In this document: in pieces, positions 1 to 64,000 of the stretch
Numbering within the stretch: position 1 is the stretch's first letter
Layout: every line of letters starts with the position of its first letter
From: Nitrospirales bacterium
GTDB lineage: Bacteria > Nitrospirota > Nitrospiria > Nitrospirales > UBA8639
NCBI GenBank assembly: GCA_031315915.1
Contig: JALDRK010000006.1
Location: forward strand, 62,001-126,000
Direction: 5' to 3'
Length of the DNA stretch: 64,000 nt
Notes under the pieces: model-generated
Databases searched by the model: none
The model's input: the letters and a program-made list of their open reading frames with translations, nothing else
Told to the model about the DNA's origin: nothing
Position numbers and translations under genes: made by a program

Positions 1-814
1 CCGGCAATACGGAAGCCAGGAAGCCGTAGGCCGCGAGGCACCAGGTCAGAGTGGTGCGATCCCAAGTAAACCATTCGGCCCATTCAGACTGCGCGACGAC
101 CCGTCCAACCATAATGGCTACAATCAGGAGGAAGAGGCCGATGAGCGTCATTTCTCCAACCCGGCCCGGCCGGAATTTTTGCAAATAGAGGCCCATCACG
201 AAAGCGATGGGGATGGTCATGGCGATGGTAAATGTGCCCCAGGCATTATTGAACAAGGCGTTCACCACAGCTAATCCCAAACCTGCCAGAGCAACGACCA
301 CAATAAACAGAACCGCAATAGCTGTGGCGAGTCCGGTGATGGGACCCAATTCGGCATGAGCGATTTCCGGCAAGGATTTTCCGTTGCGCCGCATGGAGGC
401 CACGAGAATGACAAAATCCTGAACCGCTCCGGCCAGCACAGCTCCGATCACGATCCACAAAAATCCGGGTAAATATCCAAACTGAGCGGCCAAGACGGGT
501 CCCAGCAATGGACCGGCACCGGCGATAGCAGCGAAATGATGACCGAATAGAATGTATTTGTTGGCGGGATAAAAGTTGGTGCCGTCCTGAAGTCGATGGG
601 CGGGAGTGCGGCGTTGGTCATCAAGATTCATGACCGACTTGGACAGCCAGCGGCCATAAAATCGATAGGCCAGGACGTAAAAACAGGCTGAGGCCACTAC
701 CAGCCACAATCCATTCACTTTTTCTTCGGGATTGACCAGTCCCGCCACATGAGCGAAGGCCCATGCGCAGATGACCGCAAGACCCATCCACCCGGTTTTA
801 TGTGCCAGTGACAT
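1..814 (-). CDS. cstA: Carbon starvation protein CstA, C-terminus cut by window edge
   Basis: The - strand reads continuously from an ATG at 814 to the window edge as a polytopic membrane protein. CstA-family signatures are visible: HHFAAIAGAGPLLGPVLAA, followed by a segment containing LPGFLWIVIGAVLAGAVQDF. CstA proteins are inner-membrane transporters for peptides or pyruvate that are induced on carbon limitation. The substrate cannot be decided here. About 270 N-terminal residues are present, so more than half of a usual ~600-residue CstA lies outside. No good Shine-Dalgarno precedes the ATG; an in-frame TTG 18 bases upstream is an alternative start. Confidence 0.88.
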   Translation of the reverse strand, partial: MSLAHKTGWMGLAVICAWAFAHVAGLVNPEEKVNGLWLVVASACFYVLAYRFYGRWLSKSVMNLDDQRRTPAHRLQDGTNFYPANKYILFGHHFAAIAGAGPLLGPVLAAQFGYLPGFLWIVIGAVLAGAVQDFVILVASMRRNGKSLPEIAHAELGPITGLATAIAVLFIVVVALAGLGLAVVNALFNNAWGTFTIAMTIPIAFVMGLYLQKFRPGRVGEMTLIGLFLLIVAIMVGRVVAQSEWAEWFTWDRTTLTWCLAAYGFLASVLP

Positions 815-909
815 GGGGAGGGATCCTAGCAATCGTTCTGTGTGGAGTAAACCGTTTAACTGTTGTCTATCGGATATGGTGACGAGGTCAAAGACGTGAG
901 CTGCACACG

Positions 910-1338
910 TCACGAAGCAAAGGTAAAGGGTGGTTTGTCGGCTTTCTTCCGTAAGGCATTGATGGCTTTTAAAATTTGAGGATGCCGGATAAGTTTGTGT
1001 TCAAGGGCATGTTTGCCGGGAAAGTCGATGAACACGATTCCCAGCAACATGGTCAGGAGTCCTTGACCCGGCAACACCAGCATGGCGATGCCGGCAATAA
1101 GGAAGATTACTCCGATGACATTTTTGACGAGGAGCCCCACACTGCGGATGATCGGATGATGATCGGCAAACCAGGGTTTGTGATGGTGATTTTGAAAGTA
1201 GTCTGCAGGCAGTCGGATGAGAATAGCCGGGATCGCGATCAACGTGCCGATAAATGCCACGAAGGAAAATCCGATCAGCCCGATCCACACATCTCTGGGG
1301 ACCCAGGTCTCAAGAAATTGAATGAAAGAGTCAATCAT
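910..1338 (-). CDS. PGPGW-family small membrane protein
   Basis: A 142-residue protein with three hydrophobic segments: near residues 18-42, and a later pair around 68-105. The last carries VLPGQGLLTMLLGI, which matches the loop motif that names the PGPGW transmembrane family. The function of the family is unknown. The C-terminal tail is basic and probably cytoplasmic. It lies between cstA and the EVE-domain gene, transcribed in the same direction as cstA but about 95 bases upstream of it. Confidence 0.75.
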   Translation of the reverse strand: MIDSFIQFLETWVPRDVWIGLIGFSFVAFIGTLIAIPAILIRLPADYFQNHHHKPWFADHHPIIRSVGLLVKNVIGVIFLIAGIAMLVLPGQGLLTMLLGIVFIDFPGKHALEHKLIRHPQILKAINALRKKADKPPFTFAS

Positions 1339-1487
1339 GAATGTTCAAGAGGGCAATGCGATCTCTCCGAATGGGTACCCGGTAACCTTATCATTCGGAT
1401 TGTTCCTATGGGTTGTTCGCTTTATAATCGTTTCACGATTGTATCAGGTTTGAGGACACATGATGAGATAAAGGATGAAGTGAACCG

Positions 1488-1970
1488 ATGACGCAATATT
1501 GGTTGTTGAAATCAGAACCCACCACATTTTCGATTGACGATCTGGCGGCCTCTCCGAACCAGACCACCTGTTGGGAAGGAGTTCGGAATTATCAGGCAAG
1601 AAATTTTCTCAAGTCCATGCAGGTCGGAGATCAGGGGTTTTTTTATCATAGCAATGCCGATCCCACTGCCATTGTCGGTCGCGTTGAAGTGGTCAAAGCG
1701 GCCTATCCCGATCCCTATGCCTTCGATGCGCACAGCCGGTATTTCGATGCGACAAGCACTCGTGAGCATCCCCGTTGGTTTGTGGTGGATATCCGGTTTC
1801 TGGAGAAATTTCCGGAACCGTTGTCTCTGTCCCATCTCCGAACGATCAAGGCCTTACAGCACATGGAGCTGTTACGCAAAGGGTCCAGATTGTCGGTCCA
1901 GCCCGTCAAAACTGCCGAGTGGGAGTGTATCCTCAAATTGGGTTCCTCTGGTCGGAAACGCGTCGTCTGA
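1488..1970 (+). CDS. EVE domain protein
   Basis: 160 residues, all accounted for by an EVE (PUA-like) domain. It begins YWLLKSEPTTFSIDDL, contains CWEGVRNYQARNF and GFFYHSN, all typical of this family (human THYN1-like). EVE domains bind modified bases in DNA or RNA. The bacterial single-domain version has no fixed role. It is preceded by GATGAAGTGAACCG and stands alone, with convergent genes downstream. Confidence 0.88.
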   Translation: MTQYWLLKSEPTTFSIDDLAASPNQTTCWEGVRNYQARNFLKSMQVGDQGFFYHSNADPTAIVGRVEVVKAAYPDPYAFDAHSRYFDATSTREHPRWFVVDIRFLEKFPEPLSLSHLRTIKALQHMELLRKGSRLSVQPVKTAEWECILKLGSSGRKRVV

Positions 1971-2028
1971 GAGAATAATGCGTAGGATTTGCATAGTTCG
2001 TGGACAAATATGGTCGTGTGCGGATTTT

Positions 2029-2319
2029 TTATGGTGTGACATCCGTTTCCGGAGGAAAGACTTGATGAAAGGGGTGGATCGTCACTTCCTGAAACACTCC
2101 ATGAAGAAGATAGGGATCTTCATTCGCAAATGTATTTGCCTCTTCGAACGATTCCGTATCCACCACGATCAGGCTGCCGGTTTGGTCGGTTAAGGGGCCC
2201 GCCAAAATAAGCTTGCCTTTTTTTGCCCAGTTTTGGAGTCGTTCAAGATGAGCCGTCCGATGAATGGGACGTAGGCGGGCGCCCTCGGGTCCATCTTTTC
2301 CTAATATGACAAATTTCAT
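2029..2319 (-). CDS. YciI-like protein
   Basis: 96 residues if started at MKFVILGKDG. The ORF extends 8 codons further upstream, but family members start at this hydrophobic strand. It shows the ferredoxin-like YciI layout: a histidine-containing AHLERLQNWAKKGKLILAGPL segment, then GSLIVVDTESFEEA and DPYLLHGVF. YciI-type proteins are small dimers with a His-Asp pair, of unsettled function. It sits next to the DUF2203-like gene on the same strand. Confidence 0.8.
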   Translation of the reverse strand: MKFVILGKDGPEGARLRPIHRTAHLERLQNWAKKGKLILAGPLTDQTGSLIVVDTESFEEANTFANEDPYLLHGVFQEVTIHPFHQVFPPETDVTP

Positions 2320-2471
2320 GGAAGAGCAGCCTCGGGTGGGCAATGTCGGATGTTGAAAAAAGACCGCTACCGACTTGGGTTCGCTAAAAAAAAAGCGTTC
2401 AAGTCTTTCCAGTGGGTCAATTTACCCCATGGGAAGGGCAAGTAACATGGCCGTGGAAAAATGGAGGTCGA

Positions 2472-2888
2472 TTACCGTGATAAATCGGTTAACGGTTTCC
2501 GGCTGGAAAATCCACTGTCGATTTCATGCCACCAATGAACTTCTTTTTCCCCGCATTTCCAACAGAGAAAGACCATTTGGTCGTCCAGCATATAGGGAAA
2601 GTCACAGAGGCCGATTTCTACATCTTTCACAAGAACACCTAGATCTTGTATGGCGTGCAAACTTCCATTGATATCTTGTAGGCCTTTGATGTATTTCACC
2701 CCTTCTACCGTTCCTCCGCCTAGGTCGGCGTTGGCGCTCGCTTTTTCAACTTCTTCTTTCGTTTCGATTAAAATCTGTTTCCCATGTTGAATCGTTCCCC
2801 ATAACTGTTCCAGTTGAGGAATGAGGGCATTGGCCTCAGCCACGGAAAAAATGCGATCATGGGAAAATGGGGAACCGGACTCGGACAT
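2472..2888 (-). CDS. DUF2203-like small protein
   Basis: About 138 residues. The start at 2888 is chosen because GAGAGGAGG lies 8 bases upstream; a longer ORF begins at 2921. The sequence begins with FSVAEANALIPQLEQLW, continues with a helical stretch, then GVEGVKYIKGL-like and DIEIGLCDFPY-like segments, and ends LCWKCGEKEVHWWHEID. That is the layout of DUF2203. A CxxC pair (CWKC) near the C-terminus could bind metal. Function unknown. Confidence 0.75.
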   Translation of the reverse strand: MSESGSPFSHDRIFSVAEANALIPQLEQLWGTIQHGKQILIETKEEVEKASANADLGGGTVEGVKYIKGLQDINGSLHAIQDLGVLVKDVEIGLCDFPYMLDDQMVFLCWKCGEKEVHWWHEIDSGFSSRKPLTDLSR

Positions 2889-3402
2889 CAGACGGGACCT
2901 CCTCTCTGTGATCGCTTCCATTTAAGAATACCATGGTTTACCATATTAAGAAGAATGGTGCCAACAAGGCAAAATTCCTTCCTAGGTTTTTTTTCATTTT
3001 TGTCGAATGTGAATAAAGTTTTTTCAGGGGTCGGCCGATATCACCTATTGACAAGTCATTCGTTTGTAAGCTAAAAAAATAATTAGACCTGCCCAAGAAA
3101 AAAATCTATCCGCAGTATTGGCTTCCCGGATCCACAAGTTTCAAATTCAAATCGTAGACGATGAAGTTGTCACGACGGTTCAGAAAAGTGGTTCCTCGGT
3201 TTATCTGATTTTATTTCCTGACACAAAACATCACATTGTTGTTTTTTGTCTGATTTGGGTTTGGAGAAGTTCCCCGTTGGGGACTCTTGTGAAATGGAGA
3301 CGAATCGATAACACAAAAAAGGTGCATGGTGAACATGAGCCAACCTGGATATCTGTGCGCTTCCCCTAAAACAATCCTTCCGTACAACAAATGGAGAACG
3401 TT
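2889..3402. other. Intergenic region upstream of rho
   Basis: About 500 bases without a convincing gene. An 83-codon ORF at 3118-3369 has no ribosome-binding site and no recognisable domain, and was not accepted. The stretch is AT-rich with runs of T and A around 2985-3100, and probably holds the rho promoter and a long leader. Rho is commonly autoregulated through its leader, but no specific attenuator can be read here. Confidence 0.4.
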
Positions 3403-4653
3403 ATGCATCTTGCGGAGTTAAAGCAAAAGTCTATTGGTGAACTCAATGAAATCGCGCGGGATTTAAAAATAGATGGTGCGCCGAATTTGCGCAAGCAAGA
3501 GTTGATTTTCTCCATTTTGCAGGGACAAAGCGATAAAAACGGCGTCATTTTCGGCGAGGGAGTGTTGGAGACGCTATCTGACGGATTTGGTTTTCTTCGG
3601 GCTCCCGATTCCAATTATCTGCCGGGCCCTGATGATATTTATATTTCTCCCTCACAAATCCGGCGATTCAATCTTCGCACCGGGGATATTGTGTCGGGTC
3701 AGATCCGGCCGCCGAAGGATGGGGAACGGTATTTTGCTCTCCTGAAAGTTGAAAAAATTAATTACGATGAGCCGGAAGTCCAACGGGATAAAATCCTTTT
3801 TGATAATCTGACTCCTCTGTATCCCGAAGAGCGGGTGAATCTGGAGTTTGATCCCGAGGAATATTGCACGCGGGTGATGGAGTTGATTACCCCGATCGGA
3901 AAAGGGCAGCGTGGGCTGATTGTCGCCGCCCCTCGAACCGGAAAAACCATGCTTCTGCAAGCGGTGGCCAGGGCGATTATTGCCAATCATCCTGAAATTA
4001 TTTTAATCGTTCTCTTGATTGACGAACGGCCGGAGGAGGTGACGGATTGGCAACGTCATGTGAAGGCGGCGGAAGTGATCAGCTCCACCTTTGACGAACC
4101 CCCGCAACGGCATGCTCAGGTTGCCGAAATTGTCATGGAAAAAGCCAAGCGGTTGGTAGAGCATAAACGGGATGTGGTCATTCTCCTCGATAGCATTACT
4201 CGACTGGCCAGGGCCTACAATACGATTGCTCCGCCAAGCGGCAAAGTATTATCCGGCGGGTTGGACTCCAATGCCCTTCAACGACCCAAGCGGTTTTTCG
4301 GGGGTGCCCGGAATATCGAACATGGCGGCAGCTTGACTATCCTGGCCACTGCATTGGTGGATACCGGCAGTCGGATGGATGACGTAATTTTTGAAGAATT
4401 CAAAGGGACAGGAAATATGGAGGTCCATCTGGACCGGCGGTTGGCCGATAAACGGTTGTTCCCGGCCATCGATATCAGCCAATCCGGCACCCGTAAGGAA
4501 GAATTGTTGGTTGACCGGGACCGGCTAAATAAAATGTGGATCCTCCGGAAAGTCTTAAGCCCCTTGGGAACCATGGAGGCGATGGAATTTCTCATGGATA
4601 AAATCGGGGGCACCAAAAACAATAACGAGTTTTTACAATCGATGAACCGCTAA
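3403..4653 (+). CDS. rho: Transcription termination factor Rho
   Basis: 416 residues from the ATG at 3403, which has TGGAG 8 bases upstream. An in-frame ATG at 3391 lacks a site. N-terminal Rho domain: [24 protein letters not shown]-binding cold-shock-like domain: [23 protein letters not shown]-loop APRTGKT at about residues 176-182, Walker B-like [17 protein letters not shown], and the Q/R-loop region [20 protein letters not shown]. It works as a hexameric RNA helicase that ends transcription. It heads the housekeeping run with rpmE and prfA. Confidence 0.98.
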
Positions 4654-4722
4654 TTCACAAACGTGGTCAGGCTCAGGTATAATAATGATTACTACTATCC
4701 TACTTTCGGCGAAGGGGGCTGC

Positions 4723-4953
4723 ATGAAAAAAGGTATTCATCCCACATATGAGTTTGCCACGGTGAGTTGTGCCTGTGGTATGACCTTTCAAACCCACACC
4801 ACAGTTGGAGAGTTGAAAGTGGATATTTGCTCCAGCTGCCATCCCTTTTTTACGGGAACCCAAAAAATTGTCGATGCTGAAGGCCGGGTTGAGCGGTTCA
4901 ACAAAAAATACGCTCAGACTTCCAAGGCGACAAAAGCCAAAGCCAAGTCCTAG
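4723..4953 (+). CDS. rpmE: 50S ribosomal protein L31, zinc-type
   Basis: 76 residues. Begins [10 protein letters not shown] and has the L31 core with C16, C18, C36 and C39 (SCACG and CSSCHPF). This is the zinc-binding (C+) form rather than the cysteine-free paralogue. It ends in a lysine/alanine-rich tail. GAAGGGGGCT stands just before the start. The rho-rpmE-prfA-prmC order is a common conserved neighbourhood. Confidence 0.97.
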
Positions 4954-5027
4954 CTTCGCCTCGCTTCGCATCTTGCCTGCCCTCGTATTCTTGGTAGATA
5001 TGGGATAGAAAGTCTTGGTGTGTTCAC

Positions 5028-6107
5028 ATGCCTGAAATGACCAAAACCGATATCCGAGAGGGGGGCTTATTGGCCCGGTGGGAAGCTTCGGCCAATAAGT
5101 ATGACACCCTCAACGATCAGTTGGCTGATCCGGCTACCCTGTCCCAACCGACACTCTTGGTATCGTTAAATAAGGAACGGGCTGAGCTGGAACCCATTGC
5201 CCACCTCTATGCCGAATACCGGCGTGTCATGGATGAAATCGTTCAGGCTCAGCATATCGTGGACGATCCGGATTCCGATGCCGACATACGACAACTGGCC
5301 GGAGAGGAATTGCAGGACTTGGTCCGTCGCCGGGAGGCCATGGAAGGTCAGGTGATTGAACTTCTGTGTCCGGAGGATGAAGGAAACAATAAAAATTCTT
5401 TTATTGAAATCCGCGCAGGCACGGGAGGCAGTGAAGCTGCCCTGTTTGCCGGGGATTTATTGCGAATGTATACCAAATTCGCCGAGAACAAGGGATTGCG
5501 AGTCGAGCTGGTGGAATGCCACGAAACCGGTATCGGCGGCATCAAGGAAGCGGTGCTGTTGGTGGAAGGAAAAGGCGCGTACGGATTTTTTAAGTATGAA
5601 AGCGGCGTTCATCGGGTCCAACGGGTTCCGACGACAGAGGCCAACGGCCGGATTCATACGTCCACCGCGACCGTGGCGGTCATGCCTGAGGTGGAGGAGG
5701 TAGAAGTCCACATCGATCCCAAGGACCTTCGCATTGATACCTTTTGTTCCTCGGGAGCGGGCGGGCAAAGCGTGAATACGACATACTCAGCCGTACGCAT
5801 TACCCATATTCCGACGGGGGTGGTGGTCTCCTGCCAGGATGAACGATCTCAATTGAAAAATCGGACCAAAGCCATGCGGACGCTTCGAACGCGTATCGGG
5901 GACGCCGAACGGGAGAGGCAGGAAGCGTCCATTGCGCAAAATCGCCGGTCTCAGGTTGGAACCGGCGAACGGAGTGAAAAAATCCGCACGTATAATTATC
6001 CGCAGAATCGTGTGAGCGATCATCGTGCCGGCATTACACTACATAAACTCGATCGGGTGATGGAAGGCGACCTCGACGATTTAATCGCCGCGCTCAAAGC
6101 CCAATAA
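5028..6107 (+). CDS. prfA: Peptide chain release factor 1
   Basis: 359 residues. The GGQ motif at residues 245-247 (SSGAGGQSVNTTYS) triggers peptidyl-tRNA hydrolysis. The codon-reading tripeptide P-x-T appears as PTT at about 201-203, in HRVQRVPTTEANGR, as expected for RF1 (UAA/UAG) rather than the SPF of RF2. No in-frame UGA frameshift site is present, again as in RF1. It is followed by prmC, whose product methylates the GGQ glutamine. Confidence 0.97.
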   Translation: MPEMTKTDIREGGLLARWEASANKYDTLNDQLADPATLSQPTLLVSLNKERAELEPIAHLYAEYRRVMDEIVQAQHIVDDPDSDADIRQLAGEELQDLVRRREAMEGQVIELLCPEDEGNNKNSFIEIRAGTGGSEAALFAGDLLRMYTKFAENKGLRVELVECHETGIGGIKEAVLLVEGKGAYGFFKYESGVHRVQRVPTTEANGRIHTSTATVAVMPEVEEVEVHIDPKDLRIDTFCSSGAGGQSVNTTYSAVRITHIPTGVVVSCQDERSQLKNRTKAMRTLRTRIGDAERERQEASIAQNRRSQVGTGERSEKIRTYNYPQNRVSDHRAGITLHKLDRVMEGDLDDLIAALKAQ

Positions 6108-6174
6108 TTCCATTCTCCGTTTTTTCTCGTCGACTGCTATCCAATCATACCGGATAATGTGGAGGGTGTTCCGG

Positions 6175-7062
6175 ATGGCTCGTATGCCGCCGAAAATGTC
6201 CTATTCCCAGTTATTTGAGCAGGCCGTGGCGATCTTGAGCAGGGCGGGGATATCCCATGCCGAACGAGAGGCACTGTGGATTCTGGAATATGGCCTGCAT
6301 GTCACCCGTTTGGATTTGCTGACTCAAGCCCAGGAAGTGGTGAATCAGGATGATTGCAAGGGGACTCTGGAGTTGTTGGCTCGTCGGGCCACGCGGGAAC
6401 CATTACAATATGTGCTGGGGACGCAGGACTTTTGCGGAAGAGAATTCCTGGTAGAGCCGGGCGTGCTCATCCCACGACCTGAAACGGAATTGGTGGTCGA
6501 GGAGGCCTTGGCATGCATGCAAGATATCCCACGTCCGCTTGTTGTGGATGTGGGAACCGGCTCCGGGTGTCTGGCGATTAGCGTGGCAGGCGGGAAGCCG
6601 GACGCGACGGTCGTGGTCATTGATCAGTCGATGGCTGCCTTACAGTTGGCTCGAACCAATGCCGTTCGGCATGGCGTACACGGCCACATGCGTTGGGTCA
6701 ACGGGGATTTACTCACCCCCTTGTTATCCAGGGAAACAGAAGGTAAAGTGACGGCGATTGTGGCCAACCTGCCCTATATCTCCCAGGCGGAATGGGAGCG
6801 TCTTCCACCTGATGTCAAGGATTTCGAACCACGGCTGGCATTGTATGGTGGGCCGGATGGGTTCGATCTCTATCGTCGGCTATTCGCTCAGGTATCGCAT
6901 GTGCTGACACCTGAAGGGGGGCTGGTGATTGAAATCGGTATGGGTCAGATCCCATTAGTTGAGCAAGCCGTTTCCAACGTGGGGACGCTCAAGATTGCAA
7001 ACGTTCGTCAAGATGGGCAAGGCATCCCCCGGGTCGTATGCCTGCAACCTCGAACGGAATAA
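6175..7062 (+). CDS. prmC: Release factor glutamine N5-methyltransferase PrmC
   Basis: 295 residues from the ATG at 6175, which has GGAGGG about 9 bases upstream; the ORF is open from 6157. The N-terminal helical RF-binding domain covers roughly 1-90. The SAM-binding motif is VVDVGTGSGCLAISVA, and DQSMAALQLARTNA follows as the acidic loop. The catalytic NPPY motif reads NLPY here (VANLPYISQ). It methylates the GGQ glutamine of RF1/RF2. Its position just after prfA supports the call. Confidence 0.93.
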   Translation: MARMPPKMSYSQLFEQAVAILSRAGISHAEREALWILEYGLHVTRLDLLTQAQEVVNQDDCKGTLELLARRATREPLQYVLGTQDFCGREFLVEPGVLIPRPETELVVEEALACMQDIPRPLVVDVGTGSGCLAISVAGGKPDATVVVIDQSMAALQLARTNAVRHGVHGHMRWVNGDLLTPLLSRETEGKVTAIVANLPYISQAEWERLPPDVKDFEPRLALYGGPDGFDLYRRLFAQVSHVLTPEGGLVIEIGMGQIPLVEQAVSNVGTLKIANVRQDGQGIPRVVCLQPRTE

Positions 7063-7072
7063 CTGAATCTTC

Positions 7073-8332
7073 ATGGACCAGATTTGCATCATCGGCGGCA
7101 GACCATTGGAAGGCACCGTGCAAGTGGGCGGGGCCAAAAATGCCGCACTCCCCATTCTGGCTGCCTGCCTGCTGGGTGGAGGCGATTGTGAGATTGATCA
7201 TGTGCCGCAGGTGCGGGATGTGTCCACAATGGTCAAGCTGTTGCAACTGTTGGGAGTGATCGTTCAAGGGCAGTGCGGGAAGTATACACTCAATGCGGAA
7301 ACCGTTCAGTCGGTCGTGGCTCCCTACGAGTTGGTCAAGACTATGAGGGCGTCGATTTTGTCCCTTGGCCCTTTGTTGGCGCGCTTGGGCGAAGCCAAGG
7401 TCTCGTTGCCGGGTGGATGTGCGATCGGGACCAGACCCGTCAATCTGCATTTGAGGGGATTGGAGATGATGGGAGCGGAAATCCAAGTGGAGCATGGATA
7501 TATTCACGCCAAGGCCGCTCGTCTGCAGGGGGCAAGAATCGATTTAGATTTTCCGACCGTGACCGGCACAGAAAACTTGATTATGGCCGCATGCCTGGCT
7601 GAGGGAACGACGACTTTACATAATGTGGCCCGTGAACCCGAGATTGGCGATCTCTGCGCCTTTCTGACCAAGCGAGGGGCAAAAATTCACGGTGTCGGGA
7701 CGGATACGATTACCATTGAGGGCGTCAGAGCATTACATGGCGCGCGTCATTGGGTGATGCCCGACCGGGTGGAGACCGGGACCTATTTGATGGCTGGGGC
7801 TATCACGGGTGGAAACCTGATGGTACGGGGTTGTATTACAGACCATATTGGAAGTGTATTGAAAAAACTTCAGGAGACCGGCGTGGATTTGACCGAAGAG
7901 TCCGAGGGCGTAAGAATCCGCCGAACCGGTTCTCTTCGTTCTGCTGACATCAAAACCCTCCCGTATCCTGGATTTCCAACCGACTTGCAAGCCCAGATGA
8001 TGGCGCTCATGTCTATCGCCGAAGGCACCAGCGTACTGACAGAAACGATTTTTGAGGGTCGGTTCCTGCATGTTCCCGAACTCCATCGGATGGGTGCGTC
8101 GATTGAAGTCGATGGCCCGCATGCGGTCATAAAAGGCGTGGCGACCCTGACAGGCGCCCCGGTTATGGCTTCCGATCTTCGGGCCAGTGCGGGTCTGGTA
8201 TTGGCCGGCTTGGCCGCGGAAGGAGAAACGGTGATCTCGCGGGTCTATCACCTGGACCGGGGATATGAAAAATTGGAAGAAAAGCTGGGTGCCTTGGGAG
8301 CCAATATCAAAAGAATGCGGGAAACCGCATGA
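7073..8332 (+). CDS. murA: UDP-N-acetylglucosamine 1-carboxyvinyltransferase MurA
   Basis: 419 residues, full length. The catalytic cysteine is C116 in PGGCAIGTRPVNLH, so the enzyme should be fosfomycin-sensitive in type. K22 in GGAKNA binds substrate, and the C-terminal DRGYEKLEEKL segment is typical. It catalyses the first committed step of peptidoglycan synthesis in the cytosol. Its stop overlaps the hisG start by ATGA, so it is translationally coupled to the histidine genes. Confidence 0.97.
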   Translation: MDQICIIGGRPLEGTVQVGGAKNAALPILAACLLGGGDCEIDHVPQVRDVSTMVKLLQLLGVIVQGQCGKYTLNAETVQSVVAPYELVKTMRASILSLGPLLARLGEAKVSLPGGCAIGTRPVNLHLRGLEMMGAEIQVEHGYIHAKAARLQGARIDLDFPTVTGTENLIMAACLAEGTTTLHNVAREPEIGDLCAFLTKRGAKIHGVGTDTITIEGVRALHGARHWVMPDRVETGTYLMAGAITGGNLMVRGCITDHIGSVLKKLQETGVDLTEESEGVRIRRTGSLRSADIKTLPYPGFPTDLQAQMMALMSIAEGTSVLTETIFEGRFLHVPELHRMGASIEVDGPHAVIKGVATLTGAPVMASDLRASAGLVLAGLAAEGETVISRVYHLDRGYEKLEEKLGALGANIKRMRETA

Positions 8333-8991
8333 GCGAGGTGATGACCATTGCCCTTTCGAAAGGGAAATTGTTGGAACCGACGCTGACGTTATTCGAACAA
8401 GCCGGGTTTGGAGGATATCTGATCGAAGATGATGATCGACGCCTGATTTGGGAACACCCTCGGAATGGGCATCGACTGTTGATTGTCCGGCCCAGCGATG
8501 TGCCGGCTTATGTTGAATATGGAGCGGCAGATGTCGGCGTGGTGGGAAAAGACGTCTTGTTAGAGCAGAATCCCGATGTCTATGAACCGGTGGATTTGGG
8601 GTTGGGCCGGTGTAAATTAGTCGTGGCCAAACCCAAAGGGCAGACGTCGTATCAACGACTGTCTTCCAAATTGCGGGTGGCTACCAAATATCCCAACATG
8701 ACGGAGCGCTATTTCAATCAACAGGGATTGCCCGTTGAAATCATCAAATTGTACGGATCGATTGAGTTAGCCCCGTTGGTGGGCCTGGCCGATCGGATTG
8801 TGGATCTGGTGTCCACGGGCAAAACGTTGAAGGCCAACAATCTTGAGGAAGAGGACATCATTGCCTGGTCCACCGCCAGATTGATCGTCAATCGGGCCAG
8901 TTTGAAGATGAAGCATGACGTCATTAACCGGTTGATTGCCCGAGTGAAGAAATGTGTCGGAAAGAAAACGACAAAGGCCGTGCCTGCGTGA
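8329..8991 (+). CDS. hisG: ATP phosphoribosyltransferase HisG, short form
   Basis: 220 residues, beginning near MTIALSKGKLLEPTL. It shows the conserved DVGVVGKDVLLE and the PRPP-binding stretch ADRIVDLVSTGKTLKANNL. The protein lacks the C-terminal regulatory ACT-like domain of long HisG, so it belongs to the short type, which works as a hetero-octamer with HisZ. No hisZ is seen in this window. It makes the first committed step of histidine synthesis. Starts at 8329 and 8341 are both possible. Confidence 0.95.
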   Translation: MSEVMTIALSKGKLLEPTLTLFEQAGFGGYLIEDDDRRLIWEHPRNGHRLLIVRPSDVPAYVEYGAADVGVVGKDVLLEQNPDVYEPVDLGLGRCKLVVAKPKGQTSYQRLSSKLRVATKYPNMTERYFNQQGLPVEIIKLYGSIELAPLVGLADRIVDLVSTGKTLKANNLEEEDIIAWSTARLIVNRASLKMKHDVINRLIARVKKCVGKKTTKAVPA

Positions 8992-10271
8992 AAATTTTTT
9001 CTCATAAAGATCCGGGGTATTCCCGGGCTCTCCAATGTGTTGTTCAGCGAGGGGCCCAGCCCCCAGTCACGATTGAAAACACGGTTCGAACTATCCTTGA
9101 TGCCGTGCGACGCACAGGAGATCGGGCTGTCCAAGCGTACACCTGGAAATTCGATCGTGTCCGCATCGCATCGAAACAGCTTCGGGTTTCCACCCGTGAA
9201 ATCGAACATGCGTATAAAGATTTACCCGGATCGGATGCGAAAGCTCTCAGGTACGCGACCCATCGAATTCGAGCCTTCCACCGACGTCAACGAAGACAGA
9301 GCTGGCTATATCGACGGGATGGGATTCAACTGGGTTTGCAGGTCACCCCATTGGATGCGGTAGGTCTGTATGTGCCGGGAGGAAAAGCCCTCTATCCTTC
9401 CTCCGTGCTGATGAATGCCATTCCGGCCAAGGTGGCCGGGGTGGGTCGGGTCGTGATGTGCACGCCAACCCCATCGGGGACGATTCATCCGGCCTTATTG
9501 GTGGCGGCCGATTTAGCTGGAGTGGACGAAATTTATCGTGTGGGCGGGGTTCAGGCGATCGGGGCCATGGCCTATGGAACGCCGACCATCCGACCGGTGG
9601 ATAAAATCGTTGGGCCTGGGAATCAATATGTCGCCACGGCTAAACGATTGGTCTATGGGCAGGTGGATATTGATATGATCGCTGGCCCCAGTGAATTGTT
9701 AGTGGTGGCCGATGGATCGAGCAATCCGGATCATGTGGCCGCCGATCTGCTGTGTGAAGCCGAACATGATGAGGAGGCGAAGGTCTATCTGGTTACCACG
9801 TCCCGGACATTGGCCGAACAGGTGGTCGCCCGAATCGCCAAGCGATTGGAAGCTGTGGGACGACGGAAGATTGCCGCCACTTCCATCGGTCGATATGCGT
9901 GTGCGTTTGTGGTGCCTTCTCTGGGGCAGGTCTTTGAGGTGGCCAATCGCATTGCCGCCGAACATCTGTCTCTGAATATTCGTGACGCCATGCATCATGT
10001 GCCACGGATCCGGCATGCCGGCGCAATATTTGTAGGTCGGTATACCCCTCCCGCCGTCGCCGATTATGTGGCGGGTCCCAACCATGTTCTGCCGACCGGA
10101 GGCAGTGCACGGTTTTTTTCGTGTTTGAGCGTGGACGATTATATCAAGACAAGTAACGTGGTGGCCTATTCCCAGGCGGCGTTACGTAAGGCACGAGGCT
10201 CCGTGGTGCGGCTGGCTGCTTTGGAGGGGCTGGATGCACACGGTAAATCAATGGAGAGTCGATGGTCATGA
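8988..10271 (+). CDS. hisD: Histidinol dehydrogenase HisD
   Basis: 427 residues from a GTG at 8988 that overlaps the hisG stop (GTGA). An ORF from an ATG at 8952 would overlap hisG by 40 bases and is less likely. Motifs include [40 protein letters not shown], the zinc-site region [10 protein letters not shown] and AEHLSLNI. It oxidises L-histidinol to L-histidine in two NAD-dependent steps. Confidence 0.95.
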
Positions 10272-10870
10272 GCCAACAATTTATTCCCAGGTCAGCCAGT
10301 CAAGAACGCAATACCTCTGAAACCGCCATTCAGATTACGTGGGGGCTGGATGGTGAAGGGCGGACGGACATTCGCACTTCGATCCCTTTTTTGGATCATA
10401 TGTTGAATTTATTCGGGAAGCACGGATTTTTCGATTTGACGGTTCAAGCCAAAGGGGACATTGAAATTGACGATCATCACACCATTGAGGATGTGGGGAT
10501 TGTATTGGGGCAGGTGTTGACGCAGGCTCTGGGCGATAAACAGGGGATTGCCCGGTTTGGGTTTGCGTCAGTGCCGTTGGATGAGACCTTAGCTCAAGTG
10601 ACCGTGGATTTGAGCGGCCGGCCCTATCTGGTTTATCAGGTTGAACTCCCCACTCGGTATATCAAGTCATTTGATCTCGGGTTGTTCGAGGATTTTTTTC
10701 AGGCGTTTGTGAATCATGGGGCGTTCAATCTTCATGTCACGGTTCAGTACGGAAAAAACCCTCATCACATGATGGAGGCGGTGTTTAAGGCCTTTGCCAA
10801 GGCCATGGACCAGGCCATTCGACGTGACGGAAGGGTACGGGGCGTGTTGTCCACGAAAGGCGCATTATAA
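10262..10870 (+). CDS. hisB: Imidazoleglycerol-phosphate dehydratase HisB
   Basis: 202 residues with only the dehydratase domain; the N-terminal phosphatase of enterobacterial HisB is absent. The metal-binding histidine clusters are present: [24 protein letters not shown] and [14 protein letters not shown]. It overlaps the hisD stop by ten bases. GGAG lies 5 bases before the ATG at 10262; the ATG at 10268 is an alternative. About 170 non-coding bases follow before hisH. Confidence 0.96.
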
Positions 10871-11042
10871 GGTCCCGAAGGCGAGACGGCTGTTTACCCA
10901 TTGAGGGGATCCGAAAATTTCATGTGTCAATTTTCTCAAAGACGATTATGTGGTTCTTTCGCCGGGTCTGTCTTAGGGGATACGGAGTTGGAGCATTTCC
11001 GGTTCGGTGTCATCGCTCCCATATGGAGATCAGGAATGCCAC

Positions 11043-11663
11043 ATGATTGCCATTATTGATTATGACATGGGGAATCTGCGGAGCGTGCAAAAGGGTTTTG
11101 AGGTGGTGGGACACCGGGCCGTGGTGACCCGGGATATTGAGACGATCAACCAGGCCAGCCATGTCGTATTGCCGGGAGTCGGGGCTTTTGGCGACTGTAT
11201 GAATAATTTAAACCGCTATGGGTTGATTGATCCGATTTACCGGGCGATACGCGATGAGAAACCATTTTTGGGCATTTGTCTCGGGTATCAATTATTATTT
11301 GAGGAGAGCGAGGAATTCGGGGTCCACAAGGGGCTGGGCATTTTGCCGGGAAAAGTCAAAGCGATGTTGACGGTCGACGCTCAGGGGGCATCCCTGAAAA
11401 TTCCTCATATGGGATGGAATACCATACAGATTGCCCAACCGGCCCCGCCGTTGAACGGTATTGACTCAGGGGCGTTTGTGTATTTTGTCCATTCCTTTTA
11501 CGTTGAACCGGCGCAAGCTGAGATGACGTGCACTACGACCGAGTATGGGATTTCCTTTGCGTCCAGTGTATGGCAAGGCAAAGTCTTTGCGTCACAATTT
11601 CATCCTGAAAAGAGTCAGGGCATTGGGTTGTCTATTCTGAAAAACTTTGGAAATTGGCGATGA
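11043..11663 (+). CDS. hisH: Imidazole glycerol phosphate synthase glutaminase subunit HisH
   Basis: 206 residues, starting at MIAIIDYDMGNL with AGGAA upstream. The class I glutamine amidotransferase triad is visible: C79 in LGICLGYQLL, H187 and E189 in SQFHPEKS. It supplies ammonia to HisF. The gene ends in an ATGA overlap with a lipoprotein gene that separates it from hisA and hisF. Confidence 0.96.
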   Translation: MIAIIDYDMGNLRSVQKGFEVVGHRAVVTRDIETINQASHVVLPGVGAFGDCMNNLNRYGLIDPIYRAIRDEKPFLGICLGYQLLFEESEEFGVHKGLGILPGKVKAMLTVDAQGASLKIPHMGWNTIQIAQPAPPLNGIDSGAFVYFVHSFYVEPAQAEMTCTTTEYGISFASSVWQGKVFASQFHPEKSQGIGLSILKNFGNWR

Positions 11664-12418
11664 AAGAAGTCAGACCATTTACCCGGACGATGGGACGAAC
11701 CGGCGGACTCATCGGTATGATGATAACTGTTCCGGTGATGGGATTTCTGGTGGCGTGCGTGCCTCCCAAGGTTCAGACTCAACAGGCTCCTCAATTTGCT
11801 CCTTCGGCAATCAACAGTGTGGCTCTGGTCCCGTTTCGCATTCTCGAAACTCCTCAATGGGGCAGCAATCCGTTGCGGGGGGGGATTCGTGACCCTGAGG
11901 AAATTCGAACGCAATTTCGTTTGCCGGGGACAGACCAGATTGATGTGACCGAAGGTCGAAAAAACTTGTATGTGGTTCCGGAAGTGGGGGCTCAACGGTT
12001 GACCAATATGGTGATGTCCGCTCTGGCCGGTCGTCCGTCTCTCCGTGTGGTGGGTCCGCCGGAAACTGCCGTCACGATAAAAACCGAGGGCTCACAAATT
12101 TCTCCGTCCTTTTCCTCCATGGCAAAAGATGTGGGAACCCGGTTTTCGGTGGATGCGGTCCTCCTTGGGCTGGTTCGCACTTATCGGGAACGGGATGGCA
12201 GTAAGCTGGGGGCTACACCCGCCGCAGTCGGCTTTGAACTCTATTTGGTCAGATCTGACGATGGGGTGGTATTGTGGAAAGGGGAATATTACGAAGAACA
12301 AAAACCCATGACGGAAGATATTGTGGGGTTTTGGGAAAAAGGCGGATTTGTGACGGTGGATGAGTTGGCGTCTTTTGGTGTGAACAAAGTCATGAATGCG
12401 TTTCCCGTGGGCAAGTGA
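11660..12418 (+). CDS. Predicted lipoprotein of unknown function inside the his cluster
   Basis: 252 residues from the ATG in the ATGA overlap with hisH. The N-terminus has a hydrophobic segment (GGLIGMMITVPVMG) ending in the lipobox-like FLVAC, so it is likely a lipid-anchored periplasmic protein. The rest has alternating strands and helices (SVALVPFRIL; RLTNMVMSALAGRPSLRVVGP; ELYLVRSDDGVVLWKGEYYE). That pattern recalls CsgG/LpoB/GNA1162-like lipoproteins, but this is only an impression. It has no evident role in histidine synthesis. Confidence 0.8.
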   Translation: MKEVRPFTRTMGRTGGLIGMMITVPVMGFLVACVPPKVQTQQAPQFAPSAINSVALVPFRILETPQWGSNPLRGGIRDPEEIRTQFRLPGTDQIDVTEGRKNLYVVPEVGAQRLTNMVMSALAGRPSLRVVGPPETAVTIKTEGSQISPSFSSMAKDVGTRFSVDAVLLGLVRTYRERDGSKLGATPAAVGFELYLVRSDDGVVLWKGEYYEEQKPMTEDIVGFWEKGGFVTVDELASFGVNKVMNAFPVGK

Positions 12419-12452
12419 CAAGTGAAATGAGTGTGAAAAGGACGGATGGCCC

Positions 12453-13199
12453 ATGCTCTTAATTCCAGCCATCGATTTAAAAGACGGCAAATGTGTCCGG
12501 TTGCGTCAAGGGGCCATGGATCAGGTCACCCGCTATTCGGACGATCCTGTTGCCATGGCGGAACAGTGGCAAAACCTTGGGGCCAGCTATCTTCATGTCG
12601 TGGATCTGGATGGAGCGGTCACCGGTTGTCCTCAACATCTGTCGGACATTGAGGCGATTGCCAAGCGCCCGGGATTACGAATCCAGGTCGGGGGCGGCAT
12701 TCGTCAGGTGTCGACCATCCAAGCCTATCTCAACGCTGGAGTGGATCGGGTGGTGGTGGGAACGGCTGCGTTACGCAATCCGGAATTTTTGGCACAAGCG
12801 GCTACGACCTTTCCCGGAAAAGTTTTATTAGGCCTCGATATCAAAAACGGGTGTGTGGCGGTCCAGGGCTGGACGGAGGTCTCCTCTATGACCCCCCCAC
12901 AGTTGTTTGAGAAGGTCTGGGCGTTGCCACTGGCCGGAGTGGTGTTCACGGACATTTCCAAAGACGGCATGCTGGAAGGCCCGAACCTTCTGGCCTTGAA
13001 AGAGGCTGCCCAAGCCTCTCCGGTTCCCGTGATTGCCTCCGGAGGAGTCACCTCGCTCCAGGATGTTCAAGCGGTTCAGGCGTTACATGCTAATATTTCA
13101 GGAATGATTATCGGAAAGGCCTTGTATGAAGGGACTTTGAATCTGCCTGAGGCGCTAAAGATCGTCACTAGTCCAGGAGGAGCGTTGCCTCGATGTTAA
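12453..13199 (+). CDS. hisA: ProFAR isomerase HisA
   Basis: 248 residues, half-barrel duplicated TIM-barrel. Catalytic aspartates: D8 in [13 protein letters not shown] and D129 in LGLDIKNG. Phosphate-binding loops: VGGGIR and ASGGVTS. It opens the ribose ring of ProFAR. The stop overlaps the hisF start by seven bases, as expected of coupled hisA-hisF. Confidence 0.96.
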
Positions 13200-13990
13200 C
13201 GAAGCGGATTATTCCCTGCCTGGATGTGAAAGATGGTCGTGTGGTCAAAGGGGTGGCGTTTGTCAATTTACGGGATGCGGGTGATCCGGTCCATGTGTCA
13301 AAAATCTACGATCAGGAAGGCGCGGACGAGCTGTGTTTTTTGGATATCACGGCCTCCCATGAAAACCGAGACACCATTTTGGATGTGGTCGTCCGGACCG
13401 CGGAACAGGTATTCATGCCTCTGACCGTTGGAGGAGGGATTCGAACGATTGAGGATATTCGGCGGTTGCTGGAGGCCGGTGCGGATAAAGTCAGTATCAA
13501 CACGGCAGCGGTTCAGAACCCTGAATTTGTCAAAGCCGCCGCCAATCGATTCGGTTCCCAATGTATTGTGGTGGCGATTGATGCCAAGGCCCTGTCGTCC
13601 TGTGAAGGTGAAGCTAACGGATGGGGAGTCTTTACTCATGGAGGCCGGAAAGAGACGGGATTGGACGCAGTGGCTTGGGCCAAAAAAATGATGGAATACG
13701 GAGCCGGAGAAATTTTGTTGACCAGCATGGACAAGGATGGCACGAAGGACGGTTATGCCCTTTCGTTAACGGCGGCTATTTCAGAGGCCGTGACGATCCC
13801 GGTGATTGCATCCGGAGGCGCGGGTACGTTGCATCATCTTTATGAAGCCTTGAGTCTCGGCAAAGCCGATGCGGTGTTGGCGGCCTCGATCTTTCATTAT
13901 CGAACGTATACTATCGATCAGGCCAAAACTTACTTGGCCGAACACGGTGTGCCGGTCAGACAGAGGCAATTCTGCTCGCCGGTATCCTGA
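13193..13990 (+). CDS. hisF: Imidazole glycerol phosphate synthase cyclase subunit HisF
   Basis: 265 residues. Catalytic D11 ([13 protein letters not shown]) and D130 (VVAIDAK) are both present, as are the phosphate loops TVGGGIRT and ASGGAGT. It forms the synthase with HisH, closing the imidazole ring and releasing AICAR. AGGAGGAG lies 10 bases before the ATG, within the end of hisA. Confidence 0.97.
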
Positions 13991-14689
13991 ATGAGGTATG
14001 ATATGGATTCCGATCGTCCTCTATTGCAATTCGATGAACAGGAGCTGTTGCCCTGTGTCGTCCAGGATTGGCTGGATGGGACTGTGCTCATGGTCGGGTT
14101 CATGAATCAGGAAGCTTGGGAAACGACTCAACGGACCGGACGGGTTCATTTTTGGAGCCGGTCACGCAAGCAATTGTGGAAAAAAGGGGAAACCTCGGGT
14201 CATGAACTGATGGTGAAAGAGCAGTTTATCGATTGTGATCGGGACACAGTATTGATCAAGGCCCAACCCGTTGGTCCCACCTGCCATACCGGAAACCGAA
14301 CCTGTTTTTTTACGCCGGTAGGCTATGAGGGCTCACCTGGGGCATCTCTTCCCGAAGGAACCGCTTGGGGAGGAATCGTTCAACGATTATATGAAATGGT
14401 TCTTCATCGGAAGCACAACCCCACTGAGGATTCCTATGTCTCGACGCTCATGGGTGGCGGGGTGGATCGAGTCTTGAAAAAGGTCGTGGAGGAATCCGGA
14501 GAAGTGATCTTGGCCGGAAAAAATGGATCCAAGGAAGAAATCATTTACGAATTGGCCGATCTCTGGTTTCATTCCCTGATTATGCTGGGGCACTTTGGGA
14601 TCTCTCCATTGGAGGTTGAACAGGAATTAGGAAAACGGTTTGGGAAGTCAGGAATTCGGGTTACACCGAATGGAGGACCGCATGGGTGA
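13991..14689 (+). CDS. hisI: Bifunctional PR-AMP cyclohydrolase / PR-ATP pyrophosphatase HisIE
   Basis: 232 residues, a fusion. The N-terminal HisI domain (about 1-115) has DGTVLMVGFMNQEAW, FWSRSRKQLWKKGETSGH and the zinc cysteines in GPTCHTGNRTCFF. The C-terminal HisE domain (about 130-225) has the helical KKVVEESGEVILAGK and ELADLWFHSLIML. It carries out steps 2 and 3 of histidine synthesis. The start may be 13991 or the ATG at 14003. It follows hisF with no gap and overlaps the HIT gene by eight bases. Confidence 0.96.
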   Translation: MRYDMDSDRPLLQFDEQELLPCVVQDWLDGTVLMVGFMNQEAWETTQRTGRVHFWSRSRKQLWKKGETSGHELMVKEQFIDCDRDTVLIKAQPVGPTCHTGNRTCFFTPVGYEGSPGASLPEGTAWGGIVQRLYEMVLHRKHNPTEDSYVSTLMGGGVDRVLKKVVEESGEVILAGKNGSKEEIIYELADLWFHSLIMLGHFGISPLEVEQELGKRFGKSGIRVTPNGGPHG

Positions 14690-15026
14690 TTGTCTCTTTT
14701 GTCGGATTGTGGACGGAACGATTCCTGCCAAAATAGTGTATGAAGATGAATATTGCCTGGCCTTCACAGATATTAATCCCCAAGCCAGGGTTCATGTATT
14801 GGTGATTCCGAGGCGGCATGTCGTTTCATTAGCGGCTGTCGGTGAACACGATGCCGTCCTATTGGGGCACCTGCTTGTCGCATGTGCCAAAGTGGCCCGG
14901 GAGCAAGGTGTGGAGGAGTCCGGTTATCGAGTGGTGGCCAATACCGGTCAGGAGGCTGGGCAGTCGGTATTTCATTTACATTTTCATGTCCTGGGTGGAC
15001 GTCATTTAGCGTGGCCTCCCGGTTGA
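14682..15026 (+). CDS. HIT-family nucleotide hydrolase (HinT-like)
   Basis: 114 residues from 14682, chosen because GGAGG lies 6 bases upstream. The zinc-type N-terminus is MGDCLFCRIVDGTIPAKIVYED. The catalytic histidine triad is HLHFHVLGG near the end. HinT-type enzymes hydrolyse adenosine phosphoramidates and aminoacyl adenylates. This gene closes the his cluster. The position is common in bacteria where a HIT gene follows hisIE. Confidence 0.94.
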   Translation: MGDCLFCRIVDGTIPAKIVYEDEYCLAFTDINPQARVHVLVIPRRHVVSLAAVGEHDAVLLGHLLVACAKVAREQGVEESGYRVVANTGQEAGQSVFHLHFHVLGGRHLAWPPG

Positions 15027-15172
15027 TCGTGAGGTGTTCAAACGCCAAAGCGCTTTTGACGAATCTCACCCTTTGATCAACCAGAGAAGTATAAGATGAG
15101 GAGTCGGAACCGATCCCGTACTTTGACTTCTGTGCTCCCTGTTCTTACGTCTGACTATGTCATAGGGACTCC

Positions 15173-17029
15173 ATGAATCGCGAGAATCGAGGGGTGCCTT
15201 CCGAAACACTGCAACGGATTCGAGATCGGACGGATCTGGTCGATCTCATTTCTTCCTACGTCACCCTGACCAAGGCCGGACAAAACTTCAAAGGGTTGTG
15301 TCCTTTCCATTCCGAAAAATCGCCTTCGTTTTCCGTCAGTCCCGCCAGGCAGATGTTCTATTGTTTTGGGTGTAGTGTGGGTGGGGATGCCTTCACGTTT
15401 CTCATGAAGCAAGAAGGATTGGAATTTATGGAGGCCGTGCGGGAGCTCAGTCAACGTGCAGGGATTCCGCTTCCTGAGAGATCTGATCGGTCCGGCAAGC
15501 CGACGTCCGCGTTACCGCGTCAACGATATTTTCAGATTTATGATGCCGCCGCCGCCTGGTATCACCGGAATTTGGTGGAAGCGCCTGAGGGCGCACGTGC
15601 CCGTGACTATCTCTTGCAGCGTGGCATCACTCAGGAATCCTGGAAGACCTTTCAATTGGGTTATGCCCCGGATGAATGGCATGGAGTAGGCAAATGGTTG
15701 GAGAGGCAGGGCATGCAGCCGGAGGAACTGGTCAAGGCGGGATTAGCCGTACGAAAAGAACAAACGGAAGGCACGCGGGTATCGATATATGACCGGTTTC
15801 GTCATCGAGTGATCTTTCCTATTTGTGATGTCCGTGGCCAGGTATTGGCATTCGGCGGTCGGACGATGGATACAGACACGACGGCCAAATATCTGAACTC
15901 TCCGGAAACCGATTTATTTTTCAAGGGCCGCTCCCTGTATGGTCTTCCGCAAGCCAGGATTTCGGCGACGACGGCAGGCTGCTTTTATCTTGTGGAAGGC
16001 TATTTTGATGTCATTGCGCTCCATCAATACGGAATGACCAATGTGGTCGCTCCTCTCGGAACGGCCCTGACCTCCGACCATGTACAGATGCTTCACCGTC
16101 TGGTGCCTTCGGCCTTCTTGTTGTTCGATGGAGATGCGGCCGGGGTCGGTGCGGCCTTACGCACTTTGGATTTGTTTATGAACTCGGGGGTAGAGGTGAG
16201 AGTGGTTCTTTTCCCCCAGGGAGAGGATCCCGACTCGTTTATCCGTACGCAAGGGGTGCAGGCTTTTCGAGCACTGGAAGCCAAAGCCCCGACGTTACTG
16301 GATTTTGCGATTACGTGCATCTTGGATAAAACGAAACAGAACTCGATTCAAGACCGGATCAAGCGTGCGGATGAAATTCTGGCGATTCTCCAAAAAACCA
16401 AAAATCCCATCGAAAAAGATGAATACCTGAAAATCCTTTCGGAGCGGCTTGGTATCAGGCCGGAGATGCTTCGAAAACGTATGTCGACCTTGCGCGCAAC
16501 GGGTTCATCTGGAAAACCTTCCACAACGAAATCTGAACAGCCTGCGGTACAAGTGGTCCCGAAAGGGAAAGTCGAGGAGCGTGACTTGATGGTCTTGCTG
16601 TTGCAGGGTCGATTGGAGACCGTGTATCTGGATCAGCTGGAAGAGGAGAAGTTTGCGGTCGGATTATATCAACACATTGTCCGAAGAATGCATGCTCATC
16701 GGGATGCTGCCGGTCGGATTGATCTGGACGCCTTGCGTGGGGAATTGATGGATGATCCGGCCCTGGGGGCGGCGGTTTCCCATCTGTGCGTGTGGGATCT
16801 CTATCTTGAAGATGCCGTGGAGTATGTTCAGGGGTGCTTGCGGACGTTGGAGAGAAATTGGTTGAACCGGGCCTTGGAAGAGGTAACGGCCAGGTTGAAA
16901 ACGGCAGACCGCGACGGACGGCATGAGGAGGTGGATCGTCTTAATGCCGAACAGAATGCCCTTACGGGGAAAAAGGCTTCATTAATGCGCTCTTGGATGA
17001 ATGAGTCCGGAATGATGAAAAATTTTTGA
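15173..17029 (+). CDS. dnaG: DNA primase DnaG
   Basis: 618 residues. Zinc-binding CHC2 domain with C43, H46, C64 and C67 (GLCPFHSEKSPSF, MFYCFGCSVGGD). The catalytic core has RFRHRVIFPICDVRGQVLAFGGR, the Toprim motif YLVEGYFDVIALHQYG and FLLFDGDAAG. The C-terminal third is a helical helicase-interaction region. It makes RNA primers at the replication fork. rpoD, the frequent downstream partner, is absent here; a tRNA follows. Confidence 0.97.
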   Translation: MNRENRGVPSETLQRIRDRTDLVDLISSYVTLTKAGQNFKGLCPFHSEKSPSFSVSPARQMFYCFGCSVGGDAFTFLMKQEGLEFMEAVRELSQRAGIPLPERSDRSGKPTSALPRQRYFQIYDAAAAWYHRNLVEAPEGARARDYLLQRGITQESWKTFQLGYAPDEWHGVGKWLERQGMQPEELVKAGLAVRKEQTEGTRVSIYDRFRHRVIFPICDVRGQVLAFGGRTMDTDTTAKYLNSPETDLFFKGRSLYGLPQARISATTAGCFYLVEGYFDVIALHQYGMTNVVAPLGTALTSDHVQMLHRLVPSAFLLFDGDAAGVGAALRTLDLFMNSGVEVRVVLFPQGEDPDSFIRTQGVQAFRALEAKAPTLLDFAITCILDKTKQNSIQDRIKRADEILAILQKTKNPIEKDEYLKILSERLGIRPEMLRKRMSTLRATGSSGKPSTTKSEQPAVQVVPKGKVEERDLMVLLLQGRLETVYLDQLEEEKFAVGLYQHIVRRMHAHRDAAGRIDLDALRGELMDDPALGAAVSHLCVWDLYLEDAVEYVQGCLRTLERNWLNRALEEVTARLKTADRDGRHEEVDRLNAEQNALTGKKASLMRSWMNESGMMKNF

Positions 17030-17096
17030 AGAAAATGCGGTGGGGAGTTTTTCCTGTCCTCGAACTATGGTAAAAGAGAAGTGTCACGTTCCAGCC

Positions 17097-17173
17097 GGGC
17101 CCATAGCTCAGTCGGTTAGAGCGGCTGACTCATAATCAGTTGGTCCCAGGTTCAAGTCCTGGTGGGCCCACCA
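17097..17173 (+). tRNA. tRNA-Ile2 (CAT anticodon)
   Basis: Cloverleaf with a 7-bp acceptor (GGGCCCA/TGGGCCC), a D arm, anticodon loop CTCATAA, TTCAAGT T-loop and encoded CCA. The anticodon CAT together with the GACTCATAATC context matches the minor isoleucine tRNA whose C34 is converted to lysidine by TilS, rather than tRNA-Met. It lies directly after dnaG; the next gene starts about 75 bases later. Confidence 0.9.
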
Positions 17174-17246
17174 GGATGACGTGAGTGCGGATGAGGCAAC
17201 CTTTTGCGACGGTGTATGTTATGCTAAGCCCTGTTTTGAGGACTCT

Positions 17247-17975
17247 GTGAATACCCAACTGCAATATCTTATTGAACTCCAAAAGTTTGACCTTCGAATT
17301 TTTCAAATCCTCGACCAACAGAAAAAAATACCGGGACTTCTTCAAGCGGCGGAAGCGCCGCTCCGTGAATTGCAGGGCCGTCTTCAGGCCATGAAACACG
17401 AAGGAGAATCCCTGGCCCGGCAACGGAAAAACGCGGAACTGGAATTAGGCAGTCAGGAGGCTCAGTTGCAAAAAGTCCGGGCACGGCTTTCCGAACTCAA
17501 AACCAACAAGGAATACCAGGCGCATTTGTTTGAAATAGAATTGGCGCGGAAAAAGAAGGATACATTCGAAGAAGCCGTGTTGGCCTTGATGGAACGTTCG
17601 GATCAGAATAGCCAAGCCATCAAGGAACTTGAACTGCAGGTTGAGGAAGCCCAAAAGAATTTTGAGAGTGAAAAGGCCAAATTGGATAAGCATGCGGCGG
17701 ACCTGACCAATGAAATAGCCCAGTTGGATCAAGAACAAAAGCAAATTTCCCAATCGTTGGAACAGTCCCTCCTCTCCCGGTACAACCGACTGAAAACCAT
17801 TCGGAAAGGCTTTGCGGTGGCTGAAATCCGTGATGGATCGTGTATTGGATGTCGGCTTCAGTTACCTCCGCAATTGGTGGCTGAGGTCAGACGAGGCGAC
17901 CAATTGCTTGATTGCTCGTATTGCCGACGTATTCTCTATATGGCCAACCAACTCGAGACCGAATCCACCGAATAA
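17247..17975 (+). CDS. Coiled-coil protein with C-terminal C4 zinc ribbon
   Basis: 242 residues from a GTG at 17247 (TTGAGGACTCT upstream); an earlier GTG at 17181 would overlap the tRNA trailer. Residues about 5-185 form a long antiparallel-type coiled coil rich in E, K and Q. The C-terminus has the zinc ribbon CIGC...CSYC with LQLPPQLVAEVRRGD between the pairs. This is the C4-type zinc ribbon/DUF164 family, thought to act in RNA or nucleic-acid handling. Placement between a tRNA and rnpB fits but does not prove that. Confidence 0.88.
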   Translation: MNTQLQYLIELQKFDLRIFQILDQQKKIPGLLQAAEAPLRELQGRLQAMKHEGESLARQRKNAELELGSQEAQLQKVRARLSELKTNKEYQAHLFEIELARKKKDTFEEAVLALMERSDQNSQAIKELELQVEEAQKNFESEKAKLDKHAADLTNEIAQLDQEQKQISQSLEQSLLSRYNRLKTIRKGFAVAEIRDGSCIGCRLQLPPQLVAEVRRGDQLLDCSYCRRILYMANQLETESTE

Positions 17976-17992
17976 CCATCACGCGACGTCTC

Positions 17993-18021
17993 TTGCTTTC
18001 GGGATTGGCGGCGCCTACTAT
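17993..18021 (+). promoter_or_regulatory. Probable sigma-70 promoter of rnpB
   Basis: TTGCTT and TACTAT hexamers are separated by exactly 17 bases and sit just before the predicted 5' end of the RNase P RNA. The expected start falls at about 18028. The -35 lies immediately downstream of the zinc-ribbon gene. Confidence 0.6.
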
Positions 18022-18029
18022 TTATATCG

Positions 18030-18455
18030 GTGGAGGTAGTGGGCCGGGTGGCCGCTCGCGCTATCGGCTGCGGGAGGAAAGTCCGGACTCCAAAGGGCAA
18101 GGTGCTGGGTAACGCCCAGGCGGAGCAATCCGACATGAGCGCCACAGAAAAGATACCGCCGACGCTCAGGGGATACTCTGAGTCGGTAAGGGTGAAATGG
18201 TGGGGTAAGAGCCTACCGCATCTGTGGTGACACAGATGGCAGGGTAAGCATCACCTGGAGCAAAACCAAATAGGGGGACGCTGCCTGATAGTTTTGTGGT
18301 AACTTCAAAAGTATCGGGGGAGAGGCTGGCCCGGTCGACGTTCCCGGGTAGGTTGCTTGAAGCCCATGGTAACGTGGGTTCCAGAGAAATGGTCATCGTC
18401 CGAGGGGAGACATCCCATCGGATACAGAATCCGGCTTACAGGCCCACTCGCCACC
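18030..18455 (+). ncRNA. rnpB: RNase P RNA, bacterial type A
   Basis: The universally conserved core is visible: GAGGAAAGTCCGGACTCC near the 5' end and ACAGAATCCGGCTTACAG near the 3' end, which pair to form P4. Terminal helix P1 is made by AGTGGGCC (18038-18045) and GGCCCACT (18441-18448), extended by GGTGG/CCACC. Other typical pieces are GGGTAACGCCCAGGCGG and GGTAAGGGTGAAA. It is the catalytic RNA that trims tRNA 5' ends. Ends are estimated from P1. Confidence 0.95.
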
Positions 18456-18477
18456 CATTAATGAATAACTGATTGGT

Positions 18478-18506
18478 TTGACTAGGATTTTTGGCGTTGC
18501 TACAAT
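18478..18506 (+). promoter_or_regulatory. Probable sigma-70 promoter of tRNA-Glu
   Basis: TTGACT, 17 bases, TACAAT: a near-consensus promoter pointing at the tRNA-Glu gene, with about 55 bases of leader. Confidence 0.7.
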
Positions 18507-18568
18507 GCTTCTTTAATGGCTTTAGCTGGTAGCCAGCTGTTTCCTGTTGGATTGTTCAAATTACCGAT

Positions 18569-18646
18569 GTCCCTATCGTCTAGCCTGGCCTAGGACGCCG
18601 GCCTTTCAAGCCGGCAACACGGGTTCAAATCCCGTTGGGGACACCA
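18569..18646 (+). tRNA. tRNA-Glu (TTC anticodon)
   Basis: Acceptor GTCCCTA pairs with TGGGGAC (one G-T). The anticodon stem GCCGG/CCGGC encloses CTTTCAA with anticodon TTC. T-loop TTCAAAT, discriminator A and encoded CCA. The overall sequence resembles other bacterial tRNA-Glu genes. It has its own promoter and terminator, so it is probably monocistronic. Confidence 0.93.
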
Positions 18647-18652
18647 GAGCTT

Positions 18653-18690
18653 AAGCCGCTGAATACACGTTCAGCGGCTTTTGTTTTTTT
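18653..18690 (+). terminator. Intrinsic terminator after tRNA-Glu
   Basis: A perfect 11-bp stem (AAGCCGCTGAA at 18653-18663 with TTCAGCGGCTT at 18670-18680) and six-base loop, followed by TTGTTTTTTT. Confidence 0.9.
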
Positions 18691-18792
18691 AATAAATTCA
18701 TTCACAACAGGATACCCTTCACGCATCTGTCTAAATTCGATATGGTAGGTACTAAGTGGACTCATTCATTTCTTCCATGTGGTGAGGGTGTT

Positions 18793-19683
18793 ATGACACG
18801 ATTATGGCGGGTTGGAATCATGGGTGCGTGTTGTCTGTTCGTCTGGCTGACTCAACCCAGCTTGGGCCAAGACGCAAAGCCGGGTAATTCCTGGCTGGAT
18901 ACTCCGGTTGAGGATGATGGTCCGCCTGGATCGATGATTCTCATCCCGGAAGGGGAATTCGTGATGGGAGACAATGACGGGTCTCGTAACGAACGTCCCG
19001 AACATACAGTCTGGCTGGATGCGTATCTGATTGATCGATATGAAGTGACGATGGCCGATTATCAAAAATATTTGGACCAGGACTATAGTATCGAACCTCC
19101 TCCCTTATGGGATGACGGCGTGGCCACCGGAGAACTTGGAGATCGGCCTGCGGTAGGCGTGACTTGGAATTATGCCAATAAATATTGCCAATGGGTGGGT
19201 AAACGATTGCCGACAGAGGCTGAATGGGAAAAAGCCGCACGGGGAACAGATAAACGCCGATATCCCTGGGGCCATATGCAACCGTTTGTGGACATTGCCA
19301 ATTACAACCAGGGAACGACAGGATGGGTCAGTTATAAACTGACTCTTTCTCCGGTGACGAGCGGGACCAGGGGCATGAGCATTCGTCATGGCCTGAAAGA
19401 GGGCGGGAAGAGCGCCTACGGCCTGTATCATATGGCCGGGAATGCCGCCGAGTGGGTGAATGACTGGTATGATCGGTTTTATTATGAAGACGGTCCCAAA
19501 AAGAATCCCTCGGGACCGGCAGAAGGGGAGTTTAAAGTCTTAAGAGGAGGCTCCTGGGAAGATCAGCCCGTCAATTTACGGGTGACGGCCAGATCGAAAG
19601 GTGAGGTGGATTACCAGGATCTCACGACCGGATTCCGATGTGCGAAAGAGCCATCGAAAGAGGAAGGCAAGAGTGGCAAGTAA
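18793..19683 (+). CDS. Secreted SUMF1/formylglycine-generating-enzyme-like protein
   Basis: 296 residues from the ATG at 18793 (GAGGGTG upstream). A signal peptide ends near SLGQ. The rest is a sulfatase-modifying-factor fold: MILIPEGEFVMGDNDGSRNERPEHTVWLDAYLIDRYEVTMADY in family order, KRLPTEAEWEKAARG, GNAAEWVNDWYD and VLRGGSW...TGFRCAKE. True FGE converts a sulfatase cysteine to formylglycine with a Cys pair. The equivalent C-terminal region here shows no obvious catalytic cysteine pair, so this is probably one of the many relatives without FGE activity. Confidence 0.88.
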   Translation: MTRLWRVGIMGACCLFVWLTQPSLGQDAKPGNSWLDTPVEDDGPPGSMILIPEGEFVMGDNDGSRNERPEHTVWLDAYLIDRYEVTMADYQKYLDQDYSIEPPPLWDDGVATGELGDRPAVGVTWNYANKYCQWVGKRLPTEAEWEKAARGTDKRRYPWGHMQPFVDIANYNQGTTGWVSYKLTLSPVTSGTRGMSIRHGLKEGGKSAYGLYHMAGNAAEWVNDWYDRFYYEDGPKKNPSGPAEGEFKVLRGGSWEDQPVNLRVTARSKGEVDYQDLTTGFRCAKEPSKEEGKSGK

Positions 19684-19750
19684 CCAGAGAAAAATCTTTT
19701 GAATCTAAAAGAAGGGCTTGTTGAATAGCGGATTGATTCGTCTTGTTATT

Positions 19751-20101
19751 TTATGATTCGCTTTTCATCATCATCATTTGAAATCGATCAAGCGTTTCCG
19801 GGGCTGCGACCGAGTTTCGGCTTTGTCCATAGAGCCAACGAGCCGTTTTTCCACCGACGTTCTTGATGGTATGGGACATCCCAGCCGGAATACAAATTTC
19901 TTCCCCGATAGAAGGCCGTAGCAATTGTTTGCCAATGGCTACCTCGATCACTCCCGACATCACCATCAATAGTTCCTCATGTTCGTGGGCCTGACACGCC
20001 CACTCCCGTCCGGCATGGTCAATCCACATGCCACAAGAAAATCCCCGGCTGTGCCAATTTTTAGCCACATTTGAACGGTCAATGAGGGAATAGCCTTCCA
20101 T
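19751..20101 (-). CDS. Small cupin-domain protein
   Basis: 116 residues with a single cupin barrel. Motif 1: CGMWIDHAGREWACQAHEHEELLMVMSG, giving the metal-ligand histidines and glutamate. Motif 2: EICIPAGMSHTIKNVGG. AGAGG lies 7 bases before the ATG. Single-domain cupins include sensors, isomerases and dioxygenases; no substrate can be assigned. It is convergent with the preceding FGE-like gene. Confidence 0.85.
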   Translation of the reverse strand: MEGYSLIDRSNVAKNWHSRGFSCGMWIDHAGREWACQAHEHEELLMVMSGVIEVAIGKQLLRPSIGEEICIPAGMSHTIKNVGGKTARWLYGQSRNSVAAPETLDRFQMMMMKSES

Positions 20102-20916
20102 GGTAGGCCTCTTCTGAAAATAAAAGACTTATGAACATGCGCCATGAATGAATCGAACCCGTGAAAACCCTGGAGTTTCCAGTAATCGTGCAGAGCTACG
20201 CCGAGAGAATCTATGACCTTTCGCAGAAAATCCGAGTGTTTTCATGGAAGGATGCTGAGCGGAAGACAACGGCAGGACATACATGGGGGCACAGACACAA
20301 GAATGAAAGAATGTCAATTATTCAATCAATTTTCATCGTTATATAGAGGGGATGGGACCATGTCAATGCGATGAATTGTGGAGAAGATGTGAAGATCGGT
20401 GGATAATTATCATTCTGTGCTTGCAAGCTCTTCTCTATGAAGGGAATTCAATGTGTGGATTCTGGGGATAAATATTTTTTCATGGGATTTGCTTGAAATA
20501 TGGATGAGGATGGGTTCTGCCTACCCGATGATCAATGACGGATTGGTAGAGGCATGAGCAGGCCGAGGCGTGACGGAATGATTGCGCGGCAGGGGTCAAC
20601 CGAAATGGTTGTTGAAAAGGTTCTTTCCCAATTCTTGAAAATGGTGAATAAACGTGAGCCAATGAATTCATGTCATTCCTTGACGGTCATCGTAGGGTTG
20701 ATTATTTTTGGGCAAGAGTGGACATAATGCGTATGCTGGAAAGGTCGGTACTTTCGAAGCCCCGTCATGGACATGGGGGGTCCGGTCCATGTCATTCCAC
20801 GCATGTGCGGTGGTTTTGCTTTTGAAAGACGATATGAGCCATATCCATTTCGATTCGTTGATCTGTCTTTGTTTGGCAGAAGCGAGCAGGTTCCAAGGCG
20901 GCTTGTTGGGTCGATC
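20102..20916. other. Long intergenic region before the J-domain gene
   Basis: About 800 bases without an acceptable gene; short ORFs on both strands lack ribosome sites and known motifs. One readable element is TTGACG (20680-20685), 17 bases, TATTTT (20703-20708), a possible + strand promoter for the J-domain gene with a leader of about 200 bases. Nothing else is recognised. Confidence 0.4.
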
Positions 20917-21891
20917 ATGATTGACGGAATCAATTATTACCAAATTTTGGGTGTCCCTGAAGATGCGCTCCTGAAGGAAGTTCAAAGTGCCTGGCGGAAG
21001 TTCGTCAAGGAAAATCATGAGGATTTAGTCCCTCAGGCAGAGCGGCAGGCTGCCAAGGAACGGATGTTCAGAATCAACGAGGCCTATGCCGTGCTCAGTC
21101 ACGAACAGAAACGGGCCGATTATGATAATGCGCATATGCTGAACGGCGGTTCAACCATTGAACTCGTCAGAGGCCGGGTTAGAAAAGCCAAGGGAATCAT
21201 GCTTCGGGATCGAGCCGGCATTACCGGAGAAGATATAAAGGTAATCGAAACCGTCATCGATTATCTTGATCAAAATACCCGGGAAACGTGTTTTAGTTGG
21301 ATGATCGATATCCTATGCGAACGTCCTGAAATGGCCAGATCCCTGGTTCCCCTGGCTTTCGATGAGCCGTTGTTGGGGGCCGACACCCGTTTGCTGGATA
21401 CGCTTCTGGAAAAAGCCCCATATGCCATTACCTGGGACAAGATTTATCTCTATGGAGAAGACATTCTGAGTGGCTGGGAAGGAAAACAAAGAACGCAATT
21501 ACAATCAACTCGGTGCGGATTTTGTGGCACCGCTTGGATTTCAGCCACACTTTGTGTATCCGGCCTTTCAGGAGCAGGCGTCAGGTTGCAAAGTTGCCTT
21601 CTGCCAACCTTATTAAAAGTCGCGCCGGAAACCATTACTCAGGAGAATTTTGATAATTATATTGATACCGTGAACAGTATGCGGTGGATTGTCTACGGCC
21701 AGCTCAGAAGCTATAACGAACAGGCTATCGTCTGGATCCCGAAGGCCAGACCCGGATCTCGTCCGAAGCCCGGAAGAGAAAAAAGCACCGAAGGAGCTTC
21801 CACTGCCCCTGCGGTCATGACGCTAAGAGCTAAGCCGACGACGAACTTTTTCACCACGGAAAGAAAAGGAGTCTTCAAATTTTCGGCATAA
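20917..21891 (+). CDS. J-domain-like protein with altered HPD motif; middle region may be frameshifted
   Basis: 324 residues if started at MIDGINYYQILGVPEDA; the ORF stays open 50 codons upstream, but family similarity begins here. Residues about 5-70 are a J-domain with helix III NEAYAVLSHEQKRADYD. The Hsp70-stimulating HPD tripeptide reads HED (ENHEDLV), which should abolish or change DnaK stimulation. The remainder is not recognised. Between about 21480 and 21620 the annotated frame turns into a cysteine-rich stretch, while another frame reads a smooth GADFVAPLGFQPHFVYPAF. This suggests two compensating indels. Confidence 0.65.
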   Translation: MIDGINYYQILGVPEDALLKEVQSAWRKFVKENHEDLVPQAERQAAKERMFRINEAYAVLSHEQKRADYDNAHMLNGGSTIELVRGRVRKAKGIMLRDRAGITGEDIKVIETVIDYLDQNTRETCFSWMIDILCERPEMARSLVPLAFDEPLLGADTRLLDTLLEKAPYAITWDKIYLYGEDILSGWEGKQRTQLQSTRCGFCGTAWISATLCVSGLSGAGVRLQSCLLPTLLKVAPETITQENFDNYIDTVNSMRWIVYGQLRSYNEQAIVWIPKARPGSRPKPGREKSTEGASTAPAVMTLRAKPTTNFFTTERKGVFKFSA

Positions 21892-22475
21892 CACGTGTTG
21901 GCAAAATATTTTGTAATTGTAGGTATTGCCTATATCCAGGGGGCCGTACCGAAAGCAGAAATTAATCCGTGTTGACGTGCCCCCCAATCTCCGAAAACAC
22001 ATACCCAACGGTCCGCTTGACAGGAAGCTTACAACCACTTTTTTCTTCTCCCTTCTATGCTTGTAATAGCTTCAGCATGTTCCCCAACCATCCGAATTTT
22101 GAATGCCAGTTTCCACCATCCTAAGTTGCTGTAATTCCTGGATAATAGAACTACGATTGTGATAGGGCTTGGAAACACTTCCTAAAAGGCCACTCTTAAC
22201 TCTTCTGATTCCAGAGCTAAGAAGATGATTTCAATTGAGTAAACCCTCTACTGAAGAGGATCTTCAGGAATTTCATGGACCTTCAAGTAATTCAATCCCT
22301 TCTTTATAGCAAGAACACTATAGGGATAATCATTTCTAGTAAGTTCAGCAAAACCAAGGCATGCTTCCTTTAAGGATTCTCATCACTTGAGGGGAAAACT
22401 GAATTTTGAATAGCTTGATTTCTTTCTTCCAAAACTAAGTTTAAAGCAGAAATCCTAAAATTTGGAACTGCTCTC
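21892..22475. other. AT-rich non-coding stretch
   Basis: About 580 bases with no credible ORF on either strand and a clear drop in GC compared with the DNA to the left. It seems to mark the left edge of the AT-rich patch that carries the nuclease gene. No repeats, tRNA or integrase are seen at this edge. Confidence 0.4.
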
Positions 22476-22501
22476 AAAAAGTGGGGCCTATAAGCCCCAC
22501 T
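22476..22501 (-). terminator. Intrinsic terminator of the nuclease-like gene
   Basis: GTGGGGC at 22481-22487 pairs with GCCCCAC at 22494-22500 around CTATAA, extended by one A-T pair. Read on the - strand the hairpin is followed by five T. The stop codon of the gene (22500-22502) overlaps the stem. Confidence 0.75.
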
Positions 22502-24644
22502 ACCCAATTATATTCATGGGGAGCCTTGCTTTTACCTTTGGTTTCAATTTTTTGACCTTTTTCAAATCTCCATTTGGACTGTCAAAGGTTACAACAGCAT
22601 GAATGCCTCTAACCACCCATTGAAAAGCCTTTGTTTCTCTATATGTTAATAGATTTTTCCACCAATCTGTTTTAGCTAATTGAGGCTTTTCTATAGAAAC
22701 ACCTTTTTCACGTCCCAAAAAATAAGGATCGATTTCCTTAGATTTGGACGAAAGGTCCATTACTACATTCTGATCAAATTCGTCTTCGCCGATGTTAAAA
22801 CCAGTTGTGAGATAAAAACTTAGCAGGTCAAGCTCATCACCATAATAATTAACATGTGATTCAAATTCTTTTCTTCTGGTTAAATAATGCACCTTCTCTG
22901 CCTGCGTTTCCAATATTTGAAAGATTGCCTCCAAATCGGTAAAGCAAATTACGGGAGAGATGGTTTTAATGTCCTTAGAAATGAATCCCGCCTCTATCGC
23001 ATGTTTTAAATTTGAACCGAAAAGGCCTAAATTTTCAAAGGTAATTGTCAGCCGAACATAATAACGAATTGAACTATTTGAAAAGGTATTGACTATTCCG
23101 TTTTTTGTTCGAAAATGATGAAATCCAATATTGTTTTTAAGGTATTGGATGAAACGATCGCCTTGATCGGATGGATCCACAACAAGCTTTTCAAATACAT
23201 CCCTCAATGTTTCTGGGGCCCCACGCTTAGCTGGAGCATTTACCGATCCAGCCTTACATTCTATAACAAAAAGAAAGGAATCAAGTATCATCGTCAAATC
23301 ATTTTCATATTCTGTTTCCGAGTCGGTAGATTTCCACTTATTTCCGGCAAAGATTTGGCCATTTGGGAAATTTTCTCGAAATAATTTTTCCACTTCCTCC
23401 TCCAGGAAACGTCCTCTAACCCTTTCATATCGTTCTTTTAACTCTGATTGGGTGCTAATACTTCCCTCAAGGATGGTCATAAGGATATGGGGAAGGATTC
23501 CAAGCATAACATTGAAGTAATGATTTTCATCGATTTTAATAAACGGTTTTCCCCAAACCGGATTAGCAAGCAAAAAATGTTCAGGGTTATGATGTTGGAG
23601 TTCTCCAAAACAAAAAGACCATGAATCAAATAAAATTCGTAAATTTTCCCTCTTATTAGGGTCTCCATAAAATTCAAGAATTTCTTCCAAGCTAAAGGTG
23701 TATAAGCGGTGCAGCCGTAAACTAGAGTGAGACAAAAGCCAAACCTTCAGAGTCTTTAAATTTCTTCCCATGATTTGATAAATCTCTTCCATTTGACTTT
23801 CTGTAATCGGAACAGTACCCGGAAAGGCTTGACTGTATGCCCGCATCATATTTCGATAATCCCGTTTATTCAGGAACGAAGAATTCTTGGATAGGTGAAG
23901 ATTTATTCGATCGTTTAGACATGTAGCCATTCTATCAAAGGCATCGACTAACATTTCTGGGTTAAGGCCAAATGCTTCTTCAAAGTCTTCCTTAATTTTA
24001 TTCATTAAATTTTTCGCCACTCTCAGTACTTGGTTCTGATAACCCCAATTCCTTATCATTGCTGTCTGGGCTCTAAACTGCGACAAAAACCCTTTTGCAA
24101 CTAGCTGTTCTTCCGGTTCATCTGCTGAAATCTCAGCAAAAGATTTATACAAATACAAATCTCCAAACTCTTGTAATTCCTTTTTTGGGGAGACCTTCTT
24201 TTCAAAGAAAAACTTTGGATTTGCCGGTCGGGCTTTCATAAGGGAGAAGGCCTGAAGGAGTTCTAACTGATTATGTCCAAACGCAAGAGTCCCTTCGACT
24301 TCAGGATCTATCCCCTCCGGGTGAGTAAAGAAGAAGAATGAACAAAATGATAGAATCTCTAACGCATCATATTCAGCAAACCATTTTTCGATATCCTGGA
24401 ATTTCCTATCAAACTTTTCTTTAGCATTACTGCCGAATTCTTTAATCAAATTAATTCGCTCTTCCCGAGAGAGGTCTAGGGGAAATGGACTTGATCCCCA
24501 ATACATTTGTATTTTTGGTGCTTTCCATGGAACCTGTCTTTTTTCATGCTTTTTCTTTTTTATAAGGGTTTCCTGCCTTCTACGTTGTTCGCGTATCTTC
24601 TTTTTTTTATCTTTCTTAGTCTTTTTTATATAACGCTTAGCCAT
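22500..24644 (-). CDS. Large hypothetical protein with PD-(D/E)xK nuclease motif
   Basis: 714 residues. The first 35 are extremely basic (MAKRYIKKTKKDKKKKIREQ onward), which suggests nucleic-acid or membrane-surface binding. Residues about 40-400 are helical and unrecognised. Around residue 430-480 the pattern GRFLEEEVEKLFRENF, then YENDLTMILDSFLFVIECKAG, fits a PD-(D/E)xK core: helix with E, then ND, D, then ExK. Such domains are found in restriction, repair and defence nucleases and in NERD proteins. The gene is AT-rich relative to its neighbours, has its own terminator and no evident partner gene. Function is inferred from the motif alone. Confidence 0.7.
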   Translation of the reverse strand: MAKRYIKKTKKDKKKKIREQRRRQETLIKKKKHEKRQVPWKAPKIQMYWGSSPFPLDLSREERINLIKEFGSNAKEKFDRKFQDIEKWFAEYDALEILSFCSFFFFTHPEGIDPEVEGTLAFGHNQLELLQAFSLMKARPANPKFFFEKKVSPKKELQEFGDLYLYKSFAEISADEPEEQLVAKGFLSQFRAQTAMIRNWGYQNQVLRVAKNLMNKIKEDFEEAFGLNPEMLVDAFDRMATCLNDRINLHLSKNSSFLNKRDYRNMMRAYSQAFPGTVPITESQMEEIYQIMGRNLKTLKVWLLSHSSLRLHRLYTFSLEEILEFYGDPNKRENLRILFDSWSFCFGELQHHNPEHFLLANPVWGKPFIKIDENHYFNVMLGILPHILMTILEGSISTQSELKERYERVRGRFLEEEVEKLFRENFPNGQIFAGNKWKSTDSETEYENDLTMILDSFLFVIECKAGSVNAPAKRGAPETLRDVFEKLVVDPSDQGDRFIQYLKNNIGFHHFRTKNGIVNTFSNSSIRYYVRLTITFENLGLFGSNLKHAIEAGFISKDIKTISPVICFTDLEAIFQILETQAEKVHYLTRRKEFESHVNYYGDELDLLSFYLTTGFNIGEDEFDQNVVMDLSSKSKEIDPYFLGREKGVSIEKPQLAKTDWWKNLLTYRETKAFQWVVRGIHAVVTFDSPNGDLKKVKKLKPKVKARLPMNIIG

Positions 24645-24689
24645 TTCAAATGTAGCTTACAATCCAACTGGAAAATAAGTCTCTATCAA

Positions 24690-24883
24690 CTACCCTTTTC
24701 CGCTGTTGTTTTTTGTTCGGTCGTTGATGACATAGGTTTGCCCCGGCTTGGGTGTTGGAGGAGCGGTTCTCCTTTGACGATCGTTCGCTCCTTTCCAGTG
24801 TCTGCGCCTCGTTGTCCACGAATCCCATATTGTGCTGAAGCTGGAGCTGGTGTGCCGGGTTTAAAAGGTCCTCTCTTTGACAT
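24690..24883 (-). pseudogene. Frameshifted YjzC-like small protein
   Basis: The frame from the ATG at 24883 begins MSKRGPFKPGTPAPASAQYG and continues to KGEPL. It then runs into a low-complexity sequence, while the +1 frame continues as PPTPKPGQTYVINDRTKNNSGKG and stops at 24690. Joined, the two give a ~65-residue basic protein resembling the YjzC family, with one base missing near 24760. It may be a real pseudogene or a sequencing error. Function of the family is unknown. Confidence 0.6.
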
Positions 24884-25015
24884 AGTTTTCTCCTTTTTGG
24901 GAAAGGTTGGTTCAGACTATTTTCACTTGGTCTTAGGAACCTGGGGAATCGCCTCCTACATTGATCCTATGAAAAAAAAAGCCGCTTCCGCTAAGGGCAC
25001 CTTCATCCCCTAACA

Positions 25016-25054
25016 GTCGCGGCCTCTCCGCCAGAATGGCGATGCCTCTGCGAC
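25016..25054. repeat. Nested inverted repeat of unknown role
   Basis: Outer arms GTCGC/GCGAC (25016-25020, 25050-25054) enclose GGCCTC/GAtGCCTC-like pieces and an inner CGCCA-GAA-TGGCG hairpin (25029-25041). It is flanked by a run of A on the right, so it is not a terminator for either neighbour. It could be a REP-type or integration-like palindrome. Confidence 0.4.
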
Positions 25055-25068
25055 AAAAAATATAGTTT

Positions 25069-25251
25069 TTAAATCAAATCATTTGGAATATTGATCCAAT
25101 TATTACAACTTCGACATTGGACAAAAAGCTGCCCTCTAATTCTTCGTGCCTTTTTAAAGCGAGTTATTAACTGACCCTCGCCTTCTTTTGCACTTTCAAT
25201 TACTGCATTTCGACATTTAGAGCATTTAATTTTAAATTCTTTGGGGGACAT
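25069..25251 (-). CDS. Small two-CxxC zinc-ribbon protein
   Basis: 60 residues starting at MSPKEFKIKCSKC; GGAG stands 8 bases upstream, and a start four codons earlier lacks a site. Two knuckles (CSKC and CRSC) are separated by a basic stretch, FKKARRIRGQLFVQ, which is typical of a treble-clef or zinc-ribbon nucleic-acid-binding protein. It ends shortly before the nuclease-side AT-rich patch and lies 24 bases downstream of nrdJ on the same strand. Confidence 0.7.
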   Translation of the reverse strand: MSPKEFKIKCSKCRNAVIESAKEGEGQLITRFKKARRIRGQLFVQCRSCNNWINIPNDLI

Positions 25252-25275
25252 GGCTTTCTCCATAAAAATCTGATT

Positions 25276-28200
25276 TTATGAACACCCATTCGTTGAGCCG
25301 CAGGTGTCACACTTGAGGCATGTTCCATTACGCACCATGGTGAACTGTTTGCATTCCGGACAGGGGTCCCCTTCGTAGCCTTTTTGACGGGCCTCCTGTA
25401 CTTCGGTAATGGTCACCGTTTCCCGTTTGAGGTGGACATGGCGGGAGACCTGATGAGGTTCGCCTGTTTTCTCCACTCCATTCCCTGTGCTTTTCCGCGA
25501 AGGGAAGACTTCGGGGCTGATGGAAGTGGAGCCGACAGAGACGGACCGGGGATCCACCAACTCTTCCTCGTCTTCGTCATCGGTCTGTTTTTTCAAGGCG
25601 TCCACCCGAAGGTCTTCCGGAGCCACCTGCTCCAAGTCGTGCCGTTCCAGATAGGTAATGGCCAATTCCCGGAAAATGTAGTCGATGATCGACGTCGACA
25701 TTTTGATGTGCGAATTCATTTTCACGGGTCCGTTCGGCTCGAACCGCGTGAAGAGGAAGGCGTCCACGAATTCTTCCAGGGGCACTCCATGCTGCAGCCC
25801 CAGAGAGATAGCTATGGCGAAATTATTCATGAGGCTTCGGAAAGCCGCCCCTTCCTTATGCATGTCCAGGAAGATTTCTCCCAGGGTGCCATCCTCATAT
25901 TCCCCGGTCCGTAAATAAATCTTGTGACCGCCGACGATGGCTTTTTGCGTATACCCCCCGCGACGGGTCGGAAGCGGGCGCCGTTTGGCCAGGTATCGGA
26001 CCAACACACGGGAGGCCATGTGCTTGGCCGTCGAGACGACTTGTTCGGTGGAAGAGGCGTTCTCTTCCAAATCCTTCATGGTATTCAACGGTTGGCTGAG
26101 TTTGGAGCCGTCACGATACAATGCCACGGCCTTCAGCATGGATGTCCATCCTGTCATATAGGCCTCTTTGACTGCATCCAGCGTGGCATCGCTTGGCATG
26201 TTGATGGTTTTACTGATGGCGCCGCTGATAAAGGGCTGCGCGGCTGCCATCATCCGAATATGAGCGGACGCGGCGATAAAGCGTTGCCCCAAGCGTCCGC
26301 AACGGTTGGCGCAATCGAAAATCGGCAAATGTTCGGGTTTCAGGTGCGGGGCGCCTTCGATGGTCATGGTGCCGCAGCAATAATCGGTGGCGGCCAGGAT
26401 TTCCTCCGAGGTGAACCCCAGAAATTTTAAAATATTGAGATTGGGATTATTGAGCTCAGTCTCCGACAAGCCGAGTTTTTGACGGCAATACTCCTCGCCA
26501 AGCGTCCATTTGGTAAAGGCAAATTGAATGTCAAAGGCGCCGTCCAGTTCGTGTTCGATTTTCTCAATCGCAGGCCGGTCAAATCCTTTGGTTTTGAGGG
26601 TGTCGTGATTGATAAATGGGGCATTTTTGAGCGTTCTGGTCCCGGTCGCATAGGTCGTGATGTCCTGAATCTGTGCAGGGGCATACCCAAGGTTCCGTAA
26701 CGCCGGAGGTAAACTCTGATTAATGATTTTGAAATATCCCCCTCCGGCCAGCTTCTTGAATTTGACCAATGCAAAATCCGGTTCAATGCCGGTGGTGTCG
26801 CAATCCATCACCAGCCCGATCGTGCCTGTGGGGGCGATGACGGTGGATTGGGCATTGCGGTAGCCGTATTGATCCCCCAATTCCAAGGCACGGTCCCAGG
26901 ATTGTTGAGCGGCCTGTAGCAGGGATTCCGGGCAGTGGTTGGGTTGAATCCCCATCGGCAGAATGGTGAGCCCATCAAACTTTTCCGCCGGAGCGTTATA
27001 GGCGGCGGCCCGGTGATTCCGGATCACGCGAAGCATGGACTCGGCGTTGCGGGGATAGGCATTAAAGGGGCCCAACTCCTTCGCCATTTCAGCGGATGTG
27101 GCATACGATTCTCCGGTCATAAGAGCGGTAATGGCGCCGCACCAGGCCAGGGCTTGCGGGGAGTCGTAGGGAATGCCCAGCTTCATCAGGATGGAACCCA
27201 GATTGGCATACCCCAATCCAAGTGTTCGAAACGAGTAACTTTTTTCGGCAATGGCTTTGCTGGGAAATCCGGCCATCAAGACGCTGATTTCCAGGACGAT
27301 CGTCCACAACCGGACTCCATGGCGAAATCCTTCAATGTCAAACGTTCCGTCGTTAGACAGGAATCGTCCTAAATTCAGGGAGGCCAGGTTGCAGGCGGTG
27401 TCATCCAAAAACATGTATTCGCTACAGGGATTGGAGGCATTGATAGATCCGTCTTGTGGACAGGTATGCCATTCGTTGATCGTGGTGTCGTATTGCACAC
27501 CGGGATCGGCACAGATCCAGGCCGCCCAGGCAATGCGATTCCATAAATCTTTGGCAGGAATGGTTTTACAGACTTTGCCATCCGTCCGTCTGGTTAACAG
27601 CCAATCCCCGTCTTGTTTCAGAATATTGAAAAATTCGTTGGGGATCCGAATGCTGTTATTGGAATTTTGTCCGGAAACGGTCTGGTAGGCTTTGCTGTCC
27701 CAATTGGTGTCATATTCATGAAAGACAAAATGGGTAAAGCCTTGTTGGGCATAGGAGAACATCCGCTGGATATAGGCTTCTGGAACGGCTGTCTCTCGAG
27801 CGGCTTGAATGGCCTCACGGAGAGCTTGGTTCTCACGGGGGTCGGTTTCGACTTGTGCCGTGCCATCGGCTTTCGCCACATGGCAGGCTTTGAGCACCAG
27901 GTTGAGATGCCGTGCGCAGATCTTGGAGCCGGTGACCATGGCCGCCACTTTTTGCTCTTCGATCACTTTCCAGTCGATAAATTCTTCGATATCGGGATGA
28001 TCCAGGTCCAAGCAGACCATTTTGGCCGCACGCCGAGTGGTTCCTCCGGACTTAATGGCTCCGGCCGCCCGATCGCCGATGCGAAGAAACGACATGAGGC
28101 CCGAGGAGCGTCCTCCGCCGGACAAAGGCTCGGCATCGCCGCGAAGTTTGGAGAAATTCGTGCCGGTTCCCGAACCGTATTTGAAGAGTCGGGCTTCACG

Positions 28201-28809
28201 AACCCACAAATCCATGATTCCCCCTTCATTGACCAGATCGTCCGTAATGCCCTGGATAAAACAGGCATGGACTTGGGGACGTTCATAGGCATTTTGAGCC
28301 TGCTTGACGCGGTGGGTATGAGGGTCGACATAAAAATGCCCCTGAGGGGGACCGGACAACCCATAGGCAAAGTGCAAGCCGGTATTGAACCATTGCGGAG
28401 AGTTGGGCGCGGCCATTTGCCAGGCCAGCATGTAACTCAACTCATCGCGAAAGGCTTCCATATCTTCCGGCGTATTAAAGTAGTTGTGGGTTGACCCCCA
28501 GTGGGTCCAGCAGCCGGCCAATCGGTGAAAGACCTGACGGGCATCCCGTTCGCCACCGAGTTTCGGTGCACCAGATTCCGTCAGGATGGGGTTGCCCCGA
28601 TCATCAACCTGCGGAACGCCGGCTTTGCGGAAATACTTTTGCGCGAGGATATCAACCGCCAACTGGGACCAATGTTCAGGGGCCAGAATGTTATCTTGAC
28701 GAAAGACCACGGATCCATCAGGATTTCGAATTTCGGACACCCTGGTGGAAAAGGGAATCTGTTGGTAGGGGCTCTCCCCTTTTTTCGTAAACCGTCGCTC
28801 AATCTTCAT
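25276..28809 (-). CDS. nrdJ: Adenosylcobalamin-dependent (class II) ribonucleotide reductase
   Basis: 1177 residues. Features of class II enzymes: [59 protein letters not shown] with the active-site cysteine, [42 protein letters not shown] and [10 protein letters not shown]. The C-terminal zinc/redox tail has CPEC...[14 protein letters not shown]. It reduces ribonucleotides without oxygen or an NrdB partner. AAGGAG lies 8 bases before the ATG. A promoter flanked by NrdR-like boxes is about 330 bases upstream. Confidence 0.97.
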
Positions 28810-29133
28810 GGAAGGACTCCTTTGGCAGAGGCTAAAAACCTGGAAGGTATCTCTTCAGTCAATTGGGGCACTTTTTCCTCATTTTCCATTCCACCATCAC
28901 TTTTTCCACACGCATTGTCTTTTCCCCATGAGCGCTGGTGGGGAATACCCTACTTGAATTGTACTAGACTACGTGTGAGTGGACTTTTTCGGGATGTTCG
29001 TTTTGACCAAACAACGTGGGACATCCCGTACTTCCCAAAAGGGGGGTGGAAAAGAAAAAGGACATCTGAAAAAAACCCATAAAAATTAGATAATGAAAAA
29101 GACCTGAAGAAATAATTGGTGAAAACCAATGAG
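28810..29133 (-). promoter_or_regulatory. Long 5' leader of nrdJ with two hairpins
   Basis: About 320 transcribed bases are expected between the predicted start (~29131) and nrdJ. Two hairpins can be drawn: GGGATGT/ACATCCC (28991-28997 with 29021-29027) and TTCCCCA/TGGGGAA (28922-28928 with 28939-28945). Neither is followed by a U-run. No B12-box or other cobalamin riboswitch core is recognisable. Confidence 0.35.
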
Positions 29134-29181
29134 CCACAATCTATAGAGGATGCTGAATTTTGTCAATACTAAATATTGTGG
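29134..29181 (-). promoter_or_regulatory. nrdJ promoter bracketed by two NrdR-like boxes
   Basis: On the - strand, TTGACA (29161-29166), a 17-base spacer and TAGATT (29138-29143) form a strong promoter. Two 16-bp sites overlap it: 29134-29149 (CCACAATCTATAGAGG on +) and 29166-29181 (ATACTAAATATTGTGG on +). They match about 12 and 13 of 16 positions of the NrdR box consensus and start 32 bp apart, which is three helical turns. NrdR is the ATP/dATP-sensing repressor of ribonucleotide reductase genes. Confidence 0.75.
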
Positions 29182-29508
29182 AAAAAAATGTATTGAGTGT
29201 GGATGACTGTTTAGAACCTGTGGGTAGAAAAAATATAAAATATTACGCGGATTTGTAAGCGAAGTTCAAAAATTATCCACAAATGAAATCAGCTATTCCT
29301 GCGGCAATTCACAAGCGGTCATCCATGGATGATGGAAAATGGCTGATGCTTTAAAAAACATTTTTAAAATTTTTTAGAGTATAAGCGCGCGCCGTTAGGA
29401 TTTTGATTTAGTCGAGGGTGTTGTGCCACCTTAGGCAAAGGAGAGAGCGTGGCAGAGAGCAGCCAGATTAATGACGTGTGATCGAATGAGAAATAAAGGA
29501 GAATGGCA
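29182..29508. other. AT-rich intergenic region
   Basis: Divergent spacer between the nrdJ promoter and the small membrane protein. AT-rich with long A/T runs around 29220-29380; no gene, tRNA or clear hairpin is seen. The promoter for the + strand gene is probably in its right part but cannot be named with confidence. Confidence 0.35.
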
Positions 29509-29799
29509 ATGTACGTTTGGAGTAAGCGGCTTGTGTGGGGTTTATTGGGGGCATTCATTTTCTTCGAGGGGCTCTTTTTCCTCGTGACGGCTGGAGGAAG
29601 CGAAAGCCAGTTGCATATCCGAACCACTCAGTGGATTGCCGTGAATTACGTATTGCTGGTGGTGTGGATTTTTGTCTGGATGTATGATCAGGCCAGGGTC
29701 AGGGGAAAAAACGTCTGGGTCTGGCTGGTTCCCTTTTTGATTTTTCCCGTACCCGTTCTGGTGATGTTTATTTTGAGGTTGCAACGGCGGATCGCCTGA
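29509..29799 (+). CDS. Small three-segment membrane protein
   Basis: 96 residues from the second ATG (29509), which has AAGGAG at a 7-base spacing; the first ATG (29503) is too close to that site. Three hydrophobic segments: about 8-28 (VWGLLGAFIFFEGLFFLV), 42-58 (VNYVLLVVWIFVW) and 70-90 (VWLVPFLIFPVPVLVMFI). It resembles generic small inner-membrane proteins. It is convergent with ktrB, with only six bases between the stops. No function is recognised. Confidence 0.7.
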   Translation: MYVWSKRLVWGLLGAFIFFEGLFFLVTAGGSESQLHIRTTQWIAVNYVLLVVWIFVWMYDQARVRGKNVWVWLVPFLIFPVPVLVMFILRLQRRIA

Positions 29800-29805
29800 T
29801 CGCGG

Positions 29806-31185
29806 CTACCCGATCACGACACGGCCCTTGGCGTACCGGTAGGGTTTATGTACGGAGGTTTTAACCGCAAAGAGTCCGATGAGGAGGGGACCAAATCGTC
29901 CGAGCAACATGGAAAGCATAATCATCACCTTTCCAAAGTCGGTCAGTAGAGCTGAGAAACTCCTGGTTTCCCCGTCTCCCAAAGACATGCCTACGATGCC
30001 CATGGCTGAGGTCACTTCAAACATCAGGGAGAGAAAGGGTTGCGATTCGGTTGAAGACAACAGGAGAGTCATGCCCGTAATCAGGGCTATGGCCAACATC
30101 GTGAGACAAAGAGCTTGAAGGACCAGACCGTCCGGGATGCGGCGATGAAAGACTTCCACATCCGAATTCCGGCGTAACGTACTCCACACCGTTAAAAACA
30201 CGATGGCGATGGTCGTGGTTTTAATACCTCCCGACATGCTGCCGGGGGAACCCCCAATAGCCATGAGGAGCAGGAGGGTGTAGAGCGTCGCGTCACGCAT
30301 GTCGCCGACATCGATGGTGGTGAACCCCGCCGTTCGCGAGACGGATTGAAAATACGAAATAGTGATTTTTTCTCCAATCGATAACGCTTGGAAAGTATTC
30401 GGGTTGTTCCACTCCAGAATGAGAATACCCAGCGTTCCCCCGAGAATCAGGATGAGGGAGGTGACTACCACCAGTTTGGTGTGCGTGCGCATCCGAAATC
30501 GGCGGCGATGGTAATTGTCCAGGAGATCATCGAAGACCAGGAAGCCGATGCTTCCCAAAATAATCAAGGTGGTAATGGTCAGATTGATGGTCCAGTCGGT
30601 TTGGAAAGGCATCAGGCTATCGGAAAATAAGGCAAAGCCGGCATTGTTGAAGGCGGAAACCGAATGAAAGATGCCATAATACACAGCGGTTCCCCACGCA
30701 TACTCATGCGCAAATCGTCCGGTCAGCATCAGGGCGCCGATGCCTTCAACGGTGAACGTAATCACCGTGATCATTTTGACATACCGAACCAGGCCTTGCA
30801 TGTCGAGCGTATTTAGGGTTTCCGTCAGCATCATGCGGTCCCGCAGGCCGAGCCGTCGTCCCAAAACAAGCAAGATGAGTGTGGCCATTAAGGCATATCC
30901 CAGCCCGCCGATTTGAATGAGAAAGAGAATGATCCACTGGCCGAAGAGGGTAAAATCGTGTGGGGTGTCCATGACGATCAAGCCCGTCACGCACACGGCG
31001 GATGTGGCGGTGAAGAGTGCGTCTACGATGCCGAGGTGAGTTCCGGGGGGCGTGGAGAAGGGCAACATCAGCAGACCGGCTCCAAGAACAATCAACGCGA
31101 TGGCCGCCAAGGCCACGATTTGTCCGGGGAGGAGGCGAATGCCCATGAAGCGGGCGATGAGGAGTTTGCCAAAGCCGGTTGTCAT
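29806..31185 (-). CDS. TrkH/KtrB-type potassium channel subunit
   Basis: About 459 residues from the ATG at 31185; the ORF continues 22 codons upstream from a TTG, so the start is uncertain. Four repeated membrane-pore-membrane units are visible. The filter loops read TATSAVCVTGL, SVSAFNNAGFAL, SVSRTAGFTTID and VTSAMGIVGMSLG, each with the conserved glycine or its surrounding turn. The length suits KtrB. The regulatory KtrA/TrkA partner is not in the window. Confidence 0.92.
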   Translation of the reverse strand: MTTGFGKLLIARFMGIRLLPGQIVALAAIALIVLGAGLLMLPFSTPPGTHLGIVDALFTATSAVCVTGLIVMDTPHDFTLFGQWIILFLIQIGGLGYALMATLILLVLGRRLGLRDRMMLTETLNTLDMQGLVRYVKMITVITFTVEGIGALMLTGRFAHEYAWGTAVYYGIFHSVSAFNNAGFALFSDSLMPFQTDWTINLTITTLIILGSIGFLVFDDLLDNYHRRRFRMRTHTKLVVVTSLILILGGTLGILILEWNNPNTFQALSIGEKITISYFQSVSRTAGFTTIDVGDMRDATLYTLLLLMAIGGSPGSMSGGIKTTTIAIVFLTVWSTLRRNSDVEVFHRRIPDGLVLQALCLTMLAIALITGMTLLLSSTESQPFLSLMFEVTSAMGIVGMSLGDGETRSFSALLTDFGKVMIMLSMLLGRFGPLLIGLFAVKTSVHKPYRYAKGRVVIG

Positions 31186-31251
31186 AAAAGGCACGACAGA
31201 TGAAAAAACCAATTCTTCATTGATGATATGAGTTCGGCGGTGTCTTTCCAA

Positions 31252-31558
31252 TATAGGCGCAGAGGAATTTCCGAAGTGTGCCGGATAAGGGTGATGGTAT
31301 GTGCAGGTGGATCCCGGTAACCCTCGTCTGTCCAGGTCGGTGCAGTCGAATACCGTACAGCTCAGACATAAGGAGAAAAGTCATGGTTGTCAGTGGGAGT
31401 AGAAAACAGTTCGGACTGGGCAGTTCACTGGAAATATTCAAGCACCGGAGCATGCTCGTGATCGTTCGAAAATTTTATCATGGCCCCAGGAATAGGGAAA
31501 CCGTGATTCACGGCCTGCCTTGTTGTCCGGAAAAGGCTTCTTTATAATTCTGTTCCAT
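31252..31558. other. Intergenic region before mtaB
   Basis: About 300 bases between divergent genes. A 55-codon ORF ending at 31547 has no recognisable motif. No structured element is evident. Confidence 0.3.
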
Positions 31559-32938
31559 ATGATTGCCAAGTCAGTGGGTATTCCTCGTGTCTCGTTTTAT
31601 ACGGTAGGATGCCGGTTGAATCAAGCAGAAACATCTCTCCTCCAGGATGGGTTTCGGAGGAAGGGGTTCGTTCCGGTGGCCTATGGCCAGGAGACGGATC
31701 TGTTGGTGGTGAATTCCTGTACCGTGACCGAAGGGGCGGAGTCTGATTGTCGGCGCGTGGTGCGCCAGGTGCTTCGGCATTCCCCTCAAGCCTTTGTGGC
31801 GGTGACCGGTTGTTTTGCCCAAACCGGATTACAGGCGCTACGACGGGTGGAAGGCATTGATCTGATTGTCGGCAATCAATTTAAAATGCGGCTTCCGGAC
31901 ATTCTGCTTCCTGAATCCCCTCTCACAAAGCAATCTACGCCCCTCGTGCAACATGGCCGGATTGATCAGGAGAATTTCCTGTTGGATGGAGTAGGGGAAT
32001 ACACTACCACTCGCGCCAATTTGAAAATTCAGGATGGTTGTCAGTTTATGTGTGCCTTTTGTCTGATTCCCTTTGCGCGCGGACGAGAACGAAGCCGCGT
32101 ATGGGAAGATGTGCTTCGGGAAGCGGAGGCCCTGGTGGCACGAGGGCATCGGGAGTTGGTCCTGACCGGCGTCAATATTGGTCAATATGAGGATCGAGGT
32201 CGGGATTTGCTCAGACTTATTGGAGATCTGGAAATTATCGAAGGCCTTGATCGGATCCGGATTTCCTCCATTGAACCCACTACGGTTCCCGATACATTGC
32301 TGGCTCACATGGCTATTTCCAAAAAATTGTGCCGCCATTTGCATGTGCCTTTGCAAAGCGGGGATGATGGAATCTTGCAGGCCATGAACCGCCGATACAC
32401 GATAAAAGAGTATCGGCGTTCGATGGAGCAGGCGCTAGATTACATTCCCGGGTTGTGCTTCGGAACGGATATCATGGTGGGATTTCCCGGCGAAGGAACT
32501 CGGGAGTTTCAGAATACCTATCAAGTGGTTCAGGAACTCGCCTTTGCCTATGTGCATGTATTCAGTTATTCACCCAGGCCAGGCACGGCTGCCCTTCGGC
32601 TCCCGGATAGGGTTTCACCGTCGGTGATGAAAGACCGCAGTCGTGAGCTGCATCAGTTGTCTGCATTGAAGCGGCAGGCCTTTGACCAGCAATGTCTGGG
32701 GCACGAGGTATACGTGTTGTTTGAGTCGGAAGAAAAAGGGGGCTATTGGACGGGACTCACCGACCATTATGTCCGGGTGTCGGTTCGATCCACGACCCCG
32801 CTTGCCAACCAATGGCTTCCAGTCGTCATTACCGGTGTCATGGGAGATCGGGTGGTGGGATTCCTGCAAGAGTCCGCTCAACCGGAGCTTCCGCAACCCG
32901 TCAATGCTGGTCCGGTACCGTTTGTGGATATTTCCTAA
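31559..32938 (+). CDS. mtaB: MtaB-type tRNA threonylcarbamoyladenosine methylthiotransferase
   Basis: 459 residues from the ATG at 31559; a longer ORF begins at 31520. N-terminal UPF0004 domain with the second cluster cysteines (GCRLNQAE, NSCTVT, VTGCFAQ). The radical SAM motif is CQFMCAFC within LKIQDGCQFMCAFCLIPF. The TRAM-like domain is C-terminal. The N-terminal GCRLNQAE and VNSCTVTEGA forms point to MtaB (t6A37 to ms2t6A37) rather than MiaB. It directly precedes miaB. Confidence 0.92.
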   Translation: MIAKSVGIPRVSFYTVGCRLNQAETSLLQDGFRRKGFVPVAYGQETDLLVVNSCTVTEGAESDCRRVVRQVLRHSPQAFVAVTGCFAQTGLQALRRVEGIDLIVGNQFKMRLPDILLPESPLTKQSTPLVQHGRIDQENFLLDGVGEYTTTRANLKIQDGCQFMCAFCLIPFARGRERSRVWEDVLREAEALVARGHRELVLTGVNIGQYEDRGRDLLRLIGDLEIIEGLDRIRISSIEPTTVPDTLLAHMAISKKLCRHLHVPLQSGDDGILQAMNRRYTIKEYRRSMEQALDYIPGLCFGTDIMVGFPGEGTREFQNTYQVVQELAFAYVHVFSYSPRPGTAALRLPDRVSPSVMKDRSRELHQLSALKRQAFDQQCLGHEVYVLFESEEKGGYWTGLTDHYVRVSVRSTTPLANQWLPVVITGVMGDRVVGFLQESAQPELPQPVNAGPVPFVDIS

Positions 32939-32954
32939 TGCCAGGACGATCGAC

Positions 32955-34352
32955 ATGAGTTCTTCTCAATTGCTGATGCCGCGTTCACTCAACAAGCGAC
33001 CGAGTACGGTTCCGTCCCTCTCCTCCAACACGCGAGGCCATCAGGTCTATATCGAGACTTTTGGATGTCAAATGAATGAATATGACACCGAATTGCTCCG
33101 TGCCTTGCTCAAAGAGCGGGGTTTTCGGTTTACCGCACAAGGAGAGGAAGCGGACGTGGTCTTATTTAACACGTGCGCTATTCGTGAAAATGCTCATAAT
33201 CGGCTCTACGGGCATCTGGCCGAATTTAAACGAGCCAAACAGGAACGGGGAGTCGTAATCGGGGTGTTGGGTTGCATGGCGCAAAACCTGAAAAAAGATT
33301 TATTGGAAGAACGTCCGTTCATCGATGTGCTGGTCGGTCCGGATGGGTACCGTCGGTTGCCCGATTTGCTGACCGATGCCCTGGAATCGCACAAGCGGGG
33401 CATGGCGGTGGATCTTTCAGAATCTGAAACGTATGACGATATCGTGCCTGATCGTACCGAGGGCATTAACGGGTGGATTGCCGTTATGCGGGGCTGTGAT
33501 AATTTTTGTTCCTTTTGCGTCGTGCCTTATACGCGGGGACGGGAGCGTTCGCGGGATCCCAAGGGCATTCTCGAAGAGGCCAGGCGGCTGGCCGATCAAG
33601 GGGTTCGGCAAATTACCCTGCTTGGCCAAAATGTGAATTCGTATCATTATGACCAGTGGGATTTTGCGAACTTATTAGTAGGTGTGGCGGATATCAGCGG
33701 CATCCAGCGCGTCCGATTCACGTCGCCCCACCCCAAGGATTTTCCTCCGGCACTTATTGAAGCCGTTGCCCAACATCCTCACGTGTGCCGGCACATTCAT
33801 CTGCCGCTTCAATCGGGCAATGATCGAATCTTGGAACGGATGGGGCGGAGTTATACCCAGGCGGATTATCTCTATCTGGTGGAAGCCATTCAGCGAAAAG
33901 GCCCCATTGCTCTAACCACCGATATCATTTGCGGGTTTTGTGGCGAAACCGAGCAAGAGTTTCAAGATACTATGCATGTGATGCGGTCGGTGGAATTTCA
34001 GGCTGCCTTTGTCTTTAAATATTCGGAGCGGAAGCATACCATTGCCGCGCGTAAATATCCCGATGATGTGTCCGACCCGGTTAAAGGGCAACGAGCCAAC
34101 CGGCTTGTGGAATGGCAAAAACGGGTGTCGGCAAAAAAGAATCGTTCTTTAACCGGGCGATCTGTGGAGGTGTTGGTGGAAGGACATTCGAAAAAATCCC
34201 AGTCCCAATGGATGGGGCATAGCGAATCCAATGTGACGGTGGTGTGGGATCGGTCTGAAACGCCCTGTCCGGTTGGGTCGCTGGTTTCGATCATCGTTGA
34301 TGATGCCTCCCCCTCCACCCTGTTCGGTCATCTTGTTCCAGCCGATTCATAA
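32955..34352 (+). CDS. miaB: tRNA-2-methylthio-N6-dimethylallyladenosine synthase MiaB
   Basis: 465 residues from the ATG at 32955, 16 bases after mtaB; the frame is open much further upstream only as an overlap. Cluster cysteines are in ETFGCQMNEYDTE, FNTCAIRENAH and VLGCMAQ; the radical SAM motif is CDNFCSFC in RGCDNFCSFCVVPYTRG. HLPLQSGNDRIL and the C-terminal TRAM region (residues ~395-460) complete the family layout. It methylthiolates i6A37 of tRNAs. Confidence 0.95.
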   Translation: MSSSQLLMPRSLNKRPSTVPSLSSNTRGHQVYIETFGCQMNEYDTELLRALLKERGFRFTAQGEEADVVLFNTCAIRENAHNRLYGHLAEFKRAKQERGVVIGVLGCMAQNLKKDLLEERPFIDVLVGPDGYRRLPDLLTDALESHKRGMAVDLSESETYDDIVPDRTEGINGWIAVMRGCDNFCSFCVVPYTRGRERSRDPKGILEEARRLADQGVRQITLLGQNVNSYHYDQWDFANLLVGVADISGIQRVRFTSPHPKDFPPALIEAVAQHPHVCRHIHLPLQSGNDRILERMGRSYTQADYLYLVEAIQRKGPIALTTDIICGFCGETEQEFQDTMHVMRSVEFQAAFVFKYSERKHTIAARKYPDDVSDPVKGQRANRLVEWQKRVSAKKNRSLTGRSVEVLVEGHSKKSQSQWMGHSESNVTVVWDRSETPCPVGSLVSIIVDDASPSTLFGHLVPADS

Positions 34353-34685
34353 TCCTAATCGGTTCAATTTTTTCCTATTTCCCTCATTATTCCGTCGCTT
34401 GTCTGTTCTCTTCCTGGTACTGTCCGATTCGGGTCATCCTACAGGATCTTGACCTTTCATGCGGTGAAATGAAGAGAACATGAAGGTCATGCGGCTTTTG
34501 CATGTCAGCACCTAGCGTTATGTGCCTTTTGCCTCAAGTTGACTGTCCGTTATCCGATAGAGTGGCAGTAAGCTTGTGGCTTTTGGTAGGAGGGGCGGTG
34601 CCATATTATCCCAGTCCTACTATCGGATGTTGAACTGACCAGTCCTAGACCAACCATACGACCACGCTCACAGTGTTGAGAACTC
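34353..34685. other. Intergenic region with a spaced inverted repeat
   Basis: ATCCGATAG (34554-34562) and CTATCGGAT (34620-34628) form a 9-bp inverted repeat separated by 57 bases, about 60 bases before the HDOD gene. It could be two half-operators. No promoter is confidently read. Confidence 0.35.
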
Positions 34686-35618
34686 ATGGATCCTCAAATT
34701 CTCCAGCGCATTAAAAATTGTAAAACGCTTCCGGCCATTCCCGCTCTGCCTTTGCAAGTCCTCCAAATGTGTCGTGATGAAAAAACCGACGCGAAGAAAG
34801 TCGGTGACGTCATTAGTAAAGATCCCTCGTTCGTGGCGAAATTGCTGAATGTTGCCAACTCCAGCTTTTATGGAGGCAGCCGTCATAAAGTGGCTACGGT
34901 CACTCAAGCGGTCACCTTGATGGGGATGAATTCCATTGCCACGTTGGCCTTTTGTTTTTCGTTATACCGCGATTTGCGAAAAAAAGGCGGCGGGGCCTTT
35001 GACCACACGCATTTCTGGCATCGCTGTATCCTAGCCAGTTTATCCTCAAAAATACTGGCTAAACGTGTGCGAATGGTCAACGAGGAGGAGATTTTTTTGG
35101 CCGGCCTGCTGCAGGACATCGGGATTTTGGTCATGAGCGAAGCCTTCGGAAACGAATATGGATCGCTGTATAAAAAATCCGAACAAAACCACATGGAGTT
35201 GGCATCGTTGGAGCAGACCCGGTGGAAGACGGATCATTGCGAAATTGGAGCCTGGTTATCCGAAACTTGGGAGCTACCCGAAACCTTACGCGAAGCCCTC
35301 CGGGGCAGCCATGATCCATCGCTGGCGAAAACCGAGGATGAAGGGGGCCGATTGACCGTCATGTGTGTGGCGTTGTCTGGCCGGCTGGCCGACATGTGGT
35401 GTTTCCCTGACACTGAAGCGGCCATACGGGAAGCGATTCAGAAAGCTCAGGAATATTTCCAAATCGATCCAGGGGGGCTGGTGGAGGTCGGGAAACAGAT
35501 TGCCGAAGGTATCCCCGATATGTCGAATTTTTTCCAAATGAGTTTAGGACGACCAGAGGAAATTAAAAACGTTCTGGATCTTCTTGAACAGACTGCCACC
35601 GCAACGGCCTCTGCCTAA
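34686..35618 (+). CDS. HDOD-domain protein
   Basis: 310 residues. The HDOD domain covers about 15-215: LPAIPALPLQVLQMCRDEKTDAKKVGDVISKDPSFVAKLLNVANSSFYG in the usual order, then LMGMNSIATLAF, LAGLLQDIGILV and a helical segment TDHCEIGAWLSETWELPE. The HD catalytic pair is degenerate, as in other HDOD proteins. These act as signalling scaffolds in motility and stress circuits. No partner domain is fused, and no output can be assigned. Confidence 0.88.
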   Translation: MDPQILQRIKNCKTLPAIPALPLQVLQMCRDEKTDAKKVGDVISKDPSFVAKLLNVANSSFYGGSRHKVATVTQAVTLMGMNSIATLAFCFSLYRDLRKKGGGAFDHTHFWHRCILASLSSKILAKRVRMVNEEEIFLAGLLQDIGILVMSEAFGNEYGSLYKKSEQNHMELASLEQTRWKTDHCEIGAWLSETWELPETLREALRGSHDPSLAKTEDEGGRLTVMCVALSGRLADMWCFPDTEAAIREAIQKAQEYFQIDPGGLVEVGKQIAEGIPDMSNFFQMSLGRPEEIKNVLDLLEQTATATASA

Positions 35619-35739
35619 GTCTCCTTTCATCCGGTCATATCCCTTTTCGGGTGCCCCCTCTCTCATCCATCCCTGATGCCTACGACCTTATTGGAATGCC
35701 CCCCTTTTGCTAAGGCTTCAAGTACGGTACAACAACAGG

Positions 35740-36696
35740 ATGATGATTGTGATCTTCAGTGTGACCATGTGGGTGCTCGCCGGTGCGTCGGTATTGGCCG
35801 ATTCCGGATTTGAGCCCTGGCTGTTGGAATTGAAAGCCGATGCGCGAGCCCAAGGCATTGCCGATGCCTTGCTGGAACAGGCGTTTCAAGGCGTAGAACC
35901 TCTTCCTCGTGTGTTGGAGCTGGACCGGCGCCAGCCGGAATCCACGATGACCTTTGTGGAGTATCAAGAAAACATTGTGTCGGAAGATCGAGTTCGGCGG
36001 GGACGACAGCTCTTGGCCGAACATCGAGAGGTATTGCAGGCGGTGGCTGCAAAATATGGCGTCCCGGCACGATATCTGGTCGCCCTGTGGGGCATTGAAA
36101 CCCATTATGGTCGGTTAACAGGAAGCTTTGGGGTTGTGGAAGCCCTCGCCACGTTGGCCTATGACGGTCGTCGTAGCGATTATTTTCGACAGGAATTGTT
36201 GAAGGCCTTGCGCATACTCAAAGAAGGACATATTGCATTTCCGGACATGAAGGGCTCTTGGGCAGGGGCAATGGGGCAATGTCAATTTATGCCGTCCAGC
36301 TTTTTGCGGTTTGCCGTCGATGAGACCGGTGATGGGCGAAAGGATATCTGGAACACCCAAGCCGATGTGTTTGGTTCGTCTGCGAATTATTTAGCCCAAT
36401 CCGGTTGGCGAAAAAATGAACGATGGGGTCGCAGGGTCTTACTGCCGACAGGATTTGATACCCGCCAGGCCACTCTCACTCAAACCAAGTCGTTGCGCCA
36501 ATGGCAACGTCTGGGCGTGCGCACTTTTGATGGGGCCGATTTGCCCGACAGCCATATGCAGGGAGCGATTGTTCTGCCTGATGGCCACGGAGGACCGGCT
36601 TTTTTGGTGTATGATAATTACCGGGTGATCATGAAATGGAATCGGTCTACCTACTTCGCCACCAGTGTCGGCCTCCTGGCCGATGCGTTGATGTGA
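35740..36696 (+). CDS. MltB-family lytic murein transglycosylase
   Basis: About 318 residues from the ATG pair at 35740/35743. A signal peptide (IVIFSVTMWVLAGASVLA) precedes SGFEPWLLELKADARAQGI. The catalytic glutamate is in LWGIETHYGRLTGSF; further family blocks are GSWAGAMGQCQFMPSSFL, DGRKDIWNTQADVFGSSANYLA and the C-terminal YDNYRVIMKWNRS. It cleaves peptidoglycan to 1,6-anhydromuropeptides in the periplasm. There is no lipobox, so it may be a soluble SltB-like form. Confidence 0.92.
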   Translation: MMIVIFSVTMWVLAGASVLADSGFEPWLLELKADARAQGIADALLEQAFQGVEPLPRVLELDRRQPESTMTFVEYQENIVSEDRVRRGRQLLAEHREVLQAVAAKYGVPARYLVALWGIETHYGRLTGSFGVVEALATLAYDGRRSDYFRQELLKALRILKEGHIAFPDMKGSWAGAMGQCQFMPSSFLRFAVDETGDGRKDIWNTQADVFGSSANYLAQSGWRKNERWGRRVLLPTGFDTRQATLTQTKSLRQWQRLGVRTFDGADLPDSHMQGAIVLPDGHGGPAFLVYDNYRVIMKWNRSTYFATSVGLLADALM

Positions 36697-37137
36697 CCTC
36701 CTCTTCACCTTCCTGATTAATTTTCTTGTTTCTCTCCATATTTGCACTATCAGAATACTTGTCGCGTTGATCAGGGAGAGAGGCCTCGACTTGGAATCTC
36801 TCGGCAAGAGTATGAATTCAGGACAGGTCGAGGCTGTGCCTGCCCAATCGTTTATTCGAGTATTTCTTTGTCATGGGCTCCAACTGGCGGGAAAATTTCA
36901 GATAGGTCGGGACACCCGCAAGAACAAACCATGAATGATGTCGATGACGCAAAAAGAATCGGAAAGATACGTGAAGCAGATCAAGAAAGATGGGGGTACT
37001 GACGATGCAGGAGTCAGCTACGAATACCGACTTTTCTATCAAAACACTCAGGCAATGGCGAGTGAACGATGCTTTCACGATGTCAAAAGAGACCGCTATC
37101 CAGGCATGAACGCTCATGCCGAGGTGGAGCGAACTCT
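36697..37137. other. Intergenic region without an accepted gene
   Basis: Several overlapping ORFs of 60-86 codons on the + strand run through here, the longest clean one at 36938-37141. None has a known motif, and their ribosome sites are weak. The stretch may hold gene debris next to the duplicated STAS region. Confidence 0.3.
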
Positions 37138-37491
37138 CTAAGGCGTACAGTCAGGATTTTTCTGTCTTATCGCCTCCTGCTCAGAGGTATAGATTGGCAC
37201 AATATCCGGAATATGGCTCAGTTCCAGCACATCTCGAATGCAAGCAGAGGGGTTCACAATGCTTAACCGAAGGTGATGAGGTTTCATCTTGTGATACCAG
37301 AGAAACAATTGGCCGAGACCGACGGAATCAATGGCGATAACGCCGGAGAAATCTAGGATCACATGCTGGTATCCTACCTCCTTGGCTCCCATGATCAGGG
37401 CCTCAACTCCTATGGTTGATTGGCGATCTAATTTTCCAGTCAGAGCCAGAACGGTGGTGTGATGGTCGATTTGTTCACGAACTTGAAGCAT
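37138..37491 (-). CDS. STAS-domain protein (anti-sigma factor antagonist type), copy 1
   Basis: 117 residues from the ATG at 37491, with GGAGG 8 bases upstream. A single STAS domain: VLALTGKLDRQSTIGVEALI, then VILDFSGVIAIDSVGLGQLFLWY, where the DSVGLG loop carries the phosphorylatable serine of SpoIIAA-type proteins. It probably partners an anti-sigma or switch kinase encoded elsewhere. It is about 52% identical to the copy at 38156-38503 and lies divergent from an XRE remnant. Confidence 0.88.
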   Translation of the reverse strand: MLQVREQIDHHTTVLALTGKLDRQSTIGVEALIMGAKEVGYQHVILDFSGVIAIDSVGLGQLFLWYHKMKPHHLRLSIVNPSACIRDVLELSHIPDIVPIYTSEQEAIRQKNPDCTP

Positions 37492-37502
37492 CGGGTGTAC
37501 CT

Positions 37503-37610
37503 CCAAGTTGGAAAATGAATAGGATGGAGTGAGTCAATACTCAACAGTGAATCCCTCACGGCTGAGCCGGGCAATTCCCCGATAGGCCTAGGGATATGTA
37601 TGTAAACCGT
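37503..37610. repeat. Conserved non-coding block, copy 1 (second copy 38515-38622)
   Basis: About 108 bases upstream of each STAS gene match with only about six differences at an offset of 1012 bp. The block includes the STAS ribosome site, AACAGTGAATCCCTCACGGC, small GC-rich hairpins (CGGCTGAGCCG; CGGGCAATTCCCCG) and GGCCTAGGG. It lies between the divergent STAS and XRE-like frames and probably holds both promoters. Confidence 0.7.
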
Positions 37611-37685
37611 TATGCTTATGTTCGAATATGAATACCTTTTGCCGACTATGGTTAGAACGGGATTGTCCCTCAGGCTCTTGGGGCC

Positions 37686-37805
37686 ATGGCGGGGATTCGT
37701 GAGGTTTCATGCGTGCGACTAGAGAGAGGGCAGGTTAATTCGCGATTATCCACCTTGCGAAAACTGGCATATGGTATGAATGTGAGTCTTTGTGATCTAA
37801 ATTGA
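37686..37805 (+). pseudogene. XRE-family HTH remnant, copy 1
   Basis: The frame reads MAGIREVSCVRLERGQVN, then SRLSTLRKLAYGMNVSLCDL and stop. This is the recognition-helix half and last helix of a Cro/C1-type HTH domain (compare the usual SxLERGxxNPSLxTLxKLAxALGVSLxDL). The first helices upstream are not in the same frame, so it is a truncated gene. It is divergent from STAS copy 1. Confidence 0.6.
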
Positions 37806-38155
37806 GATTAACCTCAACTCAAAGGGCGAAAGTTTCAAGCGGCAGAAAAAAGAAAAGACCGGATCGGCGTGTAGTGTCCCGTTGTAGATGAACGGGAAAT
37901 GTTGCCATTTGTGTGGGAAATATCGTTAAGCCAAGTGAAGCGATGAAAAACTGGCCCAGTCAGCAAGACCTTGTTTGTGCAGCAAAAGCCCAGGCTTCAA
38001 ACGGAATGGTGATGGAGAAAGGTAATGAGCCTGTGCATGTCATACCTTTCTCGAAGTCGGCATGTGCTTCCGCTTCGAGATTGTCTTTCATGGATGACTC
38101 TGTCTGCACGCTATGACCAGTATGCTCGGGTTTCATCAGAGGACTAAAAAACCTC
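37806..38155. other. Spacer between the two STAS/XRE copies
   Basis: About 350 bases that are not shared by the two copies. Two overlapping ~67-codon ORFs on opposite strands (37913-38116 and 37960-38163) have no known motif. Nothing is assigned. Confidence 0.3.
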
Positions 38156-38503
38156 CTACCCAAACGCCCCGGCGTACTCTACCGCCTCGTGTTCGGATTC
38201 ATAGATTGAGACAATTTCCGAAATATGTGCCCAGTCTAAATGGTTACGAACGTGATCTTGCGGTTTCACAATGCTGATCTTTACGCCATGTGGTCGCATA
38301 TTGTGATACCAGAGGAACAATTCACCTAGGCCGGTCGAATCAATCTCCGTCACGCCGGAGAAGTCCAGGATGATGTGGTGACAGCCTGTTTCCTTGGCCC
38401 CCAATATCCTGGCTTGGATGCCAATGGTGGTACGACGGTTAAATCGGCCGATGAGGGTAAGGACTGTTTTTTGGTGCTTGTGTTGTTCACGAACTTGAAG
38501 CAT
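38156..38503 (-). CDS. STAS-domain protein (anti-sigma factor antagonist type), copy 2
   Basis: 115 residues from the ATG at 38503 with the same GGAGG context as copy 1. STAS core: VLTLIGRFNRRTTIGIQARI and IILDFSGVTEIDSTGLGELFLWY, keeping the D-S-x-G-L-G switch loop. The two copies differ most in their C-terminal thirds and in charge, so they may have separated in partner choice after duplication. Confidence 0.88.
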   Translation of the reverse strand: MLQVREQHKHQKTVLTLIGRFNRRTTIGIQARILGAKETGCHHIILDFSGVTEIDSTGLGELFLWYHNMRPHGVKISIVKPQDHVRNHLDWAHISEIVSIYESEHEAVEYAGAFG

Positions 38504-38697
38504 CGGGGCTACCTCCAAGTTGGAAAATGGATAGGATGGCGTGATTCATTACTCAACAGTGAATCCCTCACGGCTGGGCCGGGCAATTCCCCGATAGGCC
38601 TAGGGTTATGTATGTAAAATATAATGCAAGGTTTTATTACCAACATTCTTTGTCTACCACGGTTAGCTCGTGGACTACTTTTCAGGATCTTGGCCCT

Positions 38698-38904
38698 ATG
38701 GCAGGGATTCATGAGGTTTCATGCGTGCGACTAGAGGGAGAGCAGGTTAATCCGCGATTGTCCGCCACACGAAAACTGAAACAGGCTTTGGCTGTGAGTG
38801 TCTCTGACCTGATTGATCTACCTCAAACCAAAGCAGGGAAGTCTCATGGTCCGGACCAAAGGAAGGACCAAGTGGAATTTAGAATTGTTTGCCGTGGAGG
38901 ATGA
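38698..38904 (+). pseudogene. XRE-family HTH remnant, copy 2
   Basis: Reads MAGIHEVSCVRLEGEQVNPR, then LSATRKLKQALAVSVSDLIDL, followed by a basic tail to 38904. The frame is open upstream to 38608 and includes QDLG just before MAGI, which matches helix 2 of an XRE domain. Helix 1 and a ribosome site are missing. It corresponds to copy 1 at a 1012-bp offset. Confidence 0.55.
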
Positions 38905-38918
38905 TCAGGGGGCGCCCT

Positions 38919-40448
38919 TCACGCCGGGAAAACATAGAGTTCAGGTAAGGCAGCAGAAAATGAGCCAGACTGCCAAAGCTGTGCCCTGAAAAAAAGGCAA
39001 AATTCAGCCAGATCTGATGCTGGGGAAAGCTTCTGAACGGCTGCGTGCAGTGATTGCCTGGTCTCGGCGTTGGACAATTTTACGATTTCGCGAAAGAAAG
39101 TTCCCTGATGGTCATACATGGGATCGGTCCGCCTATTTGCTGCCAGCGTCGAATTTCCCGCCTTTAAGTGAGCAATCCCTAAGACTCTTTCCTCTAGGCT
39201 GTACTCGCTGAGTTGACGAAAAAACCACCAGGTCTGTATAAAAGAGGCCTCACCTGTGCGCCCGTAGCTCAATGGATAGAGCGCTTGACTACGGATCAAG
39301 AGGTTACAGGTTCGACTCCTGTCGGGCGCACCAAGCAAATCAAGCACTTGCGTCTTTTCTAGTTTCCCTCCTGTTGAGTCACTCCCAGTTTTACTCCCAG
39401 TTCCAAGTTCTAAATTTGCCAAACTGCCCTTTTCCATTGCCGCCTGAATATGACTAGGGGAGAGGTGGGCATAACGCAAGGTTGTTTGAATATCACGGTG
39501 ACCTAACACCTCCTTAACCGTGGGAAGAGGAACTCCGGCCATGACCAACCTGGATGCCGTGGTATGCCGAAGGGTGTGCCATGATGCATCCTGAATACCG
39601 GCTTTTCGCAACGCTGGTTCATAGACCCGACGAAGGAAGGCTCGGCTATCCATCGGTTGTAAAGGTTTTCGAATTCCAGCAAAGACCCACGGAGAATGAA
39701 GGAAAGTGTCCAGGGAACGCAGAATGGTGACAGCTTCACGTGAAAGGGGTACATGACGGGTTTTTCCACCCTTGGGCATAGGAATGGTTAGAGTCCGAGA
39801 CTCAAACGAAATATGTTCCCATCGTAGTTGAAACTGTTCAGTGCGACGGAGGCCGGATTCCAACGCAAAGGCCACCACCTTCCAATTATCGGGATCAATC
39901 AATCCGTAAAGGCTTCGTAATTCATCATCGGTGAAGAACCGGACTCGATGGGCTTCAGGAAAAAACTTCACGCTTGAAACAGGATTCCGTGATAGTTGGC
40001 CATCCTTCACGGAAAGCATGAGGATATGACGCAAAAAGGCAAAGTAGCGGTTGATTGTGGCCGGTTTCCACTGCCCTTCGGCTTTCAGTTGTGCCTGGAC
40101 TTGTCGGCAATCCTCGGCAGAAATATCTGTGATGAGCCGATTGCCCCATCTAGCGGCCCAAAACTTTCCGAAAATCTTTTCAGCCTCCAAGCTTCGATTG
40201 GTGGAACCGGCCAGATGTCGTGCAATAGCCATTCTTAATGTCACAGCTTTTGGCTTCTGAAATTTTTCAGGGAAATATTTTCCTTCTCGAATATCTGCGC
40301 GCAACCGGCCATAGAGGTCTTTTGCTTGAGTTTTGTTTTCGGCCCGGAACCATCGCTCTCGTCCATTCACAAACAACCGAACCCACCACATTCCCGATCC
40401 TGTGGGCTTTTCGACGATTCCTCGGTCCTTTCCGTCTTTGCGTGCCAT
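38919..40448 (-). CDS. int: Tyrosine recombinase / integrase reading through attL
   Basis: The start at 40448 is set by AGGAGG 7 bases upstream. The Arm/SAM-like N-terminal part is about residues 1-165. The catalytic domain has the first arginine in ALESGLRRTEQFQLRW, HTLRHTTASRL, LGHRDIQTT and the likely nucleophile in LRYAHLS. After about residue 370 the frame runs antisense through the whole tRNA-Arg gene and about 340 bases of flanking chromosome before stopping at 38919. In an excised circle the frame would stop about 14 codons after the repeat. The functional enzyme is about 370-390 residues. Confidence 0.9.
   Translation of the reverse strand: MARKDGKDRGIVEKPTGSGMWWVRLFVNGRERWFRAENKTQAKDLYGRLRADIREGKYFPEKFQKPKAVTLRMAIARHLAGSTNRSLEAEKIFGKFWAARWGNRLITDISAEDCRQVQAQLKAEGQWKPATINRYFAFLRHILMLSVKDGQLSRNPVSSVKFFPEAHRVRFFTDDELRSLYGLIDPDNWKVVAFALESGLRRTEQFQLRWEHISFESRTLTIPMPKGGKTRHVPLSREAVTILRSLDTFLHSPWVFAGIRKPLQPMDSRAFLRRVYEPALRKAGIQDASWHTLRHTTASRLVMAGVPLPTVKEVLGHRDIQTTLRYAHLSPSHIQAAMEKGSLANLELGTGSKTGSDSTGGKLEKTQVLDLLGAPDRSRTCNLLIRSQALYPLSYGRTGEASFIQTWWFFRQLSEYSLEERVLGIAHLKAGNSTLAANRRTDPMYDHQGTFFREIVKLSNAETRQSLHAAVQKLSPASDLAEFCLFFRAQLWQSGSFSAALPELYVFPA
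39258..39333 (+). tRNA. tRNA-Arg (ACG anticodon), integration target
   Basis: Acceptor GCGCCCG pairs with CGGGCGC; the anticodon stem CTTGA/TCAAG encloses CTACGGA with ACG; T-loop TTCGACT; CCA encoded. Its last 47 bases are repeated exactly at 45292-45338, which marks it as the attachment gene of the element to its right. The functional 3' half is therefore supplied by the element. Confidence 0.95.
39287..39333 (+). repeat. attL: 47-bp direct repeat, left copy
   Basis: The 3' part of the tRNA-Arg gene from the anticodon stem to CCA. It is identical to 45292-45338; identity ends at the base on either side (TT versus AG before, AG versus GT after). Confidence 0.92.
39381..39402. repeat. Putative left arm-type integrase sites
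   Basis: Two ACTCCCAGTT copies separated by TT form a 22-bp sequence found again, exactly and in the same orientation, at 45129-45150. The site is about 48 bases inside the left end, within the integrase coding sequence. Confidence 0.6.
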
Positions 40449-40458
40449 ATTTGGCCTC

Positions 40459-41283
40459 CTAACTTTTTCGCCTTTGTGTGCCTGCTGCCTTAATTTTTCT
40501 TTTTTTCGAGTCCGATTCTTTTTTCTCTCGAAGATGTTTCTGGACTTTGTACACGTTGTAACAGGGAAACGAGCAGAACCGGACCCGATCCGATCCCGTG
40601 ACAAAGGGTTTCCCGCACCGGGGACAGGCGAGGATTTTCCCTTCTCCCAATAAATCTAGTTGGGCCATTTGATAGAAAAGGCCTAACAAATCCAAGGACG
40701 AATAAAAGGATTCATATTGTTCAGTTTGAACATTCCACTGAATAAGGGAGGTTACCCGAGATGCTTGGATACCACCATTAATAAAAGTTGCCCTGTCTTC
40801 TTTCTCTGCAATAGCTTTAACCGGGGACGGATCTTCAGGAACATAAAGTCTTTCTACAAATTCCGCTTGTGCGCGCTGAAAATCTGCGATGTTCATCGGT
40901 TGGCAAAGTTTGGAGGGACCAAAATCCTTGACGTTAGGATATCCGGATTTCTGAATTCGGATCTCTGATAAACGTTGTCTAGCTCCAGAAGATGAATCTT
41001 TTGATAGCTTCCTTAAGTCAGTGTCCAACTTGAAGTGGTCCGCTACTACGAGAGCTTTACTGTTCCCAAGCATCCCGAAACGCGCACAAAACTGCACTAC
41101 CTCCTCTGGGTTGAAACTATCAACTGCAATAAATTCGAGGTAAAGAGACTTTTCTCCCTGTCGGATTTCCTTGGCAGGAAAATACCAATCGAATGGGTTG
41201 TAGGCATGGAAGGGAGGGACGGGAACAAGCATATCTCCCTCAAGTTTCACTTCGCTGCGGTACCACAATCCCTGAATTTTCAT
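40459..41283 (-). CDS. Hypothetical protein with C-terminal zinc finger, element gene
   Basis: 274 residues. Residues 1-210 are not recognised. The C-terminus contains CPRCGKPFVTGSDRVRFCSFPCYNVYKVQKHL, with four cysteines spaced CxxC...CxxxC and followed by a lysine-rich tail, so nucleic-acid binding is likely. The spacing recalls CGNR/DUF6076-type fingers. It ends 10 bases before the integrase start, so the two are probably co-transcribed from the divergent control region. Confidence 0.75.
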   Translation of the reverse strand: MKIQGLWYRSEVKLEGDMLVPVPPFHAYNPFDWYFPAKEIRQGEKSLYLEFIAVDSFNPEEVVQFCARFGMLGNSKALVVADHFKLDTDLRKLSKDSSSGARQRLSEIRIQKSGYPNVKDFGPSKLCQPMNIADFQRAQAEFVERLYVPEDPSPVKAIAEKEDRATFINGGIQASRVTSLIQWNVQTEQYESFYSSLDLLGLFYQMAQLDLLGEGKILACPRCGKPFVTGSDRVRFCSFPCYNVYKVQKHLREKKESDSKKRKIKAAGTQRRKS

Positions 41284-41285
41284 TG

Positions 41286-41410
41286 TTAACCTATTTCTTG
41301 ACTTTTATGGTTAATTGTAATAATTTAACTATAAATTCCAATTTAGTGGTTAAATTTAACCTATCACACTATTTACCATTTCTGTCAAGGATTGTCTTGG
41401 AAAGGAGGAC
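41286..41410. promoter_or_regulatory. Divergent control region with palindromic operator
   Basis: Very AT-rich spacer between the leftward and rightward genes of the element. It has a perfect 14-bp palindrome GGTTAAATTTAACC at 41348-41361, a related GGTTAATTGTAATAATTTAAC at about 41309 and a GTTAAC at 41285. TTGACT (about 41299), 17 bases and TAATTT form a rightward promoter that overlaps the middle site. The arrangement resembles a repressor-operated switch. Confidence 0.6.
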
Positions 41411-41413
41411 ATT

Positions 41414-41617
41414 GTGGAACGTTCAACCAAAGGATTGCTGACCCTGATGGAATGTGAGGAAAAAACCGGACGCAAGGTCAGTACGTGGCGCAAGGCCATC
41501 GCGCAACGCCGGATTCCATTCGTCCGGATAGGGCGGTCCATCCGCATCCCGGAGGAGGTGCTGGATGAACTGATTCAGAAAGGCTGGCATGAGCCTGTCG
41601 AGCCAATTGCAGATTGA
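41414..41617 (+). CDS. Excisionase-like HTH protein
   Basis: 67 residues starting with GTG, with AAAGGAGG 5 bases upstream. It reads as a winged-helix/MerR-like excisionase fold: LLTLMECEEKTGRKVSTWRKAIAQRRIPFVRIGRSIRIPEEVLDELI in family order (HTH_17/AlpA-like). It probably binds the att arms for excision or the adjacent palindromes as a regulator. Confidence 0.8.
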   Translation: MERSTKGLLTLMECEEKTGRKVSTWRKAIAQRRIPFVRIGRSIRIPEEVLDELIQKGWHEPVEPIAD

Positions 41618-41768
41618 AATATAAGGCGTGGTGCCCTTCGGAGATCTATCTATGTCCAAGTGAATAAAAACATAGCGTAAGGAGTCACAATACTGGAGCA
41701 CCATTTTCACAAAAAAAACCGCCCACAGAGTCGCCACTCCATGGACGGCGCGAAAAAGGAGAGTTCAA

Positions 41769-42179
41769 ATGTCGACAATTAACTTATCAAACTCTAGCAA
41801 GGTACCTCAACCTGAATCATACAATTCTCAAAGTCCTGAGCTTTCTTTTTATGATGGGGAACCCTATCTTCAACTGTTAAAATTTCCCAGATGCTCCCCT
41901 ATCATCTATCCTAATGAGCCTGGTCTAAAAGACCGAAACCGCAACTTCAAGTCTCATATATCTTTGAATGGCAGGTGGTTCATCAATTGCCCTCGGTGTG
42001 GGCGTCGTGGGCCTGAACTGTGGCTTGAGCCACTCTCGGTCTATGCCAGAAAAGAACCAATTGGGGAAAGGCAATTGGGTGGGATAGATATTGTGGTGGG
42101 AATTTTCTGTGGCCTTTGTCAGCTTACGGACTGTATTCGAATTCAAGGTTGGCGAAGGATGACATTTATTCCCTGGTAG
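41769..42179 (+). CDS. Small CxxC protein of the element
   Basis: 136 residues with AAGGAG 7 bases before the ATG. CPRC at about 74-77 and a second cluster FCGLCQLTDC near residue 115 suggest a zinc-bound module, which may be a primase- or DNA-binding type finger. The N-terminal 60 residues look flexible. It ends 11 bases before the ATPase gene, so they are likely expressed together. Confidence 0.65.
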   Translation: MSTINLSNSSKVPQPESYNSQSPELSFYDGEPYLQLLKFPRCSPIIYPNEPGLKDRNRNFKSHISLNGRWFINCPRCGRRGPELWLEPLSVYARKEPIGERQLGGIDIVVGIFCGLCQLTDCIRIQGWRRMTFIPW

Positions 42180-42190
42180 CGAGAAAAGCC

Positions 42191-43420
42191 ATGGGCGATC
42201 TCAATATCATGCTTCTGAGGGAAACAATTAGTTCAGCCGTCCCGCGGTTGTGGCCAGTGGTGGATTGCGCCCTGGCCACGTGCGGGACCCTATTTCTGGA
42301 GGATAACACTAATCCAGCCGCTGTGATCCTAGTAGGTCCACCCTCAGCTGGCAAAAATACAGTCATTGATATGTTCACCAACCACGCTTTAACCTACCGT
42401 TCCGATAAATTCTCCTCAGCTGCCTTTGTCAGCAACTCGGCAAATGTTTCAAAAGAAACATTAGCCCACATCGATCTTCTCCCGAGAATCCAGCATAAAA
42501 TGTTATTGACCCAGGAACTTGCTCCTATTTTCCGGGGGAAAGAGGAAGAACTTCTCGACCGGTTTAATACCTTGACAAGAGTTCTAGATGGCCGGGGTTT
42601 GATGACTGACAGCGGAACCCATGGACCACGAGGGTATGAAGGGGATTATTTATTTGCCTGGCTTGGAGGCACCACCCCTCTTGATAAAAAGGCCTGGGAG
42701 GTGATGGGAAAGTTGGGAAGCCGTCTCCTTTTTTACCGTATGCCCTCTACTTGTGATTCCACCCCAGAGGACCTGGTGCGGAGCACGGAAGAAACTCCTT
42801 ATCTAAAAACCACCGAAATTGGCAAAAAGGTGGTACATGCCTTTTTGACGGCTTTATCCACTCACTGTGGGGGGATTCGGGGAGTAAAATGGAACTCAAC
42901 GAATAATGACCGCAATTCCATTGCGTGGATTGCCGTATTCGCCAGGCTGTTAGCTATTCTTCGAACCCCCTTGATCCCGGATGATACGAATCAAATTTCC
43001 ACCCAACATTGGGAAAATCCTCGTCGGGCCATGTCCTGCCTTTATAATTTGGCGCGGGGCCATGCATTGGTTCATGGTCGCCAGGGGGTAAACAGTGAAG
43101 ACCTTCCCCTAATCGCTGGTGTGGTCCTGTCATCCATTCCAGAGCGAATCTCCCACTTTCTGCAGGCCCTCATTATCAAGGGAGGGGTCCTAACCGTAAC
43201 TCAGGCAGAGGAAATCTTGGGAGGTCTGACTAAGGGCACCGCAAGAAGTTTTTTGGAGAAACTTGGAAAATTCCCTGTGATGGAATTTGTAAAGGAGGGG
43301 CAGGGAAAAAGGGATTATTTGAAATTATCTAAAGATTGGGCTTGGCTATCCAGTGATGAGTATGCCGGAAAACTGCTCGGAGGCATGGAATGGGCCTCAT
43401 TGGAACCTGTCAAAATTTAG
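42191..43420 (+). CDS. P-loop ATPase of the element, possible replication helicase
   Basis: 409 residues from the ATG at 42191; the ORF is open upstream from a TTG, overlapping the previous gene. Walker A GPPSAGKNT is at residues 49-57. A hydrophobic strand with acidic end (HKMLLTQELAPIF) follows as the Walker B candidate, then DYLFAWLGGTTPL as a sensor-like strand. The C-terminal part is helical. The order resembles DUF3987/D5-like helicases of phages and satellites. A replication role is inferred. Confidence 0.7.
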   Translation: MGDLNIMLLRETISSAVPRLWPVVDCALATCGTLFLEDNTNPAAVILVGPPSAGKNTVIDMFTNHALTYRSDKFSSAAFVSNSANVSKETLAHIDLLPRIQHKMLLTQELAPIFRGKEEELLDRFNTLTRVLDGRGLMTDSGTHGPRGYEGDYLFAWLGGTTPLDKKAWEVMGKLGSRLLFYRMPSTCDSTPEDLVRSTEETPYLKTTEIGKKVVHAFLTALSTHCGGIRGVKWNSTNNDRNSIAWIAVFARLLAILRTPLIPDDTNQISTQHWENPRRAMSCLYNLARGHALVHGRQGVNSEDLPLIAGVVLSSIPERISHFLQALIIKGGVLTVTQAEEILGGLTKGTARSFLEKLGKFPVMEFVKEGQGKRDYLKLSKDWAWLSSDEYAGKLLGGMEWASLEPVKI

Positions 43421-43632
43421 GGGGTGTGTATGGAACACCTGTCAAAAAATGGGGGGTGTGAGCTAACCTTTCAATTAAAAATCTAGCTTAACGCCAGAAA
43501 TAAAAAGATAGAAGGGGAAGGGTGAAGGCTTTCCCCACCTCCCGAAAATTGACAGGTTAGATTAGGATGGAATAGCGGAAGGTTTGTCCCCAATGTACCC
43601 CACCCTTACACTTATCAAAAGGAGGGTTCTCC

Positions 43633-43932
43633 ATGTCCGAAACGCAAATGATCGAATGGGTCCACTTCGAGAGGTCCGGCTACTTCCCCCTGCCGGTTGA
43701 ACCGCTCTATGACCTCAAGGTCGCCGCTAACCTAATCCCGATGCATTATCCCTCCCTCCGGAAGCTCCTGAGTCGCCATAAGGCCCAATTCCCCGCCCGA
43801 TACCGCCGCAGTACTGGGGGCCGCCGGATCCGCCTTCTCTCAGCCAGCGAAATCCGCCGCATTCGCCCCATGGTGATCGATGAGACCAACCCCGATCACA
43901 TCTTTAAGGCATTCCTTCGGCCACGGGTTTGA
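43633..43932 (+). CDS. Small HTH-like DNA-binding protein
   Basis: 99 residues with AAAAGGAGGG before the ATG. YDLKVAANLIPMHYPSLRKLLSRHK and YRRSTGGRRIRLLSASEIRRIRP look like a MerR/AlpA-type helix-turn-helix and wing. GC content is higher than in the ATPase gene. Likely a regulator or excision factor of the element; the exact role is unknown. Confidence 0.65.
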   Translation: MSETQMIEWVHFERSGYFPLPVEPLYDLKVAANLIPMHYPSLRKLLSRHKAQFPARYRRSTGGRRIRLLSASEIRRIRPMVIDETNPDHIFKAFLRPRV

Positions 43933-44084
43933 GTCACCGGATACCCGCTTTAGCGTTCTCCTTCTAGGTTCCACTTGCTTAATTTAGTCGAAAGGGGAAA
44001 ACTCTCTCCGGGACGAGTTGGAGAGGCATTTTCCAACGTTAAAGTTGATCCATTACCCATGAACGGTAGAAAAAGGGGAGAATT

Positions 44085-44291
44085 ATGGAAAAGATCAACG
44101 GGTTTTTACAGTTCCTGGTAATGCTTGGGGCTTTAATGAGTTTGTTAGGTCTGATCGAAATTCAGGCATATCGGACTGTGGATAGAGAAGCCATAGAAAG
44201 GGCAACTGAGGGGGAGTTATCACTGGCCGGGGAATGGATAGTGAAAGAAACCGCTGTTACGACGAACTATCGATTAGTCCTGCATTTCTAG
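44085..44291 (+). CDS. Small single-pass membrane protein
   Basis: 68 residues with AGGGGAG upstream of the ATG. One hydrophobic segment at about residues 6-26 (FLQFLVMLGALMSLLGLIEI) is followed by a polar tail. Convergent with the next gene, with eight bases between the stops. No family is recognised. Confidence 0.55.
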   Translation: MEKINGFLQFLVMLGALMSLLGLIEIQAYRTVDREAIERATEGELSLAGEWIVKETAVTTNYRLVLHF

Positions 44292-44299
44292 AGTCGAGA

Positions 44300-44851
44300 C
44301 TATGAGGGAGAAGCCCCTGGCGGTTTGTCAGTCTTACACTCAAATTCCCCTGATCCTGGAGCCTTAAAACAAGGCGAACGACCCTCAACAAATAATTCGC
44401 AGGAGATGGGAACCTCATATTCTATGGTCTGGACTTCAAGGGTTTCGGGATTGTGGCCGGTAAAATGCCTCGAACCGGTTCCATTAATTTCCCACCTCTC
44501 CTTTTTCCAAACGTCTTCAGAAATATCCCAAAATCGTACCCATTCGGCGGGGTTTTGGTGCTGTCTTTCAATTTTTTGGCCAACTGTTATATGACCCACA
44601 CTTCCATACCGACGGACCTTTTTTACTTTAATACCCCTTACCTGCTTAATTGTCTCCCACCATACCAGTGAGCCTCCGTATTCCGCCCTAAATTGCCCTT
44701 CGGGTTGTTCCCAACATTCACCATTTACATCTGCTACTTCGATAAGACTTTTCTTTATTTCTTTGGGAGTCGTCCAGTCCCAGTATTCCCATGCCACCCA
44801 CCCACCTAATGAGGCCAAGAGAAATAAACCCACCTTTGAGTATTGATTCAT
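44300..44851 (-). CDS. Membrane-anchored hypothetical protein
   Basis: 183 residues. An N-terminal hydrophobic segment (VGLFLLASLGGWVAWEYW) is followed by a tryptophan-rich soluble domain with three cysteines (ELFVEGRSPCF, SGEFECK, NGECWEQ). Probably anchored with a periplasmic domain. No recognised family. It is the last gene before the right end of the element. Confidence 0.6.
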   Translation of the reverse strand: MNQYSKVGLFLLASLGGWVAWEYWDWTTPKEIKKSLIEVADVNGECWEQPEGQFRAEYGGSLVWWETIKQVRGIKVKKVRRYGSVGHITVGQKIERQHQNPAEWVRFWDISEDVWKKERWEINGTGSRHFTGHNPETLEVQTIEYEVPISCELFVEGRSPCFKAPGSGEFECKTDKPPGASPS

Positions 44852-45291
44852 TCATTCACCCGCAGGGGGGAATGATAGCAGAAGTTATTCAAAGAGTAAT
44901 TCTAGGCCAGGGATTTTTCTCCTAATTGTCTCTCATTATCTCTCTAACCGGTTCTGATACACCAAAATTTTTCGCATGGTTCCCAAACGCCCCGCTAGGA
45001 GTCCCATCTTTTTGCCCCCACCCCCACCCCTCAAGAGGCAGATGAAAGTGGATTTTTTTCCCCTAGAGGTTGGTAGATTTTAGACCGATTTAGCTGGCAA
45101 TTTTTCAGAGGTGATTCCTGATCAATCTACTCCCAGTTTTACTCCCAGTTCACTCCCGGTTTTGGTCCCAGTTCTGAATCCACCAGGATCACATTTCGTC
45201 ACACTTCAAAGGTGATTTTGCCCAGTGTTGAGAGGGCGATCGTCATCCTCAGTCACACTCAATCACTCTGGGTCCGCATCCGGTGGGTTAG
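44852..45291. other. Non-coding right end of the element with arm-type sites
   Basis: About 440 bases without a gene. At 45129-45150 lies the 22-bp doublet of ACTCCCAGTT seen near the left end, followed by ACTCCCGGTT (45152-45161) and TCCCAGTT (45166-45173). The group ends about 120 bases inside the right repeat. It looks like a cluster of integrase arm sites. Confidence 0.6.
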
Positions 45292-45338
45292 GACTACGGA
45301 TCAAGAGGTTACAGGTTCGACTCCTGTCGGGCGCACCA
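45292..45338 (+). repeat. attR: 47-bp direct repeat, right copy
   Basis: An exact copy of tRNA-Arg positions 39287-39333 without the 5' half, hence not a functional tRNA gene. It is what remains of the original 3' end of the target tRNA. Confidence 0.92.
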
Positions 45339-45517
45339 GTTTGGATGTTCCGCTCAATTCCACTTTCTTCCTAAATTTTTAAAAATTTCCCCCTTTTTTA
45401 ATTTAGCGAGAACTTCCCGTCTGGAAGGGCGGGGATATCTATACTCCCAGGCTTGGGGTTATTGGTGGTGCTGGAAAATTTTTTGCGCACAGGTTGAGGA
45501 TGACCGAGGGGAAGTCG

Positions 45518-46603
45518 TTATCCTCCTGTGTGAGCAGTCGGGTTCAATTCCCACAGACTCCAACTCAGCATGTCCCGAAGGGCCTGCATGTCCGGACTCG
45601 TGGAAGAATCGGTCCAGACTTTCAAATTGAGTTGTTCCAAGGATTGAACGGCGCGGCGGTCACCCAGGTTTCCCAAGCCTTTGACCGCTTCGGTTTGGAT
45701 TCGAGGATCTCCCGACTCCAATAGCGTCATGAATTGTGTGAAAAGAATAGGAGTTTTATTTTGAGCGGCAATGGTTCCCAGTCCTTGAATGGCCGCCAAT
45801 TGCTGGTCAGGATCGGTTGAGGAGTGCAGAAAAGAGACCAAGACAGGGATACCTGCTTCTCCCTGTTGTCCCAGGGCTAAAAGAGCGGTCGAAGCCAAGG
45901 TTGGATGGCTCAGAGCTTCCTCAAGCGTGGTCAGGGCCTGGTCAGAGGGAAGGCCTCCCAAAAGGTGAAGAATGGTGCGTTGTCGTTCGATCTGGTCGGA
46001 AGATTCCCGATAGATGGCTAGGAGTCGGTCGGTCTGTTCCCATTCGGCTGCCAGGTATAATGGAAAGTCGTCGTGTTGGAGTTGAGCGTTCAGTTCGTTG
46101 AGGGCAAAGGCTCCGCTATCCGTCGCTCCTGTCGCCTTGGCCGCTTCGCGGGTACCTTCAAACGAGGTTCTGACTTCCCAACTCCAATTTGGCGACTGAT
46201 GGTTAAATCGGTAGGTAAGGTGACAAGCCGGTCCTTTCCACAACCTGGTAGTGGGTGCAGGCCCGGTACGTCGATGTTGGCTTGGCCCGGTCCAGGTTTG
46301 TCGTTCTTCGTATTTTATACGGACGACCGCATCGTGAGGTTGGTCGGTTTGAGGCACGACGGTCCAACCTGCCTTATGCAGTCGCTTCGTGACGGTTTGG
46401 ATCAGGGGCTCCGGATTCTGGAGACCGCGTTCGGTCAGGGCAATGCCTTCAATCAGAACGGTTTGGGCTTGGGCCAACGGGTGAGTCGGTTGTCTTTCCT
46501 GTGCGGAATGTTGCCCAAACACCGGAGAAGAATAACCCATTCCGCAGATTATAAGGGTCAATAAACCAAAAAAGACGATCAAATTTTTGTCACATACGCT
46601 CAT
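45518..46603 (-). CDS. Secreted HEAT-repeat protein
   Basis: 361 residues. A signal peptide (LIVFFGLLTLIICGMG) ends near SPVFGQ. The middle region (60-190) is unrecognised. From about 215 to 340 there are tandem HEAT repeats: ALTTLEEALSHPTLASTALLALG, GIPVLVSFLHSSTDPDQQLAAIQGLG and LLESGDPRIQTEAVKGLGNLG. This is a protein-interaction scaffold in the cell envelope. Its C-terminus lies about 180 bases from the right end of the integrated element. Confidence 0.82.
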   Translation of the reverse strand: MSVCDKNLIVFFGLLTLIICGMGYSSPVFGQHSAQERQPTHPLAQAQTVLIEGIALTERGLQNPEPLIQTVTKRLHKAGWTVVPQTDQPHDAVVRIKYEERQTWTGPSQHRRTGPAPTTRLWKGPACHLTYRFNHQSPNWSWEVRTSFEGTREAAKATGATDSGAFALNELNAQLQHDDFPLYLAAEWEQTDRLLAIYRESSDQIERQRTILHLLGGLPSDQALTTLEEALSHPTLASTALLALGQQGEAGIPVLVSFLHSSTDPDQQLAAIQGLGTIAAQNKTPILFTQFMTLLESGDPRIQTEAVKGLGNLGDRRAVQSLEQLNLKVWTDSSTSPDMQALRDMLSWSLWELNPTAHTGG

Positions 46604-46863
46604 GAAGCATAACCTTTATGGTCGTTGGTGAATGATTGAGGACAATGTGGAGCGAGGAGTTAATGACTTTCAAAAAATCGACGAAAAGAGTGAATGATGT
46701 CTGGCTGGTTGCGGGAGGGGAGGTCTGAGCCGAATGTCCGGATGAACTTCATGGTTCATGAAACACTCCAGTAGGCTTTGTCTTCCAAATCGCTTCTTGT
46801 GATGCCTATCATATCAGGCAAGCCAATCGAAAAAAACCTGTCACGCCGTAAAATGTTGTAAAA

Positions 46864-47553
46864 ATGCCCAAAAAACAGTCCTGTAGATCTCGATTGTCAT
46901 TTGTCGGGGTGAATGAATCCCAAGGCAAGTTCGTGTGGGGTCGGACTTTGTTGCTGCCGGTAGTAATTGGATACTTGCTTTTCTGTGGCTGGGGCCCTGC
47001 TCAAGCCGAGGTGTTAGCGACGCTCGATTTTGAATCGAATTCCTTAATGAGTTGGACTGTATTCACCACGCCTAATGGGACGTTCGGGGGTGACGAGTTT
47101 CCGGCTTTTGTTCAGTGTGATGCGGGTGGTACGGGGCATCCCTCAAAATGTTTGCGGATGAAAGTGGGACAAATCCATTTTTCACCAGATCAGAATCCTC
47201 AACAAGGATGTGTGTTGGAGTTCCAACGTGAATTAGCCGCAGGCCGGCTTCATCTGTCGGCGAGGATCATGGTGACCTATGATTCCTCACAGGACAAACG
47301 TAATTTAGCTGCTGGACTCTTAGAATGGGTGGTTGACGGTCATACAGTGGGCTTGCATGATCTGGGTCCCATCGAAAATGGTGCCGTAGCGCGATATCAC
47401 CTTTTGGCAGACCATGCGGTGGAAGCCGGGTTTCACACCATTCAGCTTCGTATTTCCCGTCCGTTTACAAGTGCAATTGCCCAACAGGCGCCGGTCCAGT
47501 TTGTGGATGATCTGATGATCGATTGGTCCCCGCAGCGCGAAGAATCTCGATGA
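46864..47553 (+). CDS. Secreted protein, jelly-roll-like, unknown
   Basis: 229 residues. After about 25 polar residues a hydrophobic segment (LLLPVVIGYLLFCGWG) ends at AQAEV, a typical signal cleavage site. A later start nearer the hydrophobic stretch is possible. The mature part starts LATLDFESNSLMSWTVF and is strand-rich, like carbohydrate-binding or LamG-type folds. One cysteine pair (VQCDAG, SKCLRM) may form a disulfide. Function unknown. Confidence 0.65.
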   Translation: MPKKQSCRSRLSFVGVNESQGKFVWGRTLLLPVVIGYLLFCGWGPAQAEVLATLDFESNSLMSWTVFTTPNGTFGGDEFPAFVQCDAGGTGHPSKCLRMKVGQIHFSPDQNPQQGCVLEFQRELAAGRLHLSARIMVTYDSSQDKRNLAAGLLEWVVDGHTVGLHDLGPIENGAVARYHLLADHAVEAGFHTIQLRISRPFTSAIAQQAPVQFVDDLMIDWSPQREESR

Positions 47554-47675
47554 TCCTACTGTATCGCGCTGTTATCGCCATTGTACAAAGTGTTGAACCT
47601 GGCTCCGGTTAAGTGTGTCGCGTCTAGAGCCGATACCAATAGACATCACCCAGGAAGATCATCGGACCTCACATT

Positions 47676-48047
47676 ATGGTTGTCTCGGAACGCAGTATAA
47701 GTCACGAAATTCTTGTCGATACCTTTGCCGGACGCTTTGACCAACATGCCCGGCAGGATTTTAAATGGCGTATTGATTATGCCATTACGCAGGGATATCG
47801 ATATGTGGTGCTCAACATGGTTGCCGTGTCTTTCATCGACAGCGCAGCCTTGGGATGGTTGGTACTGGCCCAACGGCGTTTTCAGCGGATTGGGGGGAAG
47901 ATGTGCATCATTGCTCCGGCCGGCTTTGTGCGGGATATTTTAGAATTGACCGAAATTGGCGAATGGATTCCCATCTTTGCAAGCGAAGACGACGCCGTAC
48001 GTTCGTTGGAAATGTCTTCTCCCTCATCTATTCCATCAGAGTCCTAA
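47676..48047 (+). CDS. STAS-domain protein, third in window
   Basis: 123 residues. STAS fold: EILVDTFAGRFDQHARQDF and YVVLNMVAVSFIDSAALGWLVLAQRRF. The switch loop reads DSAALG, keeping Asp-Ser. It ends two bases before a PilZ gene, so c-di-GMP reception and a phospho-switch may be linked here. It is not closely similar to the duplicated STAS pair at 37-38.5 kb. Confidence 0.85.
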   Translation: MVVSERSISHEILVDTFAGRFDQHARQDFKWRIDYAITQGYRYVVLNMVAVSFIDSAALGWLVLAQRRFQRIGGKMCIIAPAGFVRDILELTEIGEWIPIFASEDDAVRSLEMSSPSSIPSES

Positions 48048-48049
48048 TA

Positions 48050-48460
48050 ATGGCCAGACAGACGTCGGTCGCCGAGGATCAACAGACGCCAGCCGTTTCC
48101 GTCAAGGAGGAACGGCGGGCCAGTCGTCGTATTTCGGTCAAACATCAGCAAGGACTTTCGGTGGTCATTCGATGCAGGCAGGAGACGTTGTGTCAGGGGT
48201 ATCTTGTGAATCTCAGCACGGAAGGCATGTTGGTGGATTTTCCCAAAGGGCAGCTTCCGCCTGTGCCGATCGGCACAGGCGTCTCCGTCAAACTGCACTA
48301 TTTAGGCGATAGCATCTGGTTGCCGGGAATGGTGCGACATCGTATCGGCTCGAAAGTCGGATTTCACTTTCCCGCATTGACCAAGATGAAGACGGCCAAA
48401 GCGACCCATCCTCTTTCTGTCGTTGTGCAAGCCCTCTCTCGTGCAGGTCTCACCGCATAG
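48050..48460 (+). CDS. PilZ-domain protein
   Basis: 136 residues from the ATG at 48050. PilZ c-di-GMP signature: RRASRRI as the RxxxR arm and NLSTEGM as the (D/N)xSxxG motif, followed by beta strands ending GSKVGFHFPAL. Single-domain PilZ proteins relay c-di-GMP levels to motility or envelope targets. It is directly downstream of a STAS gene. Confidence 0.88.
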   Translation: MARQTSVAEDQQTPAVSVKEERRASRRISVKHQQGLSVVIRCRQETLCQGYLVNLSTEGMLVDFPKGQLPPVPIGTGVSVKLHYLGDSIWLPGMVRHRIGSKVGFHFPALTKMKTAKATHPLSVVVQALSRAGLTA

Positions 48461-48629
48461 GCAATCTGATCTCCGTCCCGCTGCCAACATATCCGGGATT
48501 CTCGCAAATCGTTCCTCCTATCTCCTTCGCGGCATTCTTCTGAGCGAACGCCTCGTATCCAGTGGCTGGATCAGCCTACGGCTACACTAGTGAGATGACA
48601 CCATGGTCAGATTCAGTTGCGACCGCGGC

Positions 48630-49220
48630 TTATTGACATTGGGTCGGCACGGCGGAGAAGCGTCGTCGAGACGTTTTGGCTTTGACAGGTAGAGGAGTGA
48701 GTAATGTCAGGGTACATTCCATTCTGGGGCGGTCGGCATCAAGATCTTTGTGGAGATGAATTTCGGAAATTCGGTTGTCGTTGAGACCGATAGCCTGGCA
48801 AATGGCATCCTGGGCAATTTTGAGTCCTCCATCCAAATCCCGGCGCAGGGAGGATTTGAAATGAAACCGGATGCATAGACTCAACGTATGGCTCTCCAAA
48901 CGCTCAAAAAATTCCGGACGATGGGGTGACTGTCGAATAATGGCTTGGAGATGATTGGCGACTGCTGTTTTGTATTGTCTTCCTTTTGAGGCCAGTACAC
49001 GACGCCCGTTGACTGTGGCGTATTGATGATTGATGCTCGGAGGTAAGGGGAGCACGACAAACAGCTCAATGGGAGTCAGGGAATCCCCGCCGAGGTGATT
49101 CCAGTCCAACCGGGCATCGGCCGAGCGACTTTTTCGAGCGTGGCTGGGGAGCAGGATCAGGCCGCCCTTTCCCTTACTAGCCGTGACGATCGGAAGAGAG
49201 GGGATGCGAATGGTTCTCAA
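48630..49220 (-). CDS. RusA-like Holliday junction resolvase
   Basis: Up to 196 residues; the start is a TTG without a ribosome site and may lie further in. From about residue 55 it matches RusA: LPLPPSINHQYATVNGRRVLASKGRQYK, then RRDLDGGLKIAQDAICQAIGLNDNRI, giving the catalytic aspartates in DLDGG and LNDNRI. RusA enzymes usually come from phages. No other phage genes lie beside it; it is next to mraZ. Confidence 0.82.
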   Translation of the reverse strand: MRTIRIPSLPIVTASKGKGGLILLPSHARKSRSADARLDWNHLGGDSLTPIELFVVLPLPPSINHQYATVNGRRVLASKGRQYKTAVANHLQAIIRQSPHRPEFFERLESHTLSLCIRFHFKSSLRRDLDGGLKIAQDAICQAIGLNDNRISEIHLHKDLDADRPRMECTLTLLTPLPVKAKTSRRRFSAVPTQCQ

Positions 49221-49272
49221 TGGAGAGTGGTCTCAACGAAAAGGATGGGGAAAAATAGAGGCTTCACGATAT

Positions 49273-49716
49273 TTATAAGAAGATGCCTTGAATTTTTCCC
49301 ATGTGCGATTCGTAGGTCTCTTCGTTTTGCCGGACATACAGACGCCATTCGGACGGGTTCCAGATTTCCAGGCGGTGGAACATTCCGACTAGGACAACTT
49401 CCTGTTCATCATCCACCGGGATAAGCTTGCGCAGGCGTCCGGGGATGAGCATGCGGCCGGCCCGGTCCATTTCGGAAGGCGAAGCCTCGGAGACCATGTG
49501 ATACATGAATAGCCGGCGCTGGTCCTCATCGAGTTCCTCTTCGGCTTTTTTAAGGCGGTTTTCCCATTCAGGATTGGTATAGGCCAGGACGGGTAGATCT
49601 TGTCCTTTCAAAAACATCAGAGTGTTGCCCGTGGCTTCAATTTTTTCACGGATAGGGCTCGGGACGACGAACCGCCCCTTTTCATCGACTTTACAATAAT
49701 ATTGTCCGGCAAACAT
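49273..49716 (-). CDS. mraZ: MraZ-family transcriptional regulator
   Basis: 147 residues with both AbrB-like halves: FAGQYYCKVDEKGRFVVPSPIRE and SEMDRAGRMLIPGRLRKL, carrying the DxKGR and DxxGR motifs. MraZ normally heads the dcw division-wall cluster and represses it. Here it is followed by rusA, not by rsmH/ftsL, so it is an orphan copy. The start lacks a clear ribosome site. Confidence 0.92.
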   Translation of the reverse strand: MFAGQYYCKVDEKGRFVVPSPIREKIEATGNTLMFLKGQDLPVLAYTNPEWENRLKKAEEELDEDQRRLFMYHMVSEASPSEMDRAGRMLIPGRLRKLIPVDDEQEVVLVGMFHRLEIWNPSEWRLYVRQNEETYESHMGKIQGIFL

Positions 49717-49982
49717 GGCTGGGATACTTTTGGAAGCGTCTAATTGTAATTTGAGTCTAGCTTACCCAAAGATCGAGAAAAGTCAAGTCGTTTTGCTAGG
49801 GTGTTCCTGCTAAGAAAACCACTGTCTGTAGGGGGCCGGTGAACTCAAGAGAGGTTTGCAAAGGGGCCGGTGGCACACAAGTCCGTGGGACGGTTCCTTC
49901 AAACTGTCGAGTTTGGGGCGTCGCCTTGAAAACGTGGCGGTACGGGGAGGAAACGTTCCGGCCCTGATGACTCATTCTTTCG

Positions 49983-50333
49983 TCAATCAACATCGGGAAT
50001 GCTCAGGCTGTCCTCGTCATATCCTTTCTCTCCCATGGACTCCATGGCTTCGTCCATCTCATCTCCCAAATCTTCTCCCATTTCCTTCCCCATTTTCTTC
50101 ATGAATCTGGCCATGCTGGCGGGATCGTTCTCGTCCAGATCGCCAAAGTTGCTGGGGTGAGCCAGGGCTTCCATGCGAGCTTCTTCCGATTTGGGCGCGG
50201 CGAAACGGGACATGAGGCGTTCCAAATGTTGACCGTGGCAATGCTTGCAGGAAGGAGTCGGAGCGTTGGCGGCCAACAGTAAATAGGTGTTCCGTTTGTG
50301 GCAATCCTGGCAGTGGTATTCATAGATGGGCAT
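49983..50333 (-). CDS. FmdB-type zinc-ribbon protein
   Basis: 116 residues with GGAGG 8 bases upstream. N-terminus MPIYEYHCQDCHKRN and CKHCHGQHLERLMSRF form the CxxC...CxxC ribbon of the FmdB/CxxC_CxxC_SSSS family. The tail is very acidic (DLGDEMDEAMESMGE). Proposed as a regulator, never firmly shown. It follows the broken comF on the same strand. Confidence 0.88.
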   Translation of the reverse strand: MPIYEYHCQDCHKRNTYLLLAANAPTPSCKHCHGQHLERLMSRFAAPKSEEARMEALAHPSNFGDLDENDPASMARFMKKMGKEMGEDLGDEMDEAMESMGEKGYDEDSLSIPDVD

Positions 50334-50403
50334 GGCGGCATTCCTCCGTGATGGACGTTTTTATATCGCAAAATATTATGGAAGGAAAGTGCTGTCCGGT
50401 GGG

Positions 50404-51142
50404 TTACACCATTCGGGCCAGGGTGAGTCCATACACCTGGCCCGAACCTGCGTGGAGGAGGGTTTTGGCGCACTCATGGATGGTGGTCCCTGTGGTCATG
50501 ACGTCATCGACAAGCAGGATGGTTTTCCCACGAATCTTTTCAGACCGCGGAACCGCAAAGGCTCTGCGCAGGTTGGCGAGCCGTTCTTTTTTCGTTAACG
50601 AGGTTTGTGGAACGGTCTGACGTGTACGAATGAGTTGACCGAGAACCAATGGCAGGCCGAGATGTTGGCTGAGCGGGTTGGCCAGTAACGCCGATTGGTT
50701 AAATTCCCGTTCACGTAACCGCTGGGGATGCAAGTGGAACAGGCATAATAACATCTAAGCAGGAGGAAGGCGGGAGATGTTGGATGAACAATGGCCAAGT
50801 GGATGGGCCACAGTCACTTATGGTTTAGATATTTTAAGAGCCAGGGCTTCTTTTGATGGGGGATTGATAGGTAAACAGACTCCAGGCTTGTGATAGGCCG
50901 GCGGACGGCGGCATGCCCCGCATGTGTGTGGGGCTGTGGGCCAGGGCTATCGGAGAGGAAAATGGTTGACCGCATTGGGGACAGCACGGGCCTGGAAGAG
51001 GGGATAACCTCGTCCAACAAGCCTGACAAATGAATGGAATACCTTCATGCCGTAGGGGAGTGCGGCACACCGCACAATCAGACGGAAAAATGAGATGCAG
51101 TAGGGCGTGCAGTGCGCCTGGGGAAGTGAATGCTTTGACCAT
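50404..51142 (-). pseudogene. comF: comF-like phosphoribosyltransferase, frameshifted
   Basis: The N-terminal frame has the ComF zinc motif: PSDCAVCRTPL, FICQACWTRL and GPCCPQCGQPF, up to YQSPIKRSPG. The downstream part resumes in other frames (KEALAL; DVIMPVPL) and then in the frame ending at 50404 with PQRLREREFNQSALLA and the PRPP motif ILLVDDVMTTGTT. At least three frame changes and internal stops are needed. The gene should be inactive unless the sequence has errors. Confidence 0.75.
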
Positions 51143-51311
51143 ACAAAAGCCACTCCGCCATTGGAGGTCTGGCTCCGATGAGTATTGTGGCCTTGGCTTG
51201 CCACGCAAAAAATGTTCCGACTTTGTCGGTGACCCGGACAGTATGATATAGGATTGGGGCCTGTTGTGCCATGATTGAGTTTCTTCTCTATTTTCGCGGC
51301 TTTTGCGGACG

Positions 51312-51990
51312 ACACACTTGATCCGGTTCGATCATGTCTTCAAGGAATTTTCCCGTGGAGCCTTTTCGGTCGTGGCCTTGCGCGATGTCTGTTTGGAAAT
51401 ACTCAAGGCGAGTTTTGTGCGCTCATGGGACCAAGTGGCAGCGGGAAAAGTAACGCGCGACAAAAATCTGGTGGCCGGTCGGATACGGCGACATCCGAGA
51501 AATTGTCGTGGACGGCCGGTCGACGAAAACCTTTGGCGATCAGGAATGGACGCAATGGCGGATCGATGTAGGAATGGTGTTTCAAGCCTTTCACTTGCTC
51601 CCGGGTTGACGATCGAAGAAATCGCAGTGCCGCCGCAGCACGGCTTCGAGGGAGAGCGGGGTTCCGACATTCGTGGCAGCGGTTCGAGATGTTGATTTGG
51701 TGGGGCTCGGCCACCGCATGGGACATCGATCTCAGGAGTTATCCGGAGGGAGCAACAACGAGTGGCCATTGCTCGTGCCTTTGTCCATCGCCCCCGGCTG
51801 ATACTTGCGGACAGAGCCCACCGGTGAATTTGGACGGCAAAACGGGAGCAGGGATTGTGACGCTTCTTGGGCAATGCGCGAAGGAGTTCGGACAAAACGA
51901 TATTGCTGGCCACCCATGCTCTTTAATGCCGCTCAGGCGGCCGATCGAGTTCTGGCCATACGGGATGGCACACTGAGTAGATGGAGATGA
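51312..51990 (+). pseudogene. ABC transporter ATP-binding protein, frameshifted (LolD/MacB type)
   Basis: Pieces in changing frames spell one ATPase: LIRFDHVFKEFSRGAFSVVALRDV, then Walker A as EFCALMGPSGSGKSN, then VGMVFQAFHLLPG (Q-loop), LSGG with the signature continuation RVAIARAFVHRPRLILAD in another frame, EPTGEFG, and AADRVLAIRDGTL. More than four indels are present. The Walker A also ends in KSN instead of KST/KSS. It was probably the partner of the FtsX-type permease at 53.3 kb. Confidence 0.75.
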
Positions 51991-52914
51991 CGGATCTTTC
52001 CACGGTCATTGCGGGCGTGACGTTTCCCAACGGGTTGATGGAATGCCTCGGGAGCATTATGTGTCACGCAGGAAGAACTGAAGCGCTTGGGGCTTCCGAG
52101 TGTCGGGGCTATTGTCACCAAATCCATGACCTCAAGCCCGGCAGGGAAACTCTGAGCCCCGGTATTTTAGTTTTACCGGCGGGTCGATTAACCTGATGGG
52201 GCTGCCCAATCTGGATATCCGGTCTATGCCAAGCTGATTCCGTCTCTTCGGCGTTTTAGCAAACCGGTGATTGCCAGCCTGGCCGGGTTACAACCCGATG
52301 ATTTTTTGGAAGGCGCACGGGCACTGAATGAGGCCCGTCCGGATTTAGTCGAGGTGAATCTTCGTGTCCCACACCCCAGGGAAACCGCAGATCGCAAGTG
52401 ACTTCGAAGAATCGGAACGGTTATTAGAAAAGCTGGTATATCTTTCACCATTCCTTTTGGCGTGAAGTTGCCTCCCTATTTTGACCCTATTCATCATCAA
52501 AAGATTGCTCAGGTGTTGCAGCGGTGTGAATATTGCCTTCGTCACTATGATCAATTCCGTGGGCAATGGTCTGGTGGTTGATCCCGAACGAGAGGGCGCA
52601 GGATTAAACCCAAAGGGGGGTTTGGGGGACTTGGAGGGCGTATCATTAAACCGGTGGCGCTGGCCAACGTTCTGTCCTTGTGTGGAATATCTGGGGCGAT
52701 CGGATTCCTATAATTGGAACGGGTGGCGTCGAGAACGGGGTGGATGTATTTGAACATATCTTATGCGGAGCCTCGGCCGTCCAAGTCGGGAACGGTGTTG
52801 GTGGAGGAAGGCTGCCGAGTGTTTGCCCGATTGGCTGGAATTATGGAAATTCTTATCCGGAAGGGCTATGGTCTTCTTATGGCTCGTCGGGGAAATCTAC
52901 AGGAAATGTCTTGA
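51981..52914 (+). pseudogene. Dihydroorotate dehydrogenase family, frameshifted
   Basis: Fragments in order on + match a class 1 PyrD-like barrel: MTDLSTVIAGVTFPN; INLMGLPN; PVIASLAG...DDFLEGARALNEARPDLVEVNL (across frames); FGVKLPPYFDPIHHQKIAQVLQ; IAFVTMINSVGNGLVVDPE; GGLGG and [41 protein letters not shown]; and [20 protein letters not shown]. At least five frame changes break it. It begins in the end of the ATPase remnant, so the two formed one transcription unit. Confidence 0.78.
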
Positions 52915-52947
52915 AAGGAGTGGGCACTGTGGAAGTGGCTCCGAACC

Positions 52948-53229
52948 TTATTTGGCGGGAGGCGGTCCTTTAGAGATGATTTCCAGGGCCATAGCCTGTC
53001 GGAGCAATTGTGCCACATTCCTTACACGAAGACGACGCATAAGGTTGAAGCGGTGGACTTCCACCGTTCGAACGCTGATATCCAATTTCTGGCCGATTTC
53101 CCGGTTGGTATAACCTTGTGCGACTAACCGGAGGATTTCTTTTTGGCGGGAGGTTAGAGCCTGGCCATCGGAATTGGAATCCAATCCCTCTTCAATAATG
53201 TCTATTTCAACTTCCTTTTCTTTGGGCAT
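52948..53229 (-). CDS. LuxR-type HTH protein without receiver domain
   Basis: 93 residues if started at [10 protein letters not shown]; the ORF begins at 53295 and the start is unsure. The LuxR/GerE HTH covers about 25-85: [45 protein letters not shown] in family order. There is no room for a receiver or ligand domain. It overlaps nothing and lies divergent from the permease gene, whose promoter region it may control. Confidence 0.85.
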
Positions 53230-53300
53230 TGGAAACCACGACCCCACGCATCTTTTTCTAGCTAATTTAACATACGTAATCTGGCCAGACAACAAAATTT

Positions 53301-55880
53301 ATGAGTCGTCTTTTTTTTATCCTGGTTCGAGATCACCTTCGCCACCGTCCTTTGCGGGCATTTCTGACGATTGTGGGGGTGGCCATCGGCGTCGCCGCCT
53401 GGTTGGCCATTCGGACGGCCAATAGCGGGGTCTATCAGTCCTTTGAGGAAACGGTGGATTCCGTGGTAGGGCAGGCCACCGTTATTGTGGCCGGAGGGCC
53501 GGAAGGCGTCAATGAACAAATCTTAGAGCCAATTCAACGGCAGCCTGCCGTTCAATCCGCCCATCCCATTCTGAAGTTGAAGACCATAATCCGGGAAGGG
53601 CCCAAGGCTGGACGTCACCTGGAAATCTTGGGATTGGATTTGCTGGAGCAGGCAGAAGCTTTCACCAAGAGTTCTTCCGACGACTCAGCACCGTTTCAGG
53701 AAAAGGAATGGGACCGGATGTTTTCCCCTCAGGCGGTATTCCTGGGCCGGAATTTGGCTCAGGAGTTGGGAGTGCCCATTGACCAAGCCCTTATGGTCGA
53801 GGTGAACGGGAAACCCGTCGAGTTGATCGTTCGGGGATTATTGGAACCCTCTACTATTCACGGAAAGCGGTTGGGGAGCTATCTGGTGATGGATATTGCC
53901 TCGGTTCAATGGACTTTTGGCCTGGTGGGTCGTGTTCATGAAATTCATCTCGTGCCTAACCCGGGCAGGTCTCAAGATCAATTGGTGCAAAGTATATTAG
54001 CGATTTTGCCGTCCTCCGTGTCGGTTCGGGTTGCGTCCCAGCGTAATGGACAGGTGGAAGGGATGTTGAGGGCGTTTCAAATGAATCTCACCATGTTGAG
54101 CGGCATTGGTCTTATGGTGGGGCTGTTTTTGGTTTACAACACCATGGCTTTTTCTGTGACACAACATCGAAAGGAAATCGGTATTTTACGATCGGTGGGG
54201 CTTGAGCAAATTGCAATCATTCGGTTGTTTTTGTTGGAAGCCGGATTGTTAGGATGCGTAGGCGGATTGCTGGGTTGTGTCCTTGGCGTGTGGATGGCAC
54301 GGTTTCTGATGACTCTCATCGGGGAAAGTGTGGGTGAATTATATGGGCTCCGTTCGTCCCTCTCAGGCTTAGGATGGTCACCGATGATGCTGGTGGAAGG
54401 CACGGCTATTGGCCTTCTCGTGTCCCTGGTCGGTGCCTTTGGGCCTTCCTGGGAAGCCAGTCGCATGTCACCTGTTCAGGCATTGGCCTTGAACCCCACC
54501 TTGGATTCCGGGCGGGAAGGTGGTTTCGGGGCTGCCGCAGTCGTCGCCGGCTCTCTTGCGGGAACGCTGTTCCTCAGTACTATCCCTTCGGTTGAAGGGA
54601 TTCCGTGGGGAGGTTATGGAGCGGCCCTGTGTGTGTTGATTGGTGGCACCGCCATCGGACCATTGTTGTTCAATCTATTCCGAAGAACACAACCGAGTTC
54701 CGGAGCGACTGAACGATGGGGATTATGGCCTTCCCTGGCTGCCGATCAAATGACCCGTCATGTGGGACGGACTTCGGTGACGTTGTCGGCGATCGTGGTG
54801 GGTTTATCGATTATGGTCGGGGTTGGTCTCATGATCCACAGTTTCCGCCAAACCGTACAATTGTGGATTGACCAAACTATGGTCGCGGATATCATCGTGG
54901 CTCCCGCTTCCTGGTTGGGTGAAGATGAACGGGGAAAAGGCTTTCCTGTGAGGCTTCAATCCGTTCTTGAAGATATACCGGGAATACGAGCGGTTGATTC
55001 CTACCGGGAAACCGAGGCTGAAGTGAACGGCCAGGAAGTGGCGTTGGTATCGAGGAATTTCGAGGTGCATGCCGAGCAGAGCCAATATTGGTTTACACAG
55101 GGCCATTCCTCGGAGATTTTACACCGGGCCATAGAGTCGAATGGTCTCATTGTCTCCGAAGTACTGGCGCAGCGATTGGGTGTCGGTCCTGGGCAAACGT
55201 TGATGATGGACACCCCGAAAGGCCGGAAGCCGTTTGTCATTCAAGGGATTTTTTATGATTATTCCACCGATGGGGGAAAGGTGGTCATGGATGAACGTCT
55301 CTACCGGTCCCTATGGTCCGATTATCTGACAACGGTCTTTGCCGTTTATGTGGAACGGGGGTCGTCTTTATCGGAGATCCGGAACCGAATTGAAGAATCT
55401 TTTTCACGGGAAACGTCCGTGTCCACCATCAGCAACCGGGAATTGCGGACAGAAATCCTTCAAATTTTTGACCGAACCTTTCGCGTGACATATGTGTTGG
55501 AATTGATTGCGTTGAGCGTGGCGGTTTTGGGCATTGTGAATACATTAATGACCGCTATCATGGAACGGCGCCGGGAACTGGCGACACTGCGAGCCTTAGG
55601 GGCCAGTAGGTCCCAGATAAAAACCCTCATATATTGGGAAGCAGGATATTTAGTGTTTTGGGGGGTCGGTATCGGCTTGGCGGTCGGTATGGCTCTTTCG
55701 CTCATTTTGATTAAGGTCATCAATAAACAATCTTTTGGCTGGACCATTCCCTGGACCTTGTCGCTTGAGCCGTTGGTGATGGCGGGCCTGGTAGCCGGGA
55801 TTGCGGTTTTCATCGGAGCCTGGTGGCCCGCCCGATGGGCCAGTAGACAAACGATTTCAACAAGTTTGCGTTATGAATGA
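53301..55880 (+). CDS. FtsX-family ABC transporter permease, two-domain
   Basis: 859 residues. An N-terminal membrane helix (RAFLTIVGVAIGVAAWLAI) is followed by a MacB-like periplasmic domain. Then comes a FtsX core (LSGIGLMVGLFLVYNTMAFSVTQHRKEIGILRSVGL), a mid-protein second half with its own periplasmic domain, and a second FtsX core ending GIVNTLMTAIMERRRELATLRALGAS. This duplicated layout is typical of large DevC/YbbP-like lipoprotein or lipid exporters. It appears intact although the neighbouring ATPase is broken. Confidence 0.9.
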   Translation: MSRLFFILVRDHLRHRPLRAFLTIVGVAIGVAAWLAIRTANSGVYQSFEETVDSVVGQATVIVAGGPEGVNEQILEPIQRQPAVQSAHPILKLKTIIREGPKAGRHLEILGLDLLEQAEAFTKSSSDDSAPFQEKEWDRMFSPQAVFLGRNLAQELGVPIDQALMVEVNGKPVELIVRGLLEPSTIHGKRLGSYLVMDIASVQWTFGLVGRVHEIHLVPNPGRSQDQLVQSILAILPSSVSVRVASQRNGQVEGMLRAFQMNLTMLSGIGLMVGLFLVYNTMAFSVTQHRKEIGILRSVGLEQIAIIRLFLLEAGLLGCVGGLLGCVLGVWMARFLMTLIGESVGELYGLRSSLSGLGWSPMMLVEGTAIGLLVSLVGAFGPSWEASRMSPVQALALNPTLDSGREGGFGAAAVVAGSLAGTLFLSTIPSVEGIPWGGYGAALCVLIGGTAIGPLLFNLFRRTQPSSGATERWGLWPSLAADQMTRHVGRTSVTLSAIVVGLSIMVGVGLMIHSFRQTVQLWIDQTMVADIIVAPASWLGEDERGKGFPVRLQSVLEDIPGIRAVDSYRETEAEVNGQEVALVSRNFEVHAEQSQYWFTQGHSSEILHRAIESNGLIVSEVLAQRLGVGPGQTLMMDTPKGRKPFVIQGIFYDYSTDGGKVVMDERLYRSLWSDYLTTVFAVYVERGSSLSEIRNRIEESFSRETSVSTISNRELRTEILQIFDRTFRVTYVLELIALSVAVLGIVNTLMTAIMERRRELATLRALGASRSQIKTLIYWEAGYLVFWGVGIGLAVGMALSLILIKVINKQSFGWTIPWTLSLEPLVMAGLVAGIAVFIGAWWPARWASRQTISTSLRYE

Positions 55881-55990
55881 TTGGGAATCATGCTGACTGC
55901 GAACAGACCGAGAGGATTTTCGTGAAATGATAAATAGTCGAATATTGACGAATATCGACGCAGAAGACATGATGAAAAATCATAGGAGGA

Positions 55991-56101
55991 ATGGCTATGG
56001 GTAGCAGTTTAAATTTGACCCTAACCGGTGAATTTTGTACGTTCATCGATCGAAATTGTGGAGATGGCACACTCTACGCAACCCCCACTGATTTGCACTA
56101 A
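55991..56101 (+). pseudogene. ParD-like antitoxin fragment
   Basis: AGGAGG precedes MAMGSSLNLTLTGEFCTFIDRN, continuing CGDGTLYATPTDLH and stop. The pattern SLNxTLT...FIDRNxGDGxLYATPxD matches the N-terminal ribbon-helix part of ParD-type antitoxins, which normally run ~80 residues. No ParE toxin is seen nearby. The following ~300 bases hold no gene. Confidence 0.5.
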
Positions 56102-56424
56102 ACTGGAAGGGGTCTTGTGATTCTGACCATCAAGCATGGTCAGATGGTTTCTCTAGTCGCATCATGAATCTGAAACCCGCATTGCTTCAAGATGCCGACC
56201 TTCTACATCAACGACTTGAGACTGCTGAGAAAAAACCGAATAGATCCCACTCTAAGAAGTAAGCATTTTTACCACCGTAACAAGCCTATGAACCTCTTTC
56301 AGTGGGTCCAGCGATTTTTCTGGAGAGGTTCGCTCTTGTGGCTTGCCGTCACAAAAACCCAACGCCGGAGCCTGAGGGTAAAAAATAAAGGGTAGCCCCA
56401 ATCTATACTTCCAATAGACACCAA

Positions 56425-57792
56425 TTAGTGGAGAAGGTCCCCTGTGAGCACCAGATTTAATACTTTGAGCCAACCTCCATCTTGGGTCCCCGTAGGGACG
56501 GAATCTTTCCAATCCCAACCGAATATCCAAACACCGCCTACGCCGTATGGGATATAGGTGAGGACTCCATCACCTTTTCCTGTGGAATAGACAATTTTCC
56601 CGTCAGAAGGGAGAGAAGAGGCTGCAACAGTATCTAAATGATAATTATAAGTGATTTCTATGGGAGCTTCTTGGAGTAAATGCTCCGGGACGCCCTTTAT
56701 ATCCAAACGAAATGGTGAGGTTTCTTCCCCAAACTCCAAACGCCATCCAAACAGTGTCTCAACCAAATCGAACAAATCTTTATTGGGGTAAAAGGTCAGG
56801 AGTGTCCCCCCAGTTTCCACAAAGGTTTTTAAGGCCTTTCGAGAAGGCTCATCCAGATTTTTGAGTAAACTTTCATGATCCAGAGAAGGGAGGATAATTA
56901 TCGCATTTTCGGATGTGGCTGCTATAACAGTGAACACATCTAGTTGCGCGATTGTCGTATAGGGGTGCTTTAGCTGAGTCAGGGTGGTCACGAGATTACT
57001 GCCCTCGGCATTTTTATCCTCTGGCCGAAAATCCACAAATTTTTCATCAATTAACACCACCATGCCGGAACCGACTGTGGTTATCTGGTGTTGTTTGAAT
57101 ATTTCTTGGAGCTCCTCGAGTGTCGTTTTGGCATCCTGATACCTTCCCCCTTGCAGAGCTTCCTTGGTTCTTTGTATCAATGGATGGACCTGATTCAAAT
57201 CCAAGTGGTGGTCTGAACGATCTTTAGCCGTCTCGATCCGACTTTGGATGGCGGTCAATGTCTTCCAGGTGCCCCTGAGGTCATGAAGAGTGTCCGAGGA
57301 ATGCTCAAGGTGAGTAATTGCGTCCTGGTATCTCCCTTCCCGCAAGGCTTGTTGCCCTGCCGCCAAATCTTTCTCAATGGGCAACAGGGCCGTTACAGGT
57401 ACGCCTAAGGCTTGTAGTACCGCCCCTTCTTGGCGAACTCGATCAACAGTGCCTTGCGTGTTTTTGACCTTCGACAACAATTCCCGAAGATTCTTGGCTT
57501 CCGCCTGGACTTCCAAAAAGGCTTTGGCTCTCAAGGGTTTTTCCTGACTCTCGATTCGCTTTTCCAAAGCTTTAATCACAGCCAGTTCGACCCCTCCTTT
57601 CTGCAGTCCCTCCAACTCATCTAGGAGAGCGACAAGTGCGGTCTTGGCCCGTTGTTCTTCCTCTTTTTCCCGTTCGGCTACCGCTTCCGTTAATTCTCGG
57701 ACGACTCCATGAGCCATCAAGGCGGCTTGAATAAAATCGTGCTGTCCCTGGCGCTCTTTGGCCTGTTCGAGTTGGCCAAACAATCCAAACAT
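56425..57792 (-). CDS. Coiled-coil protein with C-terminal amidotransferase-fold-like domain
   Basis: 455 residues, no signal peptide. Residues 1-235 are helical and charged, with TPR-like paired blocks (ALREGRYQDAITHLEHSS; ALQGGRYQDAKTTLEELQ). Residues about 245-455 look like a ThuA/class I amidotransferase-like sandwich: GSGMVVLIDEKF, LVTTLTQLKHPYTTI, AIIILPSLDHESLLKNL, KALKTFVETGGTLLTFYPN and VGGVWIFGWDW. No catalytic cysteine is obvious. It lies on the same strand downstream of the radical SAM/WD40 genes, but 470 bases away. Confidence 0.7.
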   Translation of the reverse strand: MFGLFGQLEQAKERQGQHDFIQAALMAHGVVRELTEAVAEREKEEEQRAKTALVALLDELEGLQKGGVELAVIKALEKRIESQEKPLRAKAFLEVQAEAKNLRELLSKVKNTQGTVDRVRQEGAVLQALGVPVTALLPIEKDLAAGQQALREGRYQDAITHLEHSSDTLHDLRGTWKTLTAIQSRIETAKDRSDHHLDLNQVHPLIQRTKEALQGGRYQDAKTTLEELQEIFKQHQITTVGSGMVVLIDEKFVDFRPEDKNAEGSNLVTTLTQLKHPYTTIAQLDVFTVIAATSENAIIILPSLDHESLLKNLDEPSRKALKTFVETGGTLLTFYPNKDLFDLVETLFGWRLEFGEETSPFRLDIKGVPEHLLQEAPIEITYNYHLDTVAASSLPSDGKIVYSTGKGDGVLTYIPYGVGGVWIFGWDWKDSVPTGTQDGGWLKVLNLVLTGDLLH

Positions 57793-58263
57793 GAGCCCAC
57801 GATTGAAACGATAATATTTGCCTCGGGGCGTGAAGTTCTTCTGCTTGATGAATGAGATCGTGTGTCTGGGCGAGCTGATATCGGAGATCTGTGGACTAAG
57901 AGGGGGGTGACGTGAAGGAGAAGATTACAAGGAAGATGATATCCGTAATTTTAAGGAATCCAAATTTGTGTTTGAAGAATCTCCTTGATGGTCTACAAAA
58001 GATGGGGGACTCAAGTGCTTGCTGTTGCATTAACGGGATCCCAGGCCCAACAAATGACGCTGCCGACTATCACTTCAACAATGCGCGTGCCTATCATGCC
58101 CATATGCCTTTCCATAGTAAAAGAACCCTCCCCTATTAAGCCTCCTTCACCAGCAAGCCCCCTCTTCACAAAACACAAGAATTTTTTTACCCTGAGTCAA
58201 TTCCCTAGGGACTGTTCATGAACAGTTTTTCTTTCTTGGCTCATCTTCTCGTCATACCTGCTC
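57793..58263. other. Intergenic region below the WD40 gene
   Basis: About 470 bases without a convincing gene. A 75-codon + strand ORF at 57912-58139 has no recognised motif. A perfect 16-bp palindrome, ACTGTTCATGAACAGT, at 58210-58225 with a T-run on the right might act as a weak terminator on +, but points the wrong way for the genes here. Confidence 0.35.
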
Positions 58264-59682
58264 TCAGACCGCTTGGCATGTGCAAATACAGTCGCATGTA
58301 CAGATGGCTCCAGGTGGGGTAGGCGAACCGCAAGGCATGGATCCACTTCCTCCAAAGCCAGGCCTAGTCCTCGGAATGGGAGAAGGTTTGATAGAGGGAA
58401 TAGTTCCTGGCACACAATCACACACACAGATACTCCCTGGTGGGGTAGGCGTTCCACAGGGTAGCGTATAGGTAATGGGGTGGCCCAGTGTTTTGTTAAA
58501 TATCTGGTAGGACTTTGCCTCCGTCTCCTTTTTGTTCGTGGAAGGATCGAATAAAAAACTCACAAAGCGTTGTTCTTCCAAATCCCATATTTGAATTGTA
58601 GTGTCTCGGGAGGCGGATATTAAATGCTTCCCATCAGGAGTAATGACCAAAGCTGTTACACGTTCAGTATGCCCCTCAAGGGTTCCAAGTTTTTCGCCAT
58701 TTCGAAATCGCCAAAGTTGAATGGTGTGATCAGCCGAACCCGAGGCGAGAGTTTTTCCATCCTGAGAAAAGGTTAGGACTGTAACAGAATCCGTATGTCC
58801 TTCCCATGCTTGGCGCAACCTCCCATCAAGCACATCCCAAATGCGAATACGGTGATCCGTGGATCCGGAAACGAATTTTTTGCCCTGTGGGGAAATGGCA
58901 AGGGCTGTGATCGGTCCATCCCCCTCTTTTAAGGTGATTTGAAGTTCCCGTTCTGGCAAATTCCATAATTCAATCGTTCCATCCGCAAACCCTGAAATCG
59001 CCGTTCGGCCATTGGAAGTCAGTGCGACAGTCGAGAGGGGGGCAAGGTGCCCCACGAGAACTCCGTCTGATTTAAGGAGGGAAAAATCCCAAAATTTTAT
59101 AGTTTGGTCAGATGACCCTGAGACAAGCAGTTGCTCATTCTGTGAAATTCCAACTCCGTTGACCTGTCCTGTATGACCATCGAGAGTTTCCTGTAGTTTC
59201 CCTTTCGGGAGATGCCAGATTTTAATGGTGTGGTCTTTGGACGATGAAACCAAACGTTTTCCGTCTGGTGTAATCGCCAAACCTAATACCGCTCCACCGT
59301 GGGCTTCCAAAGTGGTCAATAATTTTTTCTCCCGCAGATCCCAAAGCTTGATTTTGCCATCATCTCCACCAGAGGCTAGGAGTTCCCCTTCTGGGGAAAT
59401 CGCCAATTGATTGACTGCTTCAGAATGGGCATGCAGTAAATCTGAGCTGGTGGTATTGGCTATGTTCAAAATATTTCGATTGGCCTCTCCTCTGACCCAT
59501 CCTGCAGAGCGAAAGCCCATGAGACTCAGTACGGCACTCGCCGTCATTGCTGCCCCCAAAAATCCTCGCCGGTTCATTTGTGTCTGAACTGGGATTTCAG
59601 TCACGGGCACAATTTGAGGTTCTTCTTGAGATCCATCAGCATAGATGCGAGTTAGCCCAAAGCGTGGAAGTTGATATTTCAT
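58264..59682 (-). CDS. Tat-signal WD40 beta-propeller protein with Cys-rich double-repeat tail
   Basis: 472 residues. A twin-arginine motif NRRGFLG (residues 37-43) with hydrophobic helix AAMTASAVLSLMG follows an unusual 35-residue N-terminal extension. Seven WD40 units (85-385) end in IKLWDL, IKIWHL, IKFWDF, IELWNL, IRIWDV, IQLWRF and IQIWDL, giving one closed propeller. The tail (407-472) holds two units 42 residues apart: PCGTPTPPGSICVCDC and PCGSPTPPGAICTCDC, the second extended to ICTCQAV. The start overlaps the radical SAM stop by ATGA. The tail is the likely modified substrate; its chemistry is unknown. Confidence 0.88.
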   Translation of the reverse strand: MKYQLPRFGLTRIYADGSQEEPQIVPVTEIPVQTQMNRRGFLGAAMTASAVLSLMGFRSAGWVRGEANRNILNIANTTSSDLLHAHSEAVNQLAISPEGELLASGGDDGKIKLWDLREKKLLTTLEAHGGAVLGLAITPDGKRLVSSSKDHTIKIWHLPKGKLQETLDGHTGQVNGVGISQNEQLLVSGSSDQTIKFWDFSLLKSDGVLVGHLAPLSTVALTSNGRTAISGFADGTIELWNLPERELQITLKEGDGPITALAISPQGKKFVSGSTDHRIRIWDVLDGRLRQAWEGHTDSVTVLTFSQDGKTLASGSADHTIQLWRFRNGEKLGTLEGHTERVTALVITPDGKHLISASRDTTIQIWDLEEQRFVSFLFDPSTNKKETEAKSYQIFNKTLGHPITYTLPCGTPTPPGSICVCDCVPGTIPSIKPSPIPRTRPGFGGSGSMPCGSPTPPGAICTCDCICTCQAV

Positions 59683-61106
59683 AGAAGCATCTCTTTACCT
59701 GTAGTAGTTGTCGCCTGATCATTGGACGGTTCCTCATGCCAGAAGAGTCCACCGGCCTGAGCAATTTTTGTAAGAATTTGATCCTTGGTCAGTTCACGGG
59801 TGATGTGGCACCGCTCCGATCCCGCGAATTCTAATGTCCCATTGACGGACAGATTTTTATGATAGCAATCCCCGGCACAATGCCATTTGGCGAAACAGCC
59901 TTGACAGTATTCACGATGCTGAATAGATTGCTGACGAAGATGGGTTAATTTGTGAAGGTCAAATGTGTAGCCAGGTTCCTGTGGGACAGGTTTGCCGTAG
60001 AAAAAGACTGAAGCCCAGGGGTTGTCCTCGGAAAACACTTCGTAGCAGGCCGAGACATTTCCGTCGGGTGACAAAGCAAAGCTATCTTGGGTGATCCCGC
60101 AAAAATGGTTGGTGAGGAGACCCACTCGTGCGGCAGAATAAAAAATTTCCTTATTCCATTTATGCGCCCGCACCTGGGCTTCACGGAACATTTCGATAAA
60201 TTGGTTAGTTTCCGCAGAGACCGCCTCTTTCCAGCGGCCCAGTTGATAAGAAGGTTCGACTTGAATCCGTTGTGGGTGAAAGTGAGAACAAATATATTCA
60301 ATAGAATCTGCCAAGAAAGGAATTTGATCGGCGGTGACCGTGACTCGTATTCCATATCGAAATCCAGCTTGATCGAATCGGCTAATGGTTTGTGTAACTT
60401 GTTGGCTGGAACCCTGACCGAGAATGGTGAGACGGTGCCGGTCATGCACAGAAGGCAGCCCATCAAAAGACAAACTGACTCCATTCAAGTTGGCGATGAT
60501 CCAATCAATTTGTTTATCGTTTAACACCCCATTGGTGGCACTGGACGCATGAACTTCCAGCCCTAGCTCCCGAGCTTTGTCCCGAGCGTAGCGGAGGGAA
60601 TCTTCCATCACATGCCAATTGACGGTGGGTTCACCTCCTCCGTGGTAGGAAATCTCAAAATGGGAAACCTGCTTTTTCACAGCATTGCGAGCGACAAAGT
60701 CAATGCCTCGTCTGGCAGTAGCCCGGGGCATGAATTTCGTTGGGGTATCCCCAGCTGCGGCATAGCAATAGGTGCAGCGAAGGTTGCAAGCCGTTGTTAA
60801 AAACAGAGTAACCATTGTGGGTTCCGGGTCTCCCCTGAATGTCGTAATGGGCTTCAGTTCGGGGCCTGCATCGAGAATTTCTAGTTGGCGGAGGAATTCC
60901 AGGAAGGACGGGTCAAGATCGTCGTTACACAATGAGGATCCCTCTTTCAGGTCCGCCAGAGTATTCACCATACTGAGGTTTCCCACGAAAGCGGCCTTTC
61001 TTAGAGGTGCATAGATGAGATATTGATTATTGTCGAGAGGAATGGAAAAAAGTTCTGCGGTAACAACCGGGAGAACTTGAGTAGAGGATGCAAGGGCCTT
61101 GTCCAT
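59679..61106 (-). CDS. Radical SAM/SPASM maturase-like protein
   Basis: 475 residues from 61106, chosen for AGAGGAAAC upstream; a start at 61136 is possible. The N-terminal ~95 residues look like a PqqD/RRE-type peptide-binding domain (LFSIPLDNNQYLIYAPLRKAAF...LADLKEG). The radical SAM core starts TTACNLRCTYCYA (CxxxCxxC) with YHGGGEPTVNW. The SPASM region has NHFCGITQDSFALSPDGNVSACYE, then YCQGCFAKWHCAGDCYHKN and ERCHITREL, enough cysteines for two auxiliary clusters. Such enzymes modify ribosomal peptides. The coupled WD40 protein is the natural substrate candidate. Confidence 0.92.
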   Translation of the reverse strand: MDKALASSTQVLPVVTAELFSIPLDNNQYLIYAPLRKAAFVGNLSMVNTLADLKEGSSLCNDDLDPSFLEFLRQLEILDAGPELKPITTFRGDPEPTMVTLFLTTACNLRCTYCYAAAGDTPTKFMPRATARRGIDFVARNAVKKQVSHFEISYHGGGEPTVNWHVMEDSLRYARDKARELGLEVHASSATNGVLNDKQIDWIIANLNGVSLSFDGLPSVHDRHRLTILGQGSSQQVTQTISRFDQAGFRYGIRVTVTADQIPFLADSIEYICSHFHPQRIQVEPSYQLGRWKEAVSAETNQFIEMFREAQVRAHKWNKEIFYSAARVGLLTNHFCGITQDSFALSPDGNVSACYEVFSEDNPWASVFFYGKPVPQEPGYTFDLHKLTHLRQQSIQHREYCQGCFAKWHCAGDCYHKNLSVNGTLEFAGSERCHITRELTKDQILTKIAQAGGLFWHEEPSNDQATTTTGKEMLL

Positions 61107-61176
61107 AGTGTTTCCTCTATGTCTTGGATGTCCCATGATCTAGTTAAGGTTAAAAAGAACTTGTAAAATGGCCTTT

Positions 61177-61953
61177 TTATTCCAACAAAGAATCAATAAT
61201 CGTAGAAAAGTTTGAGAAAGGTCTGGCACCTGAAATGCGTTGGGCTTTGACCAATTTTTTCCCCTCTATCCGACCAATGAAAAAATAAGGCGTTCCACCG
61301 ACACCGATACTTTTGCCGTAGGTAAGGTCTTTTTCGACGTTTGCGACCTGCTTGGGGTCTTTCAGACAATCCTCGAACTCTTTTTCTCTTAAATTCAGGA
61401 CCTTGGCTTGCTCCGGGTAAAGAGAAGAACCAAGATGCTTTTGATTCTCAAATAGCTGGTGAACCATTGCCCAATATTGCCCTAGTTCACCCGCACATCG
61501 TGCGGCAACCGCAGCTTCTTTGGCATGGGCATGAAAGGCCAAGGGGAAATCTCGAACGGTATACAGAATCTTCCCTGTTCCAATGTATGCTTCTTGAAGT
61601 TTCGAAAAAGCCTCGAAATGATTCCGCTTACAAAAGGGGCACTGAAAGTCGGTAAACTCTACGATACCAATATTGGCATTAGAATCACCTAAAATCTGAC
61701 CATCCCCTAGAAATACGTCAACCTGTTGGGGCGGCGAGGGGGAAGGAGCTACGACCGAGGTTAAAGATTGTCGAAGCTGTAAGAAATCCTTTCTTAATTG
61801 CCCAATATCATTGCGAAGAGCTTTTAATTCATTGTGCATTTTTTCAAGCTGTTGAAGGACAGCCTGTTCACTCAAGTTAGAGGGTGAGGTATTCTGTGCC
61901 CAAACAAAGTCCTGGAGGAGAACTCCCCAAAAGGCGAAAAATACTATTTTCAT
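61177..61953 (-). CDS. Exported DsbA-like thioredoxin-fold protein
   Basis: 258 residues from 61953, where MKIVFFAFWGVLLQDFVWAQ forms a signal peptide; the ORF reaches 62004. A coiled coil (AVLQQLEKMHNELKALRNDIGQLRKDF) precedes the DsbA-type thioredoxin_4 domain with CPFC in IVEFTDFQCPFCKRNHFEAF and the cis-proline loop VGGTPYFFIG. It should act as a periplasmic disulfide oxidase or isomerase. It is 70 bases upstream of the radical SAM gene on the same strand, and the cysteine-rich tail of the exported WD40 protein is an obvious client. Confidence 0.9.
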   Translation of the reverse strand: MKIVFFAFWGVLLQDFVWAQNTSPSNLSEQAVLQQLEKMHNELKALRNDIGQLRKDFLQLRQSLTSVVAPSPSPPQQVDVFLGDGQILGDSNANIGIVEFTDFQCPFCKRNHFEAFSKLQEAYIGTGKILYTVRDFPLAFHAHAKEAAVAARCAGELGQYWAMVHQLFENQKHLGSSLYPEQAKVLNLREKEFEDCLKDPKQVANVEKDLTYGKSIGVGGTPYFFIGRIEGKKLVKAQRISGARPFSNFSTIIDSLLE

Positions 61954-62244
61954 AAATGGCTGAATTTTTCTACATCCCATAAAAAGGACCGAGAGTATAA
62001 TCACAGGTTCAAACTCAACCCATATTTATTTAAAACGCTTTACTCAGGGTTCAACCTTTGAAATACTTACCTTTCTTCATTCATACATCTTCTTGTTTTC
62101 AGGGATTACAGCCAATCTTAATGCACAAGAATGAACCTCCTGGGGGAATGTTTTGGACTACACCTCACCAATTTGGGTAATACCTCTATGGTTTGATCTT
62201 AAAAACTAATCGATTTATGCGACTACCAGAATTGCAAGAAAACC
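61954..62244. other. Intergenic region upstream of the DsbA-like gene
   Basis: About 290 bases. On the - strand TATACT (61993-61998) and TTGAAC with AAATAA 17 bases apart nearby are possible promoter pieces. A start at 61986 would fit translation from 61953 rather than 62004. No other element is seen. Confidence 0.35.
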
Positions 62245-64000
62245 TTAATTGCAGTCTAACCCTAATTCATACGCGCCCGTCGCGACCAGATTGTTGGCGG
62301 TGACCTTGATGACGTAAGTCCCACTCGCCGGCAAGGTGAGTGTCGGTTGGGACGGGCCGAAGCTTTGGAGGGCCACTCCGGTGGGTGAAAAGACTGTCGC
62401 GAATGGGAACTGGGAGACCGGCGTGAACCCGCTCGTCTCCGCCAGCTGAATCGTCACCACCTGCCCCGCCGTGCCCGTGAAGGTGAAGAGATCCGCCTCC
62501 GCCCCCGCCGCAATGGTGCCATCGAGGCGACTGCCGCAGCTTAAGGCCACCGCATCCGGGCTGGGTGGTATCACACATTCTATGCCTAGACCATAGGACC
62601 CGGTACTGGTGAGATCATTAGCCGTGACCTTGATGACGTAAGTCCCACTCGCCGGCAAGGTGAGTGTCGGTTGGGACGGGCCGAAGCTTTGGAGGGCCAC
62701 TCCGGTGGGTGAAAAGACTGTCGCGAATGGGAACTGGGAGACCGGCGTGAACCCGCTCGTCTCCGCCAGCTGAATCGTCACCACCTGCCCCGCCGTGCCC
62801 GTGAAGGTGAAGAGATCCGCCTCCGCCCCCGCCGCAATGGTGCCATCGAGGCGACTGCCGCAGCAAAGGCCACCGCATCCGGGCTGGGTGGTATCACACA
62901 TTCTATGCCTAGACCATAGGACCCGGTACTGGTGAGATCATTAGCCGTGACCTTGATGACGTAAGTCCCACTCGCCGGCAAAGTGAGTGTCGGTTGGGAC
63001 GGGCCGAAGCTTTGGAGGGCCACTCCGGTGGGTGAAAAGACTGTCGCGAATGGGAACTGGGAGACCGGCGTGAACCCGCTCGTCTCCGCCAGCTGAATCG
63101 CCATCACCTGCCCTGCCGTGCCTATGAAGGTGAAGATGTCTTCCTCTCCTGCTCCAACAATTGATCCCGCTGTCAAATCACCGCATCGGAGTTCAATTTC
63201 TTGTGGCGGGTGGGGTTGCGGGATTAACATTTATGGTGACTTCATCAAACGCTTGCAACGCGCCGTCATCGGCTGTTAGGCGCAACACGTAACTACCAGC
63301 CACGGTGAAGTTGGCTGTCGTCGCTACCCCGGTCGCGTTAGTAAAGGTCGTGGTGCCTGGCCCACTGCTCTGAGTCCACTGAGTGGTGACGGCCCCCGGT
63401 GGATTCGGCAACCCATCATCGATCACCGTGCCAACAAGAGTCGCCGCACTCGGCAAACTAATTATCTGATCTTGCCCTGTTGCAACTGTTGGCCCCTGGT
63501 TTGTGGGGATGACAGTGTCTAAAGGGGGTTCGGTATTCGCGGGGAATTCAACAAAACTGGAATCCCCCGTAATCCCCACATCGAGGATACAGTTGTCAAG
63601 TAAGACAGGATCTGTGATGCCGGCAGCCCGACAAATCTGTTCGGCCTCTTCTCGTATGCTAGGATCGAGATGCGCTGCCGTAAAAAACCCGACGGGGAAG
63701 TTTCGGTCGGTGTGTGTTTCCGTGGTATTGCCATCAATATAATCGAATAGGCTTTCTTCCTGCGTAATCCGCCACGACTCGCCAAACTGCTTGTAAAGCT
63801 CATCGAGGGTTAGGCGGGTACTGAAAACGATCCCCTGGCGAGTGACAAGTTCATTCTCTCGCATGCCATCGAAGTTCCCAAGCAACCCTTGCACCTGGTT
63901 CTGTCTAGATCTGGTAAGTAAGACCGTTAGGTTAATGTGAGAACTCATCGACGTGACTTTAACCCGACTGCCGTCAGGCCATCCTATGGTGTGGGTCCTC
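62245..64000 (-). pseudogene. Large exported adhesin-like protein (vWD, PKD, PPC repeats), partial and frameshifted
   Basis: The frame is open at the right window edge, reading HTIGWPDGSRVKVTSM, then VQGLLGNFDGMRENELVT: the end of a von Willebrand type D domain. ICRAAGITDPVLLDNCILDVGITGD follows, then a PKD-like domain (about 63200-63480) ending FDEVTINVNPATPP. A frame change near 63195 leads to three PPC-like units of 108 residues (GTAGQVxxIQLAETSGFTPV...GTYVIKVTAN). A second frame change near 62865 is due to one missing base relative to the next unit. Either a pseudogene or repeat-induced assembly errors. Confidence 0.65.
62288..63230 (-). repeat. Three tandem 324-bp repeats encoding PPC-like units
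   Basis: The same sequence recurs at 62301, 62625 and 62948 (spacings 324 and 323). The first two units are almost identical base for base over their full length; the third diverges after about 160 bases. The one-base difference (AGCTTAAGG versus AGCAAAGG) causes the frameshift in the middle unit. Confidence 0.85.

Follow-up and report, generated by a model that had tools for sequence, protein, structure and literature searches.

SPASM enzymes have been described chiefly as modifiers of small peptides, along with a few enzyme subunits. Asp and Glu serve as the thioether acceptors of QhpD and PapB, and in the quinohemoprotein amine dehydrogenase (QHNDH) system the leader is cleaved by the protease QhpE, with export through the ABC transporter QhpF. 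The QhpD gene lies beside that of its substrate, a protein subunit that is modified in the cytosol before export, and the interaction between the two requires a leader (PMC7876137). PapB, which acts on PapA in a ranthipeptide system, tolerates varied Cys-to-Asp spacing (PMC9413430).

Here, we describe a locus in a Nitrospirales genome at which a SPASM enzyme gene adjoins that of its putative protein substrate, as it does in the QhpD/QhpC pair. The enzyme resembles CteB of the SCIFF (thermocellin-type) systems in having an N-terminal RRE-like domain, a radical SAM core, and a seven-Cys SPASM domain, but whereas the CteB/SCIFF substrate is a short Cys-rich peptide, the substrate proposed here is folded and exported, and ranges across the family from about 240 to 1,240 amino acids. 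Like PapA it is Cys-rich, and like PapB the enzyme may depend on a leader, which is putative in this case; unlike PapA, it is not a short peptide, and its tail lacks CX3D repeats and carries mostly Asn instead of Asp. The locus differs from QHNDH in fusing its leader-like motif to a Tat signal and in having the propeller and the putatively modified segment on one chain. Nitrospirota relatives (L002 to L004, L192, and L193) encode maturases about 30% identical to ours that adjoin free CxC-rich peptides, but these are small (116 to 122 amino acids in L003), carry CSC-EGKPGPG-CSC repeats, and have neither the tail motif nor a Tat signal. We propose, with a probability of roughly 0.75, that the locus encodes a two-gene protein-maturation system in which the SPASM enzyme modifies the tail of an exported carrier. 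The system is unnamed in NCBIfam and Pfam, and no description of it was found in the literature searched.

Results

The window, meaning the whole stretch of 64,000 nucleotides that was analyzed, had been described in the initial annotation as containing three same-strand genes of interest. All three lie on the minus strand where they had been placed. The parts of the locus are:

58264 to 59682, minus strand: carrier of 472 amino acids, with a leader-like N terminus, Tat signal, seven-bladed WD40 propeller, and Cys-rich tail
58267 to 58461, minus strand: Cys-rich tail, residues 408 to 472, two copies of PCG(S/T)PTPPG(A/S)IC(T/V)CDC plus CICTCQAV, with all 10 carrier Cys
58552 to 59433, minus strand: seven-bladed WD40 propeller, residues 84 to 377 (Pfam match and predicted strands)
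59494 to 59574, minus strand: Tat signal NRRGFLGAAMTASAVLSLMG..., residues 37 to 63 (from the sequence; register kept in 72 carriers)
59602 to 59625, minus strand: pre-Tat leader-like motif EEPQIVPV, residues 20 to 27, in fixed register ahead of the twin arginine
59679 to 61106, minus strand: radical SAM/SPASM maturase of 475 amino acids, overlapping the carrier start by ATGA
59808 to 60101, minus strand: SPASM domain, seven Cys (C336 to C433) invariant in 43 relatives
60765 to 60788, minus strand: radical SAM CX3CX2C (C107, C111, and C114), invariant in 43 relatives
60879 to 61067, minus strand: N-terminal RRE-like (PqqD-like) domain, residues about 14 to 76, predicted beta-beta-beta-alpha-alpha
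61177 to 61953, minus strand: DsbA-like exported thiol oxidoreductase of 258 amino acids (P0003) with CPFC, a neighbor probably outside the conserved system

The 4-base overlap between the maturase and carrier genes is the ATGA at 59679 to 59682. The carrier propeller matches Pfam WD40 at 6.8e-74 over 7 stretches, and 28 strands are predicted between residues 90 and 377. Its Cys residues are confined to the C terminus, with none in residues 1 to 406 and 10 in the last 66 (407 to 472). In the parts read, the genome's other WD40 proteins have 1 to 4 Cys each and no CxC cluster or Cys-rich region, and we rejected them as additional carriers.

We found two occurrences of the tail pattern in the window, compared to none in 100 shuffles, and no NCBIfam or Pfam model covers the tail. 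A pattern scan of genomes returned 82 stretches, from which L027 and L031 were dropped as chance matches, leaving 80 tail loci in many phyla with the motif PCGSPIPxGAxCxCNCVPG; a search of viral contigs found none. Positions that the search pattern did not fix are also kept (T at -2 in 86/91, A at +9 in 85/91, and V/I at +16 in 91/91). Next to the tail Cys, the conserved position is occupied by Asn in 81 of 91 carriers. The initial annotation had placed the tail on a WD40 propeller. WD40 is indeed the commonest cargo, but that description was too narrow, as the tail is also fused to SH3_3, concanavalin A-like (ConA-like), Ig-like, and unassigned bodies. The tail is therefore a portable module found across different exported proteins.

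The carrier has the twin-arginine signal and hydrophobic core of a Tat substrate (NRRGFLGAAM), in a conserved register. Whatever the body, a second motif, E-x-P-[EQ]-[VI]-[YFV], is conserved in fixed register N-terminal to the twin arginine. Of 72 carriers, 57 have its P at position -15. It is kept by 14 of the 15 carriers without WD repeats and turned up once among 570 control body windows; within the window's own subclade it is variable. This motif resembles a leader incorporated into the Tat signal. It might instead be a Tat-related feature, and the comparison with ordinary Tat signals comprised too few cases, as a single unrelated Tat protein passed the filter; the other seemingly tail-less cases had a frameshift or a break, ran off the end of the stretch, or did carry a tail but fell short of the filter. 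The initial annotation had not mentioned the motif.

The maturase carries the complete SPASM pattern, C336-x12-G349-x4-C354 / C401-x2-C404-x5-C410-x3-C414 / C433. Together with those of CX3CX2C, its ten Cys are invariant across 43 relatives, as expected of a SPASM maturase. Among solved structures, the thioether maturase CteB is the nearest by both sequence profile (3.6e-48) and fold (E of about 5e-20; TM 0.69/0.74), with 463 columns aligned to 5wgg. The nearest NCBIfam models, matched by all 43 members, include PapB, SCIFF, and QhpD, yet the maturase scores far under the cutoff of every named maturase model that it matches: 149.3 bits against 340 for PapB (NF047865, its best NCBIfam match), 125.3 against 425 for SCIFF (TIGR03974), and 121.4 against 453 for QHNDH maturation (TIGR03906). 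Compared to the Paracoccus operon, the neighbors read around the window genes include no qhpA, qhpB, or qhpC (alpha, beta, and gamma subunits), subtilisin, or ABC exporter. With a TIGR03906 score under the cutoff and no qhp-type operon genes among those neighbors, membership in QHNDH maturation was rejected. We also considered a small precursor peptide hidden near the maturase. No convincing Cys-rich candidate was found, and all small frames with at least 5 Cys overlap other genes, leading us to discard this alternative; nor did the small frames nearby include a PapA-like precursor with CX3D repeats.

A maturase homologue lies near 71 of the 80 tail loci. In 61 the two lie on one 8-kb stretch, no more than 150 bases apart in 50 of these and on a common strand in 60, and in 10 more the homologue is found in neighboring sequence up to about 7 kb away. 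In the cultured member Flexilinea flocculi (L046/L114), for example, the tail and maturase genes adjoin each other. The pairing also holds in the opposite direction: surveys of 1,443 genomes from five phyla, in which loci were selected on the maturase alone, placed a tailed gene within 6 kb of 14 of 16 clade maturases, or 9 of 11 once the five search centers were removed. When 438 genomes were searched for both the strict tail pattern and a clade maturase, the pattern occurred in six of the eight genomes with such a maturase, while a seventh has a diverged tail; among the 430 genomes without one it occurred once, by chance and with the remainder of the motif missing.

In a maturase tree, 68 tail-linked and 2 unlinked rows form a single clade (SH-aLRT 96), a count that is partly built in because the tail search supplied most tree rows; the phylum surveys alone escape that bias. 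Some rows (L150 and L195) are long or mis-chosen, and their placements are unusable. The maturases of free CxC-rich peptides place just outside the clade. The maturase-tail pairing is thus real and widespread over many bacterial phyla, and the first suggestion for this locus, that a dedicated SPASM enzyme is paired with a tail carried by a Tat-exported protein, is borne out in both directions and within one clade. Maturase homologues lacking a Cys-tailed neighbor, which the initial annotation had named as evidence against its reading, are present in part: two clade members (G122 and G1056) have no such gene in reach, and more distant homologues partner free CxC-rich peptides instead.

Discussion

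The maturase very probably modifies the Cys-rich tail of the carrier chemically. In the pathway that we envisage, the carrier would be synthesized with the leader-like motif before its Tat signal, followed by a folded binding domain (here, the WD40 propeller) and the Cys-rich tail. The RRE-like domain of the SPASM enzyme would dock on the leader, and the enzyme would then install bonds within the tail, most likely Cys-to-carbon thioethers, in the reducing cytosol. Tat would export the modified, folded carrier, and signal peptidase would cut away leader and signal as one. What remains outside the cytoplasm would be a binding protein whose tail is cross-linked. Motif and predicted fold would together make up a RiPP-type leader/RRE arrangement, in which recognition is putative.

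For some Tat substrates, proofreading chaperones of the TorD and DmsD type bind near the signal, delaying export until maturation. We tentatively extend this logic to a portable tag: the enzyme may read a leader held in the Tat register, cross-link the tag on unrelated binding domains, and delay Tat until the tag is modified, such that export is proofread. Unlike TorD or DmsD, the holding factor would then be the modifying enzyme itself. If our main reading is true, chemistry so far seen chiefly on small peptides would extend to a novel class of substrate, namely large folded exported proteins. The pairing makes three questions accessible to direct testing: does radical SAM modification serve as a general protein tag, can one sequence act as both Tat signal and RiPP leader, and what function do such tails have beyond the cytoplasm? 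Leader and portable tail would also give a practical handle for placing cross-links on chosen proteins.

The alternative that survives best, though we consider it unlikely, is that the tail forms a domain that binds metal or is rich in disulfides, and that the enzyme makes some other modification on it, such as epimerization or C-C or C-O bonds. CxC-rich tails do look like metallothioneins, and SPASM enzymes perform many chemistries. Moreover, since Asn rather than Asp or Glu usually adjoins the tail Cys, the chemistry may differ from that of QhpD and PapB. Weighing against this alternative, the nearest fold and families (CteB, PapB, SCIFF, and QhpD) are all makers of Cys thioethers.

The portability of the tail, its C-terminal position on varied exported proteins, sometimes several per genome, and the conserved YW[YH]PN that ends many tails would also suit a sorting or anchoring signal, similar in logic to PEP-CTERM or LPXTG, that the enzyme readies for attachment or export. 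We regard this as rather improbable: no sortase- or exosortase-like gene was recognized among the recurring neighbors, the tails shown lack a hydrophobic segment, and in a few loci (L036, L019, and L086) the reading frame runs well beyond the tail. More doubtful still is that cleavage of the tail yields a RiPP, a small modified peptide for which the carrier is a mere delivery vehicle. A conserved Tat signal and a folded body would be needless on a throw-away carrier, and no protease or ABC exporter was recognized as a consistent neighbor, even though proteolytic cutting is usual for RiPPs and distant relatives of the maturase pair with free CxC-rich peptides. Finally, the two clade maturases with no tailed gene in reach might suggest that adjacency is coincidental and that the maturase acts on an unrelated peptide, but two-way pairing in many phyla makes this scarcely credible.

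The third gene of the locus had been included in the system by the initial annotation, a role that we reject: it is not a conserved partner, because no P0003 homologue was found beside any other member, the window's own copy being the sole match. The protein itself matches Thioredoxin_4 (8.6e-27) and DSBA.

Gene content and predicted folds

Three genes lie at the positions given in the initial annotation:

58264-59682, minus strand: carrier, a Tat-WD40 protein of 472 aa
59679-61106, minus strand: maturase, a radical SAM/SPASM protein of 475 aa
61177-61953, minus strand: DsbA-like protein

The maturase stop overlaps the carrier start in an ATGA at 59679-59682. The initial annotation had also described a seven-bladed WD40 carrier with a repeated Cys-rich C-terminus and a SPASM-type radical SAM partner, and both descriptions held. 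The carrier has no cysteine in residues 1 to 406 and 10 in its last 66, where the tail is formed by two copies of PCG(S/T)PTPPG(A/S)IC(T/V)CDC; this tail pattern had no match in 100 shuffles of the window. The 28 strands of its AlphaFold2 model make up seven blades, with high confidence over residues 84 to 377 and low confidence in the leader and tail. The maturase carries CX3CX2C and all seven cysteines of a full SPASM domain. Its AlphaFold2 model (pLDDT 88.9) begins with a beta-beta-beta-alpha-alpha domain that is predicted to be RRE-like, and structure comparison, in agreement with the sequence profile, gave CteB (5wgg/5why) as its best solved relatives.

The tail as a portable module

On a plasmid of Candidatus Chlorohelix, a related maturase adjoins two Tat proteins that both end in the carrier-type tail, one with WD40 repeats and the other with an unrelated body. 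We searched a collection of 84,980 species genomes with one strict tail pattern, PCGxxxPxGxxCxC[ND]C, which defined the carrier set; 82 stretches matched, and 80 of them held the real module. By record title, the hosts were Chloroflexota, Acidobacteriota, Bacteroidota, Verrucomicrobia (Opitutales), Armatimonadota, Proteobacteria, Planctomycetota, Gemmatimonadota, Nitrospirae, and an Acidimicrobiales bacterium. Conservation extended to positions left unconstrained by the pattern (S/A/T at +3, P at +4, A at +9, V/I at +16, and [YF]TL ahead of the motif), and there were two main endings, YW[YH]PN or CTCVPV-type. The initial annotation had envisaged a WD40 protein as the tailed partner, which fits most carrier bodies (19 of 34 in a set picked to include odd ones); SH3_3, an Ig-like domain, a GH43_C2 domain of ConA-like type, and bodies with no assignment also occurred. 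Judged from these sequences, the tail is a module.

In four loci (L019, L036, L075, and L086), the reading frame runs on beyond the tail (in L036, for example, PSDRNVKDEFETVD), which may make the tail internal in some cases. A Bacteroidales genome with several maturases (G084) encodes a 141-aa CxC-rich protein with a YWYPC end and no large body (L182:7014-7436).

Pairing of tail and maturase

Starting from the tail, we found a maturase homologue within the same 8-kb stretch in 61 of the 80 loci, on the same strand in 60 of the 61 and within 150 bases of the tail gene in 50. A wider look at the remaining 19 loci revealed a homologue nearby in 10 (L012, at up to about 7 kb, L028, L029, L037, L043, L046, L052, L071, L074, and L075) and elsewhere in the same genome in three (L021, L024, and L039). 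Four tail loci lie at contig ends (L025, L048, L051, and L072), and in L076 and L079 neither the 8-kb stretch nor the wider look yielded a maturase homologue.

For the reverse test, the maturase profile was the sole query against five phylum draws totaling 1,443 genomes. The initial annotation had raised the possibility that a Cys-tailed gene always neighbors the maturase; among drafts with contig breaks, and with clade membership dependent on E-value limits, 14 of 16 clade maturases had a tailed gene within 6 kb, the exceptions being those of genomes G122 and G1056. With the five search centers removed, 9 of 11 were near a tailed gene, one of the nine (G102) having a tail too diverged to match the strict pattern. 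Both searches were run on 438 genomes: the tail pattern turned up in 6 of the 8 carrying a clade maturase and in 1 of the 430 lacking one, and that single match was a chance one.

Maturase phylogeny

In a maximum-likelihood tree of 87 rows, 70 maturases formed one branch (SH-aLRT 96), 68 of them tail linked. Since the rows were mostly found via the tail, the phylum surveys provide the sole independent evidence of linkage. The window maturase falls in a sub-branch (support 99) beside Verrucomicrobiota, Acidobacteriota, Bacteroidota, and Pseudomonadota rows, most of them 52 to 69% identical to it, and 59 relatives from the window's own family and order held no comparably close homologue (best, 33%). 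This mixture suggests horizontal transfer of the window maturase. Match coordinates that are nearly identical in G699, from the phylum of the window, and in G082, the source of L052 labeled Nitrospira japonica, suggest that this phylum is Nitrospirota.

Maturases beside free CxC-rich peptides sit just outside the tail-linked branch. In five loci from relatives of the window genome (L002, L003, L004, L192, and L193), a related SPASM maturase adjoins one or two short proteins in which CSC-EGKPGPG-CSC repeats are set in a conserved frame (MPDKPVRAIDPLGI...), a candidate unnamed RiPP pair. On a Caballeronia plasmid (L006:5089-5562), the maturase adjoins a small Tat protein in which the CxC-rich stretch directly follows the signal rather than being C-terminal.

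A leader-like motif before the twin arginine

Carriers have about 26 to 57 residues ahead of the twin arginine, more than is usual for a Tat signal. When 72 carriers were aligned on this RR, P occupied -15 in 57, E -17 in 49, V/I -13 in 58, and Y/F/V -12 in 58. The resulting motif, E-x-P-[EQ]-[VI]-[YFV], was present in 60 of the 72, compared with 1 of 570 body control windows, and the distance from P to RR was constant in 55 of the 60 and one residue longer in 4. The window carrier reads EEPQIVPV, eight residues, then RR after M-N. Because 14 of 15 carriers without WD repeats keep the motif, it travels with the tail and maturase and not with the body. We infer that the N-terminus combines a putative leader of RiPP type with a Tat signal.

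Proposed maturation and known systems

The pairing, the catalytic and SPASM cysteines, the conserved leader motif, the Tat signal, and the tail are established at the level of sequence. The RRE-like domain would dock on the leader, and the maturase, acting in the cytosol, would bond tail cysteines to nearby carbons; Tat would then export the folded product, and signal peptidase would cut off leader and signal. The bond is most likely a thioether, by analogy with the nearest relatives, CteB, PapB, and QhpD, which make thioethers (PMC9413430, PMC7876137). The neighbor of the tail cysteine is usually Asn (81 of 91), which counts against a bond of the simple Cys-Asp kind, although both copies in the window have Asp.

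WD40, SH3_3, ConA-like, and Ig-like domains are typical binding domains, and their combination with a putatively stabilized tail suggests a role in recognition outside the cytoplasm.

Nearest in logic is QhpD, a SPASM enzyme that modifies a protein bearing a 28-residue leader in the cytosol before export (PMC7876137), but export route, proteolysis, and partner genes differ. The maturase scored below the NCBIfam cut-offs of PapB, SCIFF, QhpD, and the other listed models. In the open-access papers searched, no SPASM or radical SAM system with WD40, Tat, or a propeller was described, and an earlier account may exist elsewhere; PMC7159879 deals with other systems.

Other clusters

Extended clusters, mostly in Chloroflexota (L005, L008, L018, L026, L049, L207, and others), contain one to three additional radical SAM genes and recurrent small proteins, of which some resemble PqqD in size and appearance, with families in 22 and 15 loci. 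On plasmids of Edwardsiella (L007) and Salmonella (L210), a distant SPASM enzyme is accompanied by a small gene and an ABC transporter, and in L007 by an S8 protease as well; this seems to be a different kind of peptide cluster. Within the window, near-identical PPC-type domain repeats at 62245-63230 occupy two overlapping frames, which suggests that a single gene is frameshifted near 62850, between repeats.
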